Shown piece by piece: positions 1-64,000 of a stretch of 64,000 bases of DNA. The position numbers were made by a program, and so were the translations under genes. The DNA is from Rhodopseudomonas sp. AAP120 (GTDB lineage Bacteria; Pseudomonadota; Alphaproteobacteria; Rhizobiales; Xanthobacteraceae). The stretch is from contig NZ_LJIC01000061.1 of the NCBI RefSeq assembly GCF_001295845.1, positions 1-64,000 of the forward strand, written 5' to 3'. The notes under the pieces were generated by a model that did not search any database, had not been told where the DNA came from, and saw only the letters and a program-made list of their open reading frames with translations. Position 1 is the first letter of the stretch. Every line of letters begins with the position of its first letter.

Positions 1-1
1 C

Positions 2-982
2 AAGGCCGCGGCTCCCGCGGCTGCGCCGACTCCCGCTGCGGCGCCCGCAGCTCCGCCGGCCGCCAAGGCCCCGCCGTCCGATGCGCCGCAGGCGCCGTCG
101 GTGCGCCGGCTGTCCGCCGAGAGCGGCGTCGATGCCTCGACCGTGCCGGGCTCCGGCAAGGACGGCCGCGTCACCAAGGGCGACATGCTGGCGGCGATCG
201 AGAAGGCCGCCTCCGCCCCGACCCCGGTCAATCAGCCCGCCGCCGCCGTGCAGGTTCGCGCCCCGTCGCCGGCCGACGACGCGGCCCGTGAAGAGCGCGT
301 CAAGATGACCCGTCTGCGCCAGACCATCGCGCGCCGGCTCAAGGAAGTTCAGAATACTGCCGCGATGCTGACGACCTTCAACGAGGTCGACATGACCAAC
401 GTCATGGCGCTGCGTTCGCAGTACAAGGACGTGTTCGAGAAGAAGCACGGCGCCAAGCTCGGCTTCATGGGCTTCTTCACCAAGGCCTGCGTGCAGGCGC
501 TGAAGGACATTCCGGCCGTCAACGCCGAGATCGACGGCACCGACCTGATCTACAAGAACTACTATCACGTCGGCGTCGCGGTCGGCACCGACAAGGGTCT
601 CGTTGTCCCGGTGGTGCGCGACTGTGATACCAAGTCGATCGCCGACATCGAGAAGAGCATCGTCGACTACGGCAAGCGCGCGCGTGACGGCCAGCTCAAG
701 ATCGAGGAGATGCAGGGCGGCACCTTCACGATCACCAATGGCGGCATCTACGGCTCGCTGATGTCGACCCCGATCCTGAACGCGCCGCAGTCCGGCATCC
801 TCGGCATGCACAAGATCCAGGAGCGTCCGGTGGTGGTCGGCGGCAAGATCGAGATCCGCCCGATGATGTATCTGGCGCTGAGCTACGATCACCGCGTGAT
901 CGACGGCAAGGAAGCGGTGACGTTCCTGGTCCGCGTCAAGGAGAGCCTGGAAGATCCGGCGCGGCTGGTGCTGGATCTGTAA
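2..982 (+). CDS. odhB: Dihydrolipoamide succinyltransferase, E2 of 2-oxoglutarate dehydrogenase (5' truncated)
   Basis: The frame is open from the first bases, so the N-terminal lipoyl domain lies outside the window. What remains starts with an Ala/Pro-rich linker, then a peripheral subunit-binding domain ([12 protein letters not shown] to the [13 protein letters not shown] segment, about residues 33-70) and the 2-oxoacid dehydrogenase acyltransferase domain. The catalytic motif YDHRVIDG lies near base 890. The enzyme transfers succinyl groups to CoA in the TCA cycle and forms the core of the complex. The E3 gene lpd lies 1.3 kb downstream, which favours the 2-oxoglutarate complex over the pyruvate or branched-chain complexes. 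The gene symbol (odhB/sucB) rests on that context and on overall sequence recognition. Confidence 0.93.
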
Positions 983-1039
983 GACCGGAGTAAGTGCCGG
1001 CGGCGCGGCGCCGCGCCGCCGCTGACCTTGGGGGAAACG

Positions 1040-1441
1040 ATGCCGCCGATGCCGACCGAGATCACGGTGCTGGGCTGGAGCGTGGTGCTGCTGATCGTGC
1101 AGATGTTCCTCGCCTCGATCCCGACCACGATGGAGCTCGGCGGCGATTACCAGGCCGGCCCGCGCGACGAGCCGCGCACGCCGAAGGGGCGTTTCGCCGG
1201 CCGCGCGTCGCGCGCTTTCCGCAATCTGCTGGAAACCTACCCGGCTTTTGTGGGTCTCGCTTTGGCGCTGGTTGTCACCGGCAAGACCGGAGGCTACGCG
1301 GCGACGGCCTCGGTGGTCTGGCTGGTTGCCCGTGCCCTGTACGCACCGCTCTATCTCGTCCAGATCCCGTTCGCCCGCAGCATCGTCTGGTTCGTGGCGT
1401 TGCTGGCGCTGATTGCCATGTTGATCCGGTTGCTGAGCTGA
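1040..1441 (+). CDS. MAPEG family membrane protein
   Basis: A 133-residue protein with about four hydrophobic segments and the general layout of MAPEG (eicosanoid/glutathione metabolism) proteins: an N-terminal membrane helix, a polar loop with RxxRAFRNLLETYPAF around residues 55-72, then three more helices. The FRNLLETYPAF stretch is the most recognisable family feature. I chose the ATG at 1040 because GGGGGAAACG precedes it; a TTG twelve bases earlier is less likely. It sits between odhB and a short-chain dehydrogenase inside the odhB-lpd cluster. Substrate unknown; bacterial members are mostly uncharacterised. Confidence 0.8.
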   Translation: MPPMPTEITVLGWSVVLLIVQMFLASIPTTMELGGDYQAGPRDEPRTPKGRFAGRASRAFRNLLETYPAFVGLALALVVTGKTGGYAATASVVWLVARALYAPLYLVQIPFARSIVWFVALLALIAMLIRLLS

Positions 1442-1451
1442 TGAGGTGCGC

Positions 1452-2198
1452 ATGACCGATCGCGTCGTCATCATCACCGGCGGCAGCCGCGGCATCGGCC
1501 GCGCCACCGCGCTCGGCTGCGCGCAGCGCGGCTTCAAGGTCGTCATCGGCTACGCCAGCAACGAAGCAGCGGCGCGCGAGGTCGTGACGGAGATCGAAGC
1601 CAGCAACGGCAAGGCCATCGCGGTGAAATGCGACGTCGGCCACGAGACCGACATCCTGGCGCTGTTCGCGGCGGCCGATCAGTTCGGCCCGCTCGGTGCG
1701 CTGGTCAACAATGCCGGCATCGTCGGTCCGACCGCGCGCGTCGACGAGATGTCGGCCGAGCGCATCCAGCGCATCATGGCGGTGAACGTCACCGGCAGCA
1801 TCCTGTGCGCCCGCGAGGCGGTGAAGCGGATGTCGACTCGTCACGGCGGAAAGGGCGGCGTCATCGTCAATCTGTCGTCGGTCGCCGCCAAACTCGGCTC
1901 GCCGAACACCTATGTGGACTACGCCGCGTCGAAAGGCGCGGTCGATTCCTTCACGGTCGGGCTTGGCCACGAAGTCGCCGGCGAAGGCATCCGGGTCGCC
2001 GCGATCCGGCCCGGCCTGATCGACACCGAAATCCACGCCTCCGGCGGAGATCCGGAACGCGCGCATCGGCTCAGCGTCAACGTGCCGATGAAGCGCGTCG
2101 GCCGCGCCGACGAAATCGCCAACGCCGTCGTCTGGCTGCTGTCGGACGAGGCCTCCTACGTCACCAGCGCCATCTTGGATGTTTCCGGCGGCCGCTAG
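1452..2198 (+). CDS. SDR family NAD(P)-dependent oxidoreductase
   Basis: A 248-residue classical short-chain dehydrogenase. The cofactor-binding TGGSRGIG is at residues 9-16, NNAG at 86-89, the catalytic Ser at 142/143, Tyr157 and Lys161 in YAASK, and the C-terminal ILDVSGGR is typical. The ATG at 1452 follows GATGAGG with a five-base gap and lies 10 bases after the MAPEG stop, so the two are probably one transcript. Location between E2 and E3 genes of the 2-oxoglutarate complex is common in Bradyrhizobiaceae, but no substrate can be assigned; FabG-like activity is possible. Confidence 0.88.
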
Positions 2199-2241
2199 CC
2201 GCCCTCGCACCAACTACTTGCGCCAACTACAGGATTACTCA

Positions 2242-3645
2242 ATGGCCTCCTACGATCTCGTCGTCATCGGCACCGGCCCCGGCGGTTACGTCTGCGCCAT
2301 CCGCGCCGCTCAGCTCGGCCTCAAGGTCGCGGTGGTCGAGAAGAACGCCACGCTCGGCGGCACCTGCCTGAACGTCGGCTGCATGCCGTCGAAGGCCCTG
2401 CTGCACGCCTCGGAGCTGTTCGAAGAGGCCGGGCACTCGTTTGCCAAGATGGGCATCTCGGTGCCGGCGCCGAAGCTCGATCTGCCGGCGATGATGAACT
2501 TCAAGCAGCAGGGCATCGACGGCAACGTCAAAGGCGTCGAGTACCTGATGAAGAAGAACAAGATCGACGTGCTGGCCGGCAAGGGCAAGATCGTCGGCAC
2601 CGGCAAGCTCGAAGTCACCGGCCAGGACGGCAAGACCCAAACCGTCGAAGCCAAGTCGATCGTCATCGCCACCGGCTCGGATATCGCGCGCCTCAAGGGC
2701 ATCGACATTGATGAAAAGCGCGTGGTGTCATCGACCGGCGCGCTGTCGCTCGACAAGGTGCCGGGCAAGATGATCGTCGTTGGCGCGGGCGTCATCGGCC
2801 TCGAACTCGGCTCGGTCTGGCGCCGGCTCGGCGCCCAGGTCACCGTGGTCGAATTCCTCGATCGCATCCTGCCCGGGATGGACGGCGAGATCTGCAAGCA
2901 GTTCCAGCGTATCCTCGAGAAGCAGGGCTTCGTCTTCAAGCTCGGCGCCAAGGTCACCGGCGTCGACAGCTCGGGCAAGCAGCTCAAGGTCAGCGTCGAG
3001 GCGGCGGCAGGCGGCAATCCCGAAACGCTCGAAGCCGATGTCGTGCTGGTGGCGATCGGCCGCGTGCCCTACACCGAGGGTCTCGGCCTGAAGGAAGCCG
3101 GCGTGGCGCTCGACGAACGTGGCCGCGTGGTGATCGACGATCACTTCGCCACCACGGTGAAGGGCGTCTACGCGATCGGCGACGTGGTGCGCGGTCCGAT
3201 GCTGGCCCACAAGGCCGAAGACGAAGGCGTTGCGGTCGCCGAACTGATCGCCGGTAAGGCCGGCCATGTGAACTACGAGGTGATCCCGGGCGTGGTGTAC
3301 ACCACGCCGGAAGTCTCCTCGGTCGGCCGGACCGAGGAAGACCTCAAGCAGGCCGGCATCGCCTACAGCGTCGGCAAGTTCCCGTTCACCGCCAACGGCC
3401 GCTCCAAGGTCAACCAGACCACCGACGGCTTCGTGAAGATCCTGGCCGATACCAAGACCGACCGCGTGCTCGGCGTCCACATCATCGGCCGCGAGGCCGG
3501 CGAGATGATTCACGAAGCGGCGGTGTTGATGGAGTTCGGCGGCTCGGCCGAAGACCTCGCCCGCACCTGCCACGCCCATCCGACCCGCTCGGAGGCCGTC
3601 AAGGAGGCCGCGCTTGCGGTCGGCAAGCGCGCCATCCACATGTGA
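2242..3645 (+). CDS. lpd: Dihydrolipoyl dehydrogenase (E3)
   Basis: A 467-residue flavoprotein disulfide reductase that reoxidises dihydrolipoamide and reduces NAD+. It has the FAD motif GTGPGG (residues 10-15), the redox disulfide Cys42/Cys47 in [12 protein letters not shown], the NAD-binding [10 protein letters not shown], the second FAD segment around YAIGDVV, and the catalytic HAHPTRSE near residue 446. The ATG at 2242 follows AGGATTACTCA and gives the usual N-terminus [10 protein letters not shown]. It shares a cluster with odhB and probably serves the 2-oxoglutarate complex. A hairpin follows the gene. Confidence 0.95.
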
Positions 3646-3659
3646 CTCTCGTCAGTCAC

Positions 3660-3681
3660 AGCCCGGCCTCAAGGTCGGGCT
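3660..3681 (+). terminator. Stem-loop after lpd
   Basis: AGCCCG (3660-3665) pairs with CGGGCT (3676-3681), with CCT/AGG extending the stem. No T-tract follows, so intrinsic termination is uncertain; it could instead be a 3' stabiliser. Confidence 0.4.
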
Positions 3682-3693
3682 AGCGTGAGAGTC

Positions 3694-4233
3694 ATGAAGC
3701 GTCGTCTGCTCCAGCCACTCTGGTTCATCCTCGCCGTCCTCTTCCTGGTCGAGGCGTGGCTGTGGGACCACCTCGAGCCGTGGGTGGCGCGGATCGTCGC
3801 CGCCATCCCGCTGCGCGCCATCAAGCAGTGGACGGCCGAGCGGGTGGCGCATCTGTCGCCGCCGATGGCGCTGATCGTATTCGTGGTGCCGTTGATCCCG
3901 CTGTACCCGTTCAAGCTGTTTGCGCTGTGGCTGATCGCCACTGAACATTTCATCGCCGGCATCGCGGCTTTCGCGCTGGCGCAGTTCGTCGGCCTCGGCC
4001 TGATTGCCTTCATCTTCGACGTCACCAAGCCGAAGCTGATGCAGATGCCGTGGTTCGTGCGGGTCTATGCGTTCGTGCTGCGGGTGAAGGCCAAGGCGCA
4101 TGAGGTGGTGGCGCCGGTGATGGCGCGCATCCGCGCCCAACTGCGCGCATTCGTCGGTGAGGGCGACGGGCCGTTCAAGCGCCTGCTGCGTAAGGCGATG
4201 CAATTCCGCAAGCGGATCCGGGCAACGCGCTGA
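3694..4233 (+). CDS. Hypothetical inner-membrane protein
   Basis: About 179 residues. Three hydrophobic segments lie near residues 6-25 (LWFILAVLFLVEAWLW), 55-80 (ALIVFVVPLIPLYPFKLFAL) and 88-110, followed by a strongly basic cytoplasmic-type tail. I know homologous proteins of this shape from Bradyrhizobium-type genomes but not a function. The start is unsure: ATG at 3694 has no clear ribosome site, and an in-frame GTG at 3685 preceded by AAGG is an alternative. It stands alone between lpd and a convergent DUF4337 gene. Confidence 0.7.
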   Translation: MKRRLLQPLWFILAVLFLVEAWLWDHLEPWVARIVAAIPLRAIKQWTAERVAHLSPPMALIVFVVPLIPLYPFKLFALWLIATEHFIAGIAAFALAQFVGLGLIAFIFDVTKPKLMQMPWFVRVYAFVLRVKAKAHEVVAPVMARIRAQLRAFVGEGDGPFKRLLRKAMQFRKRIRATR

Positions 4234-4254
4234 GCGGCGCGCCGCCCCGTTCGA

Positions 4255-4845
4255 TCAGAACAGATGCACCGCATGCGGTGCGAACAGGCCGATCGCCGTG
4301 AAGGCGAGGCCGCCGACTGCCAGCAGGCCCGACAGCCACGCCAGCACCATCATGCCGGTGATGATCGTCGCCGATGCCAGCACGATGCCGATCTGGAAGG
4401 CGGCCGACGCCAACTCGTAGTGATGATAGCGCGCCTGGGCGAGATCCCGGTCATGCTCGGCATGTTTGGCGCGCTCGGCGAGCTGCTCGGAGCCTTCGCC
4501 GGTGTCCGGCTCGGAGCGGTAGCGCTGCGCGGTCTTCTGCCATTCCTCGATCTGCTTCTGCAGCGCGGCTTTGGCGGCTTCGTCGCCGACCGTGCTCATG
4601 CTCAGCCGCGCCTGTTCGGATACCGCCTGCACCACCGTCCGGCGAATGCTCTTGGCCTGGAAGAAAGCCCACAGATTGGATGCCTCGACGTTCTTGGCGA
4701 GCGATTCGGTCTGTGCAGCTTTGCCGAGCGTTTCGGAGAAGGCGAGGAACAGCGCGATCACCGAGATCAGCAGCGCGATGTTCTTGTTCGAGCCGGATGC
4801 ATGCTCCGCGTGTTCGGCATGCTCCATGCTCTCGTGCGCGCCCAT
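4255..4845 (-). CDS. DUF4337 family membrane protein
   Basis: 196 residues. It has a His/Glu-rich N-terminus (HESMEHAEHAEHASG), one membrane helix at about 22-38 (IALLISVIALFLAF), a long helical polar middle with NLWAFFQAKSIRRTVVQ, and two C-terminal hydrophobic helices. This layout and the NLWAFFQAKSIR segment match DUF4337 as I remember it. The function is unknown. It is convergent with the preceding membrane protein and stands alone. Confidence 0.75.
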   Translation of the reverse strand: MGAHESMEHAEHAEHASGSNKNIALLISVIALFLAFSETLGKAAQTESLAKNVEASNLWAFFQAKSIRRTVVQAVSEQARLSMSTVGDEAAKAALQKQIEEWQKTAQRYRSEPDTGEGSEQLAERAKHAEHDRDLAQARYHHYELASAAFQIGIVLASATIITGMMVLAWLSGLLAVGGLAFTAIGLFAPHAVHLF

Positions 4846-4990
4846 GCGTGTCTCCTGTCATCGATTCGTCATGCCCCGATGCGGGGCTGGTGATCATCAG
4901 ATCAGGAACTTGTCAGTTGGAAGGCAAAGCGGGTCAAGCCCGGCGATCGGCTGCTAACAACTTCGCCCGCTTATTTCACCCGGCTGCGCT

Positions 4991-5962
4991 CTAGGCGCGG
5001 GGGTGGGCACTGGCATAGACGTCGAGCAGCCGCTCGGTATCGATGCCGGTATAGACCTGCGTGGTCGACAGCGAAGCGTGGCCGAGCAATTCCTGAATGG
5101 CGCGCAGGTCGCCGCCCCGCGTGAGCAGATGCGTTGCGAACGAGTGGCGCAGCGCATGCGGAGTGGCGCTGTCGGGCAGGCCGAGCGCGCCACGCAGCCG
5201 CTCCATCGCCAGTTGAATGATACGCGGACTGAGCGGCCCGCCGCGGACGCCGAGAAACATCGGGCCGTCGGGCGGCAGCGGGTGCGGGCACGCCGCCGCG
5301 TAGTCGGCGATCTGTGCCAACACGCCCGGCAGCACCGGCACCATCCGGGTCTTGTTGCCCTTGCCGAGCACGATCAGCGTATCGCCCTTGCCGGGCGCCG
5401 GCACGTCGCGGCGCTTCAGCCCGAGCGCTTCGGAGATGCGCAGGCCGGAGCCGTACAGCAGCGCCATCACGGCGGCATCGCGGATCAGCACCCAGGTTTC
5501 GCGGTCCTCGCCCGCGCGTTCATCGGCGTCGGCCAGCCGCTTGGCGGCGGCGATCTGGATCGGCTTGGGCAGGCTCTTCTTGATCTTCGGTGCGCGGACG
5601 CCGGCGAGCGCACCGACCCGGCCCTTACCCTCGCGTTCGAGAAATCGGCCGAACGAGCGCAGCCCCGCCAGCGCCCGCATCAGCGAGCGGCCGGCGATCG
5701 AATCGGCCCGTCGCGCCGCCATGAAGGCGCGAACATCGGTCGCTTCCAGCCGGGCGAAGCGGCCGAGTGTGACCTCGCCGCCCCAATGCCCCGCGAGAAA
5801 TACCAGGAACTGCCGCAGGTCGCGCGCATAGGCCTCCAGCGTCTTGCCGGACAACCGCCGCTCCGCGCGCAAATGCGCCAGCCAGCGAGCGAACTCGGCG
5901 GTGAGGTCGGCTGCGGCGCAGTCGAGTTCAAGCGGGGGAGGCGTAGGCTGGGGTTTGGGCAT
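4991..5962 (-). CDS. xerC: Tyrosine recombinase XerC
   Basis: 323 residues. The N-terminal SAM-like core-binding domain (about 20-110) is followed by the catalytic domain with the tyrosine-recombinase residues: Arg in YGSGLRISEALGL, HALRHSFATHLL, LGHASLSTTQVYTGI with the nucleophilic Tyr near residue 300. Together with XerD it resolves chromosome dimers at dif. The neighbour on the other strand is priA, a common alphaproteobacterial arrangement. It is a housekeeping recombinase and not a prophage integrase, judging by its N-terminus and context. Confidence 0.93.
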   Translation of the reverse strand: MPKPQPTPPPLELDCAAADLTAEFARWLAHLRAERRLSGKTLEAYARDLRQFLVFLAGHWGGEVTLGRFARLEATDVRAFMAARRADSIAGRSLMRALAGLRSFGRFLEREGKGRVGALAGVRAPKIKKSLPKPIQIAAAKRLADADERAGEDRETWVLIRDAAVMALLYGSGLRISEALGLKRRDVPAPGKGDTLIVLGKGNKTRMVPVLPGVLAQIADYAAACPHPLPPDGPMFLGVRGGPLSPRIIQLAMERLRGALGLPDSATPHALRHSFATHLLTRGGDLRAIQELLGHASLSTTQVYTGIDTERLLDVYASAHPRA

Positions 5963-5990
5963 TTATTTCTGCTGACCGGTACGGGCCTCT

Positions 5991-6075
5991 CCGTCATTGC
6001 GAGCGCAGCGAAGCAATCCATGCGGCGAGCACCGAACTGGATTGCTTCGTCGGCTTCGCCTCCTCGCAATGACGG
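5991..6075. repeat. Dispersed palindromic repeat, copy 1
   Basis: An imperfect palindrome bounded by CCGTCATTGCGAG and CTCGCAATGACGG, with inner arms CGAAGCAATCCA and TGGATTGCTTCG. A second copy with the same outer and inner arms lies at 17853-17935. It lies between xerC and priA, which are transcribed divergently. Confidence 0.85.
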
Positions 6076-6148
6076 GGATAGCGTCGTGTGATCATAGCCG
6101 ATTTCCTTTCCCATTGATGAAAGCCGGCTTTGGCGGCACACCGGGGCG

Positions 6149-8359
6149 ATGAACGACTCCCGAACCAGCCCGGCCTCGCCTTCGGCGATGCGCGTCGTCG
6201 ACGTGCAGGTGCCGGTGGCGGTCGATCAGGCCTATTCGTACCGGGTGCCGCGCGGGCTCGTCCTGAAGCCCGGCGACGTCGTCGGCGTGCCGCTCGGCCC
6301 GCGCGAGGTGCTGGGCGTGGTGTGGGCCGAGAACCCCAATCCCGACCCGCGGCTGCACAACCGTCTCAAGGATGTCTCCGAGAAGCTCGACGTGCCGCCG
6401 CTGCGCGAGGAATTGCGCCGGATGGTCGATTGGGTCGCGACCTACACATTGTCGCCGCGTGGCCAGGTGCTGCGGATGACGCTGCGGATGGGCGAGCATC
6501 TCGGCCCCGAGCGTCAGCGTATGGGCGTGCGGTTGGTGGGGCCGCAGCCGCAACGCATGACGCCGGCACGGCGGCGGCTGATCGAGATTCTGTCGGACGG
6601 GCTGCTGCACGGTAAGTCCGACGTCGCCAAGGAGGCCGGCGTCAGTCCGGGCGTGATCGACGGGCTGGTCGACGAAGGCACGTTGAGCGTCGAGGCGATG
6701 CCGCGCGAGCCGGCGGCGCCGATTCCCGATCCGGACTTCGCGCCAGCGGACTTTTCGCCCGACCAGGCGAAGGCGGCCGAGACGATGCGAGAGCTGGTGC
6801 AGCCGGGCGGTGGCTTCCGCGCGGCATTGCTCGACGGCGTGACCGGCTCCGGCAAGACCGAAGTTTACTTCGAAGCCGTCGCAGAGGTGATCCGGCAGGG
6901 CCGGCAGACGCTGATCCTGATGCCGGAGATTGCGCTGACCGGGCAATTTCTCGATCGTTTCGCGCGTCGCTTCGGCGTTCGACCCCTCGAATGGCACTCC
7001 GAGCTGACGCCGCGCACCCGCGCGCGCAACTGGGCGGCGATTGCGGCCGGCGAGGCGCGCGTCGTGGTCGGCGCGCGCTCGGCGCTGTTTCTGCCGTATG
7101 CGGATCTCGGCCTGATCATCGTCGATGAGGAGCACGACCAAGCCTACAAGCAGGAGGACGGCGCGCATTATCACGCGCGCGACATGGCGGTGGTGCGGGC
7201 GAGCATTGCCAAAATTCCGATCGTGCTCGCCTCGGCGACGCCGTCGGTCGAGACCGAGGTCAACGCCCGCAAGGGGCGCTATCAGCGCATCCCGCTGCCG
7301 TCGCGATTCGGCGGCCAGCACATGCCGCAGATCGAGGCGATCGATCTACGCCGCGCGCCGCCGATGCGCGGGCGTTTCATTTCCCCGGTGCTGGCCGAGC
7401 AGATCGGCCACGCGATCGAGAAGCGCGAACAGGCCCTGCTGTTTCTCAACCGCCGCGGCTATGCGCCGCTGACGCTATGCCGCGCCTGCGGCCATCGCTT
7501 CGCCTGCACGATCTGTGACGCCTGGCTGGTCGATCATCGCTTCCGGCAACGCCTGGTGTGCCATCACTGCGGCTTCTCGATGCCGCGGCCGCACCAGTGC
7601 CCGCATTGCGGAGCAGAGGAAACGCTGGTGGCGGTCGGCCCCGGGGTCGAGCGGCTGCAGGAAGAAGCGGCGAGCCTGTTTCCTGACGCCCGCACCATGG
7701 TGCTGTCGAGCGACCTGATCACTTCGATCGAAACCATGCGATCGGAGCTCAACGAAATCGCCGAAGGCCGGGTCGATATCATCATCGGCACCCAGCTCGT
7801 GGCCAAGGGCCACAATTTCCCGCGGCTCAATCTCGTCGGCGTGGTCGATGCCGATCTGGGCCTCAGCAATGGCGATCCGCGCGCCGCCGAGCGCACTTTT
7901 CAATTGCTCAATCAGGTGATCGGTCGCGCCGGCCGCGAGCAGGGCCGCGGCGTCGGCTTCCTGCAGACGCATCAGCCGGAGCATCCGGTGATGAAGGCGC
8001 TGGTGGCGTGCGATCGCGAGGCCTTCTACGCCAGCGAAATCGATATCCGCGAGCGCACGCTGTATCCGCCGTTCGGCCGGCTCGCCAGCCTGATCATCTC
8101 GGCCGGCGATCGGCCGACTGCCGAAGGCTTCGCCAGAAAGCTGGCCGGCTGCGCGCCGGTCGACGAGCGCGTCCAGGTGCTCGGTCCCGCCGAGGCGCCG
8201 CTCGCGGTGATCAAGGGGCGCTATCGTTTCCGGCTGCTGGTGAAGTCGGTGCGGTCGTTCGATCTATCGAACTACTTGCGCTCGTGGCTCGCACACGGAC
8301 CGAAGACCAAAGGTAACCTCAAGCTCGAAGTCGACGTCGATCCGCAAAGCTTCCTGTAG
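6149..8359 (+). CDS. priA: Primosomal replication restart helicase PriA
   Basis: 736 residues. It has the PriA 3'-DNA-binding domain (about 10-110), the winged-helix linker, then a superfamily 2 helicase with GVTGSGKT (near residue 230) and the DEEH box (near 327). The zinc cluster made of CRACGHRFACTIC and CHHCGF..CPHCG lies in the second helicase lobe at about 450-490. PriA reloads the replisome at stalled forks. The ATG at 6149 is preceded by GGGGCG. A bidirectional-looking terminator separates it from rlpA. Confidence 0.96.
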   Translation: MNDSRTSPASPSAMRVVDVQVPVAVDQAYSYRVPRGLVLKPGDVVGVPLGPREVLGVVWAENPNPDPRLHNRLKDVSEKLDVPPLREELRRMVDWVATYTLSPRGQVLRMTLRMGEHLGPERQRMGVRLVGPQPQRMTPARRRLIEILSDGLLHGKSDVAKEAGVSPGVIDGLVDEGTLSVEAMPREPAAPIPDPDFAPADFSPDQAKAAETMRELVQPGGGFRAALLDGVTGSGKTEVYFEAVAEVIRQGRQTLILMPEIALTGQFLDRFARRFGVRPLEWHSELTPRTRARNWAAIAAGEARVVVGARSALFLPYADLGLIIVDEEHDQAYKQEDGAHYHARDMAVVRASIAKIPIVLASATPSVETEVNARKGRYQRIPLPSRFGGQHMPQIEAIDLRRAPPMRGRFISPVLAEQIGHAIEKREQALLFLNRRGYAPLTLCRACGHRFACTICDAWLVDHRFRQRLVCHHCGFSMPRPHQCPHCGAEETLVAVGPGVERLQEEAASLFPDARTMVLSSDLITSIETMRSELNEIAEGRVDIIIGTQLVAKGHNFPRLNLVGVVDADLGLSNGDPRAAERTFQLLNQVIGRAGREQGRGVGFLQTHQPEHPVMKALVACDREAFYASEIDIRERTLYPPFGRLASLIISAGDRPTAEGFARKLAGCAPVDERVQVLGPAEAPLAVIKGRYRFRLLVKSVRSFDLSNYLRSWLAHGPKTKGNLKLEVDVDPQSFL

Positions 8360-8404
8360 TCTTCTTCAACTTCGTTCGTCGCGACGTTCGCGAGCCGCCG
8401 CGGC

Positions 8405-8439
8405 AAAAAGAAAGCCTGCCGTCATCGCTGACGGCAGGC
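8405..8439 (-). terminator. Intrinsic terminator of rlpA
   Basis: GCCTGCCGTC (8414-8423) and GACGGCAGGC (8430-8439) form a 10-bp stem with a six-base loop. On the minus strand the stem is followed by TTTCTTTTT, giving a good terminator for rlpA; it may also stop priA transcripts. Confidence 0.8.
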
Positions 8440-8522
8440 CGCAGATCGGGCGCGCGAGAGATCGCGGCCATTCGAACTCGATATGTGTTTCTTGAAAGTG
8501 GGGAAGCGAACCGCTTCTGCGG

Positions 8523-9017
8523 TTACATCACTTCCGCAACCACACGGCCGACTCCGCGGCTCGTGAGACCGATCGCGCGCGCGGCGCCGGTCGACAGATC
8601 GAGCACTCGGCCGCGAATGAACGGCCCACGATCATTGATGGTGACGACGACACTGCGACCGCCATGGGTGACGCGCAGCTTGGTGCCGAACGGGAGGCTG
8701 CGATGGGCTGCGGTCATCGCGCCGGCATTGAAGCGCTGCCCCGACGCGGTGCGGCTACCGGATTCGCTGCCGTAATAAGACGCCATGCCGGAGAAGGTGC
8801 GGCCGCCGGTCGAGCCGAGCGAAGCGTTGGCATCACGCCAATCGTTCTGCGCGTGGTGGCGATGGTGATGGCTGTGGCTGTGATGATGATGGCGCTTCGA
8901 TCGCGCCGAAGCTTCGGTGGTGGCGGCCCCACTGAGAATAACAGTCGCGGCGATCAATGCCACCGCTGCACGCGGCCGGGTTGCCATCCCCGGCGGAGAC
9001 TTTTTCGTATCAGTCAT
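8523..9017 (-). CDS. rlpA: RlpA-like septal ring lytic protein (host copy)
   Basis: 164 residues. The N-terminal hydrophobic stretch (about 17-36) is a signal sequence without an obvious lipobox Cys. A His-rich spacer follows (RHHHHSHSHHHRHH, about 42-55), then a double-psi beta-barrel domain (GMASYYGSESG to the end). The conserved TAAH and [10 protein letters not shown] are present. The usual Glu after TASG is Gln here (TASGQRF), so strict lytic transglycosylase activity is doubtful. There is no SPOR domain. A phage-encoded relative lies at 35167-35634. Confidence 0.85.
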   Translation of the reverse strand: MTDTKKSPPGMATRPRAAVALIAATVILSGAATTEASARSKRHHHHSHSHHHRHHAQNDWRDANASLGSTGGRTFSGMASYYGSESGSRTASGQRFNAGAMTAAHRSLPFGTKLRVTHGGRSVVVTINDRGPFIRGRVLDLSTGAARAIGLTSRGVGRVVAEVM

Positions 9018-9618
9018 TAATGTAAGCCCTCAGTATTGCCACAAGCGCGGCAAGTGGAACCCCCGTCCCGTTTACGATGGTGGAGCGTTCGCTGCGTAAT
9101 GAGGCAAGAAATTGACGAACGGTCGAATCATTCTCGCTTGAAATAACTTTTGAAGCGATGCGACGGATCAAAAAGTCCAGGATTGCGTTACGCGGAAAAT
9201 CGACCTACGACTTTCTATACATTGGAATACTAAAGACGTAAGTCTTTGTTAGCGCTACCATCACGCGCAACAAGTGAAGGCGAAGATTTCGCGGGGCGAG
9301 TTGGCAGGTTTTCGTTTGCCCGCGCAGAGCGGCCGATCTTGCGTGCAGGTCGCGCCGGCTCTCCGGAACCACCGAGCGGAATTCCGCCCGGCGACGCACT
9401 TGCGCAGAAGAAATGCGACAGACCGTCCGGACTTGGTGCGTCATGTTGCGCGCGTCCGCGCGCTATGTTAGCAAAGCCGCGATTTTAAAGGCCGCCGGCT
9501 ACGATCGTACCGGTCCAAAATCCAAGTCCAGCTTGAATTCCAAGGGCTTAAATCGGGGGCGCCGCGACGTGGCGACGGTTTTTTCCTTGGCGATTTGACA
9601 GCACAAAAGAGCGCGTCT
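9018..9618. other. Intergenic region upstream of rlpA and atpH
   Basis: About 600 bases between divergent rlpA and atpH, visibly richer in A and T than the flanks (especially 9110-9250). It must hold promoters for both directions, but I see no sigma-70 box pair convincing enough to place. No coding frame here has supporting features. Confidence 0.5.
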
Positions 9619-11711
<2,093 letters not shown>

Positions 11712-11772
11712 GGGCGTGATGGCCGGCCTCGCGCCGGCCATTCGCACCTGTTGCGAGAGTTCAGAATCGTGA

Positions 11773-11795
11773 ATGCCCGGGACGAGCCCGGGCAT
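11773..11795. repeat. Intergenic palindrome between atpA and atpG
   Basis: ATGCCCGGG and CCCGGGCAT around a five-base loop ACGAG, 57 bases before atpG. A hairpin of the same design (9-bp arms, loop TCGAG) lies between atpD and atpC at 14322-14344. Confidence 0.7.
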
Positions 11796-11851
11796 GACGA
11801 GTGTGAGGTTTGCGGTCGGATTGTCGATCTGATCGTCGGGGTGGACTGAGA

Positions 11852-14231
<2,380 letters not shown>

Positions 14232-14241
14232 GTATCTCGTC

Positions 14242-14344
14242 ATTGCCGGGCAAGAGCGCGAAGCGCGTCTTCACGAACATGCCCCGGCAATCCATCTCGA
14301 AAAAGAGTCATTGATTGATGGACCCGCGGGTCGAGCCCGCGGGT
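14242..14344. repeat. Two intergenic palindromes between atpD and atpC
   Basis: The first has arms ATTGCCGGGCA (14242-14252) and TGCCCCGGCAAT (14280-14291) with an inner GCGC-GAA-GCGC hairpin. The second is ACCCGCGGG (14322-14330) and CCCGCGGGT (14336-14344). Together they fill most of the gap before atpC. Confidence 0.7.
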
Positions 14345-14366
14345 GACAGCCGAGAGAGTAGCGAGC

Positions 14367-14774
14367 ATGGCCACCTTCCACTTCGATCTGGTTTCGCCCG
14401 AACAAGTCGCCTTCTCCGGCGAGGTCGATCAGGTCGACATCCCGGGCGCCGAGGGTGATTTCGGCGTGCTCGCCGGCCACGCGCCGGTGGTGGCTGCGAT
14501 CCGGCCCGGCATTCTGACGGTCACGGCCGGCGGCAGCCAGCGGAAGATCGTGGTGCTCGGCGGCATCGCCGAAGTCTCCGAGAAGGGCCTGACGGTTCTG
14601 GCCGACGTCGCCACCGCCGCCACCGACATCGACCTGCAGAGCTTCGCCGAAACCATCACCACCATGGAGCAGCAGCTCCCCGGCAAGGTCGGCGACGAAC
14701 TCGACAGCGCGATCGCGCGGCTGGATCACTACAAGAGCATCCAGCACCAGCTCAACACCACCGCGATGCACTAA
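14367..14774 (+). CDS. atpC: ATP synthase subunit epsilon (F1)
   Basis: 135 residues. It has the epsilon beta-sandwich ([20 protein letters not shown], then [14 protein letters not shown]) followed by the C-terminal helical region. Epsilon binds gamma and can inhibit ATP hydrolysis. The ATG at 14367 follows GAGAGTAGCGAGC. It is the last gene of the F1 operon; a long intergenic repeat lies downstream. Confidence 0.96.
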
Positions 14775-14850
14775 GCACTTCGCGCTGAGGTTCTCGCGGC
14801 GCGTCGTCATTTGCCGAGCTAACTCACTCCCCGCGTCGCCCCCACCCCAA

Positions 14851-14988
14851 CCCTCCCCCGCAAGCGGGAGAGGGAGCGCGTCGTGCTCGGGGTGAGGCAG
14901 TGGCCTGTCGCGAAATTGTAGTACTTCTCGTTGAAACACCGCGCTTCCTCGCCGGCAGCGCGCCCCCTCTCCCGCTTGCGGGAGAGGG
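14851..14988. repeat. Pair of related palindromic repeats in opposite orientation
   Basis: The core at 14965-14988 is a perfect 24-base palindrome (CCCTCTCCCGC and its complement around TT/GC). The copy at 14851-14874 differs by one base. Flanks such as CACCCCA / TGGGGTG are shared in inverted orientation, so the two copies bracket about 90 bases. They lie between convergent atpC and rppH. Confidence 0.75.
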
Positions 14989-15026
14989 CTGGGGTGAGGG
15001 TGCGCCGACCGCTGCGCCAGCGTCAG

Positions 15027-15542
15027 CTAACCAGATACGAACCGCGCAAAGCTCCGCGCGACCTCGCGATACACTTCGCGCCGGAACGGCACCACGAGGT
15101 CGGCGACGCGGTCGAGTCGCTCCCAGCGCCAGGCGTCGAACTCCGGCGGCATGCCGTTGCGCACGCCGAGCGGATCGATGTCGCTGTCCTGGCCGGTGAA
15201 GCGCAGCGCGAACCACTTCTGGCGCTGGCCGCGAAACACCGCGAGGCGATGTGCCGGGCCGTCATAGGGTGGGAAGTCGTAGGTGACCCAATCGGTCGCG
15301 CCGAGGATTTCGGCGTCCGTGACGCCGGTTTCCTCCCACAGCTCGCGCATCACCGCGACCTCGGGCGCCTCGTCGGCATCGATCCCGCCCTGCGGCATCT
15401 GCCATTCGAGCCCGGGCAGGATGATCTCCGGTCCATCGTCGCGGAAGCGGCGGCCGATCAGGACGCGGCCGTCCGCGTTGAACAGCGCGATTCCGACATT
15501 GCGCCGGTAGGGCAGCGCGGCCATGTCGCGAGGCTGGGTCAC
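15027..15542 (-). CDS. rppH: RNA pyrophosphohydrolase-type Nudix protein, copy 1
   Basis: 171 residues with the Nudix box [20 protein letters not shown] (about 52-71) preceded by the RppH-type WQMPQGG, and the later [14 protein letters not shown] segment typical of RppH/NudH. RppH removes 5' pyrophosphate from RNA and triggers decay. The start could be the GTG at 15542, which overlaps the upstream stop (GTGA), or the ATG at 15524 ([12 protein letters not shown]). A second RppH-like gene lies 2.4 kb away; which one is the true RNA enzyme is not decidable here. Confidence 0.85.
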
Positions 15543-16486
15543 GCAGCCAGCAGCGAGCGGAAGTAGCCGATGGTTTCCTTCAGTCCGTCGGCGAGCGCGA
15601 CCTTCGGCTCCCAGCCGAGCGCGCTGCGCGCCAGCGTGATATCGGGTTGGCGCTGCCTCGGATCATCCGCCGGCAGCGGCAGATAGATCAGCTTGGATTT
15701 CGAATCCGTCATCGCGATCACCATTTCGGCGAGTTCGCGCATGCTGAATTCGACCGGATTCCCGAGATTGACCGGGCCGATGAAATCGTCGCCGGTGTCC
15801 ATCAGCCGTGCGAAGCCGTCCAGCAAGTCGGTGACGTAGCAGAACGACCGCGTCTGGCTGCCGTCGCCATAGATGGTGATGTCGTTGCCGGACAGCGCCT
15901 GCACGATGAAGTTCGACACCACGCGACCGTCGCTCGGATGCATCCGCGGGCCATAGGTGTTGAAGATCCGCGCCACCTTGATCTTCACCTTGTGCTGGCG
16001 ATGATAATCGAAGAACAGCGTCTCGGCAGCGCGCTTGCCCTCGTCGTAGCAGGCCCGGATGCCGAGCGGGTTGACGTGGCCCCAATAGCTTTCCGGCTGC
16101 GGGTGCACCGTCGGATCGCCGTAGACCTCGCTGGTCGACGCCTGGAAGATCTTCGCGCGGGTCCGCTTGGCAAGCCCCAGCATGTTGATCGCGCCGTGCA
16201 CGCTTGTCTTCAGCGTCTGCACCGGATCGTGCTGGTAATGCACCGGCGACGCCGGGCAGGCGAGGTTGTAGATGTCGTCGACCTCGACATAGAGCGGAAA
16301 GGTGACGTCGTGGCGCATCACCTCGAAGCGCGGGGTATTGACCAGATGCTCGATATTGCGCCGCCAGCCGGTGAAGTAGTTGTCGACGCAGAGCACCTCG
16401 TGGCCTTCGGCCAGCAGCTTCTCGCACAGGTGTGAACCAATGAAGCCGGCGCCGCCGCTCACGAGAATTCGTCGAGACAATCGCAT
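15539..16486 (-). CDS. UDP-glucuronate decarboxylase (UDP-xylose synthase)
   Basis: 315 residues of an extended short-chain dehydrogenase. It has NAD-binding GGAGFIGSH (about 10-18), [11 protein letters not shown], the catalytic-region STSEVYGDP and the [11 protein letters not shown] motif that distinguishes UDP-xylose synthases from other sugar epimerases, then [10 protein letters not shown]. The product would be UDP-xylose made from UDP-glucuronate, feeding surface polysaccharide. It is divergent from a glycosyltransferase-like gene and overlaps rppH copy 1. Confidence 0.85.
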
Positions 16487-16706
16487 CGCAGAGTCCTGGC
16501 CTAACGAGTCCTGGGCTTAGCCCGCCCCGAAGTCGCGACGGCCGTTTTCCGCCACATTGAATGGCAAGAAACCCCATGCTAGGCAAGCGCCGAAACCGGC
16601 CCCGAGGGCGCCCGCGGCGCGTCCCGGCCGCAGCTTCCCGGATCGCACCGACGCGAGTTCAGGCCCCGACATTCCAGGCCCGGCGGGCCTGCAGGCGATC
16701 TCACCC

Positions 16707-17795
16707 ATGAGCGATGATCGAGCGCGGGCCGAGCCCGTCGATATCTCCAAGGTCCGGATCCTCGAGATCGGCGGCGGCTATTTCAAGCTGCAATATCCCG
16801 AACGCACCACCTGCCTATGGACCTGGACCAAGCTCACCGACGATTTCGGCCCGCTCGATGGCTTCTCGACGCCGGACCGGATGTGGCGTGAGCTGCGCGC
16901 GGCTCGCGACGGCAAATACGACGTCGTGGTGGTCAACAGCCTGCGCTATTCACCCTGGCATCCGCGTTATTGGGCGCGCGGCATTTTCTACACGCCGACC
17001 AACCCGTGGGCGGGGCTGACGCGGCAGTTCGGGCCCAGCATGCTGCGCTGGCTCGACGTGCCGGTGCCGCTGGTCGCCGTCGAGATGGACGACCACTTCG
17101 CGATCGCGAAGAGCAGCGTGTTCCTGCTCGACAAGGCCAAGGCCTTCTTCAAGCGTGAGCTGCCGGCCGACAATTGGCAGGCGCTGGCCGGCACCGTGCA
17201 TCCGCATTTGCCGACGCTGCGCTACCGGCGCAACGAAAAATGGCAACGCCGGATCGGCAAGCTTCGCCCCATCTCACTGCCGCAATTCCGCTTCGATGAC
17301 CGCTGGCGCGACGCGCCATTTCCCGAGAAGACGCACGACCTGTTCTTCTCGGGCGGCATCGCCGGCAATTCGACCGTGCGGGCCGCGGGACTCGCCGAGC
17401 TGGAGCGCCTGAAGGCCGCCGGGGTGCGGATCGACCAGCCGACCGAGCGGCTGCCCTACGACGCTTTCATGGAGCGGATGTCGCATTCCTGGCTGGCGTG
17501 GTCCCCGGAGGGCATGGGCTGGGACTGCTACCGGCACTACGAGGCGCCGATTGTGCAGGCGGTGCCGGTGATGAACAATCCGACGATCATGCGCTATGCG
17601 CCGCTGCAGTCCGGCGTGCACGGCGTGTACTACGATATCGAGCCGGGCGGACTCGAGCGCGCCGTCACCGCCGCACTCGCCGACAAGGACAAGCTTCGCA
17701 CCATGGCGCTGGCCGCCCGCGACCACGTCCTCACCCACCACACCGTCAAGGCGCATTGCGACCACATCCTGCAGGTGGCGCTGGGCGGGGAGTGA
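16707..17795 (+). CDS. Glycosyltransferase-like protein (GT-B/exostosin-type)
   Basis: About 362 residues from the ATG at 16707. An N-terminal segment (VRILEIGGGYFKLQYP) is followed by a middle domain with DLFFSGGIAGNSTVR, and a C-terminal WSPEGMGWDCYRHYEAP...VPVMNNP stretch that resembles the sugar-nucleotide-binding part of exostosin/GT-B enzymes. It is divergent from the UDP-xylose synthase gene, so xylosyl transfer to a surface glycan is a reasonable guess but not shown. An upstream in-frame TTG at 16557 would add a low-complexity Pro/Arg-rich extension that I consider unlikely. Confidence 0.65.
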   Translation: MSDDRARAEPVDISKVRILEIGGGYFKLQYPERTTCLWTWTKLTDDFGPLDGFSTPDRMWRELRAARDGKYDVVVVNSLRYSPWHPRYWARGIFYTPTNPWAGLTRQFGPSMLRWLDVPVPLVAVEMDDHFAIAKSSVFLLDKAKAFFKRELPADNWQALAGTVHPHLPTLRYRRNEKWQRRIGKLRPISLPQFRFDDRWRDAPFPEKTHDLFFSGGIAGNSTVRAAGLAELERLKAAGVRIDQPTERLPYDAFMERMSHSWLAWSPEGMGWDCYRHYEAPIVQAVPVMNNPTIMRYAPLQSGVHGVYYDIEPGGLERAVTAALADKDKLRTMALAARDHVLTHHTVKAHCDHILQVALGGE

Positions 17796-17852
17796 GCGGC
17801 TCAGGCGTCCGGCTGGTGCGTACCGGATGTCAGAGACTGAGCACGACCTCTC

Positions 17853-17935
17853 CCGGTCATTGCGAGGAGCGGAGCGACGAAGCAATCCAGCGTAGTGCAC
17901 GGCGCTGGATTGCTTCGCTGCGCTCGCAATGACGG
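17853..17935. repeat. Dispersed palindromic repeat, copy 2
   Basis: Outer arms GGTCATTGCGAG and CTCGCAATGACGG and inner arms CGAAGCAATCCAG and CTGGATTGCTTCG match the element at 5991-6075. It sits between convergent genes. Confidence 0.85.
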
Positions 17936-17984
17936 TTGACAGGACGGCTATCGAACCGGGACAGCACTGATCCCGGCGTGGCGC

Positions 17985-18488
17985 TCAGACCGGCACGGCG
18001 AGCTGCGAGAATTCCTTCACCACGCGTTCGTAGACCGGGCGTTTGAACGGGACGATCAGATCCGGCAGGTTCTGCATCGGCTCCCAGCGCCAGCTGGTGA
18101 ACTCGGATTTGTGGCCGGGCGGAGCGATAATGTCGATCTCCGAGTCCGGACCGGTGAAGCGGATCGCGAACCATTTCTGGCGCTGCCCACGATAGCGGCC
18201 CTTCCAGGCGCGGCCCGCAACCGTGCGGGGAATGTCGTAGATCAGCCAGTCGGGCACTTCGCCGATCTTTTCGACCGAGCGCACGTTGGTTTCCTCGTAG
18301 AGTTCGCGCTTGGCGGCTTCCCAGGTATCTTCGCCGGGATCGACCCCGCCCTGCGGCATCTGCCAGACATGGGTTTCGTCGACATGTTCGATGCCACCGG
18401 CACGACGCCCGATGAAGACGAGACCCTCCCGGTTGATCAGCATCATGCCGACGCATGTTCGATAGGGCAGGTCCTCGTAGCGCGCCAT
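17985..18488 (-). CDS. rppH: RNA pyrophosphohydrolase-type Nudix protein, copy 2
   Basis: 167 residues with [20 protein letters not shown] and RELYEETNV forming the Nudix box (about 41-65), [16 protein letters not shown] at the start, and [20 protein letters not shown]. It is the more canonical RppH of the two copies: its N-terminus and the KWFAIRF segment match RppH of other alphaproteobacteria as I remember them. It probably converts 5'-triphosphate RNA to monophosphate. The stretch 18489-18623 upstream shows no gene. Confidence 0.88.
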
Positions 18489-18623
18489 TCGATCAATGCC
18501 TTATCCGTCCGCGACCGGCGGACTGTAAACGTTTCGCGGCAAGCCGCGGATGCCTCCGCTTCGGGAGAGCGCGTCAAACCATCATCGGAGACTATCGGTC
18601 ATGATTCCATCAGAACCGAGGCC

Positions 18624-19871
18624 CTAGGTTGATTTTGATTTCAGCATCGCCGTTGTCAATGGCACCAGCACGATGCCGCGACTCTCCAAGCTCTTGCTCC
18701 AGCTAACAATTCGTTCAATCGAGACGGGCAGTGCGGAAGCGATGCCGACGGCGTTGCCGCGCTCTTTGGCGAGCCCTTCGAGGCGCGCCAGAGCCTTGTC
18801 GATGTCGGCCGCGGTCGGCACCGTGTCGATGGTCAGATCGGCGCGCGCGAACGGCATCGCCAGCGATTTGGCAAGGCTCGGCGCGACGCTGCGCGGCGCC
18901 GAACCGTCGTCCAGATAGCCGAGCCCGCGCTTGGCGGCCTCGCGGATGATCGGCTGCATCGCCGGCTCGGTCGCGACGAAACGTGCGCCCATGAAGTTCG
19001 ACAGCCCGACATAGCCCTGGAACCGGCTGAGGTGCCAGTTCAGGCGGTCGAGATTTTGCTCCGGCGCCGCCGAGGACAGCAGCGTCTGCGGACCGGGATC
19101 GTTGTCCGGGTAGTCGAACGGCTCCATCGGAAGCTGCAGCAGCACCTCGTGCTGTTTGGAGCGGGCCTCCTCGACCAGTTTGCCGGGGTCGGAACCGTAT
19201 GGCGTGAACGCCAGCGCCACCTCACGCGGCAGCTTCATCACTGCGTCGTTGGTGCGCGCTGCGCCGATGCCCAGTCCGGTGACAACGATCGCGACGGTCG
19301 GCATTTTGTCGGCCTTGGCGCGATCCGCATCGGTCGCCATGGCGTAGGCCGAGAACGGCTTCAGGCCACCGGCCGCAATCGGGATCATGCCGTAGCGCGA
19401 TTGCTCCAGCAGGCGGGGATTGATGCCGCTGGCGCCGGCGGGCGACGATACGGGGGTGTCGCCCTTGTCGTCACCGCTCGAGACGACGACGTCCTGACGG
19501 GTGCCCTTGGAGCCGTCGATGATCGTGATGGTCTTCTGGCCGGGCCCGGCCGCTGCCTTGGCATCCGCTTGTTCGGTCTTCTTCGCAGCTTTGTCGGGCT
19601 GCGCCTTGTCGCCGTGCCCGGCGTCGGCCTGAGCCTTGTCGGCGGGCGCGGCGGCGTCCTTCGGATCGGCGGGCGGCTTGAGCGTGATCTGTGCGATCGG
19701 CTCGCCACCCAGCGGGTCGTTGTTGAACAGCGCGAAGCCGAGAAAGGCGAGCAGGAACAGCCCCAGTACGGTGGCGATCGCTTGGGTCGCGGTGAACGGC
19801 AGCCGGAAACGGCGCAGCCGCCCGCGCTTCTGACCCAGCGGTGTGCTCAGTTCGTCCGCCGACACAGCCAA
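18624..19871 (-). CDS. Divergent polysaccharide deacetylase family protein (YibQ-like)
   Basis: 415 residues. A basic N-terminus and membrane anchor (about 27-50, AIATVLGLFLLAFLGFALF) is followed by a long Ala/Lys/Asp-rich linker (about 65-130). The DUF610/YibQ-type domain then runs from VAIVVTGLGIGAARTNDAVM through ALAFTPYG, LQLPMEPFDYP and GYLDDGSAP. It is probably periplasmic and cell-wall related. It lies directly downstream of ctpA and the EnvC-like gene, an association common in Proteobacteria, where YibQ, EnvC and CtpA act in envelope remodelling. Activity is not established. Confidence 0.87.
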   Translation of the reverse strand: MAVSADELSTPLGQKRGRLRRFRLPFTATQAIATVLGLFLLAFLGFALFNNDPLGGEPIAQITLKPPADPKDAAAPADKAQADAGHGDKAQPDKAAKKTEQADAKAAAGPGQKTITIIDGSKGTRQDVVVSSGDDKGDTPVSSPAGASGINPRLLEQSRYGMIPIAAGGLKPFSAYAMATDADRAKADKMPTVAIVVTGLGIGAARTNDAVMKLPREVALAFTPYGSDPGKLVEEARSKQHEVLLQLPMEPFDYPDNDPGPQTLLSSAAPEQNLDRLNWHLSRFQGYVGLSNFMGARFVATEPAMQPIIREAAKRGLGYLDDGSAPRSVAPSLAKSLAMPFARADLTIDTVPTAADIDKALARLEGLAKERGNAVGIASALPVSIERIVSWSKSLESRGIVLVPLTTAMLKSKST

Positions 19872-19972
19872 CCGTCTCCCCGAATCACCCGTCGCGACGA
19901 TACCACGTCGCGCCGCGCCGGCGGCAGCCGAGGCTTTTCAACCCGTTGCAACCAAGCCGGTCATCCGCCAGC

Positions 19973-20000
19973 AAAAAGGGCGACCCGAAGGCCGCCCTTT
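19973..20000 (-). terminator. Intrinsic terminator of ctpA
   Basis: AAAGGGCG (19975-19982) pairs with CGCCCTTT (19993-20000). On the minus strand the stem is followed by TTTTTGC. It separates ctpA from the downstream deacetylase gene. Confidence 0.8.
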
Positions 20001-20032
20001 GCAGAGAAGAGAGAGATCGATCGAGGAGCCGA

Positions 20033-21406
20033 TCAGTTCGCCGCCTTGTTGCCGGCCGGCTTGTCGATCGCGGCCTTCTCGCCGGTCGCAGGCGCCGCCG
20101 GCGTCGTGACGCTGGCCTTGATGCCATGCAGCAGATCGTCGGCGGTCTTCAGCGCCTTGTCGTCCTTGGCGTCCGGCGGCACGTAGGACTGCGAGCCGGT
20201 CTTCTCGTCGCCGTCCGAGCCCTTCAGATGACCGCGCAGCGAGGCCTCGCCCTTGGTGTCGGTCCGCGCCTTCAGATCGTCCGGCACGTCCTGCAGCACC
20301 TCGATGTCCGGGGTGATACCCTTGGCCTGAATCGATTTGCCGGACGGCGTGTAGTAGCGCGCCGTGGTCAGGCGCAGCGCGCCGTTGCCCGAGCCGAGCG
20401 GGATGATGGTCTGCACCGAGCCCTTGCCGAACGAGCGGGTGCCGACCAGCGTCGCGCGCTTGTGGTCCTGCAGCGCACCGGCGACGATTTCCGAGGCCGA
20501 GGCCGAGCCGCCGTTGATCAGCACGATCAGCGGCTTGCCCTTGGTCAGATCGCCCGCATGGGCAGAGCGGCGCTGGGTCTCTTCGGCGTTGCGGCCGCGG
20601 GTCGAGACGATCTCGCCGCGATCCAGGAAGGTGTCGGAGACGGTGACGGCTTCCTCGAGCAGGCCGCCCGGGTTGTTGCGCAGATCGAGGATGAAGCCCT
20701 TCAGCTTGTCGGCGCCGATCTGGTTGGTGAGATTGGCGATCTCCTTCTTCAAGCCTTCGGTGGTCTGCTCGTTGAAGGTGGTGATGCGGATGTAGCCGAT
20801 GTCGTCGGCCTCGACGCGCGCGCGGACCGAGCGGACCCGGATGTTGTCGCGCACCAGCGTGACCTCGATCGGGTTGTCCTGGCCCTTGCGCATGATCTTG
20901 AGCTTGATCTTGGTATTGACCGGGCCGCGCATCTTCTCGACCGCCTGATTCAGGGTCAGGCCCTGCACCGCTTCGTCGTCGAGATTGGTGATGATGTCGT
21001 TGGCCATGATGCCGGCCTTCGAGGCCGGAGTATCGTCGATCGGCGACACCACCTTGATCAGGCCGTCTTCCATGGTGACTTCGATGCCGAGGCCGCCGAA
21101 CTCACCACGCGTCTGCACCTGCATGTCGCGGAAGCTCTTGGCGTCCATATAGCTCGAATGCGGATCGAGCCCGGTCAGCATGCCGCTGATGGCGGATTCG
21201 ATCAGCTTGCTGTCGTCCGGCTTCTCGACATAGTCGCTGCGCACGCGCTCGAACACGTCGCCGAACAGATTGAGCTGACGATACGTATCGGAAGTCGCGG
21301 CGCGCGCCGTCGAGCCCATCAGAATCGACCGCGGCTGGGTGACGAAAAGTGTCAGCGCAGCGCCGGTGACGGCGCTGAGGAGGATTACCGAAGTCTTGCG
21401 CATCAT
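20033..21406 (-). CDS. ctpA: Carboxy-terminal processing protease (S41)
   Basis: 457 residues. It has an N-terminal signal/anchor (about 3-20), an S41 N-terminal helical region with SAISGMLTGLDPHSSYM, a PDZ domain (about 85-165, GEFGGLGIEVTMEDG), and the catalytic core with FILDLRNNPGGLL, INGGSASASEIVAGAL (catalytic Ser) and RSFGKGSVQ (catalytic Lys). The disordered tail is rich in Lys, Asp and Ala. ATG at 21406 follows AAAGG with seven bases spacing; the EnvC-like stop overlaps it. It cleaves periplasmic substrates, in several bacteria peptidoglycan hydrolases. Confidence 0.93.
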   Translation of the reverse strand: MMRKTSVILLSAVTGAALTLFVTQPRSILMGSTARAATSDTYRQLNLFGDVFERVRSDYVEKPDDSKLIESAISGMLTGLDPHSSYMDAKSFRDMQVQTRGEFGGLGIEVTMEDGLIKVVSPIDDTPASKAGIMANDIITNLDDEAVQGLTLNQAVEKMRGPVNTKIKLKIMRKGQDNPIEVTLVRDNIRVRSVRARVEADDIGYIRITTFNEQTTEGLKKEIANLTNQIGADKLKGFILDLRNNPGGLLEEAVTVSDTFLDRGEIVSTRGRNAEETQRRSAHAGDLTKGKPLIVLINGGSASASEIVAGALQDHKRATLVGTRSFGKGSVQTIIPLGSGNGALRLTTARYYTPSGKSIQAKGITPDIEVLQDVPDDLKARTDTKGEASLRGHLKGSDGDEKTGSQSYVPPDAKDDKALKTADDLLHGIKASVTTPAAPATGEKAAIDKPAGNKAAN

Positions 21407-22743
21407 CCGCGAACCTTTTCGCCTTCGTTTGCGGCCCACCATGGGCCTGGATCAATGGGAGTGCCGTCCTTACGGAACTCGATATAGAGAATGGGCTGAG
21501 TGGCGCTGGCCGCCAGAATCGACGCGACCTGCGACGTCGACCCCATGGTCGCCACCGGCTCCCCCGTGAGCACGAACTGGCCGATGTTGACCGAAATGCG
21601 CTCCATCCCGGCGATCAGAACATGATATCCGCCACCGGCATTGAGGATCAAGAGTTGTCCATAGGAGCGAAACGGCCCCGCATAGACAACCCAGCCGTCA
21701 CACGGGGTTGTGACCTGAGCGCCTGGTCGGGTGGCCAGTGAGATCCCGCGCTCGACCCCGCCGACGCCGTCGGGGCGTCCGAAATCCCTGATCTTGGTGC
21801 CGTTGACCGGGAAGCCGAGCATGCCCTTGGCGGACGCAAAGGCGATCGCCGGGCTGAGCCGGTCGGGATCCTTCAGCGCCGCGAGGTTGGCCATCGGGGC
21901 GCCCTTCTGGCCGGCGGCCGCGGCCGCCTTGGCGGCGCTCTTGAGGTCCTGCTCCATCTTGGCGATCAGGCCGGTCAGGCTGTCGACCTGACGCGAGAGC
22001 GTCAGGGCGCGGGAGCGCTCGGTCTCGATGTCTTTCTCGACCGCGCTCTGCTTGCGCTGCCGCTCGTCGACCAGCGCGGCGAGGCGGGTCTGGTCGGTGG
22101 TCATGGCAGTGCGGTCGGCGGCGAGCTGATCGCGCTCGGCCGCGATAGTCTTGCGAACGGCAATCAGTTCGCCGAGGTCCGTCGCGAGGCGTTCGGCACG
22201 CTCGCGCAGATCCGGCACCACGGCGCCGAGCAGAATGGCGGTCCGCAGCGATTGTAGCGCGTCCTCGGGCCGGACCAGCAGCGCCGGCGGGGCGCGGCGT
22301 CCGGCGCGCTGCAAGGCTGCAAGCACCTCGCCGATCTCGCCGCGTCGCTGATCGAGCGAGGTGCGGATCTGAGCCTCGCGGGCGTCGAGCGGGACCAGCC
22401 GCGCTTCCGCGTCGCCGATCTTGGTCTCGACCGCGCGTACCTTGGCGGCGATGTCGATCAGTTGCTGGTTGAGCTTGGTGCGGTCCTCGCCGATCGCCGC
22501 CAGGTCGGCTTTGAGCTTGTCCTGCAGTTCGGCGGCGCGCTTCTGGGCTTCGCGGGCGGCTTCCAGTTCCTGCGCGCGTTGCTTGAGCAGATCGGCCGTC
22601 GCGGCTGCGGAAGCCGCCGCCGGCGTTGGGGAGGGCGCTGTCTGCGCCTGAGCGCGCGTTACCAGGGCACCGGAAATCAGACTTGCCGCCACCAATGCGA
22701 CCGAGGGCCAGAAGCTGCCGGAGGTGCTGTCCCTCGCAGACAT
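21403..22743 (-). CDS. EnvC-like murein hydrolase activator (degenerate M23)
   Basis: 446 residues from the ATG at 22743, which gives a clean signal peptide (SFWPSVALVAASLISGALV ... AQAQ). Two long coiled-coil stretches (about 45-135 and 175-260) precede a LytM/M23 fold near 300-435. The M23 zinc ligands are absent: the usual HxGxD reads ERGISL, and the YxHL-type His is missing (VLIAGM). That pattern fits EnvC-type activators of amidases and not an active peptidase. An upstream GTG at 22803 inside rlmH is possible. It is coupled to ctpA by a four-base overlap. Confidence 0.85.
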   Translation of the reverse strand: MSARDSTSGSFWPSVALVAASLISGALVTRAQAQTAPSPTPAAASAAATADLLKQRAQELEAAREAQKRAAELQDKLKADLAAIGEDRTKLNQQLIDIAAKVRAVETKIGDAEARLVPLDAREAQIRTSLDQRRGEIGEVLAALQRAGRRAPPALLVRPEDALQSLRTAILLGAVVPDLRERAERLATDLGELIAVRKTIAAERDQLAADRTAMTTDQTRLAALVDERQRKQSAVEKDIETERSRALTLSRQVDSLTGLIAKMEQDLKSAAKAAAAAGQKGAPMANLAALKDPDRLSPAIAFASAKGMLGFPVNGTKIRDFGRPDGVGGVERGISLATRPGAQVTTPCDGWVVYAGPFRSYGQLLILNAGGGYHVLIAGMERISVNIGQFVLTGEPVATMGSTSQVASILAASATQPILYIEFRKDGTPIDPGPWWAANEGEKVRG

Positions 22744-22795
22744 CGCGATCTGGTGTTGCCCGAAGTCGTGGTGCATCTGGTGGCTGCGGCGCTCG

Positions 22796-23278
22796 CTAGG
22801 CACGATGGTATGGATGTCCCGCCAAAATCGTCGCTGCCCGGTAGATCTGCTCCAGCAGCATCACACGGACCATCTGGTGCGGCCAAGTCGCGGCACCGAA
22901 CGACAGGCAGAGCTTTGCCTTGCGCCGCAATTCAGGCAAAAGTCCGTCCGCTCCCCCGATCACGAAAATAGTACCGGGCACCGAGGCATCCCGCCAACGG
23001 CCGAGTTGTGCCGCAAAGGCGGCGCTGCCCAGGCTCTGGCCCCGCTCGTCCAGCGTCACCAAGATGCTTCCCTCGGCCATCAGCGCCGTAATCGCCGAGG
23101 CTTCTTCGGCCATGCGGGCTGCGGCATCACGGGCGCGGCTTTCACCGAGTTCATGGATGTCGAGCCCGCGGAAACCGAGTTTGCGGCCGATGTCGTCGAA
23201 GCGGCTCTTGTAGCGGTCGGCGAGGTCGCGCTCAGGACCCTGCTTGAATTTGCCGACGGCAATCACGGTCAGGCGCAT
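22796..23278 (-). CDS. rlmH: 23S rRNA pseudouridine-1915 N3-methyltransferase RlmH
   Basis: 160 residues, the usual length. It begins MRLTVIAVGKFKQGPE and has the SPOUT features ILVTLDERGQSLGS, FVIGGADGL and SFGAATWPHQMVRVMLLEQIYRA near the C-terminus. It methylates pseudouridine 1915 in helix 69. It follows rsfS, another 50S-related gene, in the standard nadD-rsfS-rlmH order. Confidence 0.95.
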   Translation of the reverse strand: MRLTVIAVGKFKQGPERDLADRYKSRFDDIGRKLGFRGLDIHELGESRARDAAARMAEEASAITALMAEGSILVTLDERGQSLGSAAFAAQLGRWRDASVPGTIFVIGGADGLLPELRRKAKLCLSFGAATWPHQMVRVMLLEQIYRAATILAGHPYHRA

Positions 23279-23392
23279 AGGGTCAGACGCAAAGTGTCGC
23301 TCGATCCGGTGAAACCGTTTTATAGCGGCGCCAGGCGAAAAGCGCGACGCAGGACGCGCGCGCCATCGCGCGCGCGTTCGGGAGGGAAACTG

Positions 23393-23872
23393 CTACAGCG
23401 TCTTCGCGGGCTGCGGGCCCTGGGTCCACAAGCGCTCGAGATTGTAGAACTCGCGCACCTCCGGCCGGAACACGTGCACAACCACGTCGCCGCAATCCAT
23501 CAGCACCCAATCGCAATTGGTCAGGCCCTCGACATGGATCTTGGCGACGCCCGCTTCCTTCAGCGCTTTGACGACGTTCTCGGCGATCGCACCGACATGG
23601 CGGTTGGCGCGCCCGCTGGTCACGACGACGTAATCGAACATCGCTGATTTGCCGCGGATATCGATGGCGATCGTTTCTTCCGCCTTCATGTCGTCGAGGC
23701 GGGAGAGGATCAGATTCAGCGTCTCCTCGGCCGCAAGCGGCGCTTTGGAGATCGCGCCGGACACCGGCGTTTCCGTCGTCCCGGCAGCGGGCGAAGTAAC
23801 CGCCTTAGCTGCAGCGGCCTTCGATTTTTGCGGCTTGGCCGCAGCGGCCGTCGGCGCAGCCGACTTGGACAA
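23393..23872 (-). CDS. rsfS: Ribosome silencing factor RsfS
   Basis: 159 residues. An Ala/Lys-rich N-terminal extension (about 1-50) precedes the Iojap/RsfS domain: DDMKAEETIAIDIRGKSAMF, DYVVVTSGRANRHV, CDWVLMDCGDVVVHVF and EVREFYNLERLW. RsfS binds L14 and blocks subunit joining when nutrients are low. The extension is long but of a type common in Bradyrhizobiaceae. It lies between nadD and rlmH. Confidence 0.93.
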   Translation of the reverse strand: MSKSAAPTAAAAKPQKSKAAAAKAVTSPAAGTTETPVSGAISKAPLAAEETLNLILSRLDDMKAEETIAIDIRGKSAMFDYVVVTSGRANRHVGAIAENVVKALKEAGVAKIHVEGLTNCDWVLMDCGDVVVHVFRPEVREFYNLERLWTQGPQPAKTL

Positions 23873-23991
23873 TACAGATGTGGTCAGGGACCTTTCCTTT
23901 CACTGTATCGTGCGCACCGAATCCCGGCGCCTGATCACCATACTAGGCATGTGGGGATGACGGTTTCAACAATCCAGAGACCGAGGTCGCT

Positions 23992-24633
23992 TCATTTCTT
24001 CCAACTTCCGTCGGGGTTCCGGAGCGCCGTCGAGGACACCGGCGATTTGAGCCCCGTGAGGAAGATCCATGACGGGGGCCGCTGATCAGCCAGCGTCGCG
24101 GCGGCAGCATTTGGCAGTCGGTACTGTCGTAGAGCCTGCGCAGCCGGAGCTGCCAGCGCGCGGAAGGTGGCGGGCGGCCGGTCGACGACGGCGATCGGCA
24201 GCGCATCCGCAATCGAGCGCCAACGCTGCCAGCGGTGGAACTGCGCCAGGTTGTCGGCTCCCATGACCCAGACGAACCGCGCGCCCGGGCAATGGCGACC
24301 CAAATAGGCCACCGTGTCGGCGGTGTAGCGGGTGCCGATCGCCGCCTCGAGGCAGCTCACCTGGATGCGCGGATCGTCGGCGACCGCCTCCGCGGCCGCC
24401 ACGCGAGCGTCGAGTTCGCGTAGCGCCGACACATCCTTCAGGGGATTGCCGGGCGACACCAGCCACCAGATCCGGTCGAGCTTCAGCCGCGTCAGCGCGA
24501 AACGGCTGATCGCCCGGTGCGCCTCATGCGGCGGATTGAACGAGCCGCCGAGCAGGCCAATCCGCATGCCCCGGCTATACGCCGGAACAGCGCGCCGGGC
24601 CGCAACAGGGGCCGGCGTCAAACTACTCTCCAC
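23992..24633 (-). CDS. nadD: Nicotinate-nucleotide adenylyltransferase
   Basis: 213 residues from a GTG at 24633; the core begins with [20 protein letters not shown] at residue 23. The nucleotidyltransferase GSFNPPHxAH motif, [27 protein letters not shown] and the late ISST-equivalent SPVSSTALR are all present. It makes deamido-NAD from nicotinate mononucleotide. Starting at the internal ATG (24567) is possible, but related proteins carry a similar short extension. It follows proA closely. Confidence 0.92.
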
Positions 24634-24651
24634 TCAGGGTGAGGCAGGATC

Positions 24652-25944
24652 TCACGGCCGGGTTTGCCCGGTGCCGTGCACCCGATACTTGAAGGTGGTG
24701 AGCTGCTCGGCGCCGACCGGACCCCGGGCATGGAATTTTCCGGTGGCGATGCCGATTTCCGCGCCGAAGCCGAATTCGCCGCCGTCGGCGAACTGGGTCG
24801 AAGCGTTGTGCAGCACGATCGCCGAATCCACCTCGGCGAGAAACTTGGCGGCGGCCTGTGCATCGTCGGCGACGATCGCGTCGGTGTGGTGCGAGCCATG
24901 CTGATGAATATGGGCGATCGCCGCGTCGACGCCGTCGACCAGCTTGGCGGCGATCACCGCATCGAGATACTCGGCGTCCCAATCCTGCTCGGCGGCCGGC
25001 GCGACGCGCGCGTCGACGCGCTGCACGGCCTCGTCGCCACGCACTTCGCAGCCGGAATCGATCAGCATGGTGATCAGCGGCGCCAGATGCGTCGCAGCCG
25101 CAGCGCGATCGACCAGCAGCGTCTCGGCGGCGCCGCAGACGCCGGTGCGGCGCATCTTGGCGTTGAGCACGATCGACTTCGCCATATCGAGATCGGCGCT
25201 GCGATCGACATAGACGTGATTGACGCCTTCGAGATGTGCGAACACCGGTACCCGCGCTTCGCTCTCGACCCGCGCCACCAGGCTCTTGCCGCCGCGCGGC
25301 ACGATGACGTCGACGTTGCCTTCGAGCCCGGCGAGCAGCAGGCCGACGGCGGCGCGGTCGCGGGTTGGCACCAGCGTGATCGCCGCCTCGGGTAGTCCCG
25401 CTTCGCTCAGCCCCTGCACCAGGCAGTCATGGATCGCGCGACCGGAGCGGAAGCTCTCCGAGCCGCCGCGCAGGATGACGGCATTGCCGGATTTCAGGCA
25501 CAGCACGCCAGCGTCGGCGGTGACGTTGGGGCGGCTCTCGTAGATCACCGCGACCACGCCGAGCGGCACCCGGACGCGCTCGATGGTCATGCCGTTCGGC
25601 CGCTGCCAGCTCTCCGTGACGATGCCGATCGGATCGGGAATGCCGCGCACCACCGCGATGCCTTCGGCCATCGCCTCGACCCGCGCCGGCGTCAACGTCA
25701 GCCGGTCGAGGAACGCCGAATTGGCGCCGGACGCCTTGGCGTCGGCGACATCCTCGGCATTGGCGGCGAGGATCTTGTCCGCGTGGGCGCGGATCGCCCG
25801 CTCCATCGCTTCCAGCGCGCGGTTCTTCTGCTCAGGCGGCGCCAGCGCCAGCACTCGTGCGGCAGCGCGGGCGCTGCGTCCGAGGTCGAGCATCAGCGTC
25901 GACAATTCGGCGCTGCCGTCGATGGCTTTGAGCGAGGCGGTCAT
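24652..25944 (-). CDS. proA: Glutamate-5-semialdehyde dehydrogenase (gamma-glutamyl phosphate reductase)
   Basis: 430 residues. It has the ProA features: [59 protein letters not shown], and [17 protein letters not shown] with the catalytic Cys. It reduces glutamyl-5-phosphate with NADPH in proline synthesis. Its partner proB lies upstream but is separated by a 0.55 kb ParDE module on the opposite strand. Confidence 0.96.
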
Positions 25945-26063
25945 GACAGGAACCTGAGAAATCTGTTGTGCGTCATGTAAATAGGCGGAAATTGCCGGTA
26001 CGCCAAGCTGGTTGCAGGCAAACCGGGCGCTGACTATCGTTTGTGTGTTGTCAGGAGGCGCAG

Positions 26064-26321
26064 ATGGCCGACACCTTCAAGCTGGACGAGCACTCCGCGG
26101 CGTTTGTCGAGAGCTTGGTCGAAAGCGGCCGCTACGAGAGCGCCGACGACGTCGTGCGCGACAGCCTGCGCCAGATGCAGGCGCGCGAAGCCAAGCTCGA
26201 GGCGCTGCGGGCGGAGATCCAGAAGGGGCTGGACAGCGGGCCGATGGAAGATGTCGGCGATATGTTCGAGCGCATCAAAGCTGAAGGCCGCAAGCGGCTG
26301 GCAGCGGAACGTGGCCAATAG
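26064..26321 (+). CDS. parD: ParD-type antitoxin
   Basis: 85 residues with the N-terminal ribbon-helix-helix of CC2985/ParD antitoxins: [35 protein letters not shown], followed by a helical toxin-binding tail ([20 protein letters not shown]). GGAGG lies five bases before the ATG at 26064. The stop overlaps the toxin start by 11 bases. It is expected to repress its own promoter; the DNA between it and proA (25945-26063) should contain the operator. Confidence 0.88.
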
Positions 26322-26607
26322 AGCGCAGAAGAGTCCTCAGGCCGAGCGCGACATCGCCGCGATCTGGCGTTTCGTCGCTGGCGATAACGTCAAAGCTGCG
26401 GACCGGCTTCCCGATCACATCGAGAAGGTGTTCGACGTCCTGGCGCAATCACCGTTGCTCGGACGATCGCGGCCGGAGCTGTCGCCGGAACTGCGCAGCT
26501 TTCCATCTGGAAGTTACGTACTGTACTACGTTCCGTTAAAAGATGGAGTGGCTGTCGTCCGCGTCCTGCACGGACGGCAAGACGTTTCCGCCGAAGATTT
26601 TAAGTGA
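26311..26607 (+). CDS. parE: ParE-type toxin
   Basis: 98 residues from a GTG at 26311 that lies inside the antitoxin gene. RelE/ParE features: AERDIAAIWRFVAGDN, HIEKVFDVLAQSPLLGRSRPEL, then SFPSGSYVLYYVPLKDGVAVVRVLHGRQD. Toxins of this subfamily usually poison DNA gyrase. The overlap with the antitoxin is the classic TA arrangement. The gene ends four bases before the convergent proB stop. Confidence 0.88.
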   Translation: MANRAQKSPQAERDIAAIWRFVAGDNVKAADRLPDHIEKVFDVLAQSPLLGRSRPELSPELRSFPSGSYVLYYVPLKDGVAVVRVLHGRQDVSAEDFK

Positions 26608-26610
26608 GCA

Positions 26611-27741
26611 TCACGCCGGCGCCGTGCCGACCACCAGATCATCGCGGTGGATCATCTCGGCGCGACCGGTGATGCCGAGGATCATCATCACGTCGGACGA
26701 CGAGCGGCCCTTGATCTTGTCGGCATCGTCGGCGTCGTAGGCGACCAGGCCGCGGCCAATTTCATGCGTATCCGGGCCGCGCACGATCACGGCGTCGCCG
26801 CGGGCGAACTGGCCGTCGATCCGGATTACGCCGGCCGGCAGCAGGCTCTTGCCGGCGCGAAGAGCCACGACGGCGCCTGCGTCGATCGTCAGCGTCCCCT
26901 TCGGCTCCAGCGAACCAGCAATCCAGCGCTTTCGCGCGGTGACCGGATTGGCCGGCGTCAGGAACCAGGTGCACGGGCCGCCCTCGGCGATCGCCTTCAG
27001 CGGATGATCGATCTTGCCCGACGCGATCAGCATGTGGGTGCCGGCGCTGGTGGCGATCTTGCCGGCCTCGATCTTGGTTTGCATCCCGCCGCGCGAAAGC
27101 TCTGAGCCTGCGGCGCCGGCCATGCCTTCGATTTCGGCGGTGATCGATTCGACCACCGGGATCAGCGTCGCATCGGGATTGCTGCCGGGCGGCGCGGTGT
27201 AGAGACCGTCGATGTCGGACAGCAGGATCAGCAGGTCGGCGCTCGCCATGGTGGCGACGCGGGCGGCGAGGCGGTCATTGTCGCCGTAGCGGATCTCGGT
27301 GGTGGCGACGGTGTCGTTCTCGTTGATCACCGGCACCGCGCGCCATTCCAGCAGCTTGCCGATGGTCGAACGGGCGTTGAGATAGCGGCGGCGCTCCTCG
27401 GTGTCCTGGAAGGTGACCAGAATCTGTCCGGCGCCGATATCGTGGGCGCCGAGCACTTCGGACCAGGTGCGTGCCAGAGCAATCTGGCCGACCGCAGCGG
27501 CGGCCTGGCTCTCTTCGAGCTTGAGCGGCCCGCGCGGTAGCTTCAGCCGGCTGCGGCCCAGCGCGATCGAGCCCGAGGAGACGATCATGACGTCGCGGCC
27601 GCCGCGATGCAGTTCGGCGATGTCGGCGGCGAGTGCGGCAAGCCACCCGGCCCGGACCTCCCCGGCGTTCGAGTCGATCAGCAGCGAGGAGCCGACCTTG
27701 ACGACGATACGGCGGAAATCGTGAAGCTTCGGGCTGGCCAT
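26611..27741 (-). CDS. proB: Glutamate 5-kinase
   Basis: 376 residues starting [20 protein letters not shown]. The amino-acid kinase domain has [37 protein letters not shown] and [13 protein letters not shown]; the C-terminal PUA domain begins near [21 protein letters not shown]. It phosphorylates glutamate in proline synthesis. It follows obgE, as in many alphaproteobacteria, but its usual partner proA is displaced downstream by the TA insertion. Confidence 0.96.
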
Positions 27742-27876
27742 TGGGACTATCGAACGGGATGAAGGACGGAACGCATCGGCGGCGTGCCGTCGACAAGCGA
27801 GCCCGTTTTGCAGCAGCAACTCCGCCGGTGCAAGCGCGCCGGCTTAGTCTTACGCGAAAGGCGCAGAGTGCCGAGT

Positions 27877-28941
<1,065 letters not shown>

Positions 28942-29099
28942 CTATCCGTATCCCAGGGGCAGGGTGCGCGGCAACAGCCGCGATCGGGCGGGAGCGCGCT
29001 GTTCGGTCCCGTCTTCGAGCCTTGCGCCGCCTCGATCCGCTGGCGATAAGCGCCTGCCGCCGCGTTCCTTCGCCGGCTCCGCAAAGGTACCCGAGCGAT

Positions 29100-30008
29100 A
29101 TGGGGTTGCTTCGAAAATTGTCCACCGGCCCCGGCGATCATGGCGCGCACGGCGCCGGCATCGCCCTGATGCTGCTGGCGATGCTGGCATTTTCGTTCGG
29201 CGACGCGCTCGGCAAGAAGGTGGTGGCGACCTATCCGGTCGGCGAGTTGCTGCTGCTGCGCGCGATCGCCGGGCTGATCGTGCTGGCGCCGCTGATCTGG
29301 CGGCAACGGGCGGCGTTCCGCTCCCTCGAACGGCCGGGCCTGCAACTGTTGCGGACCCTGATCGCAGCCTGCGAGGTCGCGGCGTTCTTCATCGCGACCA
29401 TCTATCTGCCGCTCGCCGACGTCATTACCTTCTATCTGGCGTCCGCGTTGTTCGTATCGGTCGGCGCCGCGCTGTTTCTCGGTGAGCGAATCGACCGGAC
29501 GCGGGCGGTGGTGATCGTCGTCGGCTTCGGCGGCGTGCTGATCGCGCTGCAGCCATCGCCGCAGACAATGACTTGGCCGGCGCTGATCGCAATTCTCGCG
29601 AGCGTGCTGTTCGCCGCGCTGCTGCTGATCACCCGATTCCTGCGCCAGACGCCCGCGATGGTGCTGGCGTCGCAGCAATTCATCGGCACCGCGCTGCTCG
29701 GCGCGGTGCTGATGGCGCCGTCCGGCTGGATGACGCCGGCGCCGGTCGATTGGCTGTGGTTCGGGCTGGCGGGTATCGTCTCGGCGGTGGCGCTGCTGTG
29801 CGTCAATCGCTCGCTCGGCCTCGCGCCGGCGAGCGTGGTGGTGCCGTATCAGTACACGATGATCATCTTCGCGGCGGCCTTCGGCTGGCTGGTGTTCGGC
29901 GATGTACCGACACTGCCGACCGTGATCGGCGGCGCGGTCATTATCGGTGCAGGCCTGTTCCTGGCGCTGCGCGATCGCAGCACGAGATCCGAGGAACCGA
30001 AAGCCTGA
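29100..30008 (+). CDS. EamA family (DMT superfamily) transporter
   Basis: 302 residues from the ATG at 29100 with about ten membrane segments arranged as two EamA repeats (about 15-140 and 160-290). The first repeat shows the typical KKVVATYPVGELLLLRAIAG and YLPLADVITFYLASALFV; the second contains LGLAPASVVVPYQYTMIIFA. These carriers export small metabolites, but the substrate cannot be told from sequence. It faces obgE divergently. Confidence 0.88.
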   Translation: MGLLRKLSTGPGDHGAHGAGIALMLLAMLAFSFGDALGKKVVATYPVGELLLLRAIAGLIVLAPLIWRQRAAFRSLERPGLQLLRTLIAACEVAAFFIATIYLPLADVITFYLASALFVSVGAALFLGERIDRTRAVVIVVGFGGVLIALQPSPQTMTWPALIAILASVLFAALLLITRFLRQTPAMVLASQQFIGTALLGAVLMAPSGWMTPAPVDWLWFGLAGIVSAVALLCVNRSLGLAPASVVVPYQYTMIIFAAAFGWLVFGDVPTLPTVIGGAVIIGAGLFLALRDRSTRSEEPKA

Positions 30009-30013
30009 TTAAG

Positions 30014-30184
30014 CTACGCGAGCGTCAGCTTGAGGCTCGCGAAGCGCTCGGCGAGCTGGCGGGCGCGCTCGCGGCGCTCCTCCGAAAGCAGCTGGCGTTC
30101 GAGGGTTTCGAAGGCGTCGAGATCGCGGCGAAATTCTTCGGGCACCGGGTGAGCGGCGGCGGTCTGTTCGATCGAATCGGACAT
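30014..30184 (-). CDS. Small hypothetical protein, 56 aa
   Basis: A strong ribosome site (AGGAGG, six bases before ATG) opens a 56-residue frame. The protein begins MSDSIEQTAAAHPVPEEFRR, continues as a charged amphipathic helix (DAFETLERQLLSEERRERAR), and ends SLKLTLA. It stops six bases before the convergent EamA stop. I know no family for it. Its size and strong RBS suggest a real gene that automatic callers could miss. Confidence 0.65.
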   Translation of the reverse strand: MSDSIEQTAAAHPVPEEFRRDLDAFETLERQLLSEERRERARQLAERFASLKLTLA

Positions 30185-30331
30185 ATCAACCTCCTGCTGG
30201 ACAGGTCTTCCAACTACACCGAATGCCTTAAGGCCGGGTGTGTCCGGGGGAGCGGAAGAAGAGAAGATGGCGTCTGGTTAAGCCTCTGCGAACGCAGCCT
30301 GGGCGGAGCACGAGGCTCCGCCGGCGCTCCT

Positions 30332-30523
30332 TCAGATGCCGAAGCGGCGGTCGAGATCGACGAAGCGGAAGCTGAGCTGTTCGGTGCGCTCGCGATGCTG
30401 CTCTGCGCGCGCGGCGCGTTCGGAGATTTCGGCGGCCGTGATCTCGGGGGCACTGTCGGCCGGCTTGATATCATCGGCGAGGTCGCGGGCAAGAACGGCT
30501 TGGATGTAGCGGTGGGTCAGCAT
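30332..30523 (-). CDS. Small hypothetical protein, 63 aa
   Basis: 63 residues: an N-terminal MLTHRYIQAVLARDLADD, a Glu/Ala/Arg-rich helix, and the C-terminus QLSFRFVDLDRRFGI. GGGAG lies seven bases before the ATG. Like its small downstream neighbour (30014-30184) it is acidic and helical, and the two may be one transcript, though a 147-base gap lies between them. Function unknown. Confidence 0.55.
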   Translation of the reverse strand: MLTHRYIQAVLARDLADDIKPADSAPEITAAEISERAARAEQHRERTEQLSFRFVDLDRRFGI

Positions 30524-30649
30524 GTCGAACTCCCTGTGTGGACGTCCGTGCTAAGCGACCGCGACCAGCCTGCGTACTCGGGAGGGCCCGAGTGTGCGGT
30601 GGCCTGGTTAAGCATTGCTAGCCAGGAGAGGGCGACTTGCAGCAGTCGA

Positions 30650-30677
30650 ATTAAAACGGCCGGGCGACCCCGGCCGT
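30650..30677 (-). terminator. Intrinsic terminator of the GNAT gene
   Basis: ACGGCCGGG (30656-30664) and CCCGGCCGT (30669-30677) around a four-base loop, followed on the minus strand by TTTTAATT. Confidence 0.85.
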
Positions 30678-30712
30678 GCATGTCTTCCGGAAGCTGTACG
30701 GTGCGATATGCG

Positions 30713-31309
30713 TTAGCGGCTGCGCCGGGTCCTGCCCCAGCTCTTCAGCGACGACCACACGCCGCGGGTCAGGCGGAAGCAGTCGACCGGCGTCGACGAG
30801 CCGATCGCTTCCATCCGGTGCAGTTCGACCCCGGTCCATTGGAAGCCGCACTTCTCGAGCACGTTGCGCGACGCCGGGTTGATCACCCGCGCGGCCGAGA
30901 TCATCTGCTTGACCGGATATTCCTCGAAGGTGAGGTCGATCACCGCGCGCGCCGCTTCGGTGGCGTAGCCGTTGCCCCAATGCTCGGTGCCGAGCCAATA
31001 GCCGAGCTCCGGCGCCTCGCAGTTGCGCCAGTCGACGCCGACCATGCCGACCGGTTCGTCATCGGCCTCGATCAGGAAGACTGTTTCGTGGTCCTGGCCC
31101 AGCGAGGTGACGAAGCGGGCCGCGTCGTCGCGCGTGTAGGGATGTGGCAGCCGGCGGGTCATCTCGGCGACCCGGCGATCATTGGCGAGGCGAGCAATCG
31201 CCTTGACGTCCGCGAGAGCCGGCTTGCGCAGCGTCAGCCGCTCGGTCTCGAGGACGCAAGGTCTCGCCTCGCGCAACGAGGGTGTTGGTGTCGGGATTTC
31301 CTGCAACAT
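30713..31309 (-). CDS. GNAT family N-acetyltransferase (RimJ/RimL type)
   Basis: 198 residues from the ATG at 31309, which follows AGGAGCCCGCG. The RimJ/L pattern is clear: LETERLTLRKPALADVKAIA, ELGYWLGTEHWGNGYATEAA (acetyl-CoA motif A), then NPASRNVLEKCGFQWTG. It acetylates an N-terminal or small-molecule amine; the target is unknown. It sits between rpmA and the two small genes, with terminators on both sides, so it is probably its own unit. Confidence 0.88.
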   Translation of the reverse strand: MLQEIPTPTPSLREARPCVLETERLTLRKPALADVKAIARLANDRRVAEMTRRLPHPYTRDDAARFVTSLGQDHETVFLIEADDEPVGMVGVDWRNCEAPELGYWLGTEHWGNGYATEAARAVIDLTFEEYPVKQMISAARVINPASRNVLEKCGFQWTGVELHRMEAIGSSTPVDCFRLTRGVWSSLKSWGRTRRSR

Positions 31310-31345
31310 CGCGGGCTCCTGATGCATCAAACAAATTGGACGCAA

Positions 31346-31378
31346 ACGAAAGGGGAGGTCGGTTGTCCCGCCTCCCCT
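31346..31378 (-). terminator. Intrinsic terminator of rplU-rpmA
   Basis: AGGGGAGG (31351-31358) pairs with CCTCCCCT (31371-31378); on the minus strand the stem is followed by TTCGTTT. Confidence 0.75.
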
Positions 31379-31437
31379 GGAGCCCTTGGTGCTCCGCCGG
31401 TTTGTCAGGACCCGGCGGACACTTGTTTGTCCACCGT

Positions 31438-31707
31438 CTATTCGGCCGCCTGCGCAATCGGAAGAACCGATACGAAGGTGCGGCCGTTGGCTTTGGCGCG
31501 GAATTCGACGCGGCCTTCCACCTTGGCGAACAAGGTGTGATCCGTGCCCATGCCGACGTTGAGGCCGGGGTGCCAGGTGGTGCCGCGCTGACGCGCGATG
31601 ATGTTGCCGGGAATCACGTGTTCGCCGCCGTAAGCCTTGATCCCGAGGCGCTTGCCCGCAGAATCACGCCCGTTACGCGATGAACCGCCTGCCTTTTTGT
31701 GAGCCAT
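31438..31707 (-). CDS. rpmA: 50S ribosomal protein L27
   Basis: 89 residues: [20 protein letters not shown], then [21 protein letters not shown], standard for bacterial L27. There is no N-terminal Staphylococcus-type extension. It lies near the peptidyl-transferase centre. It follows rplU in the usual L21-L27 pair. Confidence 0.98.
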
Positions 31708-31794
31708 GGCTCGTCTCCAAAATCCAAATTCTACCTAGACGATTTCCGTGACGGAATCATCCACTGATTTGACACAGCTGCCGCGCGTCGCCGC

Positions 31795-32181
31795 TTATTC
31801 GGCGGCTTCGGCTGCCGGAGCGGTTTCGGCCTTGGCGCGCTTCGGCCGCGGACCGACCGTGGGCTTCTTGCCGTCGGCCAGGATCTCGGTGATGCGGAGC
31901 ACCGTGATCTCGTCGCGATAGCCGCGCTTGCGCTTCGAATTCTTGCGGCGGCGCTTCTTGAAGGCGATCACCTTCGGGCCGCGCTTGTGGTCCAGCACCT
32001 CGGCCGCGACGGTCGCGCCGGCCACGGTGGGGGCGCCGAGCACCGGGGTATCACCGCCCAGCACCAGCACTTCGCCGAGCTGCACGATGGTGCCGACTTC
32101 GCCTTCGATCTTGCCTACTTCGAGCACATCTTCCGGAACGACGCGGTACTGCCGGCCGCCGGTTTTGATGACTGCGAACAT
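31795..32181 (-). CDS. rplU: 50S ribosomal protein L21
   Basis: 128 residues from the ATG at 32181, giving the family start [20 protein letters not shown] lies eight bases upstream. A second ATG three codons earlier sits directly against that purine run and is unlikely. [15 protein letters not shown] is the L21 signature region. The Ala/Glu-rich C-terminal tail is longer than in E. coli, as is usual in Rhizobiales. Confidence 0.96.
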
Positions 32182-32362
32182 CGTTTTCATCCTTCGTGTT
32201 CGATCCCAGCCTCGGACGAACCGGGCCGGCTTTTTGGTCAGTCGTTGTGGGTAGCGACCGCAAGGGCCGCCGGTCTATGCGAAAGGCCTCGCCCTCTTTT
32301 GGGGCTTCGGCACGGGCGCACAAAGCAATTCGGCGCGGGACCTGCCCACGCCGGGTGCTCGA

Positions 32363-32390
32363 CTTATAGCGGCGGGCCGCCACCCGTCAA
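32363..32390 (-). promoter_or_regulatory. Sigma-70-type promoter of rplU-rpmA
   Basis: TTGACG (32385-32390) and TATAAG (32363-32368), spacer 16 bases, reading towards rplU. The leader would be about 175 bases, long enough for a ribosomal-protein control structure, but I recognise none. Confidence 0.75.
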
Positions 32391-32510
32391 GGCCAAAACA
32401 GCAAAAACCCGAATCGCCTCAAGCACAAGCCAGTGCCGCGATGTCTCGGGGGGGGGTGCAACCAACCGGTTCCGTCGCCGTTGTCAGGCGGCTTCATACG
32501 GGGAAACAGA

Positions 32511-33644
32511 ATGGCTGAGGATATCTTGACAACGACGACCGCCGGCATTGCCGCCCACGGCTCCGCCCGGCTGCCGTCGGTCGACGTCGACACCTATAAT
32601 ATCGAACTCAAGGACGACGACGGCTTTCTCGGCGACCGCGCCTCGAAGGGCGCATTTCAGCGCATCCTGGACGCTTCGCGCAAGCCGCTGAAAAAGAATG
32701 GCGACGATCCGCTCGGCAAGAAAGACACCAAGGAAATCAGCAAGAGCACGCTCGACGAGCTGCTGGTGGGCGACGACGTCGCGGCCGCCGCGCTGGTGCA
32801 CGGCGCGATCGAGGAATTCGCCCAGGAGCTGGCTTACGTCACGCGGCGGTTCCTCAAGAGCAAGGCCTGGACCGACACCGAATGCATCGTGGTCGGCGGC
32901 GGCTTCCGCCAGAGCCGAGTGGGCGAACTGGCGATCGCCCGCACCGACATTCTGCTCAAGGCTGAAGGCTTCAAGATCGATCTGGTGCCGATTCGCCATC
33001 ATCCCGACGAAGCCGGCCTGATCGGCTGCCTGCATCTGGCGCCGTCCTGGATCTTTGAAGGCCACGACAGCATCCTGGCGGTCGATATCGGCGGCTCCAA
33101 CATCCGCTGCGGCGTGGTCGAGACCAGCTGGAAGAAGGCCAAGGACCTGTCCAAGGCCTCGGTCTGGAAGTCCGACCTGTGGCGCCACGCCGACGACGAG
33201 CCGACCCGCGAGGGTGCCGTCAAGCGGCTGACCAAGATGCTGAAAGACCTGATCGCCGACGCCGAGAAGGAGGGCTTCAAGCTGGCTCCGTTCATCGGCA
33301 TCTCATGTCCTGGCGTCATTAACGACGACGGCACCATCGAGAAGGGCGCCCAGAACCTGCCGGGCAACTGGGAGAGCAGCAAATTCCACCTACCGCGCAG
33401 CCTGGTCGAAGGCATCCCGACGATCGGAGACCATGATACCGCGATCCTGATGCACAATGACGGCGTGGCGCAGGGCCTCAGCGAAGTGCCGTTCATGCAG
33501 GAGTTCACCCGCTGGGGTGTTCTGACGATCGGCACCGGCCTCGGCAACGCCCGCTTCACCAATCGCAAGCCGAAGGAAAAGGCCAAGAAAGACAAGGACA
33601 AAGACAAGGGGAAGGAAAAGGACCGCAAGGAGAAGGAGGACTGA
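32511..33644 (+). CDS. ROK/hexokinase-fold protein with a Lys-rich tail
   Basis: 377 residues from the ATG at 32511 (GGGGAAACAG upstream). The first 190 residues match nothing I know. Residues about 195-360 carry the actin-fold phosphate motifs of ROK kinases: ILAVDIGGSNIRCGVV, FIGISCPGVINDDG, a probable catalytic Asp in HNDGVAQG, and TIGTGLGNARF. The protein ends shortly after the second phosphate motif with a run of Lys/Asp/Glu (KEKAKKDKDKDKGKEK), so the usual ROK zinc segment and C-terminal helices are missing. Substrate unknown. Confidence 0.72.
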   Translation: MAEDILTTTTAGIAAHGSARLPSVDVDTYNIELKDDDGFLGDRASKGAFQRILDASRKPLKKNGDDPLGKKDTKEISKSTLDELLVGDDVAAAALVHGAIEEFAQELAYVTRRFLKSKAWTDTECIVVGGGFRQSRVGELAIARTDILLKAEGFKIDLVPIRHHPDEAGLIGCLHLAPSWIFEGHDSILAVDIGGSNIRCGVVETSWKKAKDLSKASVWKSDLWRHADDEPTREGAVKRLTKMLKDLIADAEKEGFKLAPFIGISCPGVINDDGTIEKGAQNLPGNWESSKFHLPRSLVEGIPTIGDHDTAILMHNDGVAQGLSEVPFMQEFTRWGVLTIGTGLGNARFTNRKPKEKAKKDKDKDKGKEKDRKEKED

Positions 33645-33689
33645 CCAGGGGCTGGGCTGACGCGATTGCACGGGGGCACAGCGCCGCCT

Positions 33690-33709
33690 CCTCGGCTTGG
33701 AGGCCGAGG
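33690..33709 (+). terminator. Stem-loop after the ROK-like gene
   Basis: CCTCGGC (33690-33696) and GCCGAGG (33703-33709) with a six-base loop, 46 bases past the stop. No good T-tract follows, so it is only a possible terminator. Confidence 0.4.
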
Positions 33710-33835
33710 CTGCAACGGCCGGCGCAGGCCGACAGTTTTATGGCGAAGCCCCATTGCCCCGCTTGTGAATCCGGCGCGGCTCCCTTAAGAACAGCGCCGA
33801 CCACAACGGGCCGCAAGGCCCGGTATCGGCGCCGC

Positions 33836-33925
33836 GGAGAGGTGGCAGAGTGGTTGATTGTACCGCACTCGAAATGCGGCATAGGTGCAAGCCTATCGGG
33901 GGTTCGAATCCCCCCCTCTCCGCCA
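33836..33925 (+). tRNA. tRNA-Ser (CGA)
   Basis: Acceptor arms GGAGAGG (33836-33842) and CCTCTCC (33915-33921), discriminator G and encoded CCA. The anticodon stem CCGCA/TGCGG holds the loop CTCGAAA, so the anticodon is CGA and the codon is UCG. The long variable arm typical of class II tRNAs (ATAGG..CCTAT) is present. The prophage begins at or just after its 3' end, making it the candidate integration target. Confidence 0.97.
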
Positions 33926-33971
33926 GTTTCTGTTTCCTATCCGCCAGTTTGAGATCGCGGAACGGCAGTTA
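33920..33971. repeat. CAGTT repeats with 21-base spacing at the tRNA/prophage junction
   Basis: CCGCCAGTTT occurs at 33920-33929, overlapping the tRNA 3' end, and again at 33941-33950. GGCAGTT follows with its CAGTT at 33966. The three CAGTT starts (33924, 33945, 33966) are exactly 21 bases apart, two helical turns. A fourth CAGTT is at 34015. This may be an attachment-site arm or a transposase/integrase binding array. Confidence 0.5.
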
Positions 33972-34054
33972 TCGCTGCTGGAAAAGAATTCTGAGAAAGC
34001 AATCCATCCCGCTCCAGTTGTAGCGCGCAAAATCGAATGGCAGCGCGCGCAAGA

Positions 34055-34462
34055 TCAAGTGGCAACGGTTTGAGGCGGTTCATCGGCGGATGAAGACGCC
34101 GTTAAGCCCTCTTCAAGGGCCGCCTCGATCATCGCATTGAAGGCACTGGACAGGCCGCACCACACCCTCGGTGCCGGCCCGGCCTCGTAGGCATCCGCCG
34201 CAGCGTAGGCAGCATCAACCATGGCCTTCGTCGGCCCCAGCAGGGCACGGATGGCAGCGCGGGCGGCCTTCAGCCGCTTCGTCTGCGCAATGTGCTCGTA
34301 GGCGTCGTCGGTATTGTCGAATTCAAGCCGCGTCCCATCGGAATAGACCAGCTCATAGGTCTCCACCCCATCGACCAGGCGCGTCAGCCTCATCTTCCAG
34401 CTGATCTCGGCGCTCTCAATCGCGTTCACGACCTGCTCAAGTTTCGAGCCGTCCATGCCCAT
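34055..34462 (-). CDS. Hypothetical phage protein, 135 aa
   Basis: 135 residues, starting MGMDGSKLEQVVNAIESAEI. Residues 28-50 read VDGVETYELVYSDGTRLEFDN, a short beta-rich segment; the rest is Ala-rich and helical, with a polar acidic tail. No family recognised. It is the last gene of the prophage transcript before the host tRNA, 21 bases after the ASCH-type gene, and may be accessory cargo. Confidence 0.6.
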   Translation of the reverse strand: MGMDGSKLEQVVNAIESAEISWKMRLTRLVDGVETYELVYSDGTRLEFDNTDDAYEHIAQTKRLKAARAAIRALLGPTKAMVDAAYAAADAYEAGPAPRVWCGLSSAFNAMIEAALEEGLTASSSADEPPQTVAT

Positions 34463-34483
34463 CCCTCCAACCGCCGCCAGGCG

Positions 34484-35170
34484 TTACGTGAAATTCCAGA
34501 AGCCTTGCGCCCCCGCGGCCGGGATCGGCGACGGGAAGGCCTGTACGTCCGTCAGCGGCCAAGCGTACATGTGCTCGTCGATCCGCGTGCTGTCTGCCAC
34601 CGTGTCGACGAAAAGGTCGATGCAGCGCCGCGGCTGGCCCAGCACGGCGGTGCCCAGGGCGACGCCGAGCGGCGCCGGTCCGGTCTCCTTGCGGCGGCGC
34701 GCCGCCAGCAGCTCCTCAACGAACGGCCGCGCGATCGCCGCATCGAGCGCGCTTTCGCCTTCCTCGATCCGATCCAGGATGTCGGTCAGCTCGGCGGGAC
34801 GAACCGGTCGGGCGCCGCCGTGGATGACGATGCGCTGTCCGATCAGCTTGGCGAGGTGTGGCCGGTCGGCGAAGCTCCAGCGCCGAAACTCGTGGGGCTT
34901 CGCCCCGATCATCACCAGCGACGCCCAGGGCTGCCAGATCGTCAAAGCCTTCATTCCTGGCGGCAGATCGAGCGCAGTTCGGCCGGCTTCCATAGCCTCG
35001 ACGACCCGCACCGCCTCGCGGTGGTTCTCACTGAGGCGGCCGGTCGTCTCAAAGGACTCGTAGACCGCCGCCTGCAACGGCCTCGGCACCATCCGCCAGT
35101 GGCTGGCGCACATGAACACCTGTTGCGGCACGGCTGCCGAGCAGCCCGCGATCGGGCAGCAGTGCGTCAT
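34484..35170 (-). CDS. Cys/His N-terminal module fused to an ASCH-like domain
   Basis: 228 residues. The N-terminus [20 protein letters not shown] is a Cys/His cluster I know from small phage proteins of the form CPxxGC...MCxxHW, followed by a helical segment. From about residue 72 ([41 protein letters not shown]) the sequence looks like an ASCH domain, a PUA-related RNA-binding or hydrolase fold. Such domains in phages are suspected to act on modified nucleosides or RNA. The start overlaps the RlpA stop (ATGA), so the two are translationally coupled. Function inferred only. Confidence 0.65.
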
Positions 35171-35634
35171 GACGGGCCTCCCGCCACCTCGCACGCCACC
35201 CGCCCGACGCCGACCTTACGGGTGATGCCGATCGCCCGCGCGGCGCCTTCGGAGAGGTCGAGGACACGGCCGCGGATGAACGGGCCGCGGTCGTTGACGG
35301 TCACAGTCACTCTGCGGCCGTTGTGGGTCACCCGCAGCCGCGTCCGGAACGGCAGACAGCGGTGCGCGGCGGTCATGGCCTCGGGATTGAAGCGCTCGCC
35401 GGAAGCAGTCTGCGTGCCCGACTCGCTGCCGTAGAACGACGCCAAGCCATCGCAGCGGCGATCACAGGCAGCGGCTGTCGCCGGCTTGACCAGCAGCCAG
35501 AGCGCAGCCCCCAGCAGCAGCAGCGCAATCAGCCAGCATGCGGTTACGATGCCACCTAAAGGCCGTCCCATCTCCATCGGGAGATGCAAGATCGCACGAA
35601 GAGAGCCGTCGAAGTTGCGCCACGGCCGCCCCAT
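35167..35634 (-). CDS. Phage-encoded RlpA-like double-psi beta-barrel protein
   Basis: 155 residues. A membrane segment (about 30-50, [21 protein letters not shown]) is followed by a short Cys-containing stretch ([15 protein letters not shown]) and the RlpA domain to the end. By eye this domain is about three quarters identical to the host RlpA at 8523-9017 and has the full [23 protein letters not shown] set. The ATG at 35634 overlaps the previous stop (TAATG). It is placed in the late tail transcript after gene D, so it may help degrade peptidoglycan at entry or release. A later start near 35571 is possible. Confidence 0.82.
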
Positions 35635-35843
35635 TACAGCGGCGCCTTCATATCGGCCGGCCGCACCGCCTGATCGTGCAGCACGCGAAGGCCGGCGCAG
35701 ATCTGCTGAAGCACGGCTTCACCGATGGTGAGGTCGATCACAACGCCGCCGGTCATGCCGGTGCGGCGATCGGACATCTCGGCCTGGTGCTCGATCGCCC
35801 GAGCGATCTCCGCGAAGGTCGGGCCAGCGTGGCTTGTACTCAT
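35634..35843 (-). CDS. Small hypothetical phage protein, 69 aa
   Basis: 69 residues: [20 protein letters not shown], then [20 protein letters not shown] and a helical C-terminus ending ADMKAPL. Start overlaps the gene D stop (ATGA) and stop overlaps the RlpA start (TAATG). I recognise no family; the tight coupling is the main support. Confidence 0.7.
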
Positions 35844-36853
35844 CAACTCTCTCCCTCGGCGCCTTTCCCTTCGGCCGGCGCCTTGACCGTGATGGTGGAC
35901 AGGACGGGCTGACCTTTTGCCCAAGTGGTCGCGATCGACTCCGACAGCCAAGTGCCGTCGATGCCATCGCGAAATCCGGTTGCGATCACCTTGGCGCCGG
36001 CCGACCAAGTCGGGTTGTAGGCCCAGACGAAATGACCGCCGCCGGTCAGCATGTTGAGGGCGCGGCCGTGCGCCTCGGCGGCGCGCTTGGCTTCGTCCTC
36101 ACTCGCGCGCGGATGCAGCAGCGTGTGAGTTGGTCCATCCGCGCCGGTCGAGTAGCGGATCGACTTGCGCTTGCCGCTCTTCGGATCGTGCCAACTCGCC
36201 TCGATCTTGCCGTACCGCGGCCGCGGCTCACCCTTGATGCGCCAGCCCGAGCATCCGGCCCGGGTGATGTTGATCGCCGGCAGTTCGCCACCGTCCGCGC
36301 CTTTGCCAGAGCCGCGCTTGGTCACCGCCAGTTTCTGGCCGCCGGGCTTCACGATGCCGCCGGCTTCGAAGGCGATGCGCTGCGCGAAGTCGATCGGGCT
36401 GTTCTCCCAGCGCAGCACGTAAGGCAGCTTGACCTTCGCCAGCTCCGGGTCGATCGCGAGCGACAACTTCGCCGCCTTCGCTGTGTCTTCCAGCACTTGG
36501 CCGAGCGTGGAATCGTGCCAGTGCTTCATGCCCCCGGCCTTGAACTCGCCCGACATGGTGGCGGCGCGGGCCGTCATCTTCATCGTTTCGGCGCCGTTCT
36601 CGCAGCCCGAATCCCAGCCGTTGACCTTGAAGGCGCCGATCATCGGCGCGATCGTCTCCTTGTAGCCGGCGAACACGATCAGCAGATCGTCTTCCTGCGG
36701 CAACGGGATTTGGCCGTAATTGTCGTCGACCTCGATCTCGAACTCGTCGTCCTCGCCTCCGGCGTTGTCGGTGAAGGTGGCGCTGACGAACACCTTCGCC
36801 ATGCCCAGCATCAAGTCGACGTCGCCCTTCATCACCTTCAGGATCGGCGTCAT
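35843..36853 (-). CDS. Late control gene D protein (tail hub, P2 gpD-like)
   Basis: 336 residues. It starts MTPILKVMKGDVDLML and has the hub-type fold cues: LPQEDDLLIVFAGYKE, DSTLGQVLEDTAKAAKL, the swivel WENSPIDFAQRIAFEAGG, and SEDEAKRAAEAHGRALNM. In P2-like tails gpD forms the hub on which the spike sits. Overlaps with the LysM gene upstream and a small gene downstream are each four bases. The Mu equivalent is gp44/P-type; assignment to the D family is by sequence pattern and by order after U and X. Confidence 0.85.
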   Translation of the reverse strand: MTPILKVMKGDVDLMLGMAKVFVSATFTDNAGGEDDEFEIEVDDNYGQIPLPQEDDLLIVFAGYKETIAPMIGAFKVNGWDSGCENGAETMKMTARAATMSGEFKAGGMKHWHDSTLGQVLEDTAKAAKLSLAIDPELAKVKLPYVLRWENSPIDFAQRIAFEAGGIVKPGGQKLAVTKRGSGKGADGGELPAINITRAGCSGWRIKGEPRPRYGKIEASWHDPKSGKRKSIRYSTGADGPTHTLLHPRASEDEAKRAAEAHGRALNMLTGGGHFVWAYNPTWSAGAKVIATGFRDGIDGTWLSESIATTWAKGQPVLSTITVKAPAEGKGAEGES

Positions 36854-37086
36854 GCGTCACCCCAGATGCGCTTGATGGTGGGCCGCTTTGGGCCGCTGCT
36901 CGGCCGCGCCGGCAGCTTGATCCGGGTGCCTAGTGGCAGTAGCCAACCGAGCGCCGCAAGGCCGGGGTTGAGCGACAGGATGCTCTCGACCGCGCCGTCG
37001 CGTTCGCTGCCAAGCTCGGATTTCGCGATCCGGTCAAGCCGTTCGCCGTCACGCCGGACGATGTAAAGCCTGTCGAAGGTGCTCAT
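36850..37086 (-). CDS. Tail protein X (LysM-type)
   Basis: 78 residues starting MSTFDRLYIVRRDGERLDRI. The segment ESILSLNPGLAALGWLLPLG and the final TRIKLP form a LysM-like fold, the signature of P2 gpX tail proteins. Start overlaps the gpU stop and stop overlaps gene D, giving the conserved U-X-D order. Confidence 0.85.
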   Translation of the reverse strand: MSTFDRLYIVRRDGERLDRIAKSELGSERDGAVESILSLNPGLAALGWLLPLGTRIKLPARPSSGPKRPTIKRIWGDA

Positions 37087-37460
37087 CCGTAGTAGCCCTT
37101 CAAATCGACCGTAAACGCCACCTTCTTGCCGCCGTAGGACTCGACATCCGAAAGCCGCTCGATCGTCACCGCGCCCAGCACAGCAGCCGAGAAGCTCCGC
37201 CCCATGCGGATCAAAGGCAGCGGTCGCAGTGCGAACTGCGCGGCGCGTAGCCCCTCGTAATCCGGCAGCCCGCCGAGCTGATCTGGATAAAGCACCCCGC
37301 GGATCGACATCTCGGGCCGCTTCATGCCGTGCATCTGCGCGCCATCCATCAGACCAAAGCGAGGGACCTCGGCCACGATGGCTTCGCTGCTCGTGTCGAT
37401 CTCCTGGTGGTTGAGCCCGATTACCTGGAAGACGTGCGGTCCGATCGCCATCAGCGCCAT
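37083..37460 (-). CDS. Tail protein U (P2 GpU-like)
   Basis: 125 residues: GPHVFQVIGLNHQEID near the start, then RFGLMDGAQMHGMKRPEMSI and the C-terminal VTIERLSDVESYGGKKVAF. These match the P2 GpU family, which ends or joins the tail tube. It lies two bases after the tape measure stop. Confidence 0.87.
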   Translation of the reverse strand: MALMAIGPHVFQVIGLNHQEIDTSSEAIVAEVPRFGLMDGAQMHGMKRPEMSIRGVLYPDQLGGLPDYEGLRAAQFALRPLPLIRMGRSFSAAVLGAVTIERLSDVESYGGKKVAFTVDLKGYYG

Positions 37461-37462
37461 GG

Positions 37463-39760
37463 CTACACCGTCGCCGTATCGAAAAGAGCGGAGGAGCTGT
37501 CGCCAAGCTTGGCGAGCTGGCGGGCGATATCCTGGCCGATGCGGTTGCCGTCACGGCCGGCGCCGTTGACGATGATCGAGCCCACCTGGATGCCTCGGCC
37601 GCCCAGCGACGCGCGCTTGCCGCTCGGCGCAGCAGGCGCTGGCGTTGCAGGTGCCGGCGTGGCACCGCTGGACGGTGCTGCGCCCGCTGGGCCCGAGAAG
37701 CGCGGCGAGATCTGCGGCGACACTTGGAAATTCCACATGGCGCGGATCTGCTCGGCCGCCGACTTCGACTCTGCGACAGCCTTGGCGCTCTCGCTGGCCA
37801 CAGCGCGGCTGATCCGCTGCATCGTGCCTTCGGCTTCGCTAGCCGCAGCCGGCGGCACCGGCGTAAAGTTGCGCGAATCCGAGGGCGTCCCGCCACGGCG
37901 GCCGAACTTCGGCGGTGTGAAGCTCGGTACAGGTGAATAGTTGCGAGGCTCCGGAACCGCGTTAGCGGCACCGCGCTCCGTCCGGTAGGCCCTCTGCTCG
38001 CGTTCCCACTGCGCGAGCGCCTTTGCATAGTTTTGCGATTGGAAGCGGCCCGAGAAGTCCGACATCTTCGGCTTGGCCGCAGTGAGCGCTGCGCGCGTTG
38101 CTTTCGCATGCTCGTAGCTCTGCATACGCCCCGCGTACTTGGATTTCGCGCCGGCCGGCTCGTCCGCGCGGGGCTTCTCAGGCTCTGCCGGCTTGCCGTC
38201 CTTCCCAAGGCCGAGCATCTTCTCGAACCGCTGCAACAACGCCTCGGTGATCGAATTAAAGGCACCGGTCGCGCCGGTGGCGCGGTTGATCTGGTTGGCG
38301 GCTTCGCTTGCCGCCGTCTTAATCCGTTCCCAGTGGTTGGCTGTCGTCGAAAGCTGAATGTCCAGGTTCGATTGCAGCGAGCCTTTCCAGTTCGCGGGAT
38401 TGCGGACGAACTCGACTTGCTTCTTGATCTCCTCGATCGCCTGCGCGGCCCGCGCCGTCTCATCCTGCCAGCCCTGGCCGAAGATCGCGGACAGCACTTC
38501 GATCTTCTTGGTTTGCTCGAGCTTATTGATCGCCTCGAACACCTTCATGATGGTGCCCGTGGCGTCCGTCTTCATTCCGCTGGCGAGCGCCTTTGGATCG
38601 AACCCGAGCCGCTTCCATGCCTCTTTAACCTTGTCACCTTTGGCATTGGCGCCGGCCATGTCGAACACGAAGGAATTGAACCAACGCGAGGCGACTTCTT
38701 CCTGCATGCCCGTCGAGCGGATCGCCGTCAGGATCGCCAGGGTGTCGTCGTACTGCACACCGGCGGCCTTCGCCGCGGCACCCGAGCGATGAAACATCTC
38801 GACGATGTCGCGCTCCTTGGCAGCCGAGTTATCGCCCAGCGCATTGATCTTGTTCGCCAGATCATCGATCTGCGGCAGCGTCATCTCGGTGGCCGCGCGG
38901 ATCTCCGCAATGCGTTGCGCAGTTTCGCGCGCGGTGGTGTCCCAACCCACCGAGGCCCGCGTCGTCAGCTCGACGAATTTGACAAGGTCGGACTTATCGA
39001 TACCGGCTGCGCCGGCTTCCGCCGCCTGTTCGAACACCTCCGAGATCGAAAGACCGTAGCGGCGCGCGGTCGCGCGCAATTGCTTGTCCAGCTTACCGAG
39101 ATCCTCGGGTGTCGCGTTGTTGACCTTCTTTCGAACCTCCGCCCAGGCCTTGTCCTGATCGACCACGGTCCGAACCGAATTGGCAGCGGTCCGATACGCC
39201 AGATAGCCGGCGCCGAGCACTCCGGTTGCGCGTGCGCCCATGCCGATGATGGCCGGCATCGCGCCGCCTTCGGCACGTCGTTGCGTCGACCGCGGCAGCA
39301 CACCGCCTCCAGAGCCGCCTTGCGAAGCCGCGCGGCTCTCGTCGCGGACACGACGCATACTTCGGGCCAACCGCTCGGACTGAGCCGTCGCGTTGCGCAA
39401 GCCGCGAACGAGCCGATCGACGTGTCCGCCGTCGAGCTGACGAAGCTGAGTGTTGAACTGCGCCAGCGCCTTCATGCCGGCAGTGGCTTCGGTCCGCGCG
39501 CGGGCGAGATCGCGCCCGAGCCGATCCGCCTTGGCGGCTTCGAGCTTACGAGCGCCTGCCGCCGTCTTCTGCAGGGCCGCGTCGGCGCCCTTGGCCTCTG
39601 TCTTCGTCTTCGCGAGATCGGCCGCGAGCTTGCCGGCCTTGGCGCCGTCGAGCTTCTTGGCAGCTGCGCCGACGTTCTCCAGCTCCCGCTTGGCCTCCTT
39701 GGCGGGGCCGCCGAGCTGATTGACCAGGCGTAGCCGGAGCGAGACGTCGAGATTGCTCAT
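37463..39760 (-). CDS. Phage tail tape measure protein
   Basis: 765 residues. The N-terminal 130 residues are coiled-coil and Ala/Lys-rich. The TP901-type core (about 200-480) has SISEVFEQAAEAGAAGIDKS, LVKFVELTTRASVGWDTTAR and NKINALGDNSAAKERDIVEM. A disordered Pro/Ala-rich region follows, and the C-terminus returns to a short folded segment. The protein sets tail length; by the usual 1.5 angstrom per residue rule the tail would be roughly 110 nm. The start overlaps the frameshifted E' stop (ATGA). Confidence 0.9.
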   Translation of the reverse strand: MSNLDVSLRLRLVNQLGGPAKEAKRELENVGAAAKKLDGAKAGKLAADLAKTKTEAKGADAALQKTAAGARKLEAAKADRLGRDLARARTEATAGMKALAQFNTQLRQLDGGHVDRLVRGLRNATAQSERLARSMRRVRDESRAASQGGSGGGVLPRSTQRRAEGGAMPAIIGMGARATGVLGAGYLAYRTAANSVRTVVDQDKAWAEVRKKVNNATPEDLGKLDKQLRATARRYGLSISEVFEQAAEAGAAGIDKSDLVKFVELTTRASVGWDTTARETAQRIAEIRAATEMTLPQIDDLANKINALGDNSAAKERDIVEMFHRSGAAAKAAGVQYDDTLAILTAIRSTGMQEEVASRWFNSFVFDMAGANAKGDKVKEAWKRLGFDPKALASGMKTDATGTIMKVFEAINKLEQTKKIEVLSAIFGQGWQDETARAAQAIEEIKKQVEFVRNPANWKGSLQSNLDIQLSTTANHWERIKTAASEAANQINRATGATGAFNSITEALLQRFEKMLGLGKDGKPAEPEKPRADEPAGAKSKYAGRMQSYEHAKATRAALTAAKPKMSDFSGRFQSQNYAKALAQWEREQRAYRTERGAANAVPEPRNYSPVPSFTPPKFGRRGGTPSDSRNFTPVPPAAASEAEGTMQRISRAVASESAKAVAESKSAAEQIRAMWNFQVSPQISPRFSGPAGAAPSSGATPAPATPAPAAPSGKRASLGGRGIQVGSIIVNGAGRDGNRIGQDIARQLAKLGDSSSALFDTATV

Positions 39761-40370
39761 GATCCCCTCAGGTGGCCCCAGGTCTCGCGGTCGATATCAG
39801 CTGCCTCGCTCCACCACAGCAGCACCTCATCCCAACTCATCGCCATCACGGCGGGCAGCGGAGTAGACAGCACCGCGGCCACGCGAGCCGCGAAGCTGCG
39901 CCAGTGCTTCAGTCCGAGGTAAAGCCGAACGCCGTCCGCAGTGACCGGGGCAAAAAATCGGCACCGGCCTCCATCATGGCCTCGCCATCGTCAGCATCCA
40001 TGCCGCGCAACACCGCCGCCGGCAGCCCGGTCATCTCGGCGTAGATCTCGTAGAGATCGCCGTGCCGCTTCTCGCTGACCAGCTTGTCGACATCGACCAT
40101 CGCCAAGCGGCGAACGGTGATCTCGGAGACGCTGGCGCCGTTCCAATCGAACGGCTGTGTCAGCGGAAACACCTTGCGGCGTTCGCCAGCGAAGTCGAGG
40201 ATTGCCACGGGCGGCGGCACGGCGGCCGGCTTGTCCGCAGCGGCTTGCGTAGCACCTGACGGCTGCGAAGTCTCGCCGACCTTGCGCTGATAGTCCGGTG
40301 ATCCCGGCGGCGGCGTAACCGGCTTCAGCGCCGGTTCGCCATCGACCGGCGGCGGCAGATCCTCGCGCAT
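39757..40370 (-). CDS. Tail assembly chaperone E+E' made by -1 frameshift
   Basis: The zero-frame product ends at 39909 (next entry). At 39951-39957 the minus strand reads T TTT TTG in phase with the zero frame, the same slippery heptamer I know from P2 gene E/E'. A -1 shift there opens a frame with no stop until the TGA at 39757-39759, which overlaps the tape measure ATG. The added sequence reads LYLGLKHWRSFAARVA, later MSWDEVLLWWSEAADIDRE, a typical GpE' C-terminus. The fusion would be about 204 residues. Confidence 0.82.
39909..40370 (-). CDS. Tail assembly chaperone, unshifted form (E/gp41/gp14 family)
   Basis: 153 residues from the ATG at 40370, which has AAAGGAG seven bases upstream. 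A Pro-rich N-terminus (about 1-55) precedes the folded part: TVRRLAMVDVDKLVSEKRHG, LYEIYAEMTGLPAAVLRGMD, then ADDGEAMMEAG. The E/41/14 family wraps the tape measure with the help of the longer frameshift product, of which less is normally made. Confidence 0.86.
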   Translation of the reverse strand: MREDLPPPVDGEPALKPVTPPPGSPDYQRKVGETSQPSGATQAAADKPAAVPPPVAILDFAGERRKVFPLTQPFDWNGASVSEITVRRLAMVDVDKLVSEKRHGDLYEIYAEMTGLPAAVLRGMDADDGEAMMEAGADFLPRSLRTAFGFTSD

Positions 40371-40500
40371 TGAACGCTCCTTTAAAGGCACGCAAACTGG
40401 TTGCCGGTACTCTCCCGGCTGTCACGCCCACGGTGTCGCGCTGTTGCTCGCGGATGGTATTGCCGCTCACGCTGGGACAGGACGTTTGCCCGCTGCCTCG

Positions 40501-41022
40501 TCACCCCGTGATCCGCAGGATGCGGTTTTCGAGGTCGGAGTTCGCGCTCGCCAGATAGCCGCGCCGCATGTTGGTTTTGAACCGGTACGCCGCGATGATG
40601 CCGTAGCCTTCGATCACGTCCTCGTAGTCGGTGATCGAGCCGATGTGGTAGGCGTAGCCGTTGACGCCGCGGCCCTTCATCTCGTCCGGATCGGACTCCT
40701 GGAAAAGCCCGCGCATCGTGATGATCCGCTCGCGCCGGGTGCCGTCCATCTCGTCGACCATCAGCTCGTAGACCGTGTAGAGCTTGCTTTCGCCGAGCGA
40801 GAGGCCGAACTGACCGAGCACCGAAGGCGGCGCGCCCTTCAGATTGAACTGCAGCTTGAGCTGCTCGATCGCCCCGATCGGCACGTCCAGCTTCATGATG
40901 CCGCCACCGGGCAGATGATCTTCGGTGATGGCCTTGGGCTGCGGCAGCTTGTAGCTGGCGAGCGAGAGCCAGGTGTTGATGCCCTCGGCGTACAGGTTGC
41001 CGGCTTTGCGGACGAATTCCAT
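40501..41022 (-). CDS. Major tail tube protein (FII-like)
   Basis: 173 residues: NLYAEGINTWLSLASYKLPQ, then GGGIMKLDVPIGAIEQLKLQ and the C-terminal GYLASANSDLENRILRITG. This pattern fits the P2 FII / Mu gpM tube family that forms the inner tail tube. The gene follows the sheath gene by 12 bases. A 130-base gap to the chaperone gene (40371-40500) shows no gene. Confidence 0.88.
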   Translation of the reverse strand: MEFVRKAGNLYAEGINTWLSLASYKLPQPKAITEDHLPGGGIMKLDVPIGAIEQLKLQFNLKGAPPSVLGQFGLSLGESKLYTVYELMVDEMDGTRRERIITMRGLFQESDPDEMKGRGVNGYAYHIGSITDYEDVIEGYGIIAAYRFKTNMRRGYLASANSDLENRILRITG

Positions 41023-41034
41023 GGCGGGGCTCCC

Positions 41035-42492
41035 TTAGGCCGCGAGCGCTTCGTAGCCACCCAGCGCGCGCTGGATGTCGGAGGCGAGGATGTCGAAAGC
41101 GCTGATGTAGGGCCGCATGCCGAACACCATGTCCGAGATGATCGGCGTGTTCTCGTGCGGCAGCTCGATCCGCAGGATGCCTTGGCGCATGTTGGCGTTG
41201 GGGTTGAGCGCACGGTCGAAATAGCGCGTGTACCCCAGCACGGCGCCGAGACCGACCAGCTCGTCGAGGAAGTACTCGACGGTCTTGACGATCTGCAGCG
41301 CATTGTGGGCGGTGAAATTCTCACCGCGCCACTTGCGGACAGCCTGCGGCAGCGAGGCACGGATCGCATTCTCGGTCCGCACCTTGTTGATGAAGCGCCA
41401 GTTGCTGTCGTTGGACAGCGTCTCGGAGCCGAACAGCTCCTTGCCCTCAATGAAGGTGTTGATGCCCTGATTGATCAGGAAGTTCGCCTCGTGATCCTGC
41501 TCGCCGTCGTAGTAGGAGATCGGCCGCGCGGTGCCGACGATCGCCGACGAGGTCTGATTTTCCGGCGACCAATACGGCCCGCCGCGCTCCCGATCGCGCT
41601 TGGCGAACAACGCCGCCACCGTGGTCGACGCCGGCCGGGTCAGGATGGTGTCGTCGGAGCCGTCGAGCACGGCGAAGCGCCGCACAGCTGGGTCGATCGC
41701 GTAGAGATAGCGGCCATTGTCACGCTTCAGCCGCTCGGCCCACAGCGCGGCTTCCGTTCGTGTCAGGTTGGGAGCGTCGATCGGACTGATGCCGAGCACG
41801 CGCTTGGCGACGGCCGAGTTCGCGAGCGCGACCGGGTTGGCGACCGGGCCGACCGAGACGGTGCCAGCCGCGCCGGTGCCGTCGCCCGTGATGGTCATCG
41901 TGCAGGTGTTCGGGATGCCGAAGCCGGCATCGTCGATCACGACGTCGACCTTGCCGCCCGTCACCACGCAATGCCCCTTCGGCACGACCACTGCACCGGC
42001 GGCCGTGAACGTCACTTCGGCGTGCGTGTAGTCCTGGCCTCGATTGGTCATCACTGCGACCGTTGCGCCGATCGGCGACTCGTTGCAGTAGCCCGGCGTG
42101 ATGATGATGCCGGGCCGAACAGTGGTCTCGGCGCGCGCGTTCAGCAGCCCCCAGACGCCTGTCCGGTCGGACGGGTCGCCGATGATGGCGCCGAGCTGCT
42201 CGTTCCGCGCCGACTCCTTGGCCACCCGCCGGACGATGATGCTGGCGTTGATGCCTTCGGACAGGATGTCGTCGATCGCCATCGACAGCTCGCCGGCATC
42301 GCCCAGCGTGGCGATCTTGTCGGCCTCGTCGCCGTACAGATGAACGTTGGTTTCCAGCGGGAAGATCGACGGGTTGGCCTCGGCGGCCGGTGCCACAATG
42401 GCGATTGTCGAAAAGTCCGGGACCTGGACTGTGCGGGCGTCTTCGCCCGCGTCGACAAATCGGACGCCGTGGTTCTTCGTCAGCGCAGCCAT
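41035..42492 (-). CDS. Tail sheath protein (FI-like)
   Basis: 485 residues. It begins MAALTKNHGVRFVDAGEDAR and carries the sheath-type motifs YGDEADKIATLGDAGELSMA, a discriminating central beta domain (about 130-260), and the C-terminal domain with YFLDELVGLGAVLGYTRYFD and LRIELPHENTPIISDMVF. It forms the contractile outer tail. AAGGGG lies about nine bases upstream of the ATG, and a perfect 26-base palindrome lies 63 bases upstream (42555-42580). Confidence 0.92.
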   Translation of the reverse strand: MAALTKNHGVRFVDAGEDARTVQVPDFSTIAIVAPAAEANPSIFPLETNVHLYGDEADKIATLGDAGELSMAIDDILSEGINASIIVRRVAKESARNEQLGAIIGDPSDRTGVWGLLNARAETTVRPGIIITPGYCNESPIGATVAVMTNRGQDYTHAEVTFTAAGAVVVPKGHCVVTGGKVDVVIDDAGFGIPNTCTMTITGDGTGAAGTVSVGPVANPVALANSAVAKRVLGISPIDAPNLTRTEAALWAERLKRDNGRYLYAIDPAVRRFAVLDGSDDTILTRPASTTVAALFAKRDRERGGPYWSPENQTSSAIVGTARPISYYDGEQDHEANFLINQGINTFIEGKELFGSETLSNDSNWRFINKVRTENAIRASLPQAVRKWRGENFTAHNALQIVKTVEYFLDELVGLGAVLGYTRYFDRALNPNANMRQGILRIELPHENTPIISDMVFGMRPYISAFDILASDIQRALGGYEALAA

Positions 42493-42554
42493 TGCGTGGG
42501 GCCCCTTGACCTGAGATCGGATCGGGGTGACCCTATGGGCCGCAGACGTAATGA

Positions 42555-42580
42555 GGGCCGCTGACAGGTGTCAGCGGCCC
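42555..42580. promoter_or_regulatory. Phage palindrome, copy A, upstream of the sheath gene
   Basis: GGGCCGCTGACA (42555-42566), centre GG, TGTCAGCGGCCC (42569-42580): a perfect inverted repeat. A 23-base match with one centre difference lies at 55510-55532 before the head protease. It lies in the gap between the fibre-chaperone gene stop and the sheath start. On the plus strand TTTTGT follows, so it may also terminate any rightward transcript, but no plus-strand gene ends here. Confidence 0.75.
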
Positions 42581-42587
42581 TTTTGTA

Positions 42588-43070
42588 TCAGCTGAAAGTG
42601 GCGTCCACCTGTGCGGTGGTGGTGATGATGCCGATGCCGATCTGGTCCTTAATCCATCGGGCCTTGAAGATCAGCTCTTGTTTTCGCGCAGCCTGCGCCT
42701 TGCCGAGCTCGATCACCGTAGGCGCATCCATCAGCACCTTGGAATTGTCCATCGCAATCCACTCGAAATCGGCGTTCGGATCGGACCAGCGATAGTTGCC
42801 CGGCTGCGCCCCGGCCGCCAGAGCCAGAGATGCCATCAGCGCCGCTCCGATGATGTTTTCCCGATCGGTCGGGCGCGTCTGATAGACCACCCCGTCGAAG
42901 GTCACGCCACCGTCGATCAGTTCGTCGCGGCGGGTCATGGCATGCGCCACGAGCTCAAGCGTCGCCCGAGCATCGGACGCTGCGGTGTCGATTGCGCATT
43001 GCGCCAGATCGTCGGCCGTTAGCGGGATCATCAGGCCGTCGACCAACTTCATCGTCCCAGCGTCGGGCAT
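42588..43070 (-). CDS. Tail-fibre-associated protein with DUF4376
   Basis: 160 residues from the ATG at 43070, overlapping the fibre stop. TFDGVVYQTRPTDRENIIGA and FEWIAMDNSKVLMDAPTV are typical of DUF4376, a domain that follows tail fibres and is thought to act in fibre assembly or as its C-terminal cap. The last 30 residues read KDQIGIGIITTTAQVDATFS. Confidence 0.8.
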   Translation of the reverse strand: MPDAGTMKLVDGLMIPLTADDLAQCAIDTAASDARATLELVAHAMTRRDELIDGGVTFDGVVYQTRPTDRENIIGAALMASLALAAGAQPGNYRWSDPNADFEWIAMDNSKVLMDAPTVIELGKAQAARKQELIFKARWIKDQIGIGIITTTAQVDATFS

Positions 43071-44545
43071 CACCTGACTCCGTAAAGCGAGAATTCGCCT
43101 GCTGCCACATTTCCGTCTGACGAGAAGTACGTCAGGCCGTCGCATCCTCCAGCCATCTGAAGGCCAAGCACACCTGGATAGACCGCCGCGTGCGGGTTCA
43201 TTTGAGCCGTGAACAATCTTCCGCTTTTGTAAAGATTGCCGGTGTCAGCGAAAGCTGGAAATTCAGCCCGCAGGTTCATGTTTGAACCGGCTCCGGTATT
43301 GCTGCCGCTATCCATCAACGCCCATGACGTCTCGCTGTTGGTGCCCCAATCGAACGAGATCGCGGACGCGTTGATGAACGGAAATCCGTATTGATAGCCT
43401 GCGGTGATGTCGGCCCCACCCTGTCGAGCTCTCAGGCGCGGAGAGGTCCCGGGTTTAGAATGGGTGACACCACGAGCGGCGAAGATAATCTCGCGAAAAT
43501 CCGTCGAGACTCCGGCTGTGAACGAAACCGCTGCAACCGGCGCCGAGACGATTTGGCGAGCGATCAAGACCTTGCCGGTTGCACGACCGAAGGTTCGAAG
43601 TCCTCCAGCTTCAGCAACGATGCGGCAGCCCTCGCCGGGGTAAAGTTTGATGCTCGGAGCGCCATCGATCGTCAATCCGCTCGGCACGCCATTGAGCGTC
43701 CAGATCCCGGTCAGCGCATTGTCATTGCGAACGAACAGTTCCCAGCCGACGCCCAGATTGGCGATCGTGTCGAAGCTGAGCGTAGCCGTCCCCTGCAGGA
43801 TCAGCGACCTGCCGATATCGGCGGCGCTGGCAGCGTAGTTAGCCGACTTGATCGCGGGCGCAACCCGGATGTTCTTCCGCGTCTGCGCGACAGCCGGCGC
43901 GCTCAGCGCCTGATCAACGTCGGTCCGCAACCTGTTGGCCAGCGCTTCGAGAACCGCACTTCCGAAGTTCGCATCGTTGTTCAGCGCCGCGGCCAGCTCG
44001 TTGATCTGGTCCAGTGAGGGGCCGGCGCCATTGACCAGGTCGTTGCGCATCGCGAGCAGCGCCGCCATCGTGGCGATCTGGTTGGTGCTGGTCCCGAGCG
44101 CTGCGGTCGGCGCGGTCGGTACGCCGGTGAGATGCGGATTGGCCGACGGGGCTTTGGCTGTATCCAACGCAACGATCAGCGCGAGCAGCTTCGCCAGCGT
44201 GTCTCCGTCCGCTGCTACGCCGCCGCGCAGATCCGAGAGGATGGCAGCACGGCGCATCGGTGTCAGGAACTGGCGCCCGTCGGGTTCTTCTTCCACCGCG
44301 GACGCAGGGACGCCTTCGCGGTAATTCGTCAGAAGCGCCTCGATCTCGGCCGCACGAGGCGAGATCTCCTGTTCGATGACGCGAAGGACCCGCGCCACTA
44401 GCGTATCGGCACCGTTTCCGAGCGAGTCCAGTGCACGCTCAATGGCATCGAGCCGCATGTCGACATCCTGACGAAAGGCATTTTCTTTCTTCAGGATCTC
44501 GTCGACCTTGCCGACGCGGTATTTGGTCTCGAATTCGCGCGCCAT
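43070..44545 (-). CDS. Tail fibre protein
   Basis: 491 residues. An N-terminal coiled coil (about 1-70, FETKYRVGKVDEILKKENAF) attaches to the baseplate. Fibre-type ANPHLTGVPTAPTAALGTST and TNQIATMAALLAMR follow at 135-175, and a beta-rich Gly/Ala/Asn-rich C-terminal half contains the host-recognition tip. Its stop overlaps the DUF4376 gene. Low sequence conservation is expected for such proteins; identity rests on the repeat motif and position. Confidence 0.82.
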   Translation of the reverse strand: MAREFETKYRVGKVDEILKKENAFRQDVDMRLDAIERALDSLGNGADTLVARVLRVIEQEISPRAAEIEALLTNYREGVPASAVEEEPDGRQFLTPMRRAAILSDLRGGVAADGDTLAKLLALIVALDTAKAPSANPHLTGVPTAPTAALGTSTNQIATMAALLAMRNDLVNGAGPSLDQINELAAALNNDANFGSAVLEALANRLRTDVDQALSAPAVAQTRKNIRVAPAIKSANYAASAADIGRSLILQGTATLSFDTIANLGVGWELFVRNDNALTGIWTLNGVPSGLTIDGAPSIKLYPGEGCRIVAEAGGLRTFGRATGKVLIARQIVSAPVAAVSFTAGVSTDFREIIFAARGVTHSKPGTSPRLRARQGGADITAGYQYGFPFINASAISFDWGTNSETSWALMDSGSNTGAGSNMNLRAEFPAFADTGNLYKSGRLFTAQMNPHAAVYPGVLGLQMAGGCDGLTYFSSDGNVAAGEFSLYGVR

Positions 44546-44567
44546 TTAACGGCCCCTGCGGGTGGCT

Positions 44568-44765
44568 TCAAACCGGGGTGTAGCCGATGACCTTCGACGC
44601 ATCGTCGGTCTCCAGCAGCTTCTTGAGCAGCGCACCGGTGACTTGCGTCTCCGACTGCTGGCCGAAGCCGACGCCGAGCGCCTTGAAGCGCGCCGACACC
44701 TGTACGGCGTAGTAGGCTTCGTCCGCGATCGCGGGGGCTTCGGTGATGCTCTTCTTGCTCGCCAT
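44568..44765 (-). CDS. Small hypothetical tail-region protein, 65 aa
   Basis: 65 residues: MASKKSITEAPAIADEAYYA, then VQVSARFKALGVGFGQQSET and a helical end LETDDASKVIGYTPV. It lies between DUF4815 and the fibre gene with short gaps. No family recognised; it may be a small baseplate or fibre-joint protein. Confidence 0.65.
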   Translation of the reverse strand: MASKKSITEAPAIADEAYYAVQVSARFKALGVGFGQQSETQVTGALLKKLLETDDASKVIGYTPV

Positions 44766-44771
44766 GGTGGT

Positions 44772-47096
44772 TTACTCCGTCGTCTGGACGCGGCGTTCGA
44801 CGTGATACGTCACGCGCGGGTTGTTGGTGGTGCCGAGGAAGTCGATCTTGCAGGTGCTGATGCCCGGCGCCGCGAAGCTGAAGGTCCAGATCTTCTCGAC
44901 CGCATCGGCCCTCACCAAGCCGTCGGCGCCAATCACCGGCTTGGTCTCGACGGCATCATGAGTCTTGAGGGTCGCGTACCCGGCCCCATAGGCGAGCCGC
45001 GCCGCGAGGGCGTGGCGCGCGGCATCCCAGGCGCCGATCGTCGCCTTGACGTAGATCGTCTCGATCGAGCTGCCGAAGGCGAGCACCGAGGAGATGTGCC
45101 GCAGATCGTCGTCCGCTCGGAACAGTTCGACCTCGCTGGAGCCCATGTCCAGGATCGGCATGGCCCACTGATTGCCGTTCAACACCACGCGGAAATCGTA
45201 GTAAGGCGTGACGCCAGAGCCGAACAGCGTATCGTCCCCCTCGGGCGCCTCGATCGGCCGCCAAGCGCCGCCGACCTGGAGCTGGAAGGTGCGGCTGGAA
45301 TTCTGCGGCACCACTTCGGCATTTCGGATGCGGATGTTGTGGATCCCGCCGTCGAGATTGACGCCCTGCAGCAGCACGGTCAGCGAGGTCAGGGAGAACT
45401 GGCAGAACTCGGTGACATGGCAGAGGTCGCGGGTGAGATCGCCGACGAAGAACGCACCGTCCGTCGTCTCGAAATAGTTGCCGGACAGGAATTTCTGCCC
45501 CTCCGCATAGGCGACGGTGACGTCCCCCGTGGTGGCGAACAAATAGGCGTAGCGCTTGCCCGATTCGAGAAACACGGGCGTCGCCCAGGGAATGCGCGTC
45601 TCCTCCGGAAAAACCTTGAACTGCGATGCGGCAAGCGTGGTCTTCTTCAGCATCCGGCCCGGCAGCGGCACTCCGGTCTCGGCGCACTCGACCAGCGCAA
45701 CGGTGACCTCGGCGCCGGTCGACCAAGACTCGATCGCCAGCCGCATGCCGGGCGACCAGCGGTTCTGCGACTGCAGCCAGCTTTGCGACTTGAGCACGCC
45801 CTGGATGGTGTGCGCGACCGGCGCATAGACGTCGTACGGGACCTTGACCGTCGTGTTCCAGAATTTGCGGAGGCGAACGAACGTATGGTTCAGCGCGTTT
45901 CCGGCGTAGTCCGCGATCGTGTAGTCGCCGACCTCGTACGTCTCCTCGCCGATCCGGAAGACGCCCTTTGCGGGATCGTATTGACCGCTCGACCACCACG
46001 CGGAGTTCGAACAGACCTGGAAGTAGTCGCCATAAGCCGTCTCCTGCCGGCTCATCAGCATCTGCGTCAGTTCCATGGTCTGGTAGACCGTGCCGCCCAG
46101 CGGCGTCGATCCAGCGCGCTCCCACAGCCGGATGCCGTCGACCGCGGTGTAACGCGGGCAGATCAGGCCGGCGTTGGCATGCATCAGATTGCCGTCGTTG
46201 GCATTGTACAGAGCCAACGGCCCCTTCCATTGGTTGGCTGCTGGGAAGCGAATGCCTTCGAGCACCCGGGCCTTGTAGTCGACGTTGGCCGCATCGCTCT
46301 CGCGCTCGTCCAGGAAGTTGTCGGCGCTGTAGGGCGAACCTGTGTCGGGGATATCGAGCCGATCCTTGATGGCGGCGATGTCGCCCTGCATCGCCTGGAC
46401 GGTGATGCGCGACACGCTCGATTTGAACAGCCGCGCCAGTGCCGCGAGATCGTTGCGCAAACCGGCCATCTCTTGGTCGACCAGGCCGAGTCGGACAGTG
46501 ACCGCCGTGTAAGCGGCAGCCAGCGCATCCAGCTCGGGAGCCTCGTTGGCGGTCCGCATCGCGATGCTCTCGATGCCGCCGGTTCCGATCAGAATATCGG
46601 CGATCGCCACAGTGCCGAGCGGGATCGAGGGCTTGACCGGCGTCAGCGCCGGTGCGCCGGGATAAAGCGTCAGGATCGCATTGCGCACCTTGGCCCGGGC
46701 GCCGGTCTGGGGCACCTGCTGGATCGCGGTGCCGCCACCTGACTGTGGCACCTCACGTTCGTAGTTGCGGGCTTCGACGTATCCGTCGTCCTCGCGGCCC
46801 TGGCCGATCAGCGTGACGTAGACTTTCTGGCCGGCGGTGATCGGAACGAACTCGTCGACCGCCATCTCCAGCCCGGCTTCAAGCGCGAACATCGCGCCGC
46901 TATCGTAGATGCGGCCGGGAGCGACCTCGATCGCTGCAGCGCCCGAGGCAAGTGCAGTGAACCCCTTGTACATCCGGCCGGAGACGAGCAGGTCATCGGT
47001 GAGCTGCGTGATGCCCTGCTGGGGCCACTGGCCCATCCGCTCCAGATCTTCTTCGGTGCCTTCCTGATCGATGTCCCAGGTTGCGCGTTTGTACAT
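44772..47096 (-). CDS. Large phage tail protein, DUF4815-like
   Basis: 774 residues from the ATG at 47096 (AAAGGAG six bases upstream). It starts MYKRATWDIDQEGTEEDLER, contains LPLPGRMLKKTTLAAS-type beta-rich segments, and ends VTYHVERRVQTTE. I associate this pattern with DUF4815 tail proteins found after P2-type I genes. It is probably a structural baseplate or proximal fibre protein. In-frame sequence continues upstream of 47096 without a good start and overlaps tail gene I in another frame, so I exclude it. Confidence 0.72.
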   Translation of the reverse strand: MYKRATWDIDQEGTEEDLERMGQWPQQGITQLTDDLLVSGRMYKGFTALASGAAAIEVAPGRIYDSGAMFALEAGLEMAVDEFVPITAGQKVYVTLIGQGREDDGYVEARNYEREVPQSGGGTAIQQVPQTGARAKVRNAILTLYPGAPALTPVKPSIPLGTVAIADILIGTGGIESIAMRTANEAPELDALAAAYTAVTVRLGLVDQEMAGLRNDLAALARLFKSSVSRITVQAMQGDIAAIKDRLDIPDTGSPYSADNFLDERESDAANVDYKARVLEGIRFPAANQWKGPLALYNANDGNLMHANAGLICPRYTAVDGIRLWERAGSTPLGGTVYQTMELTQMLMSRQETAYGDYFQVCSNSAWWSSGQYDPAKGVFRIGEETYEVGDYTIADYAGNALNHTFVRLRKFWNTTVKVPYDVYAPVAHTIQGVLKSQSWLQSQNRWSPGMRLAIESWSTGAEVTVALVECAETGVPLPGRMLKKTTLAASQFKVFPEETRIPWATPVFLESGKRYAYLFATTGDVTVAYAEGQKFLSGNYFETTDGAFFVGDLTRDLCHVTEFCQFSLTSLTVLLQGVNLDGGIHNIRIRNAEVVPQNSSRTFQLQVGGAWRPIEAPEGDDTLFGSGVTPYYDFRVVLNGNQWAMPILDMGSSEVELFRADDDLRHISSVLAFGSSIETIYVKATIGAWDAARHALAARLAYGAGYATLKTHDAVETKPVIGADGLVRADAVEKIWTFSFAAPGISTCKIDFLGTTNNPRVTYHVERRVQTTE

Positions 47097-47107
47097 GGTC
47101 GCTCCTT

Positions 47108-48361
47108 TCAGCGGCGAATGACGGCGCCGAACCGCACGTCGTCGGACAACCTCGCGAGGTCGCCGTACGTGATCGGCCGGACGGAGTTGATGTCGAGATA
47201 GACGGTGTCGCGCGCGGCCTGAGTGACGGCGAGCGCGTTGAGAACTTCCACGACGCGAGGCTCGGGCCCCGATCGCAGATAGCGGCCAAGCGGGAAGCCT
47301 GATTTCGGCGTGGTGCCGAGATGCGCCAGAACGGCCGCTGTGAAGCGTGCGCGCCGGATACGGGTGCGGCCGATGCGATTGCGCATTCGGCCGAGCGCAG
47401 CCGAAGTTCCATCGGCGAGACGGATCGACAAATAAGCTTGCTCGTCGGCCTGGTTCGGACGGATGCCGCGGCCTCTCAATCGACGGCCGACGAACCAGCC
47501 TCGGCCGCCGGGCTGCGGCTCCCACAGCTTGCGCGGCGTCGCATCGAGCGGTGTCAGGCCCGGTGACATCACGGCGGGGATGAACTGATCGCCGCCGGCC
47601 GTGAAGTTGAGCGCGATGACGCGCTGGCCTGCGAGTTTGCCGTCGGCGACAAACCGCCCGCGCAGGCCCTTGCCGACCTGGAACGTGCTTCGCCGCGGCC
47701 CCGGAATGATCAACCGCTCGGGATCGGACAACAGGCGGCCTGAGGCGTCGATCCGCACACCGGCGAATACCAGCCGCTGTACCGTGCCGCCCTTGCGCAG
47801 CTCCGGCCGCCAGCGGCCCAGCACGACAGCCGCGGCGGAGCGCGCGACAAAGCGGCGGCCGACATAGCGGCCCTTCAAGGTCCGTTGAACGATCGTTCCG
47901 CCGTCCGTCAGAAACGGCACCGGCAGGTAGCGTGTCAGCCTGTCTGCCACGTAGATGCGGATCTCGGGCAGACCAGCCAGCCAGCGATCATGCGATTCCT
48001 TGGTCGGGGCCGCACCGATGAAGAACGCGTGGCGCGGCAACCGGGCCCGCACGAACTCGGCATCGACATAGCCGAGCGCCATCCGATAGCCGAGGACCGT
48101 GGTCTTGGCCTCGTGATAAGCGGGCGACTCGGCGATCACCTGGCGCTTGCGGTGCTCGGGCCACTCGCTCTTCCAGAAATCCACCGACCACGCCCAGGCG
48201 AGCAGCGGCAACTGATCTGCCGGACACGTCCACGGGTCCCACAGCGTTCTTAGCTTTGCGGCCTCGGCGAACAGCACGGGCCAGCGCTCGGCGTTGACCA
48301 GACTGTGGCTGCGCTCGGCATCGCCGATGGTCGGCTGTATCGGGGTGAAATCGACGCTCAT
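47108..48361 (-). CDS. Tail protein I with long C-terminal extension
   Basis: 417 residues. The first 150 residues are P2 gpI-like: PWTCPADQLPLLAWAWSVDF, ESPAYHEAKTTVLGYRMALG. P2 gpI is only about 176 residues; here a further 240 follow, Arg/Gly-rich with the recurring patterns RYVGRRFVARSAA, RGRFVADGKLAG, RGWFVGRRLRGRG. The extension may bind a fibre or the large downstream protein. Start overlaps the J stop by four bases. Confidence 0.82.
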   Translation of the reverse strand: MSVDFTPIQPTIGDAERSHSLVNAERWPVLFAEAAKLRTLWDPWTCPADQLPLLAWAWSVDFWKSEWPEHRKRQVIAESPAYHEAKTTVLGYRMALGYVDAEFVRARLPRHAFFIGAAPTKESHDRWLAGLPEIRIYVADRLTRYLPVPFLTDGGTIVQRTLKGRYVGRRFVARSAAAVVLGRWRPELRKGGTVQRLVFAGVRIDASGRLLSDPERLIIPGPRRSTFQVGKGLRGRFVADGKLAGQRVIALNFTAGGDQFIPAVMSPGLTPLDATPRKLWEPQPGGRGWFVGRRLRGRGIRPNQADEQAYLSIRLADGTSAALGRMRNRIGRTRIRRARFTAAVLAHLGTTPKSGFPLGRYLRSGPEPRVVEVLNALAVTQAARDTVYLDINSVRPITYGDLARLSDDVRFGAVIRR

Positions 48362-49296
48362 CCGTCGATCCCCCAGCTCACCGTAATCGAGGAAATGTAC
48401 GGCGCGCCGTCAGCTCCGCCGCTGACGTCGCCGAGGGGCGCGAGCACGTCGACTTTCCGCACAGCGCCCGACTTGGCGACGGCGCCGATCGCCTGCGCAT
48501 GCAGGGTCTCGCCGATCTTGTGTCGCTCGGCACCTAGCGCGGCAATCGCCGTGGTGGCGTAGGCAACGGCGGCGGCCGGATCGGGCCCGTTGGGCACCCA
48601 CAGTTTGACTGCTGCCGGCGTCTCGATGATGCGCGCCGGCCGCACCGTGACGATGTCGGTCGACTGCGATCCGGCCTCGCCGTCGAAGGCGCCCTGGATA
48701 TCGCCGATCAGCGTCTCCGCCGGCGTGCCGTCGCCGGCGCGCCCGAGGATGTACAGGTCCATCTGTCCGCCCGGCCGGCGGAGCGGCCGCACGTCCTTGA
48801 CGCGGTCGCCATAGAGCTTGCGGATGCGCCAGACGTAGCCGCCGGGCGTGATCCCGTACAACGGTCGGGCCTCGTCCGAGAGCTGGGCCCGGAAGCGCAG
48901 TTCGTCGTCGCTTTCAAGCACCTCGGCCGTGCTGTCCGTCGCGGGTGAGATGATCAGCGGATCGGTCGCTTTGTAGGTGACCGCGAGGTGCCGCAGATCG
49001 GCTCCGACCGCGGTCGCCAGCCGCAGCGCGTTGGCGTGATCGTTGATCGTCTGCTCGATCATCGTCTCGCCGTGCGCAAACTCTTGCTCGAGCACGGCGT
49101 TGGTGTCGAACTGCGTCAGCGGATTGCCGTCGGCGTCGATCACATCAAACGCCGGCAGCGTCGGGTCTTTGACCCGCGCGGCGTCCCAGCGCGCCTTGAA
49201 GGCCAGCAGACGCCTCCGCAGCGTAGCCTCGTAGTCGATATCGACCAGCGTAGGCGCGCCGAGGCGCGAGAGATCGAGGGATGCCGCGGTGCTCAT
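48358..49296 (-). CDS. Baseplate assembly protein J
   Basis: 312 residues from the ATG at 49296. RLGAPTLVDIDYEATLRRRL at the start, LPAFDVIDADGNPLTQFD, then LYGITPGGYVWRIRKLYGDR and the C-terminal ISSITVSWGIDG. The pattern and the W-J-I order match P2 gpJ, which forms the baseplate wedge. Both ends overlap neighbours by four bases. Confidence 0.88.
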   Translation of the reverse strand: MSTAASLDLSRLGAPTLVDIDYEATLRRRLLAFKARWDAARVKDPTLPAFDVIDADGNPLTQFDTNAVLEQEFAHGETMIEQTINDHANALRLATAVGADLRHLAVTYKATDPLIISPATDSTAEVLESDDELRFRAQLSDEARPLYGITPGGYVWRIRKLYGDRVKDVRPLRRPGGQMDLYILGRAGDGTPAETLIGDIQGAFDGEAGSQSTDIVTVRPARIIETPAAVKLWVPNGPDPAAAVAYATTAIAALGAERHKIGETLHAQAIGAVAKSGAVRKVDVLAPLGDVSGGADGAPYISSITVSWGIDG

Positions 49297-49709
49297 GTGC
49301 TCACCGCCGCGGAGCCGCGCGCCAGTGCCGTCACCGGCACACGCAGATCCGCGTCCTCTTCCACTGAGTAATCGCCGAGGTGTCCATAGGGATAGAACTT
49401 GCAGGCGAGCATGAAGCCGACCGCGCCGCCACGGCCGTCGATGATCCACGGCTGGAGGTTGCGGATACGGATGCCTGGCTCTTGGCTGTGCACCGCCGTC
49501 ACCATCTCCGCATAGGCGCGCAGCAGGTTGACCGCCGTGAGGTTCTCGCCGCGCAGCGGGGCCAGATCTGCGCCGAGATCGAGCCGCATCACCCGCGTGC
49601 CGATGCGCGTGGCGAGTATCCGCCGCACGCAATGCTCGGCGTGCGCCCGGCCGCGCAATATGCGGCCGGTGCGTGCGTCGAGACCTGTTCGGGTGGTGCG
49701 TTCAGCCAC
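49293..49709 (-). CDS. Baseplate wedge protein W (GpW/gp25 family)
   Basis: 138 residues. LRGRAHAEHCVRRILATRIG, RVMRLDLGADLAPLRGENLT and AYAEMVTAVHSQEPGIRIRN are characteristic of the gp25/lysozyme-like wedge family. It connects the wedge to the tail sheath. It precedes J with a four-base overlap. Confidence 0.87.
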   Translation of the reverse strand: MAERTTRTGLDARTGRILRGRAHAEHCVRRILATRIGTRVMRLDLGADLAPLRGENLTAVNLLRAYAEMVTAVHSQEPGIRIRNLQPWIIDGRGGAVGFMLACKFYPYGHLGDYSVEEDADLRVPVTALARGSAAVST

Positions 49710-49715
49710 GGGCGA

Positions 49716-49961
49716 TTACTTCCGCTTCTTGCCGGTGGCCTCGGTGTCGGCGGCGGAGAGCCGGCGCTCGACGTCCTCGTCGATCGTGACCGTCGCCACG
49801 ACCTTCGGCGCGGCATCGTCCTTCACTGGCTCGATGCCGCCCCAGCCGGCTTCGTTTTGATACTCGCGGTCGGTCAGTGCGACGATCTCGCCTTCCTTGC
49901 GCATGCGTCCACCGATCGGTCGCTTGGTGGTGATGCGGTAGCTTTTCTTCTCGTCCGGCAT
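49716..49961 (-). CDS. Small hypothetical phage protein, 81 aa
   Basis: 81 residues from the ATG at 49961: MPDEKKSYRITTKRPIGGRM, then EGEIVALTDREYQNEAGWGG, and a charged C-terminal tail. The TDREYxxE segment resembles the small proteins that accompany capsid or baseplate genes, but no family can be named. It lies between V and W. Confidence 0.65.
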   Translation of the reverse strand: MPDEKKSYRITTKRPIGGRMRKEGEIVALTDREYQNEAGWGGIEPVKDDAAPKVVATVTIDEDVERRLSAADTEATGKKRK

Positions 49962-49969
49962 GGTGTGAC

Positions 49970-50587
49970 TTACTCCGCCTTTGCCTTGACCAGCTTCGCC
50001 GGTCCGTCCTCGGTGGTGACCTTCGCGGTCGCCTTCTGGTTTTTGCTTTCGACGCCGATGTTCCAAGGCTTGGCGCCCGTCGCGACGATGTAGCCGTCGC
50101 CGTCGGCAACCAGGTTGACAGCTTCGCTGGTGAGTTCGAGCTCGTTGCCGCCGACCTTCAGGGAAATGAGCCCGTCCTTGACCACGAATTTCGACTTGCC
50201 GATTTCGAGCACGAGATCCTCGTCACCCTTCGGCGCGGGGTGGTCGTCGTCGAACGGTGCGCGGATCACCTGCGAACCGCCGCCGATGACGCCGGACGGC
50301 GACAGCAGCGTGAAGCTCTCACCCTCGGCCGGCTTGACCTTGATCTTGAGATTGCCAGCGGCGACCGGCTGCACGGTCACCCACGGCGATTCCACCGGCT
50401 TGTCATCCGCGTCGCGGCCGAGTTCGAGCTTCACCTGCCAGTCGTCGCCTTGCTTACGGATGCCGTCCTTGATCACCTTACCGCGCATCACCACGCGCGC
50501 GACGCGCTGGTCCACCTCGACGATCCGCCTTTCGAGACCGCGGAGATAGCGCTTGAGCGCGAGGACATCAGGATCGACGATGGTCAT
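49970..50587 (-). CDS. Baseplate spike protein V (gp45-like)
   Basis: 205 residues from the ATG at 50587. The N-terminal LALKRYLRGLERRIVEVDQR is helical, then an OB-fold/beta-helix region follows with repeated beta strands (LEIGKSKFVVKDGLISLKVG, ELTSEAVNLVADGDG) typical of the P2 gpV / Mu gp45 spike. It punctures the outer membrane. The C-terminal HxH iron motif of P2 gpV is not evident. Confidence 0.8.
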   Translation of the reverse strand: MTIVDPDVLALKRYLRGLERRIVEVDQRVARVVMRGKVIKDGIRKQGDDWQVKLELGRDADDKPVESPWVTVQPVAAGNLKIKVKPAEGESFTLLSPSGVIGGGSQVIRAPFDDDHPAPKGDEDLVLEIGKSKFVVKDGLISLKVGGNELELTSEAVNLVADGDGYIVATGAKPWNIGVESKNQKATAKVTTEDGPAKLVKAKAE

Positions 50588-51168
50588 ACCGGCGCTCCGT
50601 CGCTGGCATCGACCGGCTCGCCATCGAAATCGGTGATCTGCGGCGCGGGAATCGCCGGCTTGACCAGCGGGCTCTCGACGATGCCGGACAGCGTCTGCGA
50701 CCAGGTCGCCACGTAGTAGGCGGACCCGCGCGCGTACACTTCGCTGGTGAACAGCGGCCTGGCCTCGACCTTCTGCGGCGAGCCGATGTTCGTGAGGCCG
50801 AACCGCTGCGCGTCGAGATCTCCGAGGATCGCCAGCACGCCTTGGGAGAGCGCGTGCGCGATCTCCTGGCGGCGCACCGCCCGGCCGCCGATCGCCATGT
50901 CCTCCGTCACGATGTAGACGGCCGGCTCGATTTCGAGCGCCCATGAGCCGTCGAGGTCGCCGTCGAGCTTCCAGCGTGTCGCCGCCACCGCCAGCATCGG
51001 CGGCGTGAAGATGTCCTTCTCGATGATGTCCGAGACGTCGATCCGCCCCGGATGCTGGCGGACCGTGATGTCCGGAAACAGCGTCTTCAACGACGCCTCA
51101 ACGGCATCGAGATAACGCTTCAAAGGCGCGAGTTCGAGCAGTTGCGCGAGCGTCGCCGGCGCGATCAT
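50584..51168 (-). CDS. Mu gp37-like protein (DUF1834)
   Basis: 194 residues from the ATG at 51168. LELAPLKRYLDAVEASLKTL near the start, then PAVYIVTEDMAIGGRAVRRQ and a beta-rich C-terminus. Size and position (after gp36 and gpG, before the baseplate) fit Mu gp37, probably a tail terminator or connector. Overlaps at both ends are four bases. Confidence 0.72.
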   Translation of the reverse strand: MIAPATLAQLLELAPLKRYLDAVEASLKTLFPDITVRQHPGRIDVSDIIEKDIFTPPMLAVAATRWKLDGDLDGSWALEIEPAVYIVTEDMAIGGRAVRRQEIAHALSQGVLAILGDLDAQRFGLTNIGSPQKVEARPLFTSEVYARGSAYYVATWSQTLSGIVESPLVKPAIPAPQITDFDGEPVDASDGAPV

Positions 51169-51668
51169 TGGCCGCCCCCGAGCTGCCGGGCCACGAAGGC
51201 GGTGGCGAGCTTGTCGATCTTCTCGGCGTCCTCGGCCGACACGCCGACAACCGGCCGCGCCGGGATGGTGACGGTCTTCTTGCTGACGTGACGGCCGCCG
51301 ACCACGAAGGACAGGAGCGGCGCGTTCTTGGCGCTGATCACCGCGCCATCCTGATGGACGTGCGCGTACTCCCACGACAGGCCGGCTTCGGTTTCAGTGG
51401 CCGATGCCGTCCAGGCGACCGAACCGAGCATGTGCTGGCCGGTCCGCATCAGGATCGACGTGCCTTCGAGATTGGCCGGCCAGGCCGAACCGTCCGGAGC
51501 CGTCTTGGTCGTGGTGATGCGCTCACGCATCGAGAATTCGAACCGCGCGCCGATGTCTGACATCAGCGGCTCGGTGTTGACGTTGTCGAGCCCGCCCAGC
51601 CGCGCGAGCGCCGAGGTCAGGTCCGAAATATCGACTTCGATGCGAACGCCGGTGTCCATCATCACCAC
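51165..51668 (-). CDS. Virion morphogenesis protein (Mu gpG-like)
   Basis: 167 residues. RIEVDISDLTSALARLGGLD at the start, then FEFSMRERITTTKTAPDGSA, LMRTGQHMLGSVAWTASATE, and the C-terminal RPVVGVSAEDAEKIDKLATA. This is the family of Mu gpG / P2 gpS tail completion proteins. The start could also be one of two further ATGs a few codons on. Confidence 0.87.
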   Translation of the reverse strand: MVMMDTGVRIEVDISDLTSALARLGGLDNVNTEPLMSDIGARFEFSMRERITTTKTAPDGSAWPANLEGTSILMRTGQHMLGSVAWTASATETEAGLSWEYAHVHQDGAVISAKNAPLLSFVVGGRHVSKKTVTIPARPVVGVSAEDAEKIDKLATAFVARQLGGGQ

Positions 51669-52132
51669 CCGCGCAGGCGATCGCGCGTCAGCACGCGCTC
51701 GGCCGAGATCACGATGGCTTCATTCGGCGACACGGTACCGGGCGGCTGCAGGCCGCCGCCGCTGCCGCCACCGCCGGGCCCGTCGAAGGTCAGCGCGGCG
51801 TTGCCTTTCGCGATGGCTTGCAGCCGTGCGATCGCGACGTCGTAGCGCTCCTTCACTCGTTCGTTCGAGCGGCCGAACGACAGCGCCACGCGGTACAGCG
51901 CGATGTCGGTGGTGTAGATGCGCAGGATGCCGCGGCTGTCGTCGTCGATCCGCTCCAGCTCGTCGCGGGTGTAGCGCGCCGCCAGGATCGCCCGAACCTC
52001 GGCCGTGCCGTCGACCAGCGCCGCCTCAATCCGGCTGTCGTCGCGCACGCGCGTCGTCTCGTCCGCCGCCAGCACAGTGGCCTCGGACGGATAGCGCGCC
52101 AGAACGTCGGCAAGGGTGGCGAAAGCGATCAC
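51662..52132 (-). CDS. Mu gp36-like head-tail protein (DUF1320)
   Basis: 156 residues. DVLARYPSEATVLAADETTR and IEAALVDGTAEVRAILAARY match gp36/DUF1320 head-tail connector proteins. A Gly-rich linker (GPGGGGSGGG, near 120) precedes the C-terminus. Start overlaps the previous gene by four bases. Confidence 0.83.
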   Translation of the reverse strand: MIAFATLADVLARYPSEATVLAADETTRVRDDSRIEAALVDGTAEVRAILAARYTRDELERIDDDSRGILRIYTTDIALYRVALSFGRSNERVKERYDVAIARLQAIAKGNAALTFDGPGGGGSGGGLQPPGTVSPNEAIVISAERVLTRDRLRGW

Positions 52133-52455
52133 GCGCGGACAGCCTTCTCAATGCCAGCTTCGATCGCCTGCATCAGCGAGAGCTTGGCCCCCTCGTCGAG
52201 GTGGCCTTTGATGTTGATGTTGAGCGTGAGATCGAGCGAGCGCGGCTTGGTGGCAGCGCGCAGAGTGGTTAGCAGCTCGTCGGCAAAGCCGAGCACAAAA
52301 CTGAGAGCTTCGGCTTCGACCGCCGGATTGCTCAGGTCGCGCTTGGCGAAGGTTTCGAACAGATCGCGCAGGCTGGCGCCGTCGCAGGCCGCGCCGCGGC
52401 CGCACTGGTAGAAGCCCTCGATAAAACCGGGCTGAGACTGATCACTCGTCGCCAT
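52129..52455 (-). CDS. Hypothetical phage protein, 108 aa
   Basis: 108 residues: GFIEGFYQCGRGAACDGASL near the start, a helical middle (FVLGFADELLTTLRAATKP), then LDLTLNINIKGHLDEGAKLS. The central part is of unknown family. It sits between the Lys-rich capsid-region protein and gp36. Confidence 0.68.
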   Translation of the reverse strand: MATSDQSQPGFIEGFYQCGRGAACDGASLRDLFETFAKRDLSNPAVEAEALSFVLGFADELLTTLRAATKPRSLDLTLNINIKGHLDEGAKLSLMQAIEAGIEKAVRA

Positions 52456-52554
52456 CGCCGCGCTCCGCTGTGAAGGGATGATGCCGAGGGCGCTTGCGCC
52501 CCCGGCGAGGCGGACGGTGTCCGCGGTGCGCGCCTGCGGCTGCGCGCACGAACC

Positions 52555-52863
52555 TCAGTCGCGCCAGTCGTCCTTGACGGCGCCGACAGCGAACAGCTGG
52601 GCGTGCTGCGCTTTGGTGAGCGAGACCTCGTCGCCGGCGTCGTAAAGATCGCCGTCGTGCATCACCTCGCGCGTGAGGACATGATCCTGCTGCGTCTTCT
52701 TGGCGGCGCGCTCCGCAGCCTTCTGTGCCTTAGCTTGCTCTTTGGCCTCGGCGTCCGCCTTGGCCTTCGCCTCGGCGGCTTCCTTGTCGGCCTTCGCCTT
52801 GGCAGCCTTGTCGGCCTTGGCCTTCTCGGCAGCCGCCTTCGCTTCGTCGGTCTCGTTCGCCAT
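52555..52863 (-). CDS. Ala/Lys/Glu-rich phage protein
   Basis: 102 residues. Residues 1-58 are a highly biased run of Ala, Lys, Glu and Asp (AAEKAKADKAAKAKADKEAA), predicted as one long helix. Residues 60-102 are folded: HVLTREVMHDGDLYDAGDEV, TKAQHAQLFAVGAVKDDWRD. The folded part is like small Mu gp35-type proteins that follow the capsid gene. Function not assigned. Confidence 0.68.
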   Translation of the reverse strand: MANETDEAKAAAEKAKADKAAKAKADKEAAEAKAKADAEAKEQAKAQKAAERAAKKTQQDHVLTREVMHDGDLYDAGDEVSLTKAQHAQLFAVGAVKDDWRD

Positions 52864-52875
52864 GACAGCCTCCGA

Positions 52876-53838
52876 CTAAGCGACAGCGTTTTCGATGAAG
52901 TAGCCGGCGTCCTTGGCGACGATCAGCTCCTTGACCTTTTCGCCGACGCGCAGACGCTCGCCGCCTTCCAGGCCGATGTCGCCATCCTGCATCGTGCCGG
53001 CGATGCGGGTGCCACACTCGGCCGTGAAGCCGAAGGTGACGCCGCGCTGGTTGGTGGCGGCCGGGTCGATGTAGAGCGCCGCGATGTGCTTACCCCAGAC
53101 GCGGCCGAGCGAAACGTCCTGGCCCTTATGGGCGGTGTTGACGAAGCTTTCGCCGACCAGCACCTGCTTGATCTCCAGCAGGGCCGCCAGCTCCTCGCGG
53201 GTGATGACGCCCTTGTTGGTGAGATTGCCGCGGACGGCGTTGACCAGGTGCGGATGGCTGCGCAGCTTGCTCCACACCGATTGGCCCATCACCAGCGTGT
53301 TGGCCCTGAACACCAGCGTGCCCTCGATCGCGGCGAGCAGCACGTCGATCGGCGTCGAATTGGTGTAGTCGGAGAGCTGCGAGTTGCCGGACAGCGTGAC
53401 CTTCCGGCCGACCGCATAGTTGGCCGCGTTGTGGATCAGGCCGGCCACGCGAACTTCGCGGGCGAGCTGCACCAGGTTGGTGACGCCCTCGGTCGCCCGG
53501 GCCCGCGGATCGTAGTTCGACAGGCCGGCGGCGCGCTGACGCTCGGCTTCCTTGATGTCCGAGGTCGGGATCACGTCGTCGAGGCCGTAATCGTCGGTCG
53601 ACGAGTCCTTCTCGGTCGCCGTGAATTCGACCCGGTTCGGCGACGACATGCGGCCGACCTTCGTGTCCGGGACCGAGAAACCCTCGGCCAGCGGATATTC
53701 CAGCCACTTGAACTTCTCGGCGCCGACCGGCACGCGCGGCAGGACGCGATCGGCGATCAGGGTGACCGCCGGATTGCTGTAGCCGATCGCGATCGCGGTT
53801 AGCACGGGGTTGGTGACAAACGGGCGGTTCGGAGCCAT
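52876..53838 (-). CDS. Major capsid protein
   Basis: 320 residues from the ATG at 53838 (AAGGTG upstream). NPVLTAIAIGYSNPAVTLIA, then RMSSPNRVEFTATEKDSSTD, DYGLDDVIPTSDIKEAERQR and the C-terminal IGLEGGERLRVGEKVKELIV. Order after protease and DUF2190 identifies it as the capsid. The exact capsid family (Mu gpT or capsid E type) I cannot settle. The initiator-type tRNA lies 50 bases upstream on the same strand. Confidence 0.86.
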   Translation of the reverse strand: MAPNRPFVTNPVLTAIAIGYSNPAVTLIADRVLPRVPVGAEKFKWLEYPLAEGFSVPDTKVGRMSSPNRVEFTATEKDSSTDDYGLDDVIPTSDIKEAERQRAAGLSNYDPRARATEGVTNLVQLAREVRVAGLIHNAANYAVGRKVTLSGNSQLSDYTNSTPIDVLLAAIEGTLVFRANTLVMGQSVWSKLRSHPHLVNAVRGNLTNKGVITREELAALLEIKQVLVGESFVNTAHKGQDVSLGRVWGKHIAALYIDPAATNQRGVTFGFTAECGTRIAGTMQDGDIGLEGGERLRVGEKVKELIVAKDAGYFIENAVA

Positions 53839-53864
53839 CGGGCACACCTTGGGTTTGAGGGCTT

Positions 53865-53882
53865 CGCCCGCGGCTGCGGGCG
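53865..53882 (-). promoter_or_regulatory. Hairpin between the tRNA and the capsid start
   Basis: CGCCCG (53877-53882 on the minus strand) pairs with CGGGCG (53865-53870) around a six-base loop. It begins five bases after the tRNA CCA and ends 27 bases before the capsid ATG. It would sit at the 5' end of the capsid mRNA if the tRNA is cut out. Confidence 0.6.
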
Positions 53883-53887
53883 GGATC

Positions 53888-53964
53888 TGGTTGCGGGGCG
53901 CGGATTTGAACCGCGGACCTCCTGGTTATGAGCCAGGCGAGCTACCGGGCTGCTCTACCCCGCG
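53888..53964 (-). tRNA. Phage-borne initiator-type tRNA-fMet (CAU) with encoded CCA
   Basis: A 77-base tRNA folds perfectly. The acceptor stem has the initiator-specific C1:A72 mismatch (CGCGGGG with CCCCGCA). The D stem GAGC/GCTC has A11:U24, also an initiator feature. The anticodon loop is CTCATAA (CAU), the T stem CGCGG/CCGCG, discriminator A, and CCA is encoded. The anticodon stem is CCTGG/CCAGG: only two of the three initiator G:C pairs are kept, with T29:A41 in the first place. It lies 8 bases after the DUF2190 stop and 49 before the capsid ATG on the late transcript. Confidence 0.93.
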
Positions 53965-53972
53965 ATAGGCGA

Positions 53973-54356
53973 CTAGCTGGACGCCGGGATGTAGAGCGCG
54001 CCGGCCGACACGATGATCGGCACGATGTCGCCCTCGACGCCCGAGGTCTGGACCTGGCCGATGGTGCGCACCGTCTTGGCCGCAACCGCCGGCGCCGGCA
54101 GCGCGACGGCGCGCCCCTGATCGTCGGAGGTCACCTGCGCGCCGCGATCGACGTTGCCGCCGAGCACGACCTCGGCGGGGCCGGACTGCACGACATCGAC
54201 CACGCCGTCCTTCGGCGCACCGGGCAAGGTCGACACGCCGATTAGAGCGGCGGTGTTGGAGGCGCCTTCGATCGCGGCTTGCTTGCTCGCGTGGAAGGCG
54301 ACGATGCGATTGCCGCGGATCGCGGCGTCGGCGGTGTGTGCTTTGATGCACGGCAT
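53973..54356 (-). CDS. Capsid decoration-type protein (DUF2190)
   Basis: 127 residues from the ATG at 54356. CIKAHTADAAIRGNRIVAFH and VDVVQSGPAEVVLGGNVDRG are typical of DUF2190, small proteins that decorate or cement Mu-like capsids. The start overlaps the protease stop. The tRNA follows eight bases downstream. Confidence 0.83.
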   Translation of the reverse strand: MPCIKAHTADAAIRGNRIVAFHASKQAAIEGASNTAALIGVSTLPGAPKDGVVDVVQSGPAEVVLGGNVDRGAQVTSDDQGRAVALPAPAVAAKTVRTIGQVQTSGVEGDIVPIIVSAGALYIPASS

Positions 54357-55477
54357 CAGTCGATGCTCCCCTTGTTGGCCTGCACGACGGCGTCGGCGAG
54401 CGACAGCTCGCGGCCGGCTTTTTTCGCGTCGCCGATCAGCGCATGCGCCTTGGCGAGCAGATCTTCGGACTTCGGCTTGTCGCCGGCCTCGATCTGGCGC
54501 TCGTCGAGGTTCGACGCCTGCAGCGACACCGGCGTCGCGGCCAGCAGTGCGGTGACATCGGCCAGTCCTTCGGCGGTAGCGCACAGCGCGGCGTACTTCT
54601 CGCGCTGCGCTGGGACGATCTTCTTGTCCTTCAACGCACCTTCGAGAAGCGCCGTTACCTTGGCGTCGTGATCGGTCTTGTCGCGCGCGGCGAGCTGCGC
54701 GGTCAGAGTCGTGACTTGCGCGGTCGCGGCATTGAGATTGGCGAGCGCCTGGTCGTGCACCAACTTGTCGACCTTCGCCGTCGAGAGGCCGGTGATCGCC
54801 GACAGACAGGCCTGGCCGTCCGCACTCTCAGCGAGACCGAGCGCCTTGGCGATCGGCCGCAGCGGGTCATTCGACAGCTTGCTGATCGCCGCGAGGCACG
54901 CAGCCTCGTCGGCGCCTTCCGCGAGGCCCAAAGCCAGCGCGATCGCCTTCAACATGGATTGCTCCTTGGGGGTGAGAGAGGCGGACGCGATCGCCGCCAT
55001 CGGGAGAGCCGGAGCCGCGACCAGCGCGACCGAATGCAGCCACAGCGCCAAGCCATCCTTCGTGTGCGGAAATGTCGGCGACACGAAGCGATGGGTGCGG
55101 GCCTTCAGCGCCGCAGCGCCAGCGGCGAGCATCTCGACCATCGCGAACGTGCCTTCAGGCCGCGCTTCGAGCTTTTTGATCCAACCAACCGCATCGGCCT
55201 TCTCGCCGAGTTTGGCCTTGGTCGGGATGCCGTGGTCGAAGTCGAACGGAATGTCGATGCCGTCCGCCTGGAAGCGGGCAACCAGACGCTCGGGCTCGAA
55301 GATGAAATGGCGGCCGTCGCGACAATCAACCGGGCCGCGCGGTGTCACCTGGATCCAACGCTCGGCGCCGTCGCCATCGGCCGCGAGTGCCGAGACGTCG
55401 ATCGTCACCACGCCGAACGCCACATCGGGCGCTGCGTCGAGCATGGCGATCAGGGGGCTTGCGGAGGGCTGCGTCAT
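54356..55477 (-). CDS. Head maturation protease with scaffold (Mu I-like)
   Basis: 373 residues. The N-terminal 150 residues form the protease: FVSPTFPHTKDGLALWLHSV with the likely catalytic Ser/His region, and DGIDIPFDFDHGIPTKAKLG. The C-terminal part is a helical scaffold with an internal repeat (ALGLAEGADEAACLAAISKL and ALGLAESADGQACLSAITGL near 180 and 210). Two inverted repeats lie directly upstream (55479-55500 and 55510-55532); no good purine ribosome site precedes the ATG. Confidence 0.87.
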   Translation of the reverse strand: MTQPSASPLIAMLDAAPDVAFGVVTIDVSALAADGDGAERWIQVTPRGPVDCRDGRHFIFEPERLVARFQADGIDIPFDFDHGIPTKAKLGEKADAVGWIKKLEARPEGTFAMVEMLAAGAAALKARTHRFVSPTFPHTKDGLALWLHSVALVAAPALPMAAIASASLTPKEQSMLKAIALALGLAEGADEAACLAAISKLSNDPLRPIAKALGLAESADGQACLSAITGLSTAKVDKLVHDQALANLNAATAQVTTLTAQLAARDKTDHDAKVTALLEGALKDKKIVPAQREKYAALCATAEGLADVTALLAATPVSLQASNLDERQIEAGDKPKSEDLLAKAHALIGDAKKAGRELSLADAVVQANKGSID

Positions 55478-55478
55478 G

Positions 55479-55500
55479 GGTGCACATCTAGCCGTGCACC
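55479..55500 (-). promoter_or_regulatory. Inverted repeat touching the protease start
   Basis: GGTGCAC (55479-55485) and GTGCACC (55494-55500), 8-base loop, ending one base before the protease ATG. In RNA it would fold over the translation start. Confidence 0.55.
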
Positions 55501-55509
55501 TCAGGCGTC

Positions 55510-55532
55510 GGGCCGCTGACAGATGTCAGCGG
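55510..55532. promoter_or_regulatory. Phage palindrome, copy B, upstream of the head protease
   Basis: GGGCCGCTGACA (55510-55521), centre GA, TGTCAGCGG (55524-55532). Matches copy A (42555-42580) in 22 of 23 bases. It is 33 bases upstream of the protease start. Confidence 0.75.
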
Positions 55533-55544
55533 TGATGGTCGGAG

Positions 55545-55718
55545 CTAGGTGTCGGATTTCCCGGCGTAGGCCCGCGCCGCCTGTTCGGCCTGCTTGCGCG
55601 TCATGCGCCCAGACATCCGACGCCGCGCCGGGTGATCGTCGAAGTAGAGATACTTCGCCTCGCGGCCTGGAGCGGCCGGGACTTCGAAGCTCTCTTCGTG
55701 CTCGATCACCCGCGTCAT
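55545..55718 (-). CDS. Small hypothetical phage protein, 57 aa
   Basis: 57 residues from the ATG at 55718: MTRVIEHEESFEVPAAPGRE, then AKYLYFDDHPARRRMSGRMT and a basic helical end. AGGA lies eight bases upstream. It lies just before the palindromes and the protease gene. Family unknown. Confidence 0.55.
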   Translation of the reverse strand: MTRVIEHEESFEVPAAPGREAKYLYFDDHPARRRMSGRMTRKQAEQAARAYAGKSDT

Positions 55719-55986
55719 GGGGCCGATCCTACCCGACCATCGCCACCTGCGTCGAGCCATCCCGGAAATCAGCCGCGTTAAAGCGTCATTTAAGCCGCCT
55801 GGCGCGTTGCCGCCCGTGCCTGACGGAATTGTCCGTCCCGACCGCCGGACGCATCAGTGGCCGTTTCTGAGGCTCGCGTCCGACCGGTTGCGGGTATGGC
55901 CCGCCGGGCCTATATTCCGGCTGCAGCCGAGTCACGTGCGCCATCCGCTTTTAGGGTGTGGGGAGGTAACGGCCCCCCGGCTGCTT
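55719..55986. other. Phage intergenic region
   Basis: About 270 bases between the gp30-like gene stop and the small protein, the longest gap in the prophage. No gene seen. It is the natural place for a promoter for the protease-capsid unit, but no box pair is convincing. Confidence 0.5.
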
Positions 55987-57228
55987 TCACTCCCTTTCCG
56001 ATTTCAATCTCGCTTCGCGCCGCCTGATTTCGGCCTGGCGCCGCGCCGTCGCGGCGAACAGGGTGCGGACCTGTGCGTAGCCCGCGGTCGATCTGCGGAT
56101 CGCAAGCACCCAATGCACGCCTCCGATCACCGCGAGCACGTGGCGGATCATCGGGTTGCCGCCGTCGAGCCATTCGCCCGTGTCGAGGATCGACTGCACC
56201 AGACCGAAGCTGGCGACGTCGACAGCAGCGTGCTTGCCGGCTTTCTTCGTGATCACGTCGTTCGCGACGGCCACGATCTCGGTCCGTGCCCCCAGCTCCT
56301 CGGCCGCGCGCGCCGAGGCCGCGACCGGCAGATGCACGCGCTCCTCCATCTTCTGCATCGCCTTCGGCCAATCGCCGCGCCAAAGCTTGCCGATCGTTTC
56401 CTGCGCGCGATCGGCGCCGGCCTCGGCCAGCGTGTCGGAGAGCTGCGTCACCAGCGTGCGGGCCCGGGACAGGCCGGGATTGGTCTGCCAGCCGGGGTCG
56501 ATGCCGCGCGGAACGCGCGTGACCTCGCCGGTGCGCCGGTTGACGTAGTCGGCCGCGCCATAGTCCGGCGCGTCTTCCGAGTAGCCTTCCTGCGCGAGGT
56601 AGCGGTCGCGGTCCTCGCCGTCGAGCTGCTGCACGCTGCATTTGCAGCCCCAGCCGTTGGGCGGGTAGTGCGTCCCCCACCAGGCGTCGTCGACCGGCTT
56701 GATGGTGCCGGCCCAGCCGAGATGCTCAGGCCGCTTTCGTTCCGCGGTCGAACGCACATACAGCAAATACGGCCGCGACGCCTTGGTGCGCTGGATGCGA
56801 TTCCACTGGCCGGCGGCGCGCGCGGTGCGGACGTTGCTCCAGAACGTCGTCTCCAGTCGGCCCGGCTTGGTGAAATCGACGGTCTTGTCTCTCCACTTGC
56901 CGGTCGGGTCCGACACCGTCTTCGGACCCCACCATCCATGCGGCGTCAAACGCGCCTGCATGTCGGCCTTGAAGGCCTCGAAGCCCTGGCCGTTCGCGAT
57001 CGCCTTGTCGATCGCCGCCTTGAACTCCGAGAGCACCCGCGTCTCGGTGACGCCGGCGACCGTGAAGCCGTGCGCATGCTCCTGGCCCCACACGTCGAGC
57101 CACGAGAACGCGGGCTTCAGGTTCTTGTCGCGGAAGTAGTCGAGGATCTCCGGCGGCGTCTGAAAGCCGCGCTTGGCGGCGGCGAGCCGCGCCAGCAGCT
57201 CCACGGCCTGGAGGCGCGTGAGCCGCAT
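55987..57228 (-). CDS. Head morphogenesis protein (Mu gp30 / SPP1 gp7-like)
   Basis: 413 residues. RAAGQWNRIQRTKASRPYLL, GTIKPVDDAWWGTHYPPNGW and GCKCSVQQLD are the gp7/gp30 minor head motif (F-like), with WGTHYPPNGWGCKC as the core near residues 180-195. The C-terminal 200 residues are variable. Mu gp30 enters the head with the DNA or bridges to the portal. It follows the portal gene by two bases. Confidence 0.88.
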   Translation of the reverse strand: MRLTRLQAVELLARLAAAKRGFQTPPEILDYFRDKNLKPAFSWLDVWGQEHAHGFTVAGVTETRVLSEFKAAIDKAIANGQGFEAFKADMQARLTPHGWWGPKTVSDPTGKWRDKTVDFTKPGRLETTFWSNVRTARAAGQWNRIQRTKASRPYLLYVRSTAERKRPEHLGWAGTIKPVDDAWWGTHYPPNGWGCKCSVQQLDGEDRDRYLAQEGYSEDAPDYGAADYVNRRTGEVTRVPRGIDPGWQTNPGLSRARTLVTQLSDTLAEAGADRAQETIGKLWRGDWPKAMQKMEERVHLPVAASARAAEELGARTEIVAVANDVITKKAGKHAAVDVASFGLVQSILDTGEWLDGGNPMIRHVLAVIGGVHWVLAIRRSTAGYAQVRTLFAATARRQAEIRRREARLKSERE

Positions 57229-57230
57229 CG

Positions 57231-58829
57231 TCAGTCCACCGCGTCGCCGAGGCCGCGCGCCTTGGCGGTGAGCCGCGCCAGCGCCTCGGCGAGCTTACTG
57301 CCGTCGACCTTGGCGGCGAGCTGCGGCAGCATCTCCTCGAGCTCCGCGAAACTGGACGCGCGGGCGACCGCCTCGCGCAGCGGCGCCAGCATCGGGTCGA
57401 CTAGGACTTCCCAATCGCCCATAGCATCCGCCACCAGCGCGTCGAGTTCGTCCTGATCGGCCGCGGCGATCGCGCCGGCGTCCGCCGCCAGCGTGGCGGT
57501 GCCGCCGCAGGCCGGGCAGCGGCAACCGGCCGACAGCTTCGCGGCCTTCTTCGGATCATCGTTGGCGGCGACGATATCCTGTTGCCCGGCGCTATCGCGC
57601 CGCGGCGTCAGCACCTCGTCTGTCTCGCCCGGCTCGGACAGGCCGAACTTGCTGCGGATCTCCGCCTGCGAGACGCGCAAACCGAACGGCACGAGCTTGG
57701 CGACGCCGTCCGACAGCGCCTTGGTGTCCTCGGGCTCAGCGACCGGATATTCCGCGCTCGGATAGACCTCCTGCGGCCCGAAGTTCATCGCCACCGCCCA
57801 GACGATGTGGTCGCGGTTGACGGTGTTCGCGAGTTGCCGGCCGTCCGCGCGCTGGATGTCGAGGCGCACTTCGTTGTGCACCTTGGCTTGCGCCATCGAC
57901 GCGCCGTTGTCGGACGTCATGGTCTGGCCGACGACCAGCTTCGACACCTGCTTGTCGAGATAGTCGAGGAGCTGGCCGAACACGGCTTCGCCGCGCTGGC
58001 CCTTGGTCTCGATGAAATCCAGCCCCATTCCCTGCGGGATGATCGCCGCGGCGTCGGACGCGATCGAGCGCACCGCCTGCAGCAGCGCCTTCTTGTCGGC
58101 CTCGGATGCGCCGGCGTGATAGCGGCCGATCCGCAGCGGGATGCCGTAGATCTCTGCGAAGGCCGACCAGTCCTTCAGGGCGAACGACTGCAACAGGAAC
58201 GCCCAGGCGGCGGCCCGCGCGAAGCCGCGGCGGATCGGAATGCCCGCCTTGCTCCGCGGCGCGTGCACGATGAAGGTCGGCTTGGCTAGCGGCTCACCTT
58301 CCATGCTGCCGTCGACCGCGAGCCGCAGTTCCGTTTGCGAGACCGGATCGAACTGGAAAAACCGCTGGTCGCGCCACTTGTAGGCGACCGGCCGCAGCGC
58401 ACCGCGCTCGTACTCCCAAAGCGGCTCGATCACCGCATAGCCCTTGGCGATGCCGTCCGTGAGCAGGCCGGTGGCGTCATGAAAGCCGGGATCGTTCACC
58501 AGTTCGTGGACGAAATCGACGATCTTGGTCGGCACCCCCTTCGGCGCCTTGACGCTGGGGGCCACGCCCTCGATCGCCAGCCGCCGCGTCTGCACCTGGC
58601 TGGCGTAATGGAGGTAGCGCTCCTCCATCTCCTCGGCGAGCGTCAGATAGTCCCGCGCCGAGCCGATCGTCGCCTGATGCAGCACATAGGCCAGCCGCTC
58701 CGGCGTCAGCCCGGAGGCGACCCGCTCGTGATGCACCGCGCGGACGCCGATCGTGGTCGGCGTCGCGACTTCCTTCGACAGCAGCGAGGCGTCGATCGGC
58801 TGCCCGTCAGGCCCGAGAAGCTTCACCAC
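57231..58829 (-). CDS. Portal protein (DUF935, Mu gp29-like)
   Basis: 532 residues. GVRAVHHERVASGLTPERLA, RDYLTLAEEMEERYLHYASQ, then YKWRDQRFFQFDP and the C-terminal SAGCRCPACGG cysteine pair. These fit DUF935, the Mu-type portal. It forms the DNA channel at one capsid vertex. The start overlaps the terminase stop. Confidence 0.92.
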   Translation of the reverse strand: MVKLLGPDGQPIDASLLSKEVATPTTIGVRAVHHERVASGLTPERLAYVLHQATIGSARDYLTLAEEMEERYLHYASQVQTRRLAIEGVAPSVKAPKGVPTKIVDFVHELVNDPGFHDATGLLTDGIAKGYAVIEPLWEYERGALRPVAYKWRDQRFFQFDPVSQTELRLAVDGSMEGEPLAKPTFIVHAPRSKAGIPIRRGFARAAAWAFLLQSFALKDWSAFAEIYGIPLRIGRYHAGASEADKKALLQAVRSIASDAAAIIPQGMGLDFIETKGQRGEAVFGQLLDYLDKQVSKLVVGQTMTSDNGASMAQAKVHNEVRLDIQRADGRQLANTVNRDHIVWAVAMNFGPQEVYPSAEYPVAEPEDTKALSDGVAKLVPFGLRVSQAEIRSKFGLSEPGETDEVLTPRRDSAGQQDIVAANDDPKKAAKLSAGCRCPACGGTATLAADAGAIAAADQDELDALVADAMGDWEVLVDPMLAPLREAVARASSFAELEEMLPQLAAKVDGSKLAEALARLTAKARGLGDAVD

Positions 58830-60148
58830 AGCGCACGCCCTCCGGAGGTTTCGAACAGATTGGAGCCGGCCTCAGTCCGCGCCGACTGATAGCCGTCATA
58901 GGCCGGCACGCCGTCGCCGGCGGCGTGGATGCCGAGGAACGCCGCCCAGGTGCGGTCGGCGTGATCATCGTCGCGTTCGGCAACGAAGCGAGGCGCGCCG
59001 GTGGCGGACGCCACCTTGCGCAGCTTGTGCAGATCCGAGCGCAGCGCCACGTCGCCCTCGCGGATGCGGACCTTGCGGTCCTCGAACGCTTCCTTGCCGG
59101 CGGTCGCGAGGATCAGCTTGTTCGGGATGGTGAACAGCACGCCCTCGACCACGCTTCCCCATTTGGCCTGCGCATCCTCGACCACCTTTTCGCCCATGCC
59201 GGTCTGGTCGATGCAGGCGCGCGCGACACGGTAGCGCGTCATCACGTCGTCGAAGGCCGCATCCATGGCGGCAAAGGTGGCGCGTTTCTGCTCGATCCGC
59301 TCGCGCTCCCACAACACGTCGCCGATCAGCTCCCACACCCAGATCACATGCAGGTCGTTGCGCCGGCCGATGTCGCGGCCGACGAAGCACGGATTGTTGC
59401 GATAGCCGGACGGGTCGCCCGCGCGTGGATCCTCGCAAGCGGTGATCAGATCATAGGACAGCCAGGCGCTCGCTTCGTCGAGCCACTTCAGCTCGTACTC
59501 CTGGGCCCAAGCGTCGTCGTCGTTGATGCCGGCCTTCAGCTCGTCGACGCTGCGCGGCAGGCCTTCAGCGACCGCCTTGTAGATGTCGACGAAATGTCGC
59601 GACCAGACGTCGTCCTTTCCGGTCGCCAGCTCGTAGAACTTATTGTCCTTGCCGTTGCCAGTGGAGGTCACGCGCAGATTGTGGCCGGCCGAGATCACCG
59701 GAAACAGCGCCTTCCAGATCTCGCGCGAGTCCTTGTGGAAGGCGAACTCGTCCAGGAACACGTTCGACGAAAAGCCGCGGGCGGTGTCCGGGTTCGCTGG
59801 CAGCGCGGTGATGCGGCTGCCGTGCGGCAGCGTCACCTCCAGCGCCTTGTAGGAGCCGGCCTGGCCCTGCCAGTCGAACTCCTGTGCGTCGAAACCCAGC
59901 TGATAAGCCTGGCAGTGGCGCTTGATGCCTTCGTCCATCGCTTCCTTGGCCTGACGCTCGCCGCGCGACAGGATCACCCAGCGCTTGCGTTGGCTCTGCA
60001 CGGCCGCCCCGAAGCAATCGTCGGTGATCTCCAACGTCGTGGTGAACGTCTTGCCGGTCTGGCGGGCGAACATGCCGAGCTTGAAGCGCGACCGATCGAG
60101 GAACCAGGTACGCTGAAAGCCGTAGAGCGGGACGGCAGCGGCGCTCAT
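58823..60148 (-). CDS. Terminase large subunit (Mu gp28-like)
   Basis: 441 residues. ATPase motifs: FARQTGKTFT (Walker A, near 27-36), VFLDEFAF (Walker B, near 131-138), and SAGHNLRVTSTGNGKDNKFY coupling motif. The nuclease half carries DIGRRNDLHVIWVWE and CIDQTGMGEKVVEDAQAKWG. It packages DNA into proheads. It overlaps the gp27-like gene by four bases. Confidence 0.92.
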   Translation of the reverse strand: MSAAAVPLYGFQRTWFLDRSRFKLGMFARQTGKTFTTTLEITDDCFGAAVQSQRKRWVILSRGERQAKEAMDEGIKRHCQAYQLGFDAQEFDWQGQAGSYKALEVTLPHGSRITALPANPDTARGFSSNVFLDEFAFHKDSREIWKALFPVISAGHNLRVTSTGNGKDNKFYELATGKDDVWSRHFVDIYKAVAEGLPRSVDELKAGINDDDAWAQEYELKWLDEASAWLSYDLITACEDPRAGDPSGYRNNPCFVGRDIGRRNDLHVIWVWELIGDVLWERERIEQKRATFAAMDAAFDDVMTRYRVARACIDQTGMGEKVVEDAQAKWGSVVEGVLFTIPNKLILATAGKEAFEDRKVRIREGDVALRSDLHKLRKVASATGAPRFVAERDDDHADRTWAAFLGIHAAGDGVPAYDGYQSARTEAGSNLFETSGGRALW

Positions 60149-60726
60149 GTCGTGATCCCGTAGATGTCCTCGCGGATTTTCTTGAGCAGCGCCGCGCCGT
60201 CGAGCTGGCCGGCGCTGTCGGCCGCGTCGTCGATCGCCTTTGCGGTCTTGGCCAGCGCCTCCGCCTTGGCCTTCTCGGCCGCGCGCTTCTCGATCGCGAC
60301 GGTGCGGGCGACGTCGTCCTTGCTGGCCTTGCCGAGATGGTCGAGCGCCTTGGCGAGCAGCATCGCTTCCATCGGATCGAAGGTGACGGACTCGCCATCG
60401 GCGGCCGTGCGGGTGGCGATCTCGAACAGCACGTTGTGCATCAGTTCGATGTTCATCCGCGTGGTCTTGTCCGGATCGCTTTCACCGAGCCGGCGCACGA
60501 TGACTTCGGCCACCTGGCGCTGCCTGCGGATGCGCTCGGCGACTTCGTCGGCCTTCTTGAGGTGGCGTCCGATTGCGGACCGCGACGGCAACTCCTCCTT
60601 GTCGAGATCCAGCTCGCCGAGTTTGCGCATGATCTCGTCGATCGTGCAGCCGCGGTCACGGAGGCGGCCGATCAGGTCTCGCACTTCCTCGGGCAGACGG
60701 TCGATCGACGACGGCCGGTTCGCCAT
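60145..60726 (-). CDS. Terminase small-subunit-like protein (DUF3486, Mu gp27)
   Basis: 193 residues. SIDRLPEEVRDLIGRLRDRG and CTIDEIMRKLGELDLDKEEL form an HTH-like N-terminus, followed by RSAIGRHLKKADEVAERIRR and a helical C-terminus. This matches DUF3486 next to gp28 terminases. It probably recognises phage DNA. Confidence 0.88.
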   Translation of the reverse strand: MANRPSSIDRLPEEVRDLIGRLRDRGCTIDEIMRKLGELDLDKEELPSRSAIGRHLKKADEVAERIRRQRQVAEVIVRRLGESDPDKTTRMNIELMHNVLFEIATRTAADGESVTFDPMEAMLLAKALDHLGKASKDDVARTVAIEKRAAEKAKAEALAKTAKAIDDAADSAGQLDGAALLKKIREDIYGITT

Positions 60727-60729
60727 GGC

Positions 60730-61041
60730 TCAGTCCTTAGGGCTGGGCCGCGCCACCATCGGGTGCGGCCGGCCGTTCGCGACGTCGCGGCCGAGCTTGG
60801 TCAGCGTCGCGATCGTCATCTTGCGGCCGCTCAGTTCGATCTCGCTGCGCTTCACCAGGCGATGCTGATCGAGCAGTACGATGTCGGCTTCGACCACGTC
60901 GGGATAAACCCGATGCCGCAGCTCCTGTGCGGCCTTGGTCAGCAGAGGCGCCGACAGTTCGTAGTTGTCCTGTTCGGCCAGCAGCCGCAGCAGCACCAGG
61001 CGGCGATCCTTGTCGAACACTTCGGTAAGCGTGTCGCTCAT
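60730..61041 (-). CDS. Mu gp26-like protein
   Basis: 103 residues from the ATG at 61041. FDKDRRLVLLRLLAEQDNYE and LLTKAAQELRHRVYPDVVEA suggest a winged helix: VLLDQHRLVKRSEIELSGRK, ATLTKLGRDVANGR. This resembles Mu gp26-type or ArsR-like DNA-binding proteins in Mu-like phages. It lies between gp25-like and gp27-like genes as in Mu. Confidence 0.78.
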   Translation of the reverse strand: MSDTLTEVFDKDRRLVLLRLLAEQDNYELSAPLLTKAAQELRHRVYPDVVEADIVLLDQHRLVKRSEIELSGRKMTIATLTKLGRDVANGRPHPMVARPSPKD

Positions 61042-61493
61042 GCCGATTTCTCCCGTTTCTCGTCGAGCATGTGACCGAGGATCATTTCCAGCGTGCGGTC
61101 GATCTTGTTGGCCGTCTTCTCGACGCCCTTGATGGTCTCGATCGAGGTGGCGACCTGCGTCTCGACGCGGCCGACCCGCTCGGAGAGCTGCTCCATCTCG
61201 GTGCGGCCGGGCAGTTGCCTGACGTCGCTTTCCAGCTTCGCCATCCGATCGGATGTCTCGCGTTCGGTCTTGACGATGCGGTCGCTGGTTTTCTTCTCGT
61301 TGTCGTCGATCTTCGACGACAGCGCCGTGATCGACGACGCGACCGATTCCATCTTCTTGTCGAACGTGGCCTTGGTCGGGAATTGGCCGCGCAGGTAGTA
61401 CATCCCGGCGAAGCCGAGGGCGGCGACCGGCATCGACAGGAACCACCAGATATCCTTCGCGAAGGCCACGGCCTCCGCCCAGCTCATTCCCAT
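61038..61493 (-). CDS. Mu gp25-like protein (DUF2730), membrane-anchored coiled coil
   Basis: 151 residues from the ATG at 61493 (GGGGG five bases upstream). A membrane helix (about 14-35, WWFLSMPVAALGFAGMYYLR) is followed by a long coiled coil (about 45-130) with DKKMESVASSITALSSKIDD and LSERVGRVETQVATSIETIK. The type fits DUF2730. Its role is not known. Confidence 0.78.
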   Translation of the reverse strand: MGMSWAEAVAFAKDIWWFLSMPVAALGFAGMYYLRGQFPTKATFDKKMESVASSITALSSKIDDNEKKTSDRIVKTERETSDRMAKLESDVRQLPGRTEMEQLSERVGRVETQVATSIETIKGVEKTANKIDRTLEMILGHMLDEKREKSA

Positions 61494-61714
61494 CACGTCC
61501 CCCTGTGCGTGCGGCCCCACCGCTCGCGACTATCCTGACAGTCCACGCACCGGGTCGCCGAGGGCATCGCCTTGCGGCGGGCCTCGTCGATCGGCTCCCC
61601 GCACACCGAACAATGATCGGCGCCGGGGCCTTTGTTCCGCCCGGTCGCCCGGGCGATGCACTCGTCGCGCTCCCGCTGTTCCAGCGCCTGCGCCTCATCA
61701 AGCTGATCGGTCAC
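61493..61714 (-). CDS. TraR/DksA-type zinc finger protein
   Basis: 73 residues. The four-Cys finger CSVCGEPIDEARRKAMPSAT plus RCVDCQ is characteristic of phage TraR/DksA-like proteins, which bind RNA polymerase near the secondary channel. Mu and relatives carry one at this place. Four-base overlaps with both neighbours. Confidence 0.87.
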   Translation of the reverse strand: MTDQLDEAQALEQRERDECIARATGRNKGPGADHCSVCGEPIDEARRKAMPSATRCVDCQDSRERWGRTHRGT

Positions 61715-61986
61715 GGCTGCGGCCGGCTCGCTTCGACGGCTGCAGCTCGCCGGCCTTCACACGTCCTCAGGGCGGAGCGGTCGCGCCCCCAGGCGCTCGC
61801 GGTCTCGCGTTCGGTTAGGTCGCGATCCGGCAGGTCGACTGGATCGTCGCACTTCTGCTCGGCCGTCGCCGGCACGGTCGGCTGCATCATCCGCAGCAAT
61901 ACGGTCGGCTGGTCAGCGGGCTTTGTTGAGCAACCGGACACGAGCACGGCCGAGGCCCCGACGATCGCCATCAGCAAGCGCCGCAT
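61711..61986 (-). CDS. Outer-membrane spanin, Rz1-like lipoprotein
   Basis: 91 residues with a lipoprotein signal (MRRLLMAIVGASAVLVSGCS; lipobox VSGC, Cys19) followed by a short polar region with CDDPVDLPDRDLT. Its start lies inside the i-spanin gene in another frame, the classic Rz/Rz1 nesting. With the i-spanin it fuses inner and outer membranes at lysis. Confidence 0.82.
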   Translation of the reverse strand: MRRLLMAIVGASAVLVSGCSTKPADQPTVLLRMMQPTVPATAEQKCDDPVDLPDRDLTERETASAWGRDRSALRTCEGRRAAAVEASRPQP

Positions 61987-62317
61987 TTTGCTTCTCCAAC
62001 TCTTTCAACGCGTCTTCACGGCCCTTTTCGGCCGACTTGATCGAGGCCTCGGCTGCCATCGCAGCGCGGGCCTGTTCGGCTTCGGCGCGCGCAGCCTTGG
62101 CGTTGGCTTCGGCGATCTCGGCACGCCAGTGCGCGTCGCGCTCGGCCTTGGCGGCCGCGGCGGCGTCCTCGACCATGTTGTGCACGGTGGCGACGGCGCA
62201 CCACGCGCCAAGCCCGCCGATCGCCACCAGCCCTGCGACGCCCAAAGCGACAAGCGCGGCCTTGCTGATCGGCCGCGCGAGGAAAGATGCGAGAGCCACG
62301 GGGGGCGCCGGGATCAT
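61913..62317 (-). CDS. Inner-membrane spanin, Rz-like
   Basis: 134 residues from the ATG at 62317. One N-terminal membrane helix (about 20-45, AALVALGVAGLVAIGGLGAW) followed by a periplasmic coiled coil (about 55-115) rich in Ala/Glu/Lys. The Rz1-like gene overlaps its last 74 bases. Its start overlaps the holin candidate stop by four bases. Confidence 0.8.
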   Translation of the reverse strand: MIPAPPVALASFLARPISKAALVALGVAGLVAIGGLGAWCAVATVHNMVEDAAAAAKAERDAHWRAEIAEANAKAARAEAEQARAAMAAEASIKSAEKGREDALKELEKQNAALADGDRRGLGRARVRLLNKAR

Positions 62318-62532
62318 GTCGCAATTCCGTAAGCAACGCCGAACAGCGCTATGCCGATTCCGGCCCAGCTCCACAGAGCTGGCGTCATCACGGCATCGAG
62401 ACGATCGCTGAAGCTGAAGTCGGCGCCGTACGTGGTGTGCACCCAGCGGGCACGCACCGCGATCACCACAGCCACTGCAACGAGGATGTAGAAGCCGACG
62501 AACATGGCAACGATCCGGAAGACGCTCAGCAT
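62314..62532 (-). CDS. Holin candidate, two-TM protein
   Basis: 72 residues with two membrane helices (about 3-26 VFRIVAMFVGFYILVAVAVV; about 52-70 LWSWAGIGIALFGVAYGIA) joined by a polar loop. Its place between amidase and spanins is the holin position. No family recognised; size and topology would also fit an antiholin. Confidence 0.65.
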   Translation of the reverse strand: MLSVFRIVAMFVGFYILVAVAVVIAVRARWVHTTYGADFSFSDRLDAVMTPALWSWAGIGIALFGVAYGIAT

Positions 62533-62542
62533 CGTCGCCCCC

Positions 62543-64000
62543 TCAGGTCAGCCGGCCGGATCGATAGGCATCGACCGTCTCGGCCTCGGCCTGGCGCGAC
62601 GACCACCAGATGCCGGCCGCGATGCCGACGATCAGTAGCGCCCAGACCCAGCCCGGCACAGCGGACAGCCATCCGGTGATCGGCGCGAGCTGCGACATGA
62701 CGCTGGAGACGTTGGACGCGATGCCCTGCAGCACGGCGAACACGGCGGAAGGCAAGCCGAGCAGCCACGCCAGCAGCTTCGAGCGGCCGGCCTGCTGGAC
62801 GACGGGCACGGATTTGCGCAGATCCTTCGGCGTGGCACTGGCGCGCGCATCGCCCACCTCTCGCGGGTCGCCGTTGGCCAGCGCTTTCAGCGTGGCCTCG
62901 TCGACATCGGTCGTCGCCGGCAGACCGTTGTGGCGCTTGAAGGTCACCAGCGCGTCTTCGGTGCGGCCCGCGAAGTCGCCATCGATATTGCCGACCTCGT
63001 AGTAGCCGAGCGCACGCAACCTCTGCTGCACGAACTCGACGAGGGCTTTCGGCAAGCGCTGCGGCTCGGACGGCTCCGGAAGGTCGAACCGATGCGCGAT
63101 GTCGCCGGCGTTGCCGTCGTCGTCGCCGAGCGGCTTGTAGGATTCGAACCGGCTGATCCCGCCCGGCGCCTGATCGACCTCGTCGCCGCTTTCCCAGCCG
63201 TCGTCTTCGAAACGACGGCGCGGCGCTTCCGCAGGCTGCCCGTCGAGGCCATGCCGCGCGACCTGGTCCGCGTAGTCGTCATCCTCCGGCGGTTGCAGGA
63301 GCGGATCGCCGTCCAGATCGGCGAAGCGCGCAACGGCCGGCGCCTTGTTGACGAACACGCGCGCCCGCACCTCGGCGAGCGGAAACAGCGGATTGGTATC
63401 GACCTTGCGGCCGGGCGCGATCATCCAGTGAGTGACGATCTCGGTGATGGTCGGATAGGCCGCGACCAGCGCGCGGCACAGATCCACGACGGCGTCGATC
63501 TGCTGCGGCGAATGCTCCAGCCACAGGCCGTCGTTCGGCTGCATCGCCTTGCCGTCCTCGGTACGCGCCGGAAACTTGCCGCGACGAACGACGAGCGAGG
63601 GATCATGCTTGTTGTCGATTGGGACGCCGCCCTTGAAGCGACCGCCTCCGAGATCCTGCAGCGGCCCGCCGGGGTTGGCGATCTCGATGCCGATCGACCA
63701 GCCGTTCAGCATCTCCTTGCCACGCCACTTGCTGATGCCAGCGTGCCAGGTCTTGACGTTCATGGAGGCGAGCTGAGTGATCGTGCCATCGCGGCCGATC
63801 ACCACATGCGCGCTGGAATTCTGAGACGCGCCTTTGCCGCCCCGCAGCCAGGCGATCGAGCCGCGGCCCGAAAGATCGCCGGCGGTGTCGTGCAGCACGA
63901 TCACGCGCGGAACGATCGGGCCGCCAACGTTTTGTGTCTGATGGAAGTCGACGGCCTTGCCGTCGCGCACGATGCGGTGGGCTTTGATTTCGATAGGCAC
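62543..64000 (-). CDS. Endolysin: N-acetylmuramoyl-L-alanine amidase with peptidoglycan-binding domain and membrane tail (5' end may lie beyond window)
   Basis: At least 485 residues. The amidase domain (about 1-230) has the zinc ligands in VIVLHDTAGD and THWMIAPGRKVDTNPLF. A disordered acidic linker follows, then a PG-binding domain (about 320-375, VQQRLRALGYYEVGNIDGDF). The C-terminal 75 residues hold two hydrophobic segments (LLAWLLGLPSAVFAVLQGI and VWALLIVGIAAGIWW). The frame starts with a GTG on the last bases of the window; a start further upstream cannot be excluded. Such C-terminal membrane segments occur in a subset of phage endolysins. Confidence 0.85.
   Translation of the reverse strand: MPIEIKAHRIVRDGKAVDFHQTQNVGGPIVPRVIVLHDTAGDLSGRGSIAWLRGGKGASQNSSAHVVIGRDGTITQLASMNVKTWHAGISKWRGKEMLNGWSIGIEIANPGGPLQDLGGGRFKGGVPIDNKHDPSLVVRRGKFPARTEDGKAMQPNDGLWLEHSPQQIDAVVDLCRALVAAYPTITEIVTHWMIAPGRKVDTNPLFPLAEVRARVFVNKAPAVARFADLDGDPLLQPPEDDDYADQVARHGLDGQPAEAPRRRFEDDGWESGDEVDQAPGGISRFESYKPLGDDDGNAGDIAHRFDLPEPSEPQRLPKALVEFVQQRLRALGYYEVGNIDGDFAGRTEDALVTFKRHNGLPATTDVDEATLKALANGDPREVGDARASATPKDLRKSVPVVQQAGRSKLLAWLLGLPSAVFAVLQGIASNVSSVMSQLAPITGWLSAVPGWVWALLIVGIAAGIWWSSRQAEAETVDAYRSGRLT

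Follow-up and report, generated by a model that had tools for sequence, protein, structure and literature searches.

An initiator tRNA gene kept inside the head operon of a Rhodopseudomonas prophage of B3/Mu-like type

Introduction

Prophages whose only tRNA gene is a tRNA-fMet have been published before. Among the phiLM21-like prophages of Sinorhizobium, the available text of the study lists 15 with a single tRNA, of which four carry tRNA-fMet and ten tRNA-Met (PMC12429752). Like the phage described here, they are temperate, live in alphaproteobacteria and often have a CAU tRNA as their only one; the tRNA of phiLM21 itself scored 84.7 bits with an initiator model and 57.1 bits with an elongator model. 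They differ in that their tRNA lies between an HNH gene and the terminase and that the phages integrate into tRNA genes, whereas our gene lies in the head operon of a phage with Mu-type genes. The phiLM21 record places tRNA-Met on the minus strand (L316:4999-5075), but with either tRNA model it comes out on the plus strand, where the neighbouring genes also lie.

Initiator-like tRNA-Met genes, as in the phage studied here, also occur in mycobacteriophages and Caulobacter Ccr phages, which have large genomes with many tRNAs; by comparison, our phage has a single tRNA near its capsid gene. The Erythrobacter phages R6L and ZS04 share with it an initiator-type tRNA among packaging genes (94.7 versus 65.6 bits in ZS04), placed between the large terminase and the portal region, but they are unrelated to it and use another gap. 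In both, this tRNA following the large terminase is unannotated (ZS04, L249:4001-4077; R6L, L318), and the available part of the R6L paper reports no tRNA (PMC5463345).

Two further systems bear comparison. In the Escherichia coli metY-nusA-infB operon, according to the accessible text, an initiator tRNA is made from a protein-coding transcript and excised from it (PMC6511841); that operon differs in being cellular, in having the tRNA first and in encoding IF2. TRNA-dependent lysogeny, as outlined in the part of the source at hand (PMC10865867), likewise involves a phage tRNA of an essential isotype but needs integration into the cognate host tRNA gene, whereas our phage has Mu-type head genes and a host with an intact gene. 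We rejected it for this prophage, as the cognate host initiator is intact on contig C135 and the prophage lies on contig C187.

The initial annotation of the locus had called phage initiator tRNAs rare. This was borne out in part: 316 of 50,697 phage records match the gene at E<=1e-6, and prophages with a single tRNA-fMet have been published (PMC12429752, available text). Among the matches listed in a search of the open-licence literature by title and abstract start, we found no paper that dealt with initiator tRNAs carried by head operons. Phage-borne tRNA-fMet being already published, what is new is that the gene lies in a capsid operon, that this setting recurs and that it is conserved.

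Results

The tRNA gene and its initiator identity

The window, that is, the whole stretch of 64,000 nucleotides of Rhodopseudomonas sp. AAP120 DNA that was analysed, contains a 77-nt tRNA-Met(CAT) gene on the minus strand, the strand of the surrounding head genes. ARAGORN called it with exactly the limits given in Table 1, and positions 53891-53964 match the Rfam tRNA family (62.3 bits, E 4.1e-11). The features from which the initial annotation had recognised a complete tRNA are all present, namely a cloverleaf with encoded CCA, a CAU anticodon, C1:A72 (and hence no strong 1:72 pair), A11:U24 and U29:A41. The anticodon loop reads CUCAUAA and the anticodon stem CCUGG/CCAGG, with C27:G43, U29:A41, G30:C40 and G31:C39, so that two of the three G:C pairs at 29-31:39-41 are found and the other features are those of a bacterial initiator. 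Three G:C pairs and C1:A72 are described as important for initiator function in the available text of PMC11497404.

Two covariance models were built, from 8 initiators of the host order and from 8 elongator-Met genes. The window tRNA scored 101.8 bits with the former and 68.9 with the latter, in agreement with its annotation as an initiator rather than an elongator or a pseudogene. The host initiator (110.1 versus 66.3 bits) and the host elongator (64.7 versus 103 bits), both among the sequences used to build the models, were separated likewise. A comparison with the host fMet genes, which the initial annotation had called for, was made among 40 own-genome tRNAs read from 45 hits, the phage gene itself included; the closest relative was the host initiator (68/77 identical), followed by elongator Met (52). 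The model scores and the distance to host tRNAs rule out elongator Met or Ile2. By these sequence features the gene is a complete initiator tRNA gene, and one under selection (see below). The sole other tRNA within the window is a tRNA-Ser(CGA) at 33836-33925 on the plus strand.

The head operon

The tRNA was correctly placed by the initial annotation inside a prophage head operon (Table 1). With Mu-type genes around it, it lies between a small head gene, whose stop at 53973 ends 8 nt before it, and the capsid gene, which starts 49 nt beyond it at 53838. The capsid protein has its best hit in Ochrobactrum phage POA1180 (53.3%) and is 46.4% identical to that of Pseudomonas phage B3; no tRNA is annotated in the 9-kb stretch of POA1180 covered. 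The Mu-type head genes together with the B3-like capsid identify the element, at the sequence level, as a B3/Mu-like and putatively transposable prophage, in which the tRNA copy sits mid-prophage, away from the ends (contig of 39,869 bp).

Table 1. Positions of the genes and sequence elements discussed, in the window unless a locus or contig is named
Feature	Location	Strand	Basis or characters
Mu gp36-like head-tail adaptor	51662..52132	minus	PF07030
Major capsid gene (B3-like major head protein)	52876..53838	minus	PHROG 1005 major head protein, E 1.6e-97
AAGGTG, Shine-Dalgarno-like, ahead of capsid ATG	53845..53850	minus	Sequence
7-bp hairpin between tRNA and capsid start, without T-run	53865..53882	minus	Fold, alignment
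Initiator tRNA-Met(CAU) gene with encoded CCA	53888..53964	minus	ARAGORN, Rfam, initiator versus elongator covariance models, pair counts
Anticodon CAU	53928..53930	minus	ARAGORN and sequence
Small head gene (PHROG 'head scaffolding protein')	53973..54356	minus	PHROG 673, E 5.5e-18; start chosen by us
Mu-like I protease	54356..55477	minus	PF10123, E 1e-42
Mu F-like minor head protein	55987..57228	minus	PF04233
Mu-type portal	57231..58829	minus	PF06074, E 4.9e-94
Terminase large subunit	58823..60148	minus	PF03237/PF17289
Mu gp27-like terminase small subunit	60145..60726	minus	PF11985; PHROG 426
tRNAs of L015-L017	L015:2800-2876, L016:2875-2951, L017:2876-2952		G1:A72, A8 for U8, C21 for A21
tRNAs of L036 and L320	L036:2975-3051, L320:4972-5048		A54 in T loop; anticodon loop UUCAUAC (U32, C38)
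tRNA of L435	L435:1473-1547	minus	D loop without GG, T loop G55; 77.7 versus 58.2 bits
CAU initiator-like tRNA of L525	L525:3506-3582	minus	G1:A72, C11:G24, three G:C pairs, 93.3 versus 75.8 bits
Host VapC (locus L517), overlapping upstream VapB-like ORF	G000:C195:28102-28497		NCBIfam tRNA(fMet)-specific endonuclease

Between 52800 and 55600 we detected neither a promoter-like site of the sigma-70 type nor a terminator-like site on the minus strand; two terminator-like sites in this interval are both on the plus strand, and their number is no greater than in shuffled sequences. Given neither a promoter-like site nor a minus-strand terminator-like site, the tRNA is most simply read within the head transcript, and we infer from the sequence that it is co-transcribed with the head genes. 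The suggestion, made at first, that the tRNA could help at many GTG starts was not upheld, 8 of the 11 head-region genes starting with ATG and 3 with GTG; these start codons are our own choices, and for the capsid and small head genes we took an inner ATG in preference to the GTG further upstream from which the mechanical ORF list starts them.

Initiator genes of the host and its relatives

The host assembly (6.16 Mb, 228 contigs) contains one initiator gene of its own (C135:71196-71272), 88% identical to the phage gene. Thirteen of the 15 other genomes of the genus, including the five single-contig ones, show one match to the host initiator; G580 shows none at the limit used, and G141 has three, namely its own gene, one belonging to a phage and one fragment. 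The fragment (L526:1297-1379) is the 3' part of a host-type initiator from the anticodon loop to the CCA, lies apart from the intact gene and might be something like an att-site remnant.

A match to the host initiator was found in 38 of 41 related genomes, and 38 full or nearly full sequences, one of them cut at its 5' end, could be read from 37 of the 41. All 38 carry A29:U41, and every one with a 5' end carries C1:A72. Two of three G:C pairs are thus the local norm, the phage merely flips the pair, and the three-G:C feature is not defining for initiators in this order. The earlier idea that the lost pair alters P-site entry falls with this result, and we rejected an altered P-site mode, the two-of-three state being common to the 38 host initiators. 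The phage anticodon stem differs from that of the host at two pairs (C27:G43 and U29:A41 versus U27:A43 and A29:U41), and the whole arm differs from that of all 38 host initiators read. With one mismatch allowed, a search of 397 genomes of the order found the phage arm in 2, once in this phage and once in another Mu-type region (L435).

Conservation of the tRNA

Across eight distinct sequences (seven phage types and the host gene) with 20 stem pairs each, all 160 cells are standard pairs, and two-sided changes occurred at 7 of the 20 pairs. None of 500 shuffles reached the pairing percentage, and none the covariation score; 5 of 500 reached the count of pairs with two-sided change and 37 of 500 that of further pair types. 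Between the window phage and its sister phage L014, the tRNA shows 0/77 changes, against 38 of 173 differing four-fold sites in the capsid gene (22%; binomial P 5e-9); between the window and L017, 3/77 tRNA sites and 50/138 capsid four-fold sites differ. As judged from these comparisons, the tRNA is under purifying selection.

Relatives with and without the tRNA

Ten viral contigs with a related capsid gene were compared, of which five have a tRNA at this position (L014, L015-L017 and L013, the last being the phage of the window itself) and five have none. L164, found by pattern, also has a tRNA at this place, so that five related phages (L014-L017 and L164) carry one at the window's position. 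In a capsid tree of 44 rows, from which L164 was left out as its capsid match is too short, the five upstream-tRNA carriers belong to one starred clade of 8 rows; L026, L028 and L029, which have no tRNA call, lie inside the same clade. In L026 and L028 the gap is occupied by other sequence, and in L029 it is only about 30 nt long. This pattern could reflect one gain with losses, two gains, or exchange. A structured RNA replacing the tRNA in L026 and L028 found no support from folding.

Twelve further loci yielded one CAU tRNA, 3' of the capsid gene (L030), and 23 more yielded two, after the capsid gene (L036 and L038), with no tRNA call in 21 of the 23. When 20 capsid genes were viewed with as much as 20 kb of flanking sequence in either direction, no additional tRNA-Met turned up close to the capsid gene, and the remaining tRNA calls were at least 13 kb from it. 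Three more capsid scans gave 115 loci, 107 without a tRNA call and 8 with one: the tRNA follows the capsid gene in L320 (same contig as L337), L323, L324 and L334 (same tRNA as L030), lies between the F-like and protease genes in L381 and L382 (as in L138), and in L358 is a call without anticodon on the other strand. Of the phages with a Mu gpT capsid, L435 has a tRNA ahead of gp36; among the best 80 of 134 gpT-capsid loci, L437 and L438 share this tRNA (L437 being identical to L435 in capsid and tRNA), and the other calls are a Ser tRNA on the other strand (L485) and a malformed 101-nt Pro tRNA (L497).

A second gpT phage, L525, comes from G141, a genome of the host's genus, and has a CAU tRNA before gp36 at the place corresponding to that in L435, as well as an unassigned tRNA-like call in the capsid flanks. 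Within the fetched capsid-gene flanks, the clear tRNAs on the operon strand were all CAU, a bias of isotype that speaks against a role open to any tRNA. The places that CAU tRNAs occupy in Mu-type head operons are several. The loci with no tRNA call (L026, L028, L029, 21 of the 23 and 107 of the 115) show that the gene is dispensable, and it appears from these sequences to be useful but not essential to the phage lineage. In L525, broken tRNA-like pieces are also seen between the Mu I-like protease and small head genes (L525:5826-5970, minus strand); they have repeated D- and T-arm sequence and no normal anticodon arm, the best piece scoring 42 bits with the initiator model.

Variant tRNAs

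The 1:72 pair is C1:A72 in the window and L014, G1:A72 in L015-L017 and U1:A72 in L030, L036 and L038. C11:G24 occurs within the alignment only in L030, and also in L323 and L525. The L015-L017 tRNAs are altered at core positions 8 and 21, which are near-universal in tRNA; A54 of L036 and L320 is reminiscent of eukaryotic and archaeal initiators, and U32 and C38 are found in L036, L038, L320 and L323. Without GG in the D loop and with G55, the L435 tRNA cannot form the usual elbow contacts. L030 is ambiguous (72.6 bits as initiator, 67.6 as elongator) and L324 degenerate (49.8 versus 47.7 bits). These variants (L015-L017, L036, L320, L435, L030 and L324) weaken the view that all relatives work as ordinary initiators, and, to go by their sequences and by the broken pieces in L525, not every relative need be a working one. 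U29:A41 was considered as a phage signature and is a weak one, occurring in 8/32 inner versus 4/38 end-lying distinct sequences among the viral-contig pattern matches.

Discussion

The explanation that we tentatively prefer, giving it a little less than an even chance, is that the phage keeps a functional, host-compatible initiator gene in its head operon which adds to the initiator supply late in infection. The role of phage tRNAs as codon helpers cannot explain the carriage of an initiator. The tRNA would be made as part of the late head transcript and cut out of it by host tRNA-processing enzymes, for which the excision of the metY initiator from its transcript is a precedent in the available text (PMC6511841). 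It could then be charged by MetRS and, lacking a strong 1:72 pair, formylated, after which IF2 would bring it into use in the P site. With replicated phage genomes outnumbering the host's single own initiator gene, the initiator pool would grow as capsid synthesis peaks, and late initiation would gain; the phage would thereby probably not depend on the host's single copy late in infection.

The strongest rival, which we consider rather unlikely, is counter-defence, in which a tRNA(fMet)-specific VapC destroys initiator tRNA and the phage tRNA makes good the loss, be it by dose or through a less-cut stem. By homology, the host carries a nuclease for this tRNA: its VapC exceeds both NCBIfam cut-offs for tRNA(fMet)-specific VapC (177.6 versus 143 and 165.4 versus 140), matches a solved tRNA(fMet)-specific VapC (E 1.5e-47) and has D7, E42, D98, E119 and an overlapping upstream ORF. 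A VapC from Bosea, an alphaproteobacterium with one initiator gene, is reported in the accessible text to cut tRNA(fMet) upon expression in E. coli, whose growth was partly restored by additional initiator copies (PMC8522696). The near-confinement of the phage anticodon arm to this phage and the other Mu-type region would suit a less-cut stem, but the swapped A:U stem pair is not general, the G141 phage tRNA having G29:C41. Moreover, at the cut site A38-C39 given in the available part of PMC4105405 the loop of the window tRNA is unchanged, being identical to that of the host.

The link between VapC and tRNA carriage is weak. Close VapC orthologues occur in 4 of the 15 other genomes of the genus searched, and of the 5 genus genomes with a close VapC, 2 (G000, which is the host, and G141) have a second initiator-like gene of full length, versus 0 of the 11 without; this pattern, noticed afterwards, is suggestive and involves too few genomes to be firm. 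L525, the phage with the broken tRNA-like pieces, lies in a VapC-carrying genome. Against this, among genomes chosen by their phages, close VapC orthologues were present in 1/5 with the phage tRNA versus 1/25 without it, and at a looser E<=1e-20 in 2/5 versus 4/25. Neither the genus set nor the phage-chosen set showed a clear association between tRNA presence and host VapC. In the available part of an eLife study, it is stated that, where tRNA-fMet is a target of VapC-LT2, phages have as a rule not encoded this tRNA (PMC10264068).

A bolder form of this idea, which we regard as doubtful, is that Mu-type phages keep the capsid-operon initiator as a late back-up against VapC, with swapped stem pairs that lower cleavage while P-site use is kept. 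If true, late capsid synthesis would continue after the host's single initiator pool had been cut, and additional escape or decoy forms would be seen in the altered loops (U32, C38), in the elbows changed by A8/C21 or by a D loop without GG, and in the broken copies.

It is also improbable, in our estimation, that the tRNA serves as RNA punctuation, its fold cutting the head transcript so that the capsid mRNA is left protected by a hairpin at its 5' end, and initiator identity being incidental. The short distance to the capsid start, followed by a hairpin whose core CCCGC/GCGGG is kept in five aligned phages (the window phage and L014-L017), would fit such a role, as would the other sequence filling the same gap in L026 and L028 and the L525 pieces without a normal anticodon arm; excision of metY, there by RNase III in the text available, again provides a precedent (PMC6511841). 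However, any tRNA could punctuate, yet the clear ones are CAU; the tRNA lies 3' of the capsid gene in L030, L036, L038, L320 and L323 and before the protease gene in L138; the L029 gap is short; and folding of the 135-nt leader gave an ordinary stability (z -0.8, with 0.35 for L026 and -0.4 for L028). Isotype and changing positions are left unexplained by punctuation.

That the gene is a captured passenger without function, or an attachment-site relic, is very unlikely: it would agree with the patchy presence within the capsid clade, with the broken pieces in L525 and with the 84 pattern matches, among the 120 listed, lying less than 700 nt from an end of the stretch retrieved, a position possible for att-site copies, but it is opposed by purifying selection on the window tRNA, by its anticodon arm unlike that of any host initiator read and by its place in mid-prophage, the relic form being rejected for the window copy on the latter ground and by the intact host initiator on C135.

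Late initiator supply thus remains the account that we prefer, and the locus offers a clean case for testing if late translation in phages is limited by the supply of initiator, and if defence against phages is a function of tRNA(fMet)-specific VapC. The case rests on the only tRNA near the capsid genes being an initiator, maintained by selection ahead of the capsid gene, and on a host with one initiator of its own and a toxin of an initiator-cutting type.

The viral-contig pattern scan gave, among the 120 matches listed, 36 at least 700 nt from the stretch ends, of which L138, L160 and L206 were left out as known cases and L180, L199, L233 and L246 as repeats. Among the nearest ORFs of the remaining 29 (58 proteins), three matches adjoin a large terminase (L128, L195 and L230) and two an antiterminator (L210 and L215), most neighbours being without known function; a general placement of phage initiators within head modules was not borne out by these 29 neighbourhoods, which were scanned without a control. 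As IF2 binds initiator tRNA and, in the available text of PMC3334882, also acts in phage Mu transposition, one idea is that the initiator tRNA of Mu-type phages might touch on the transposition role of IF2.
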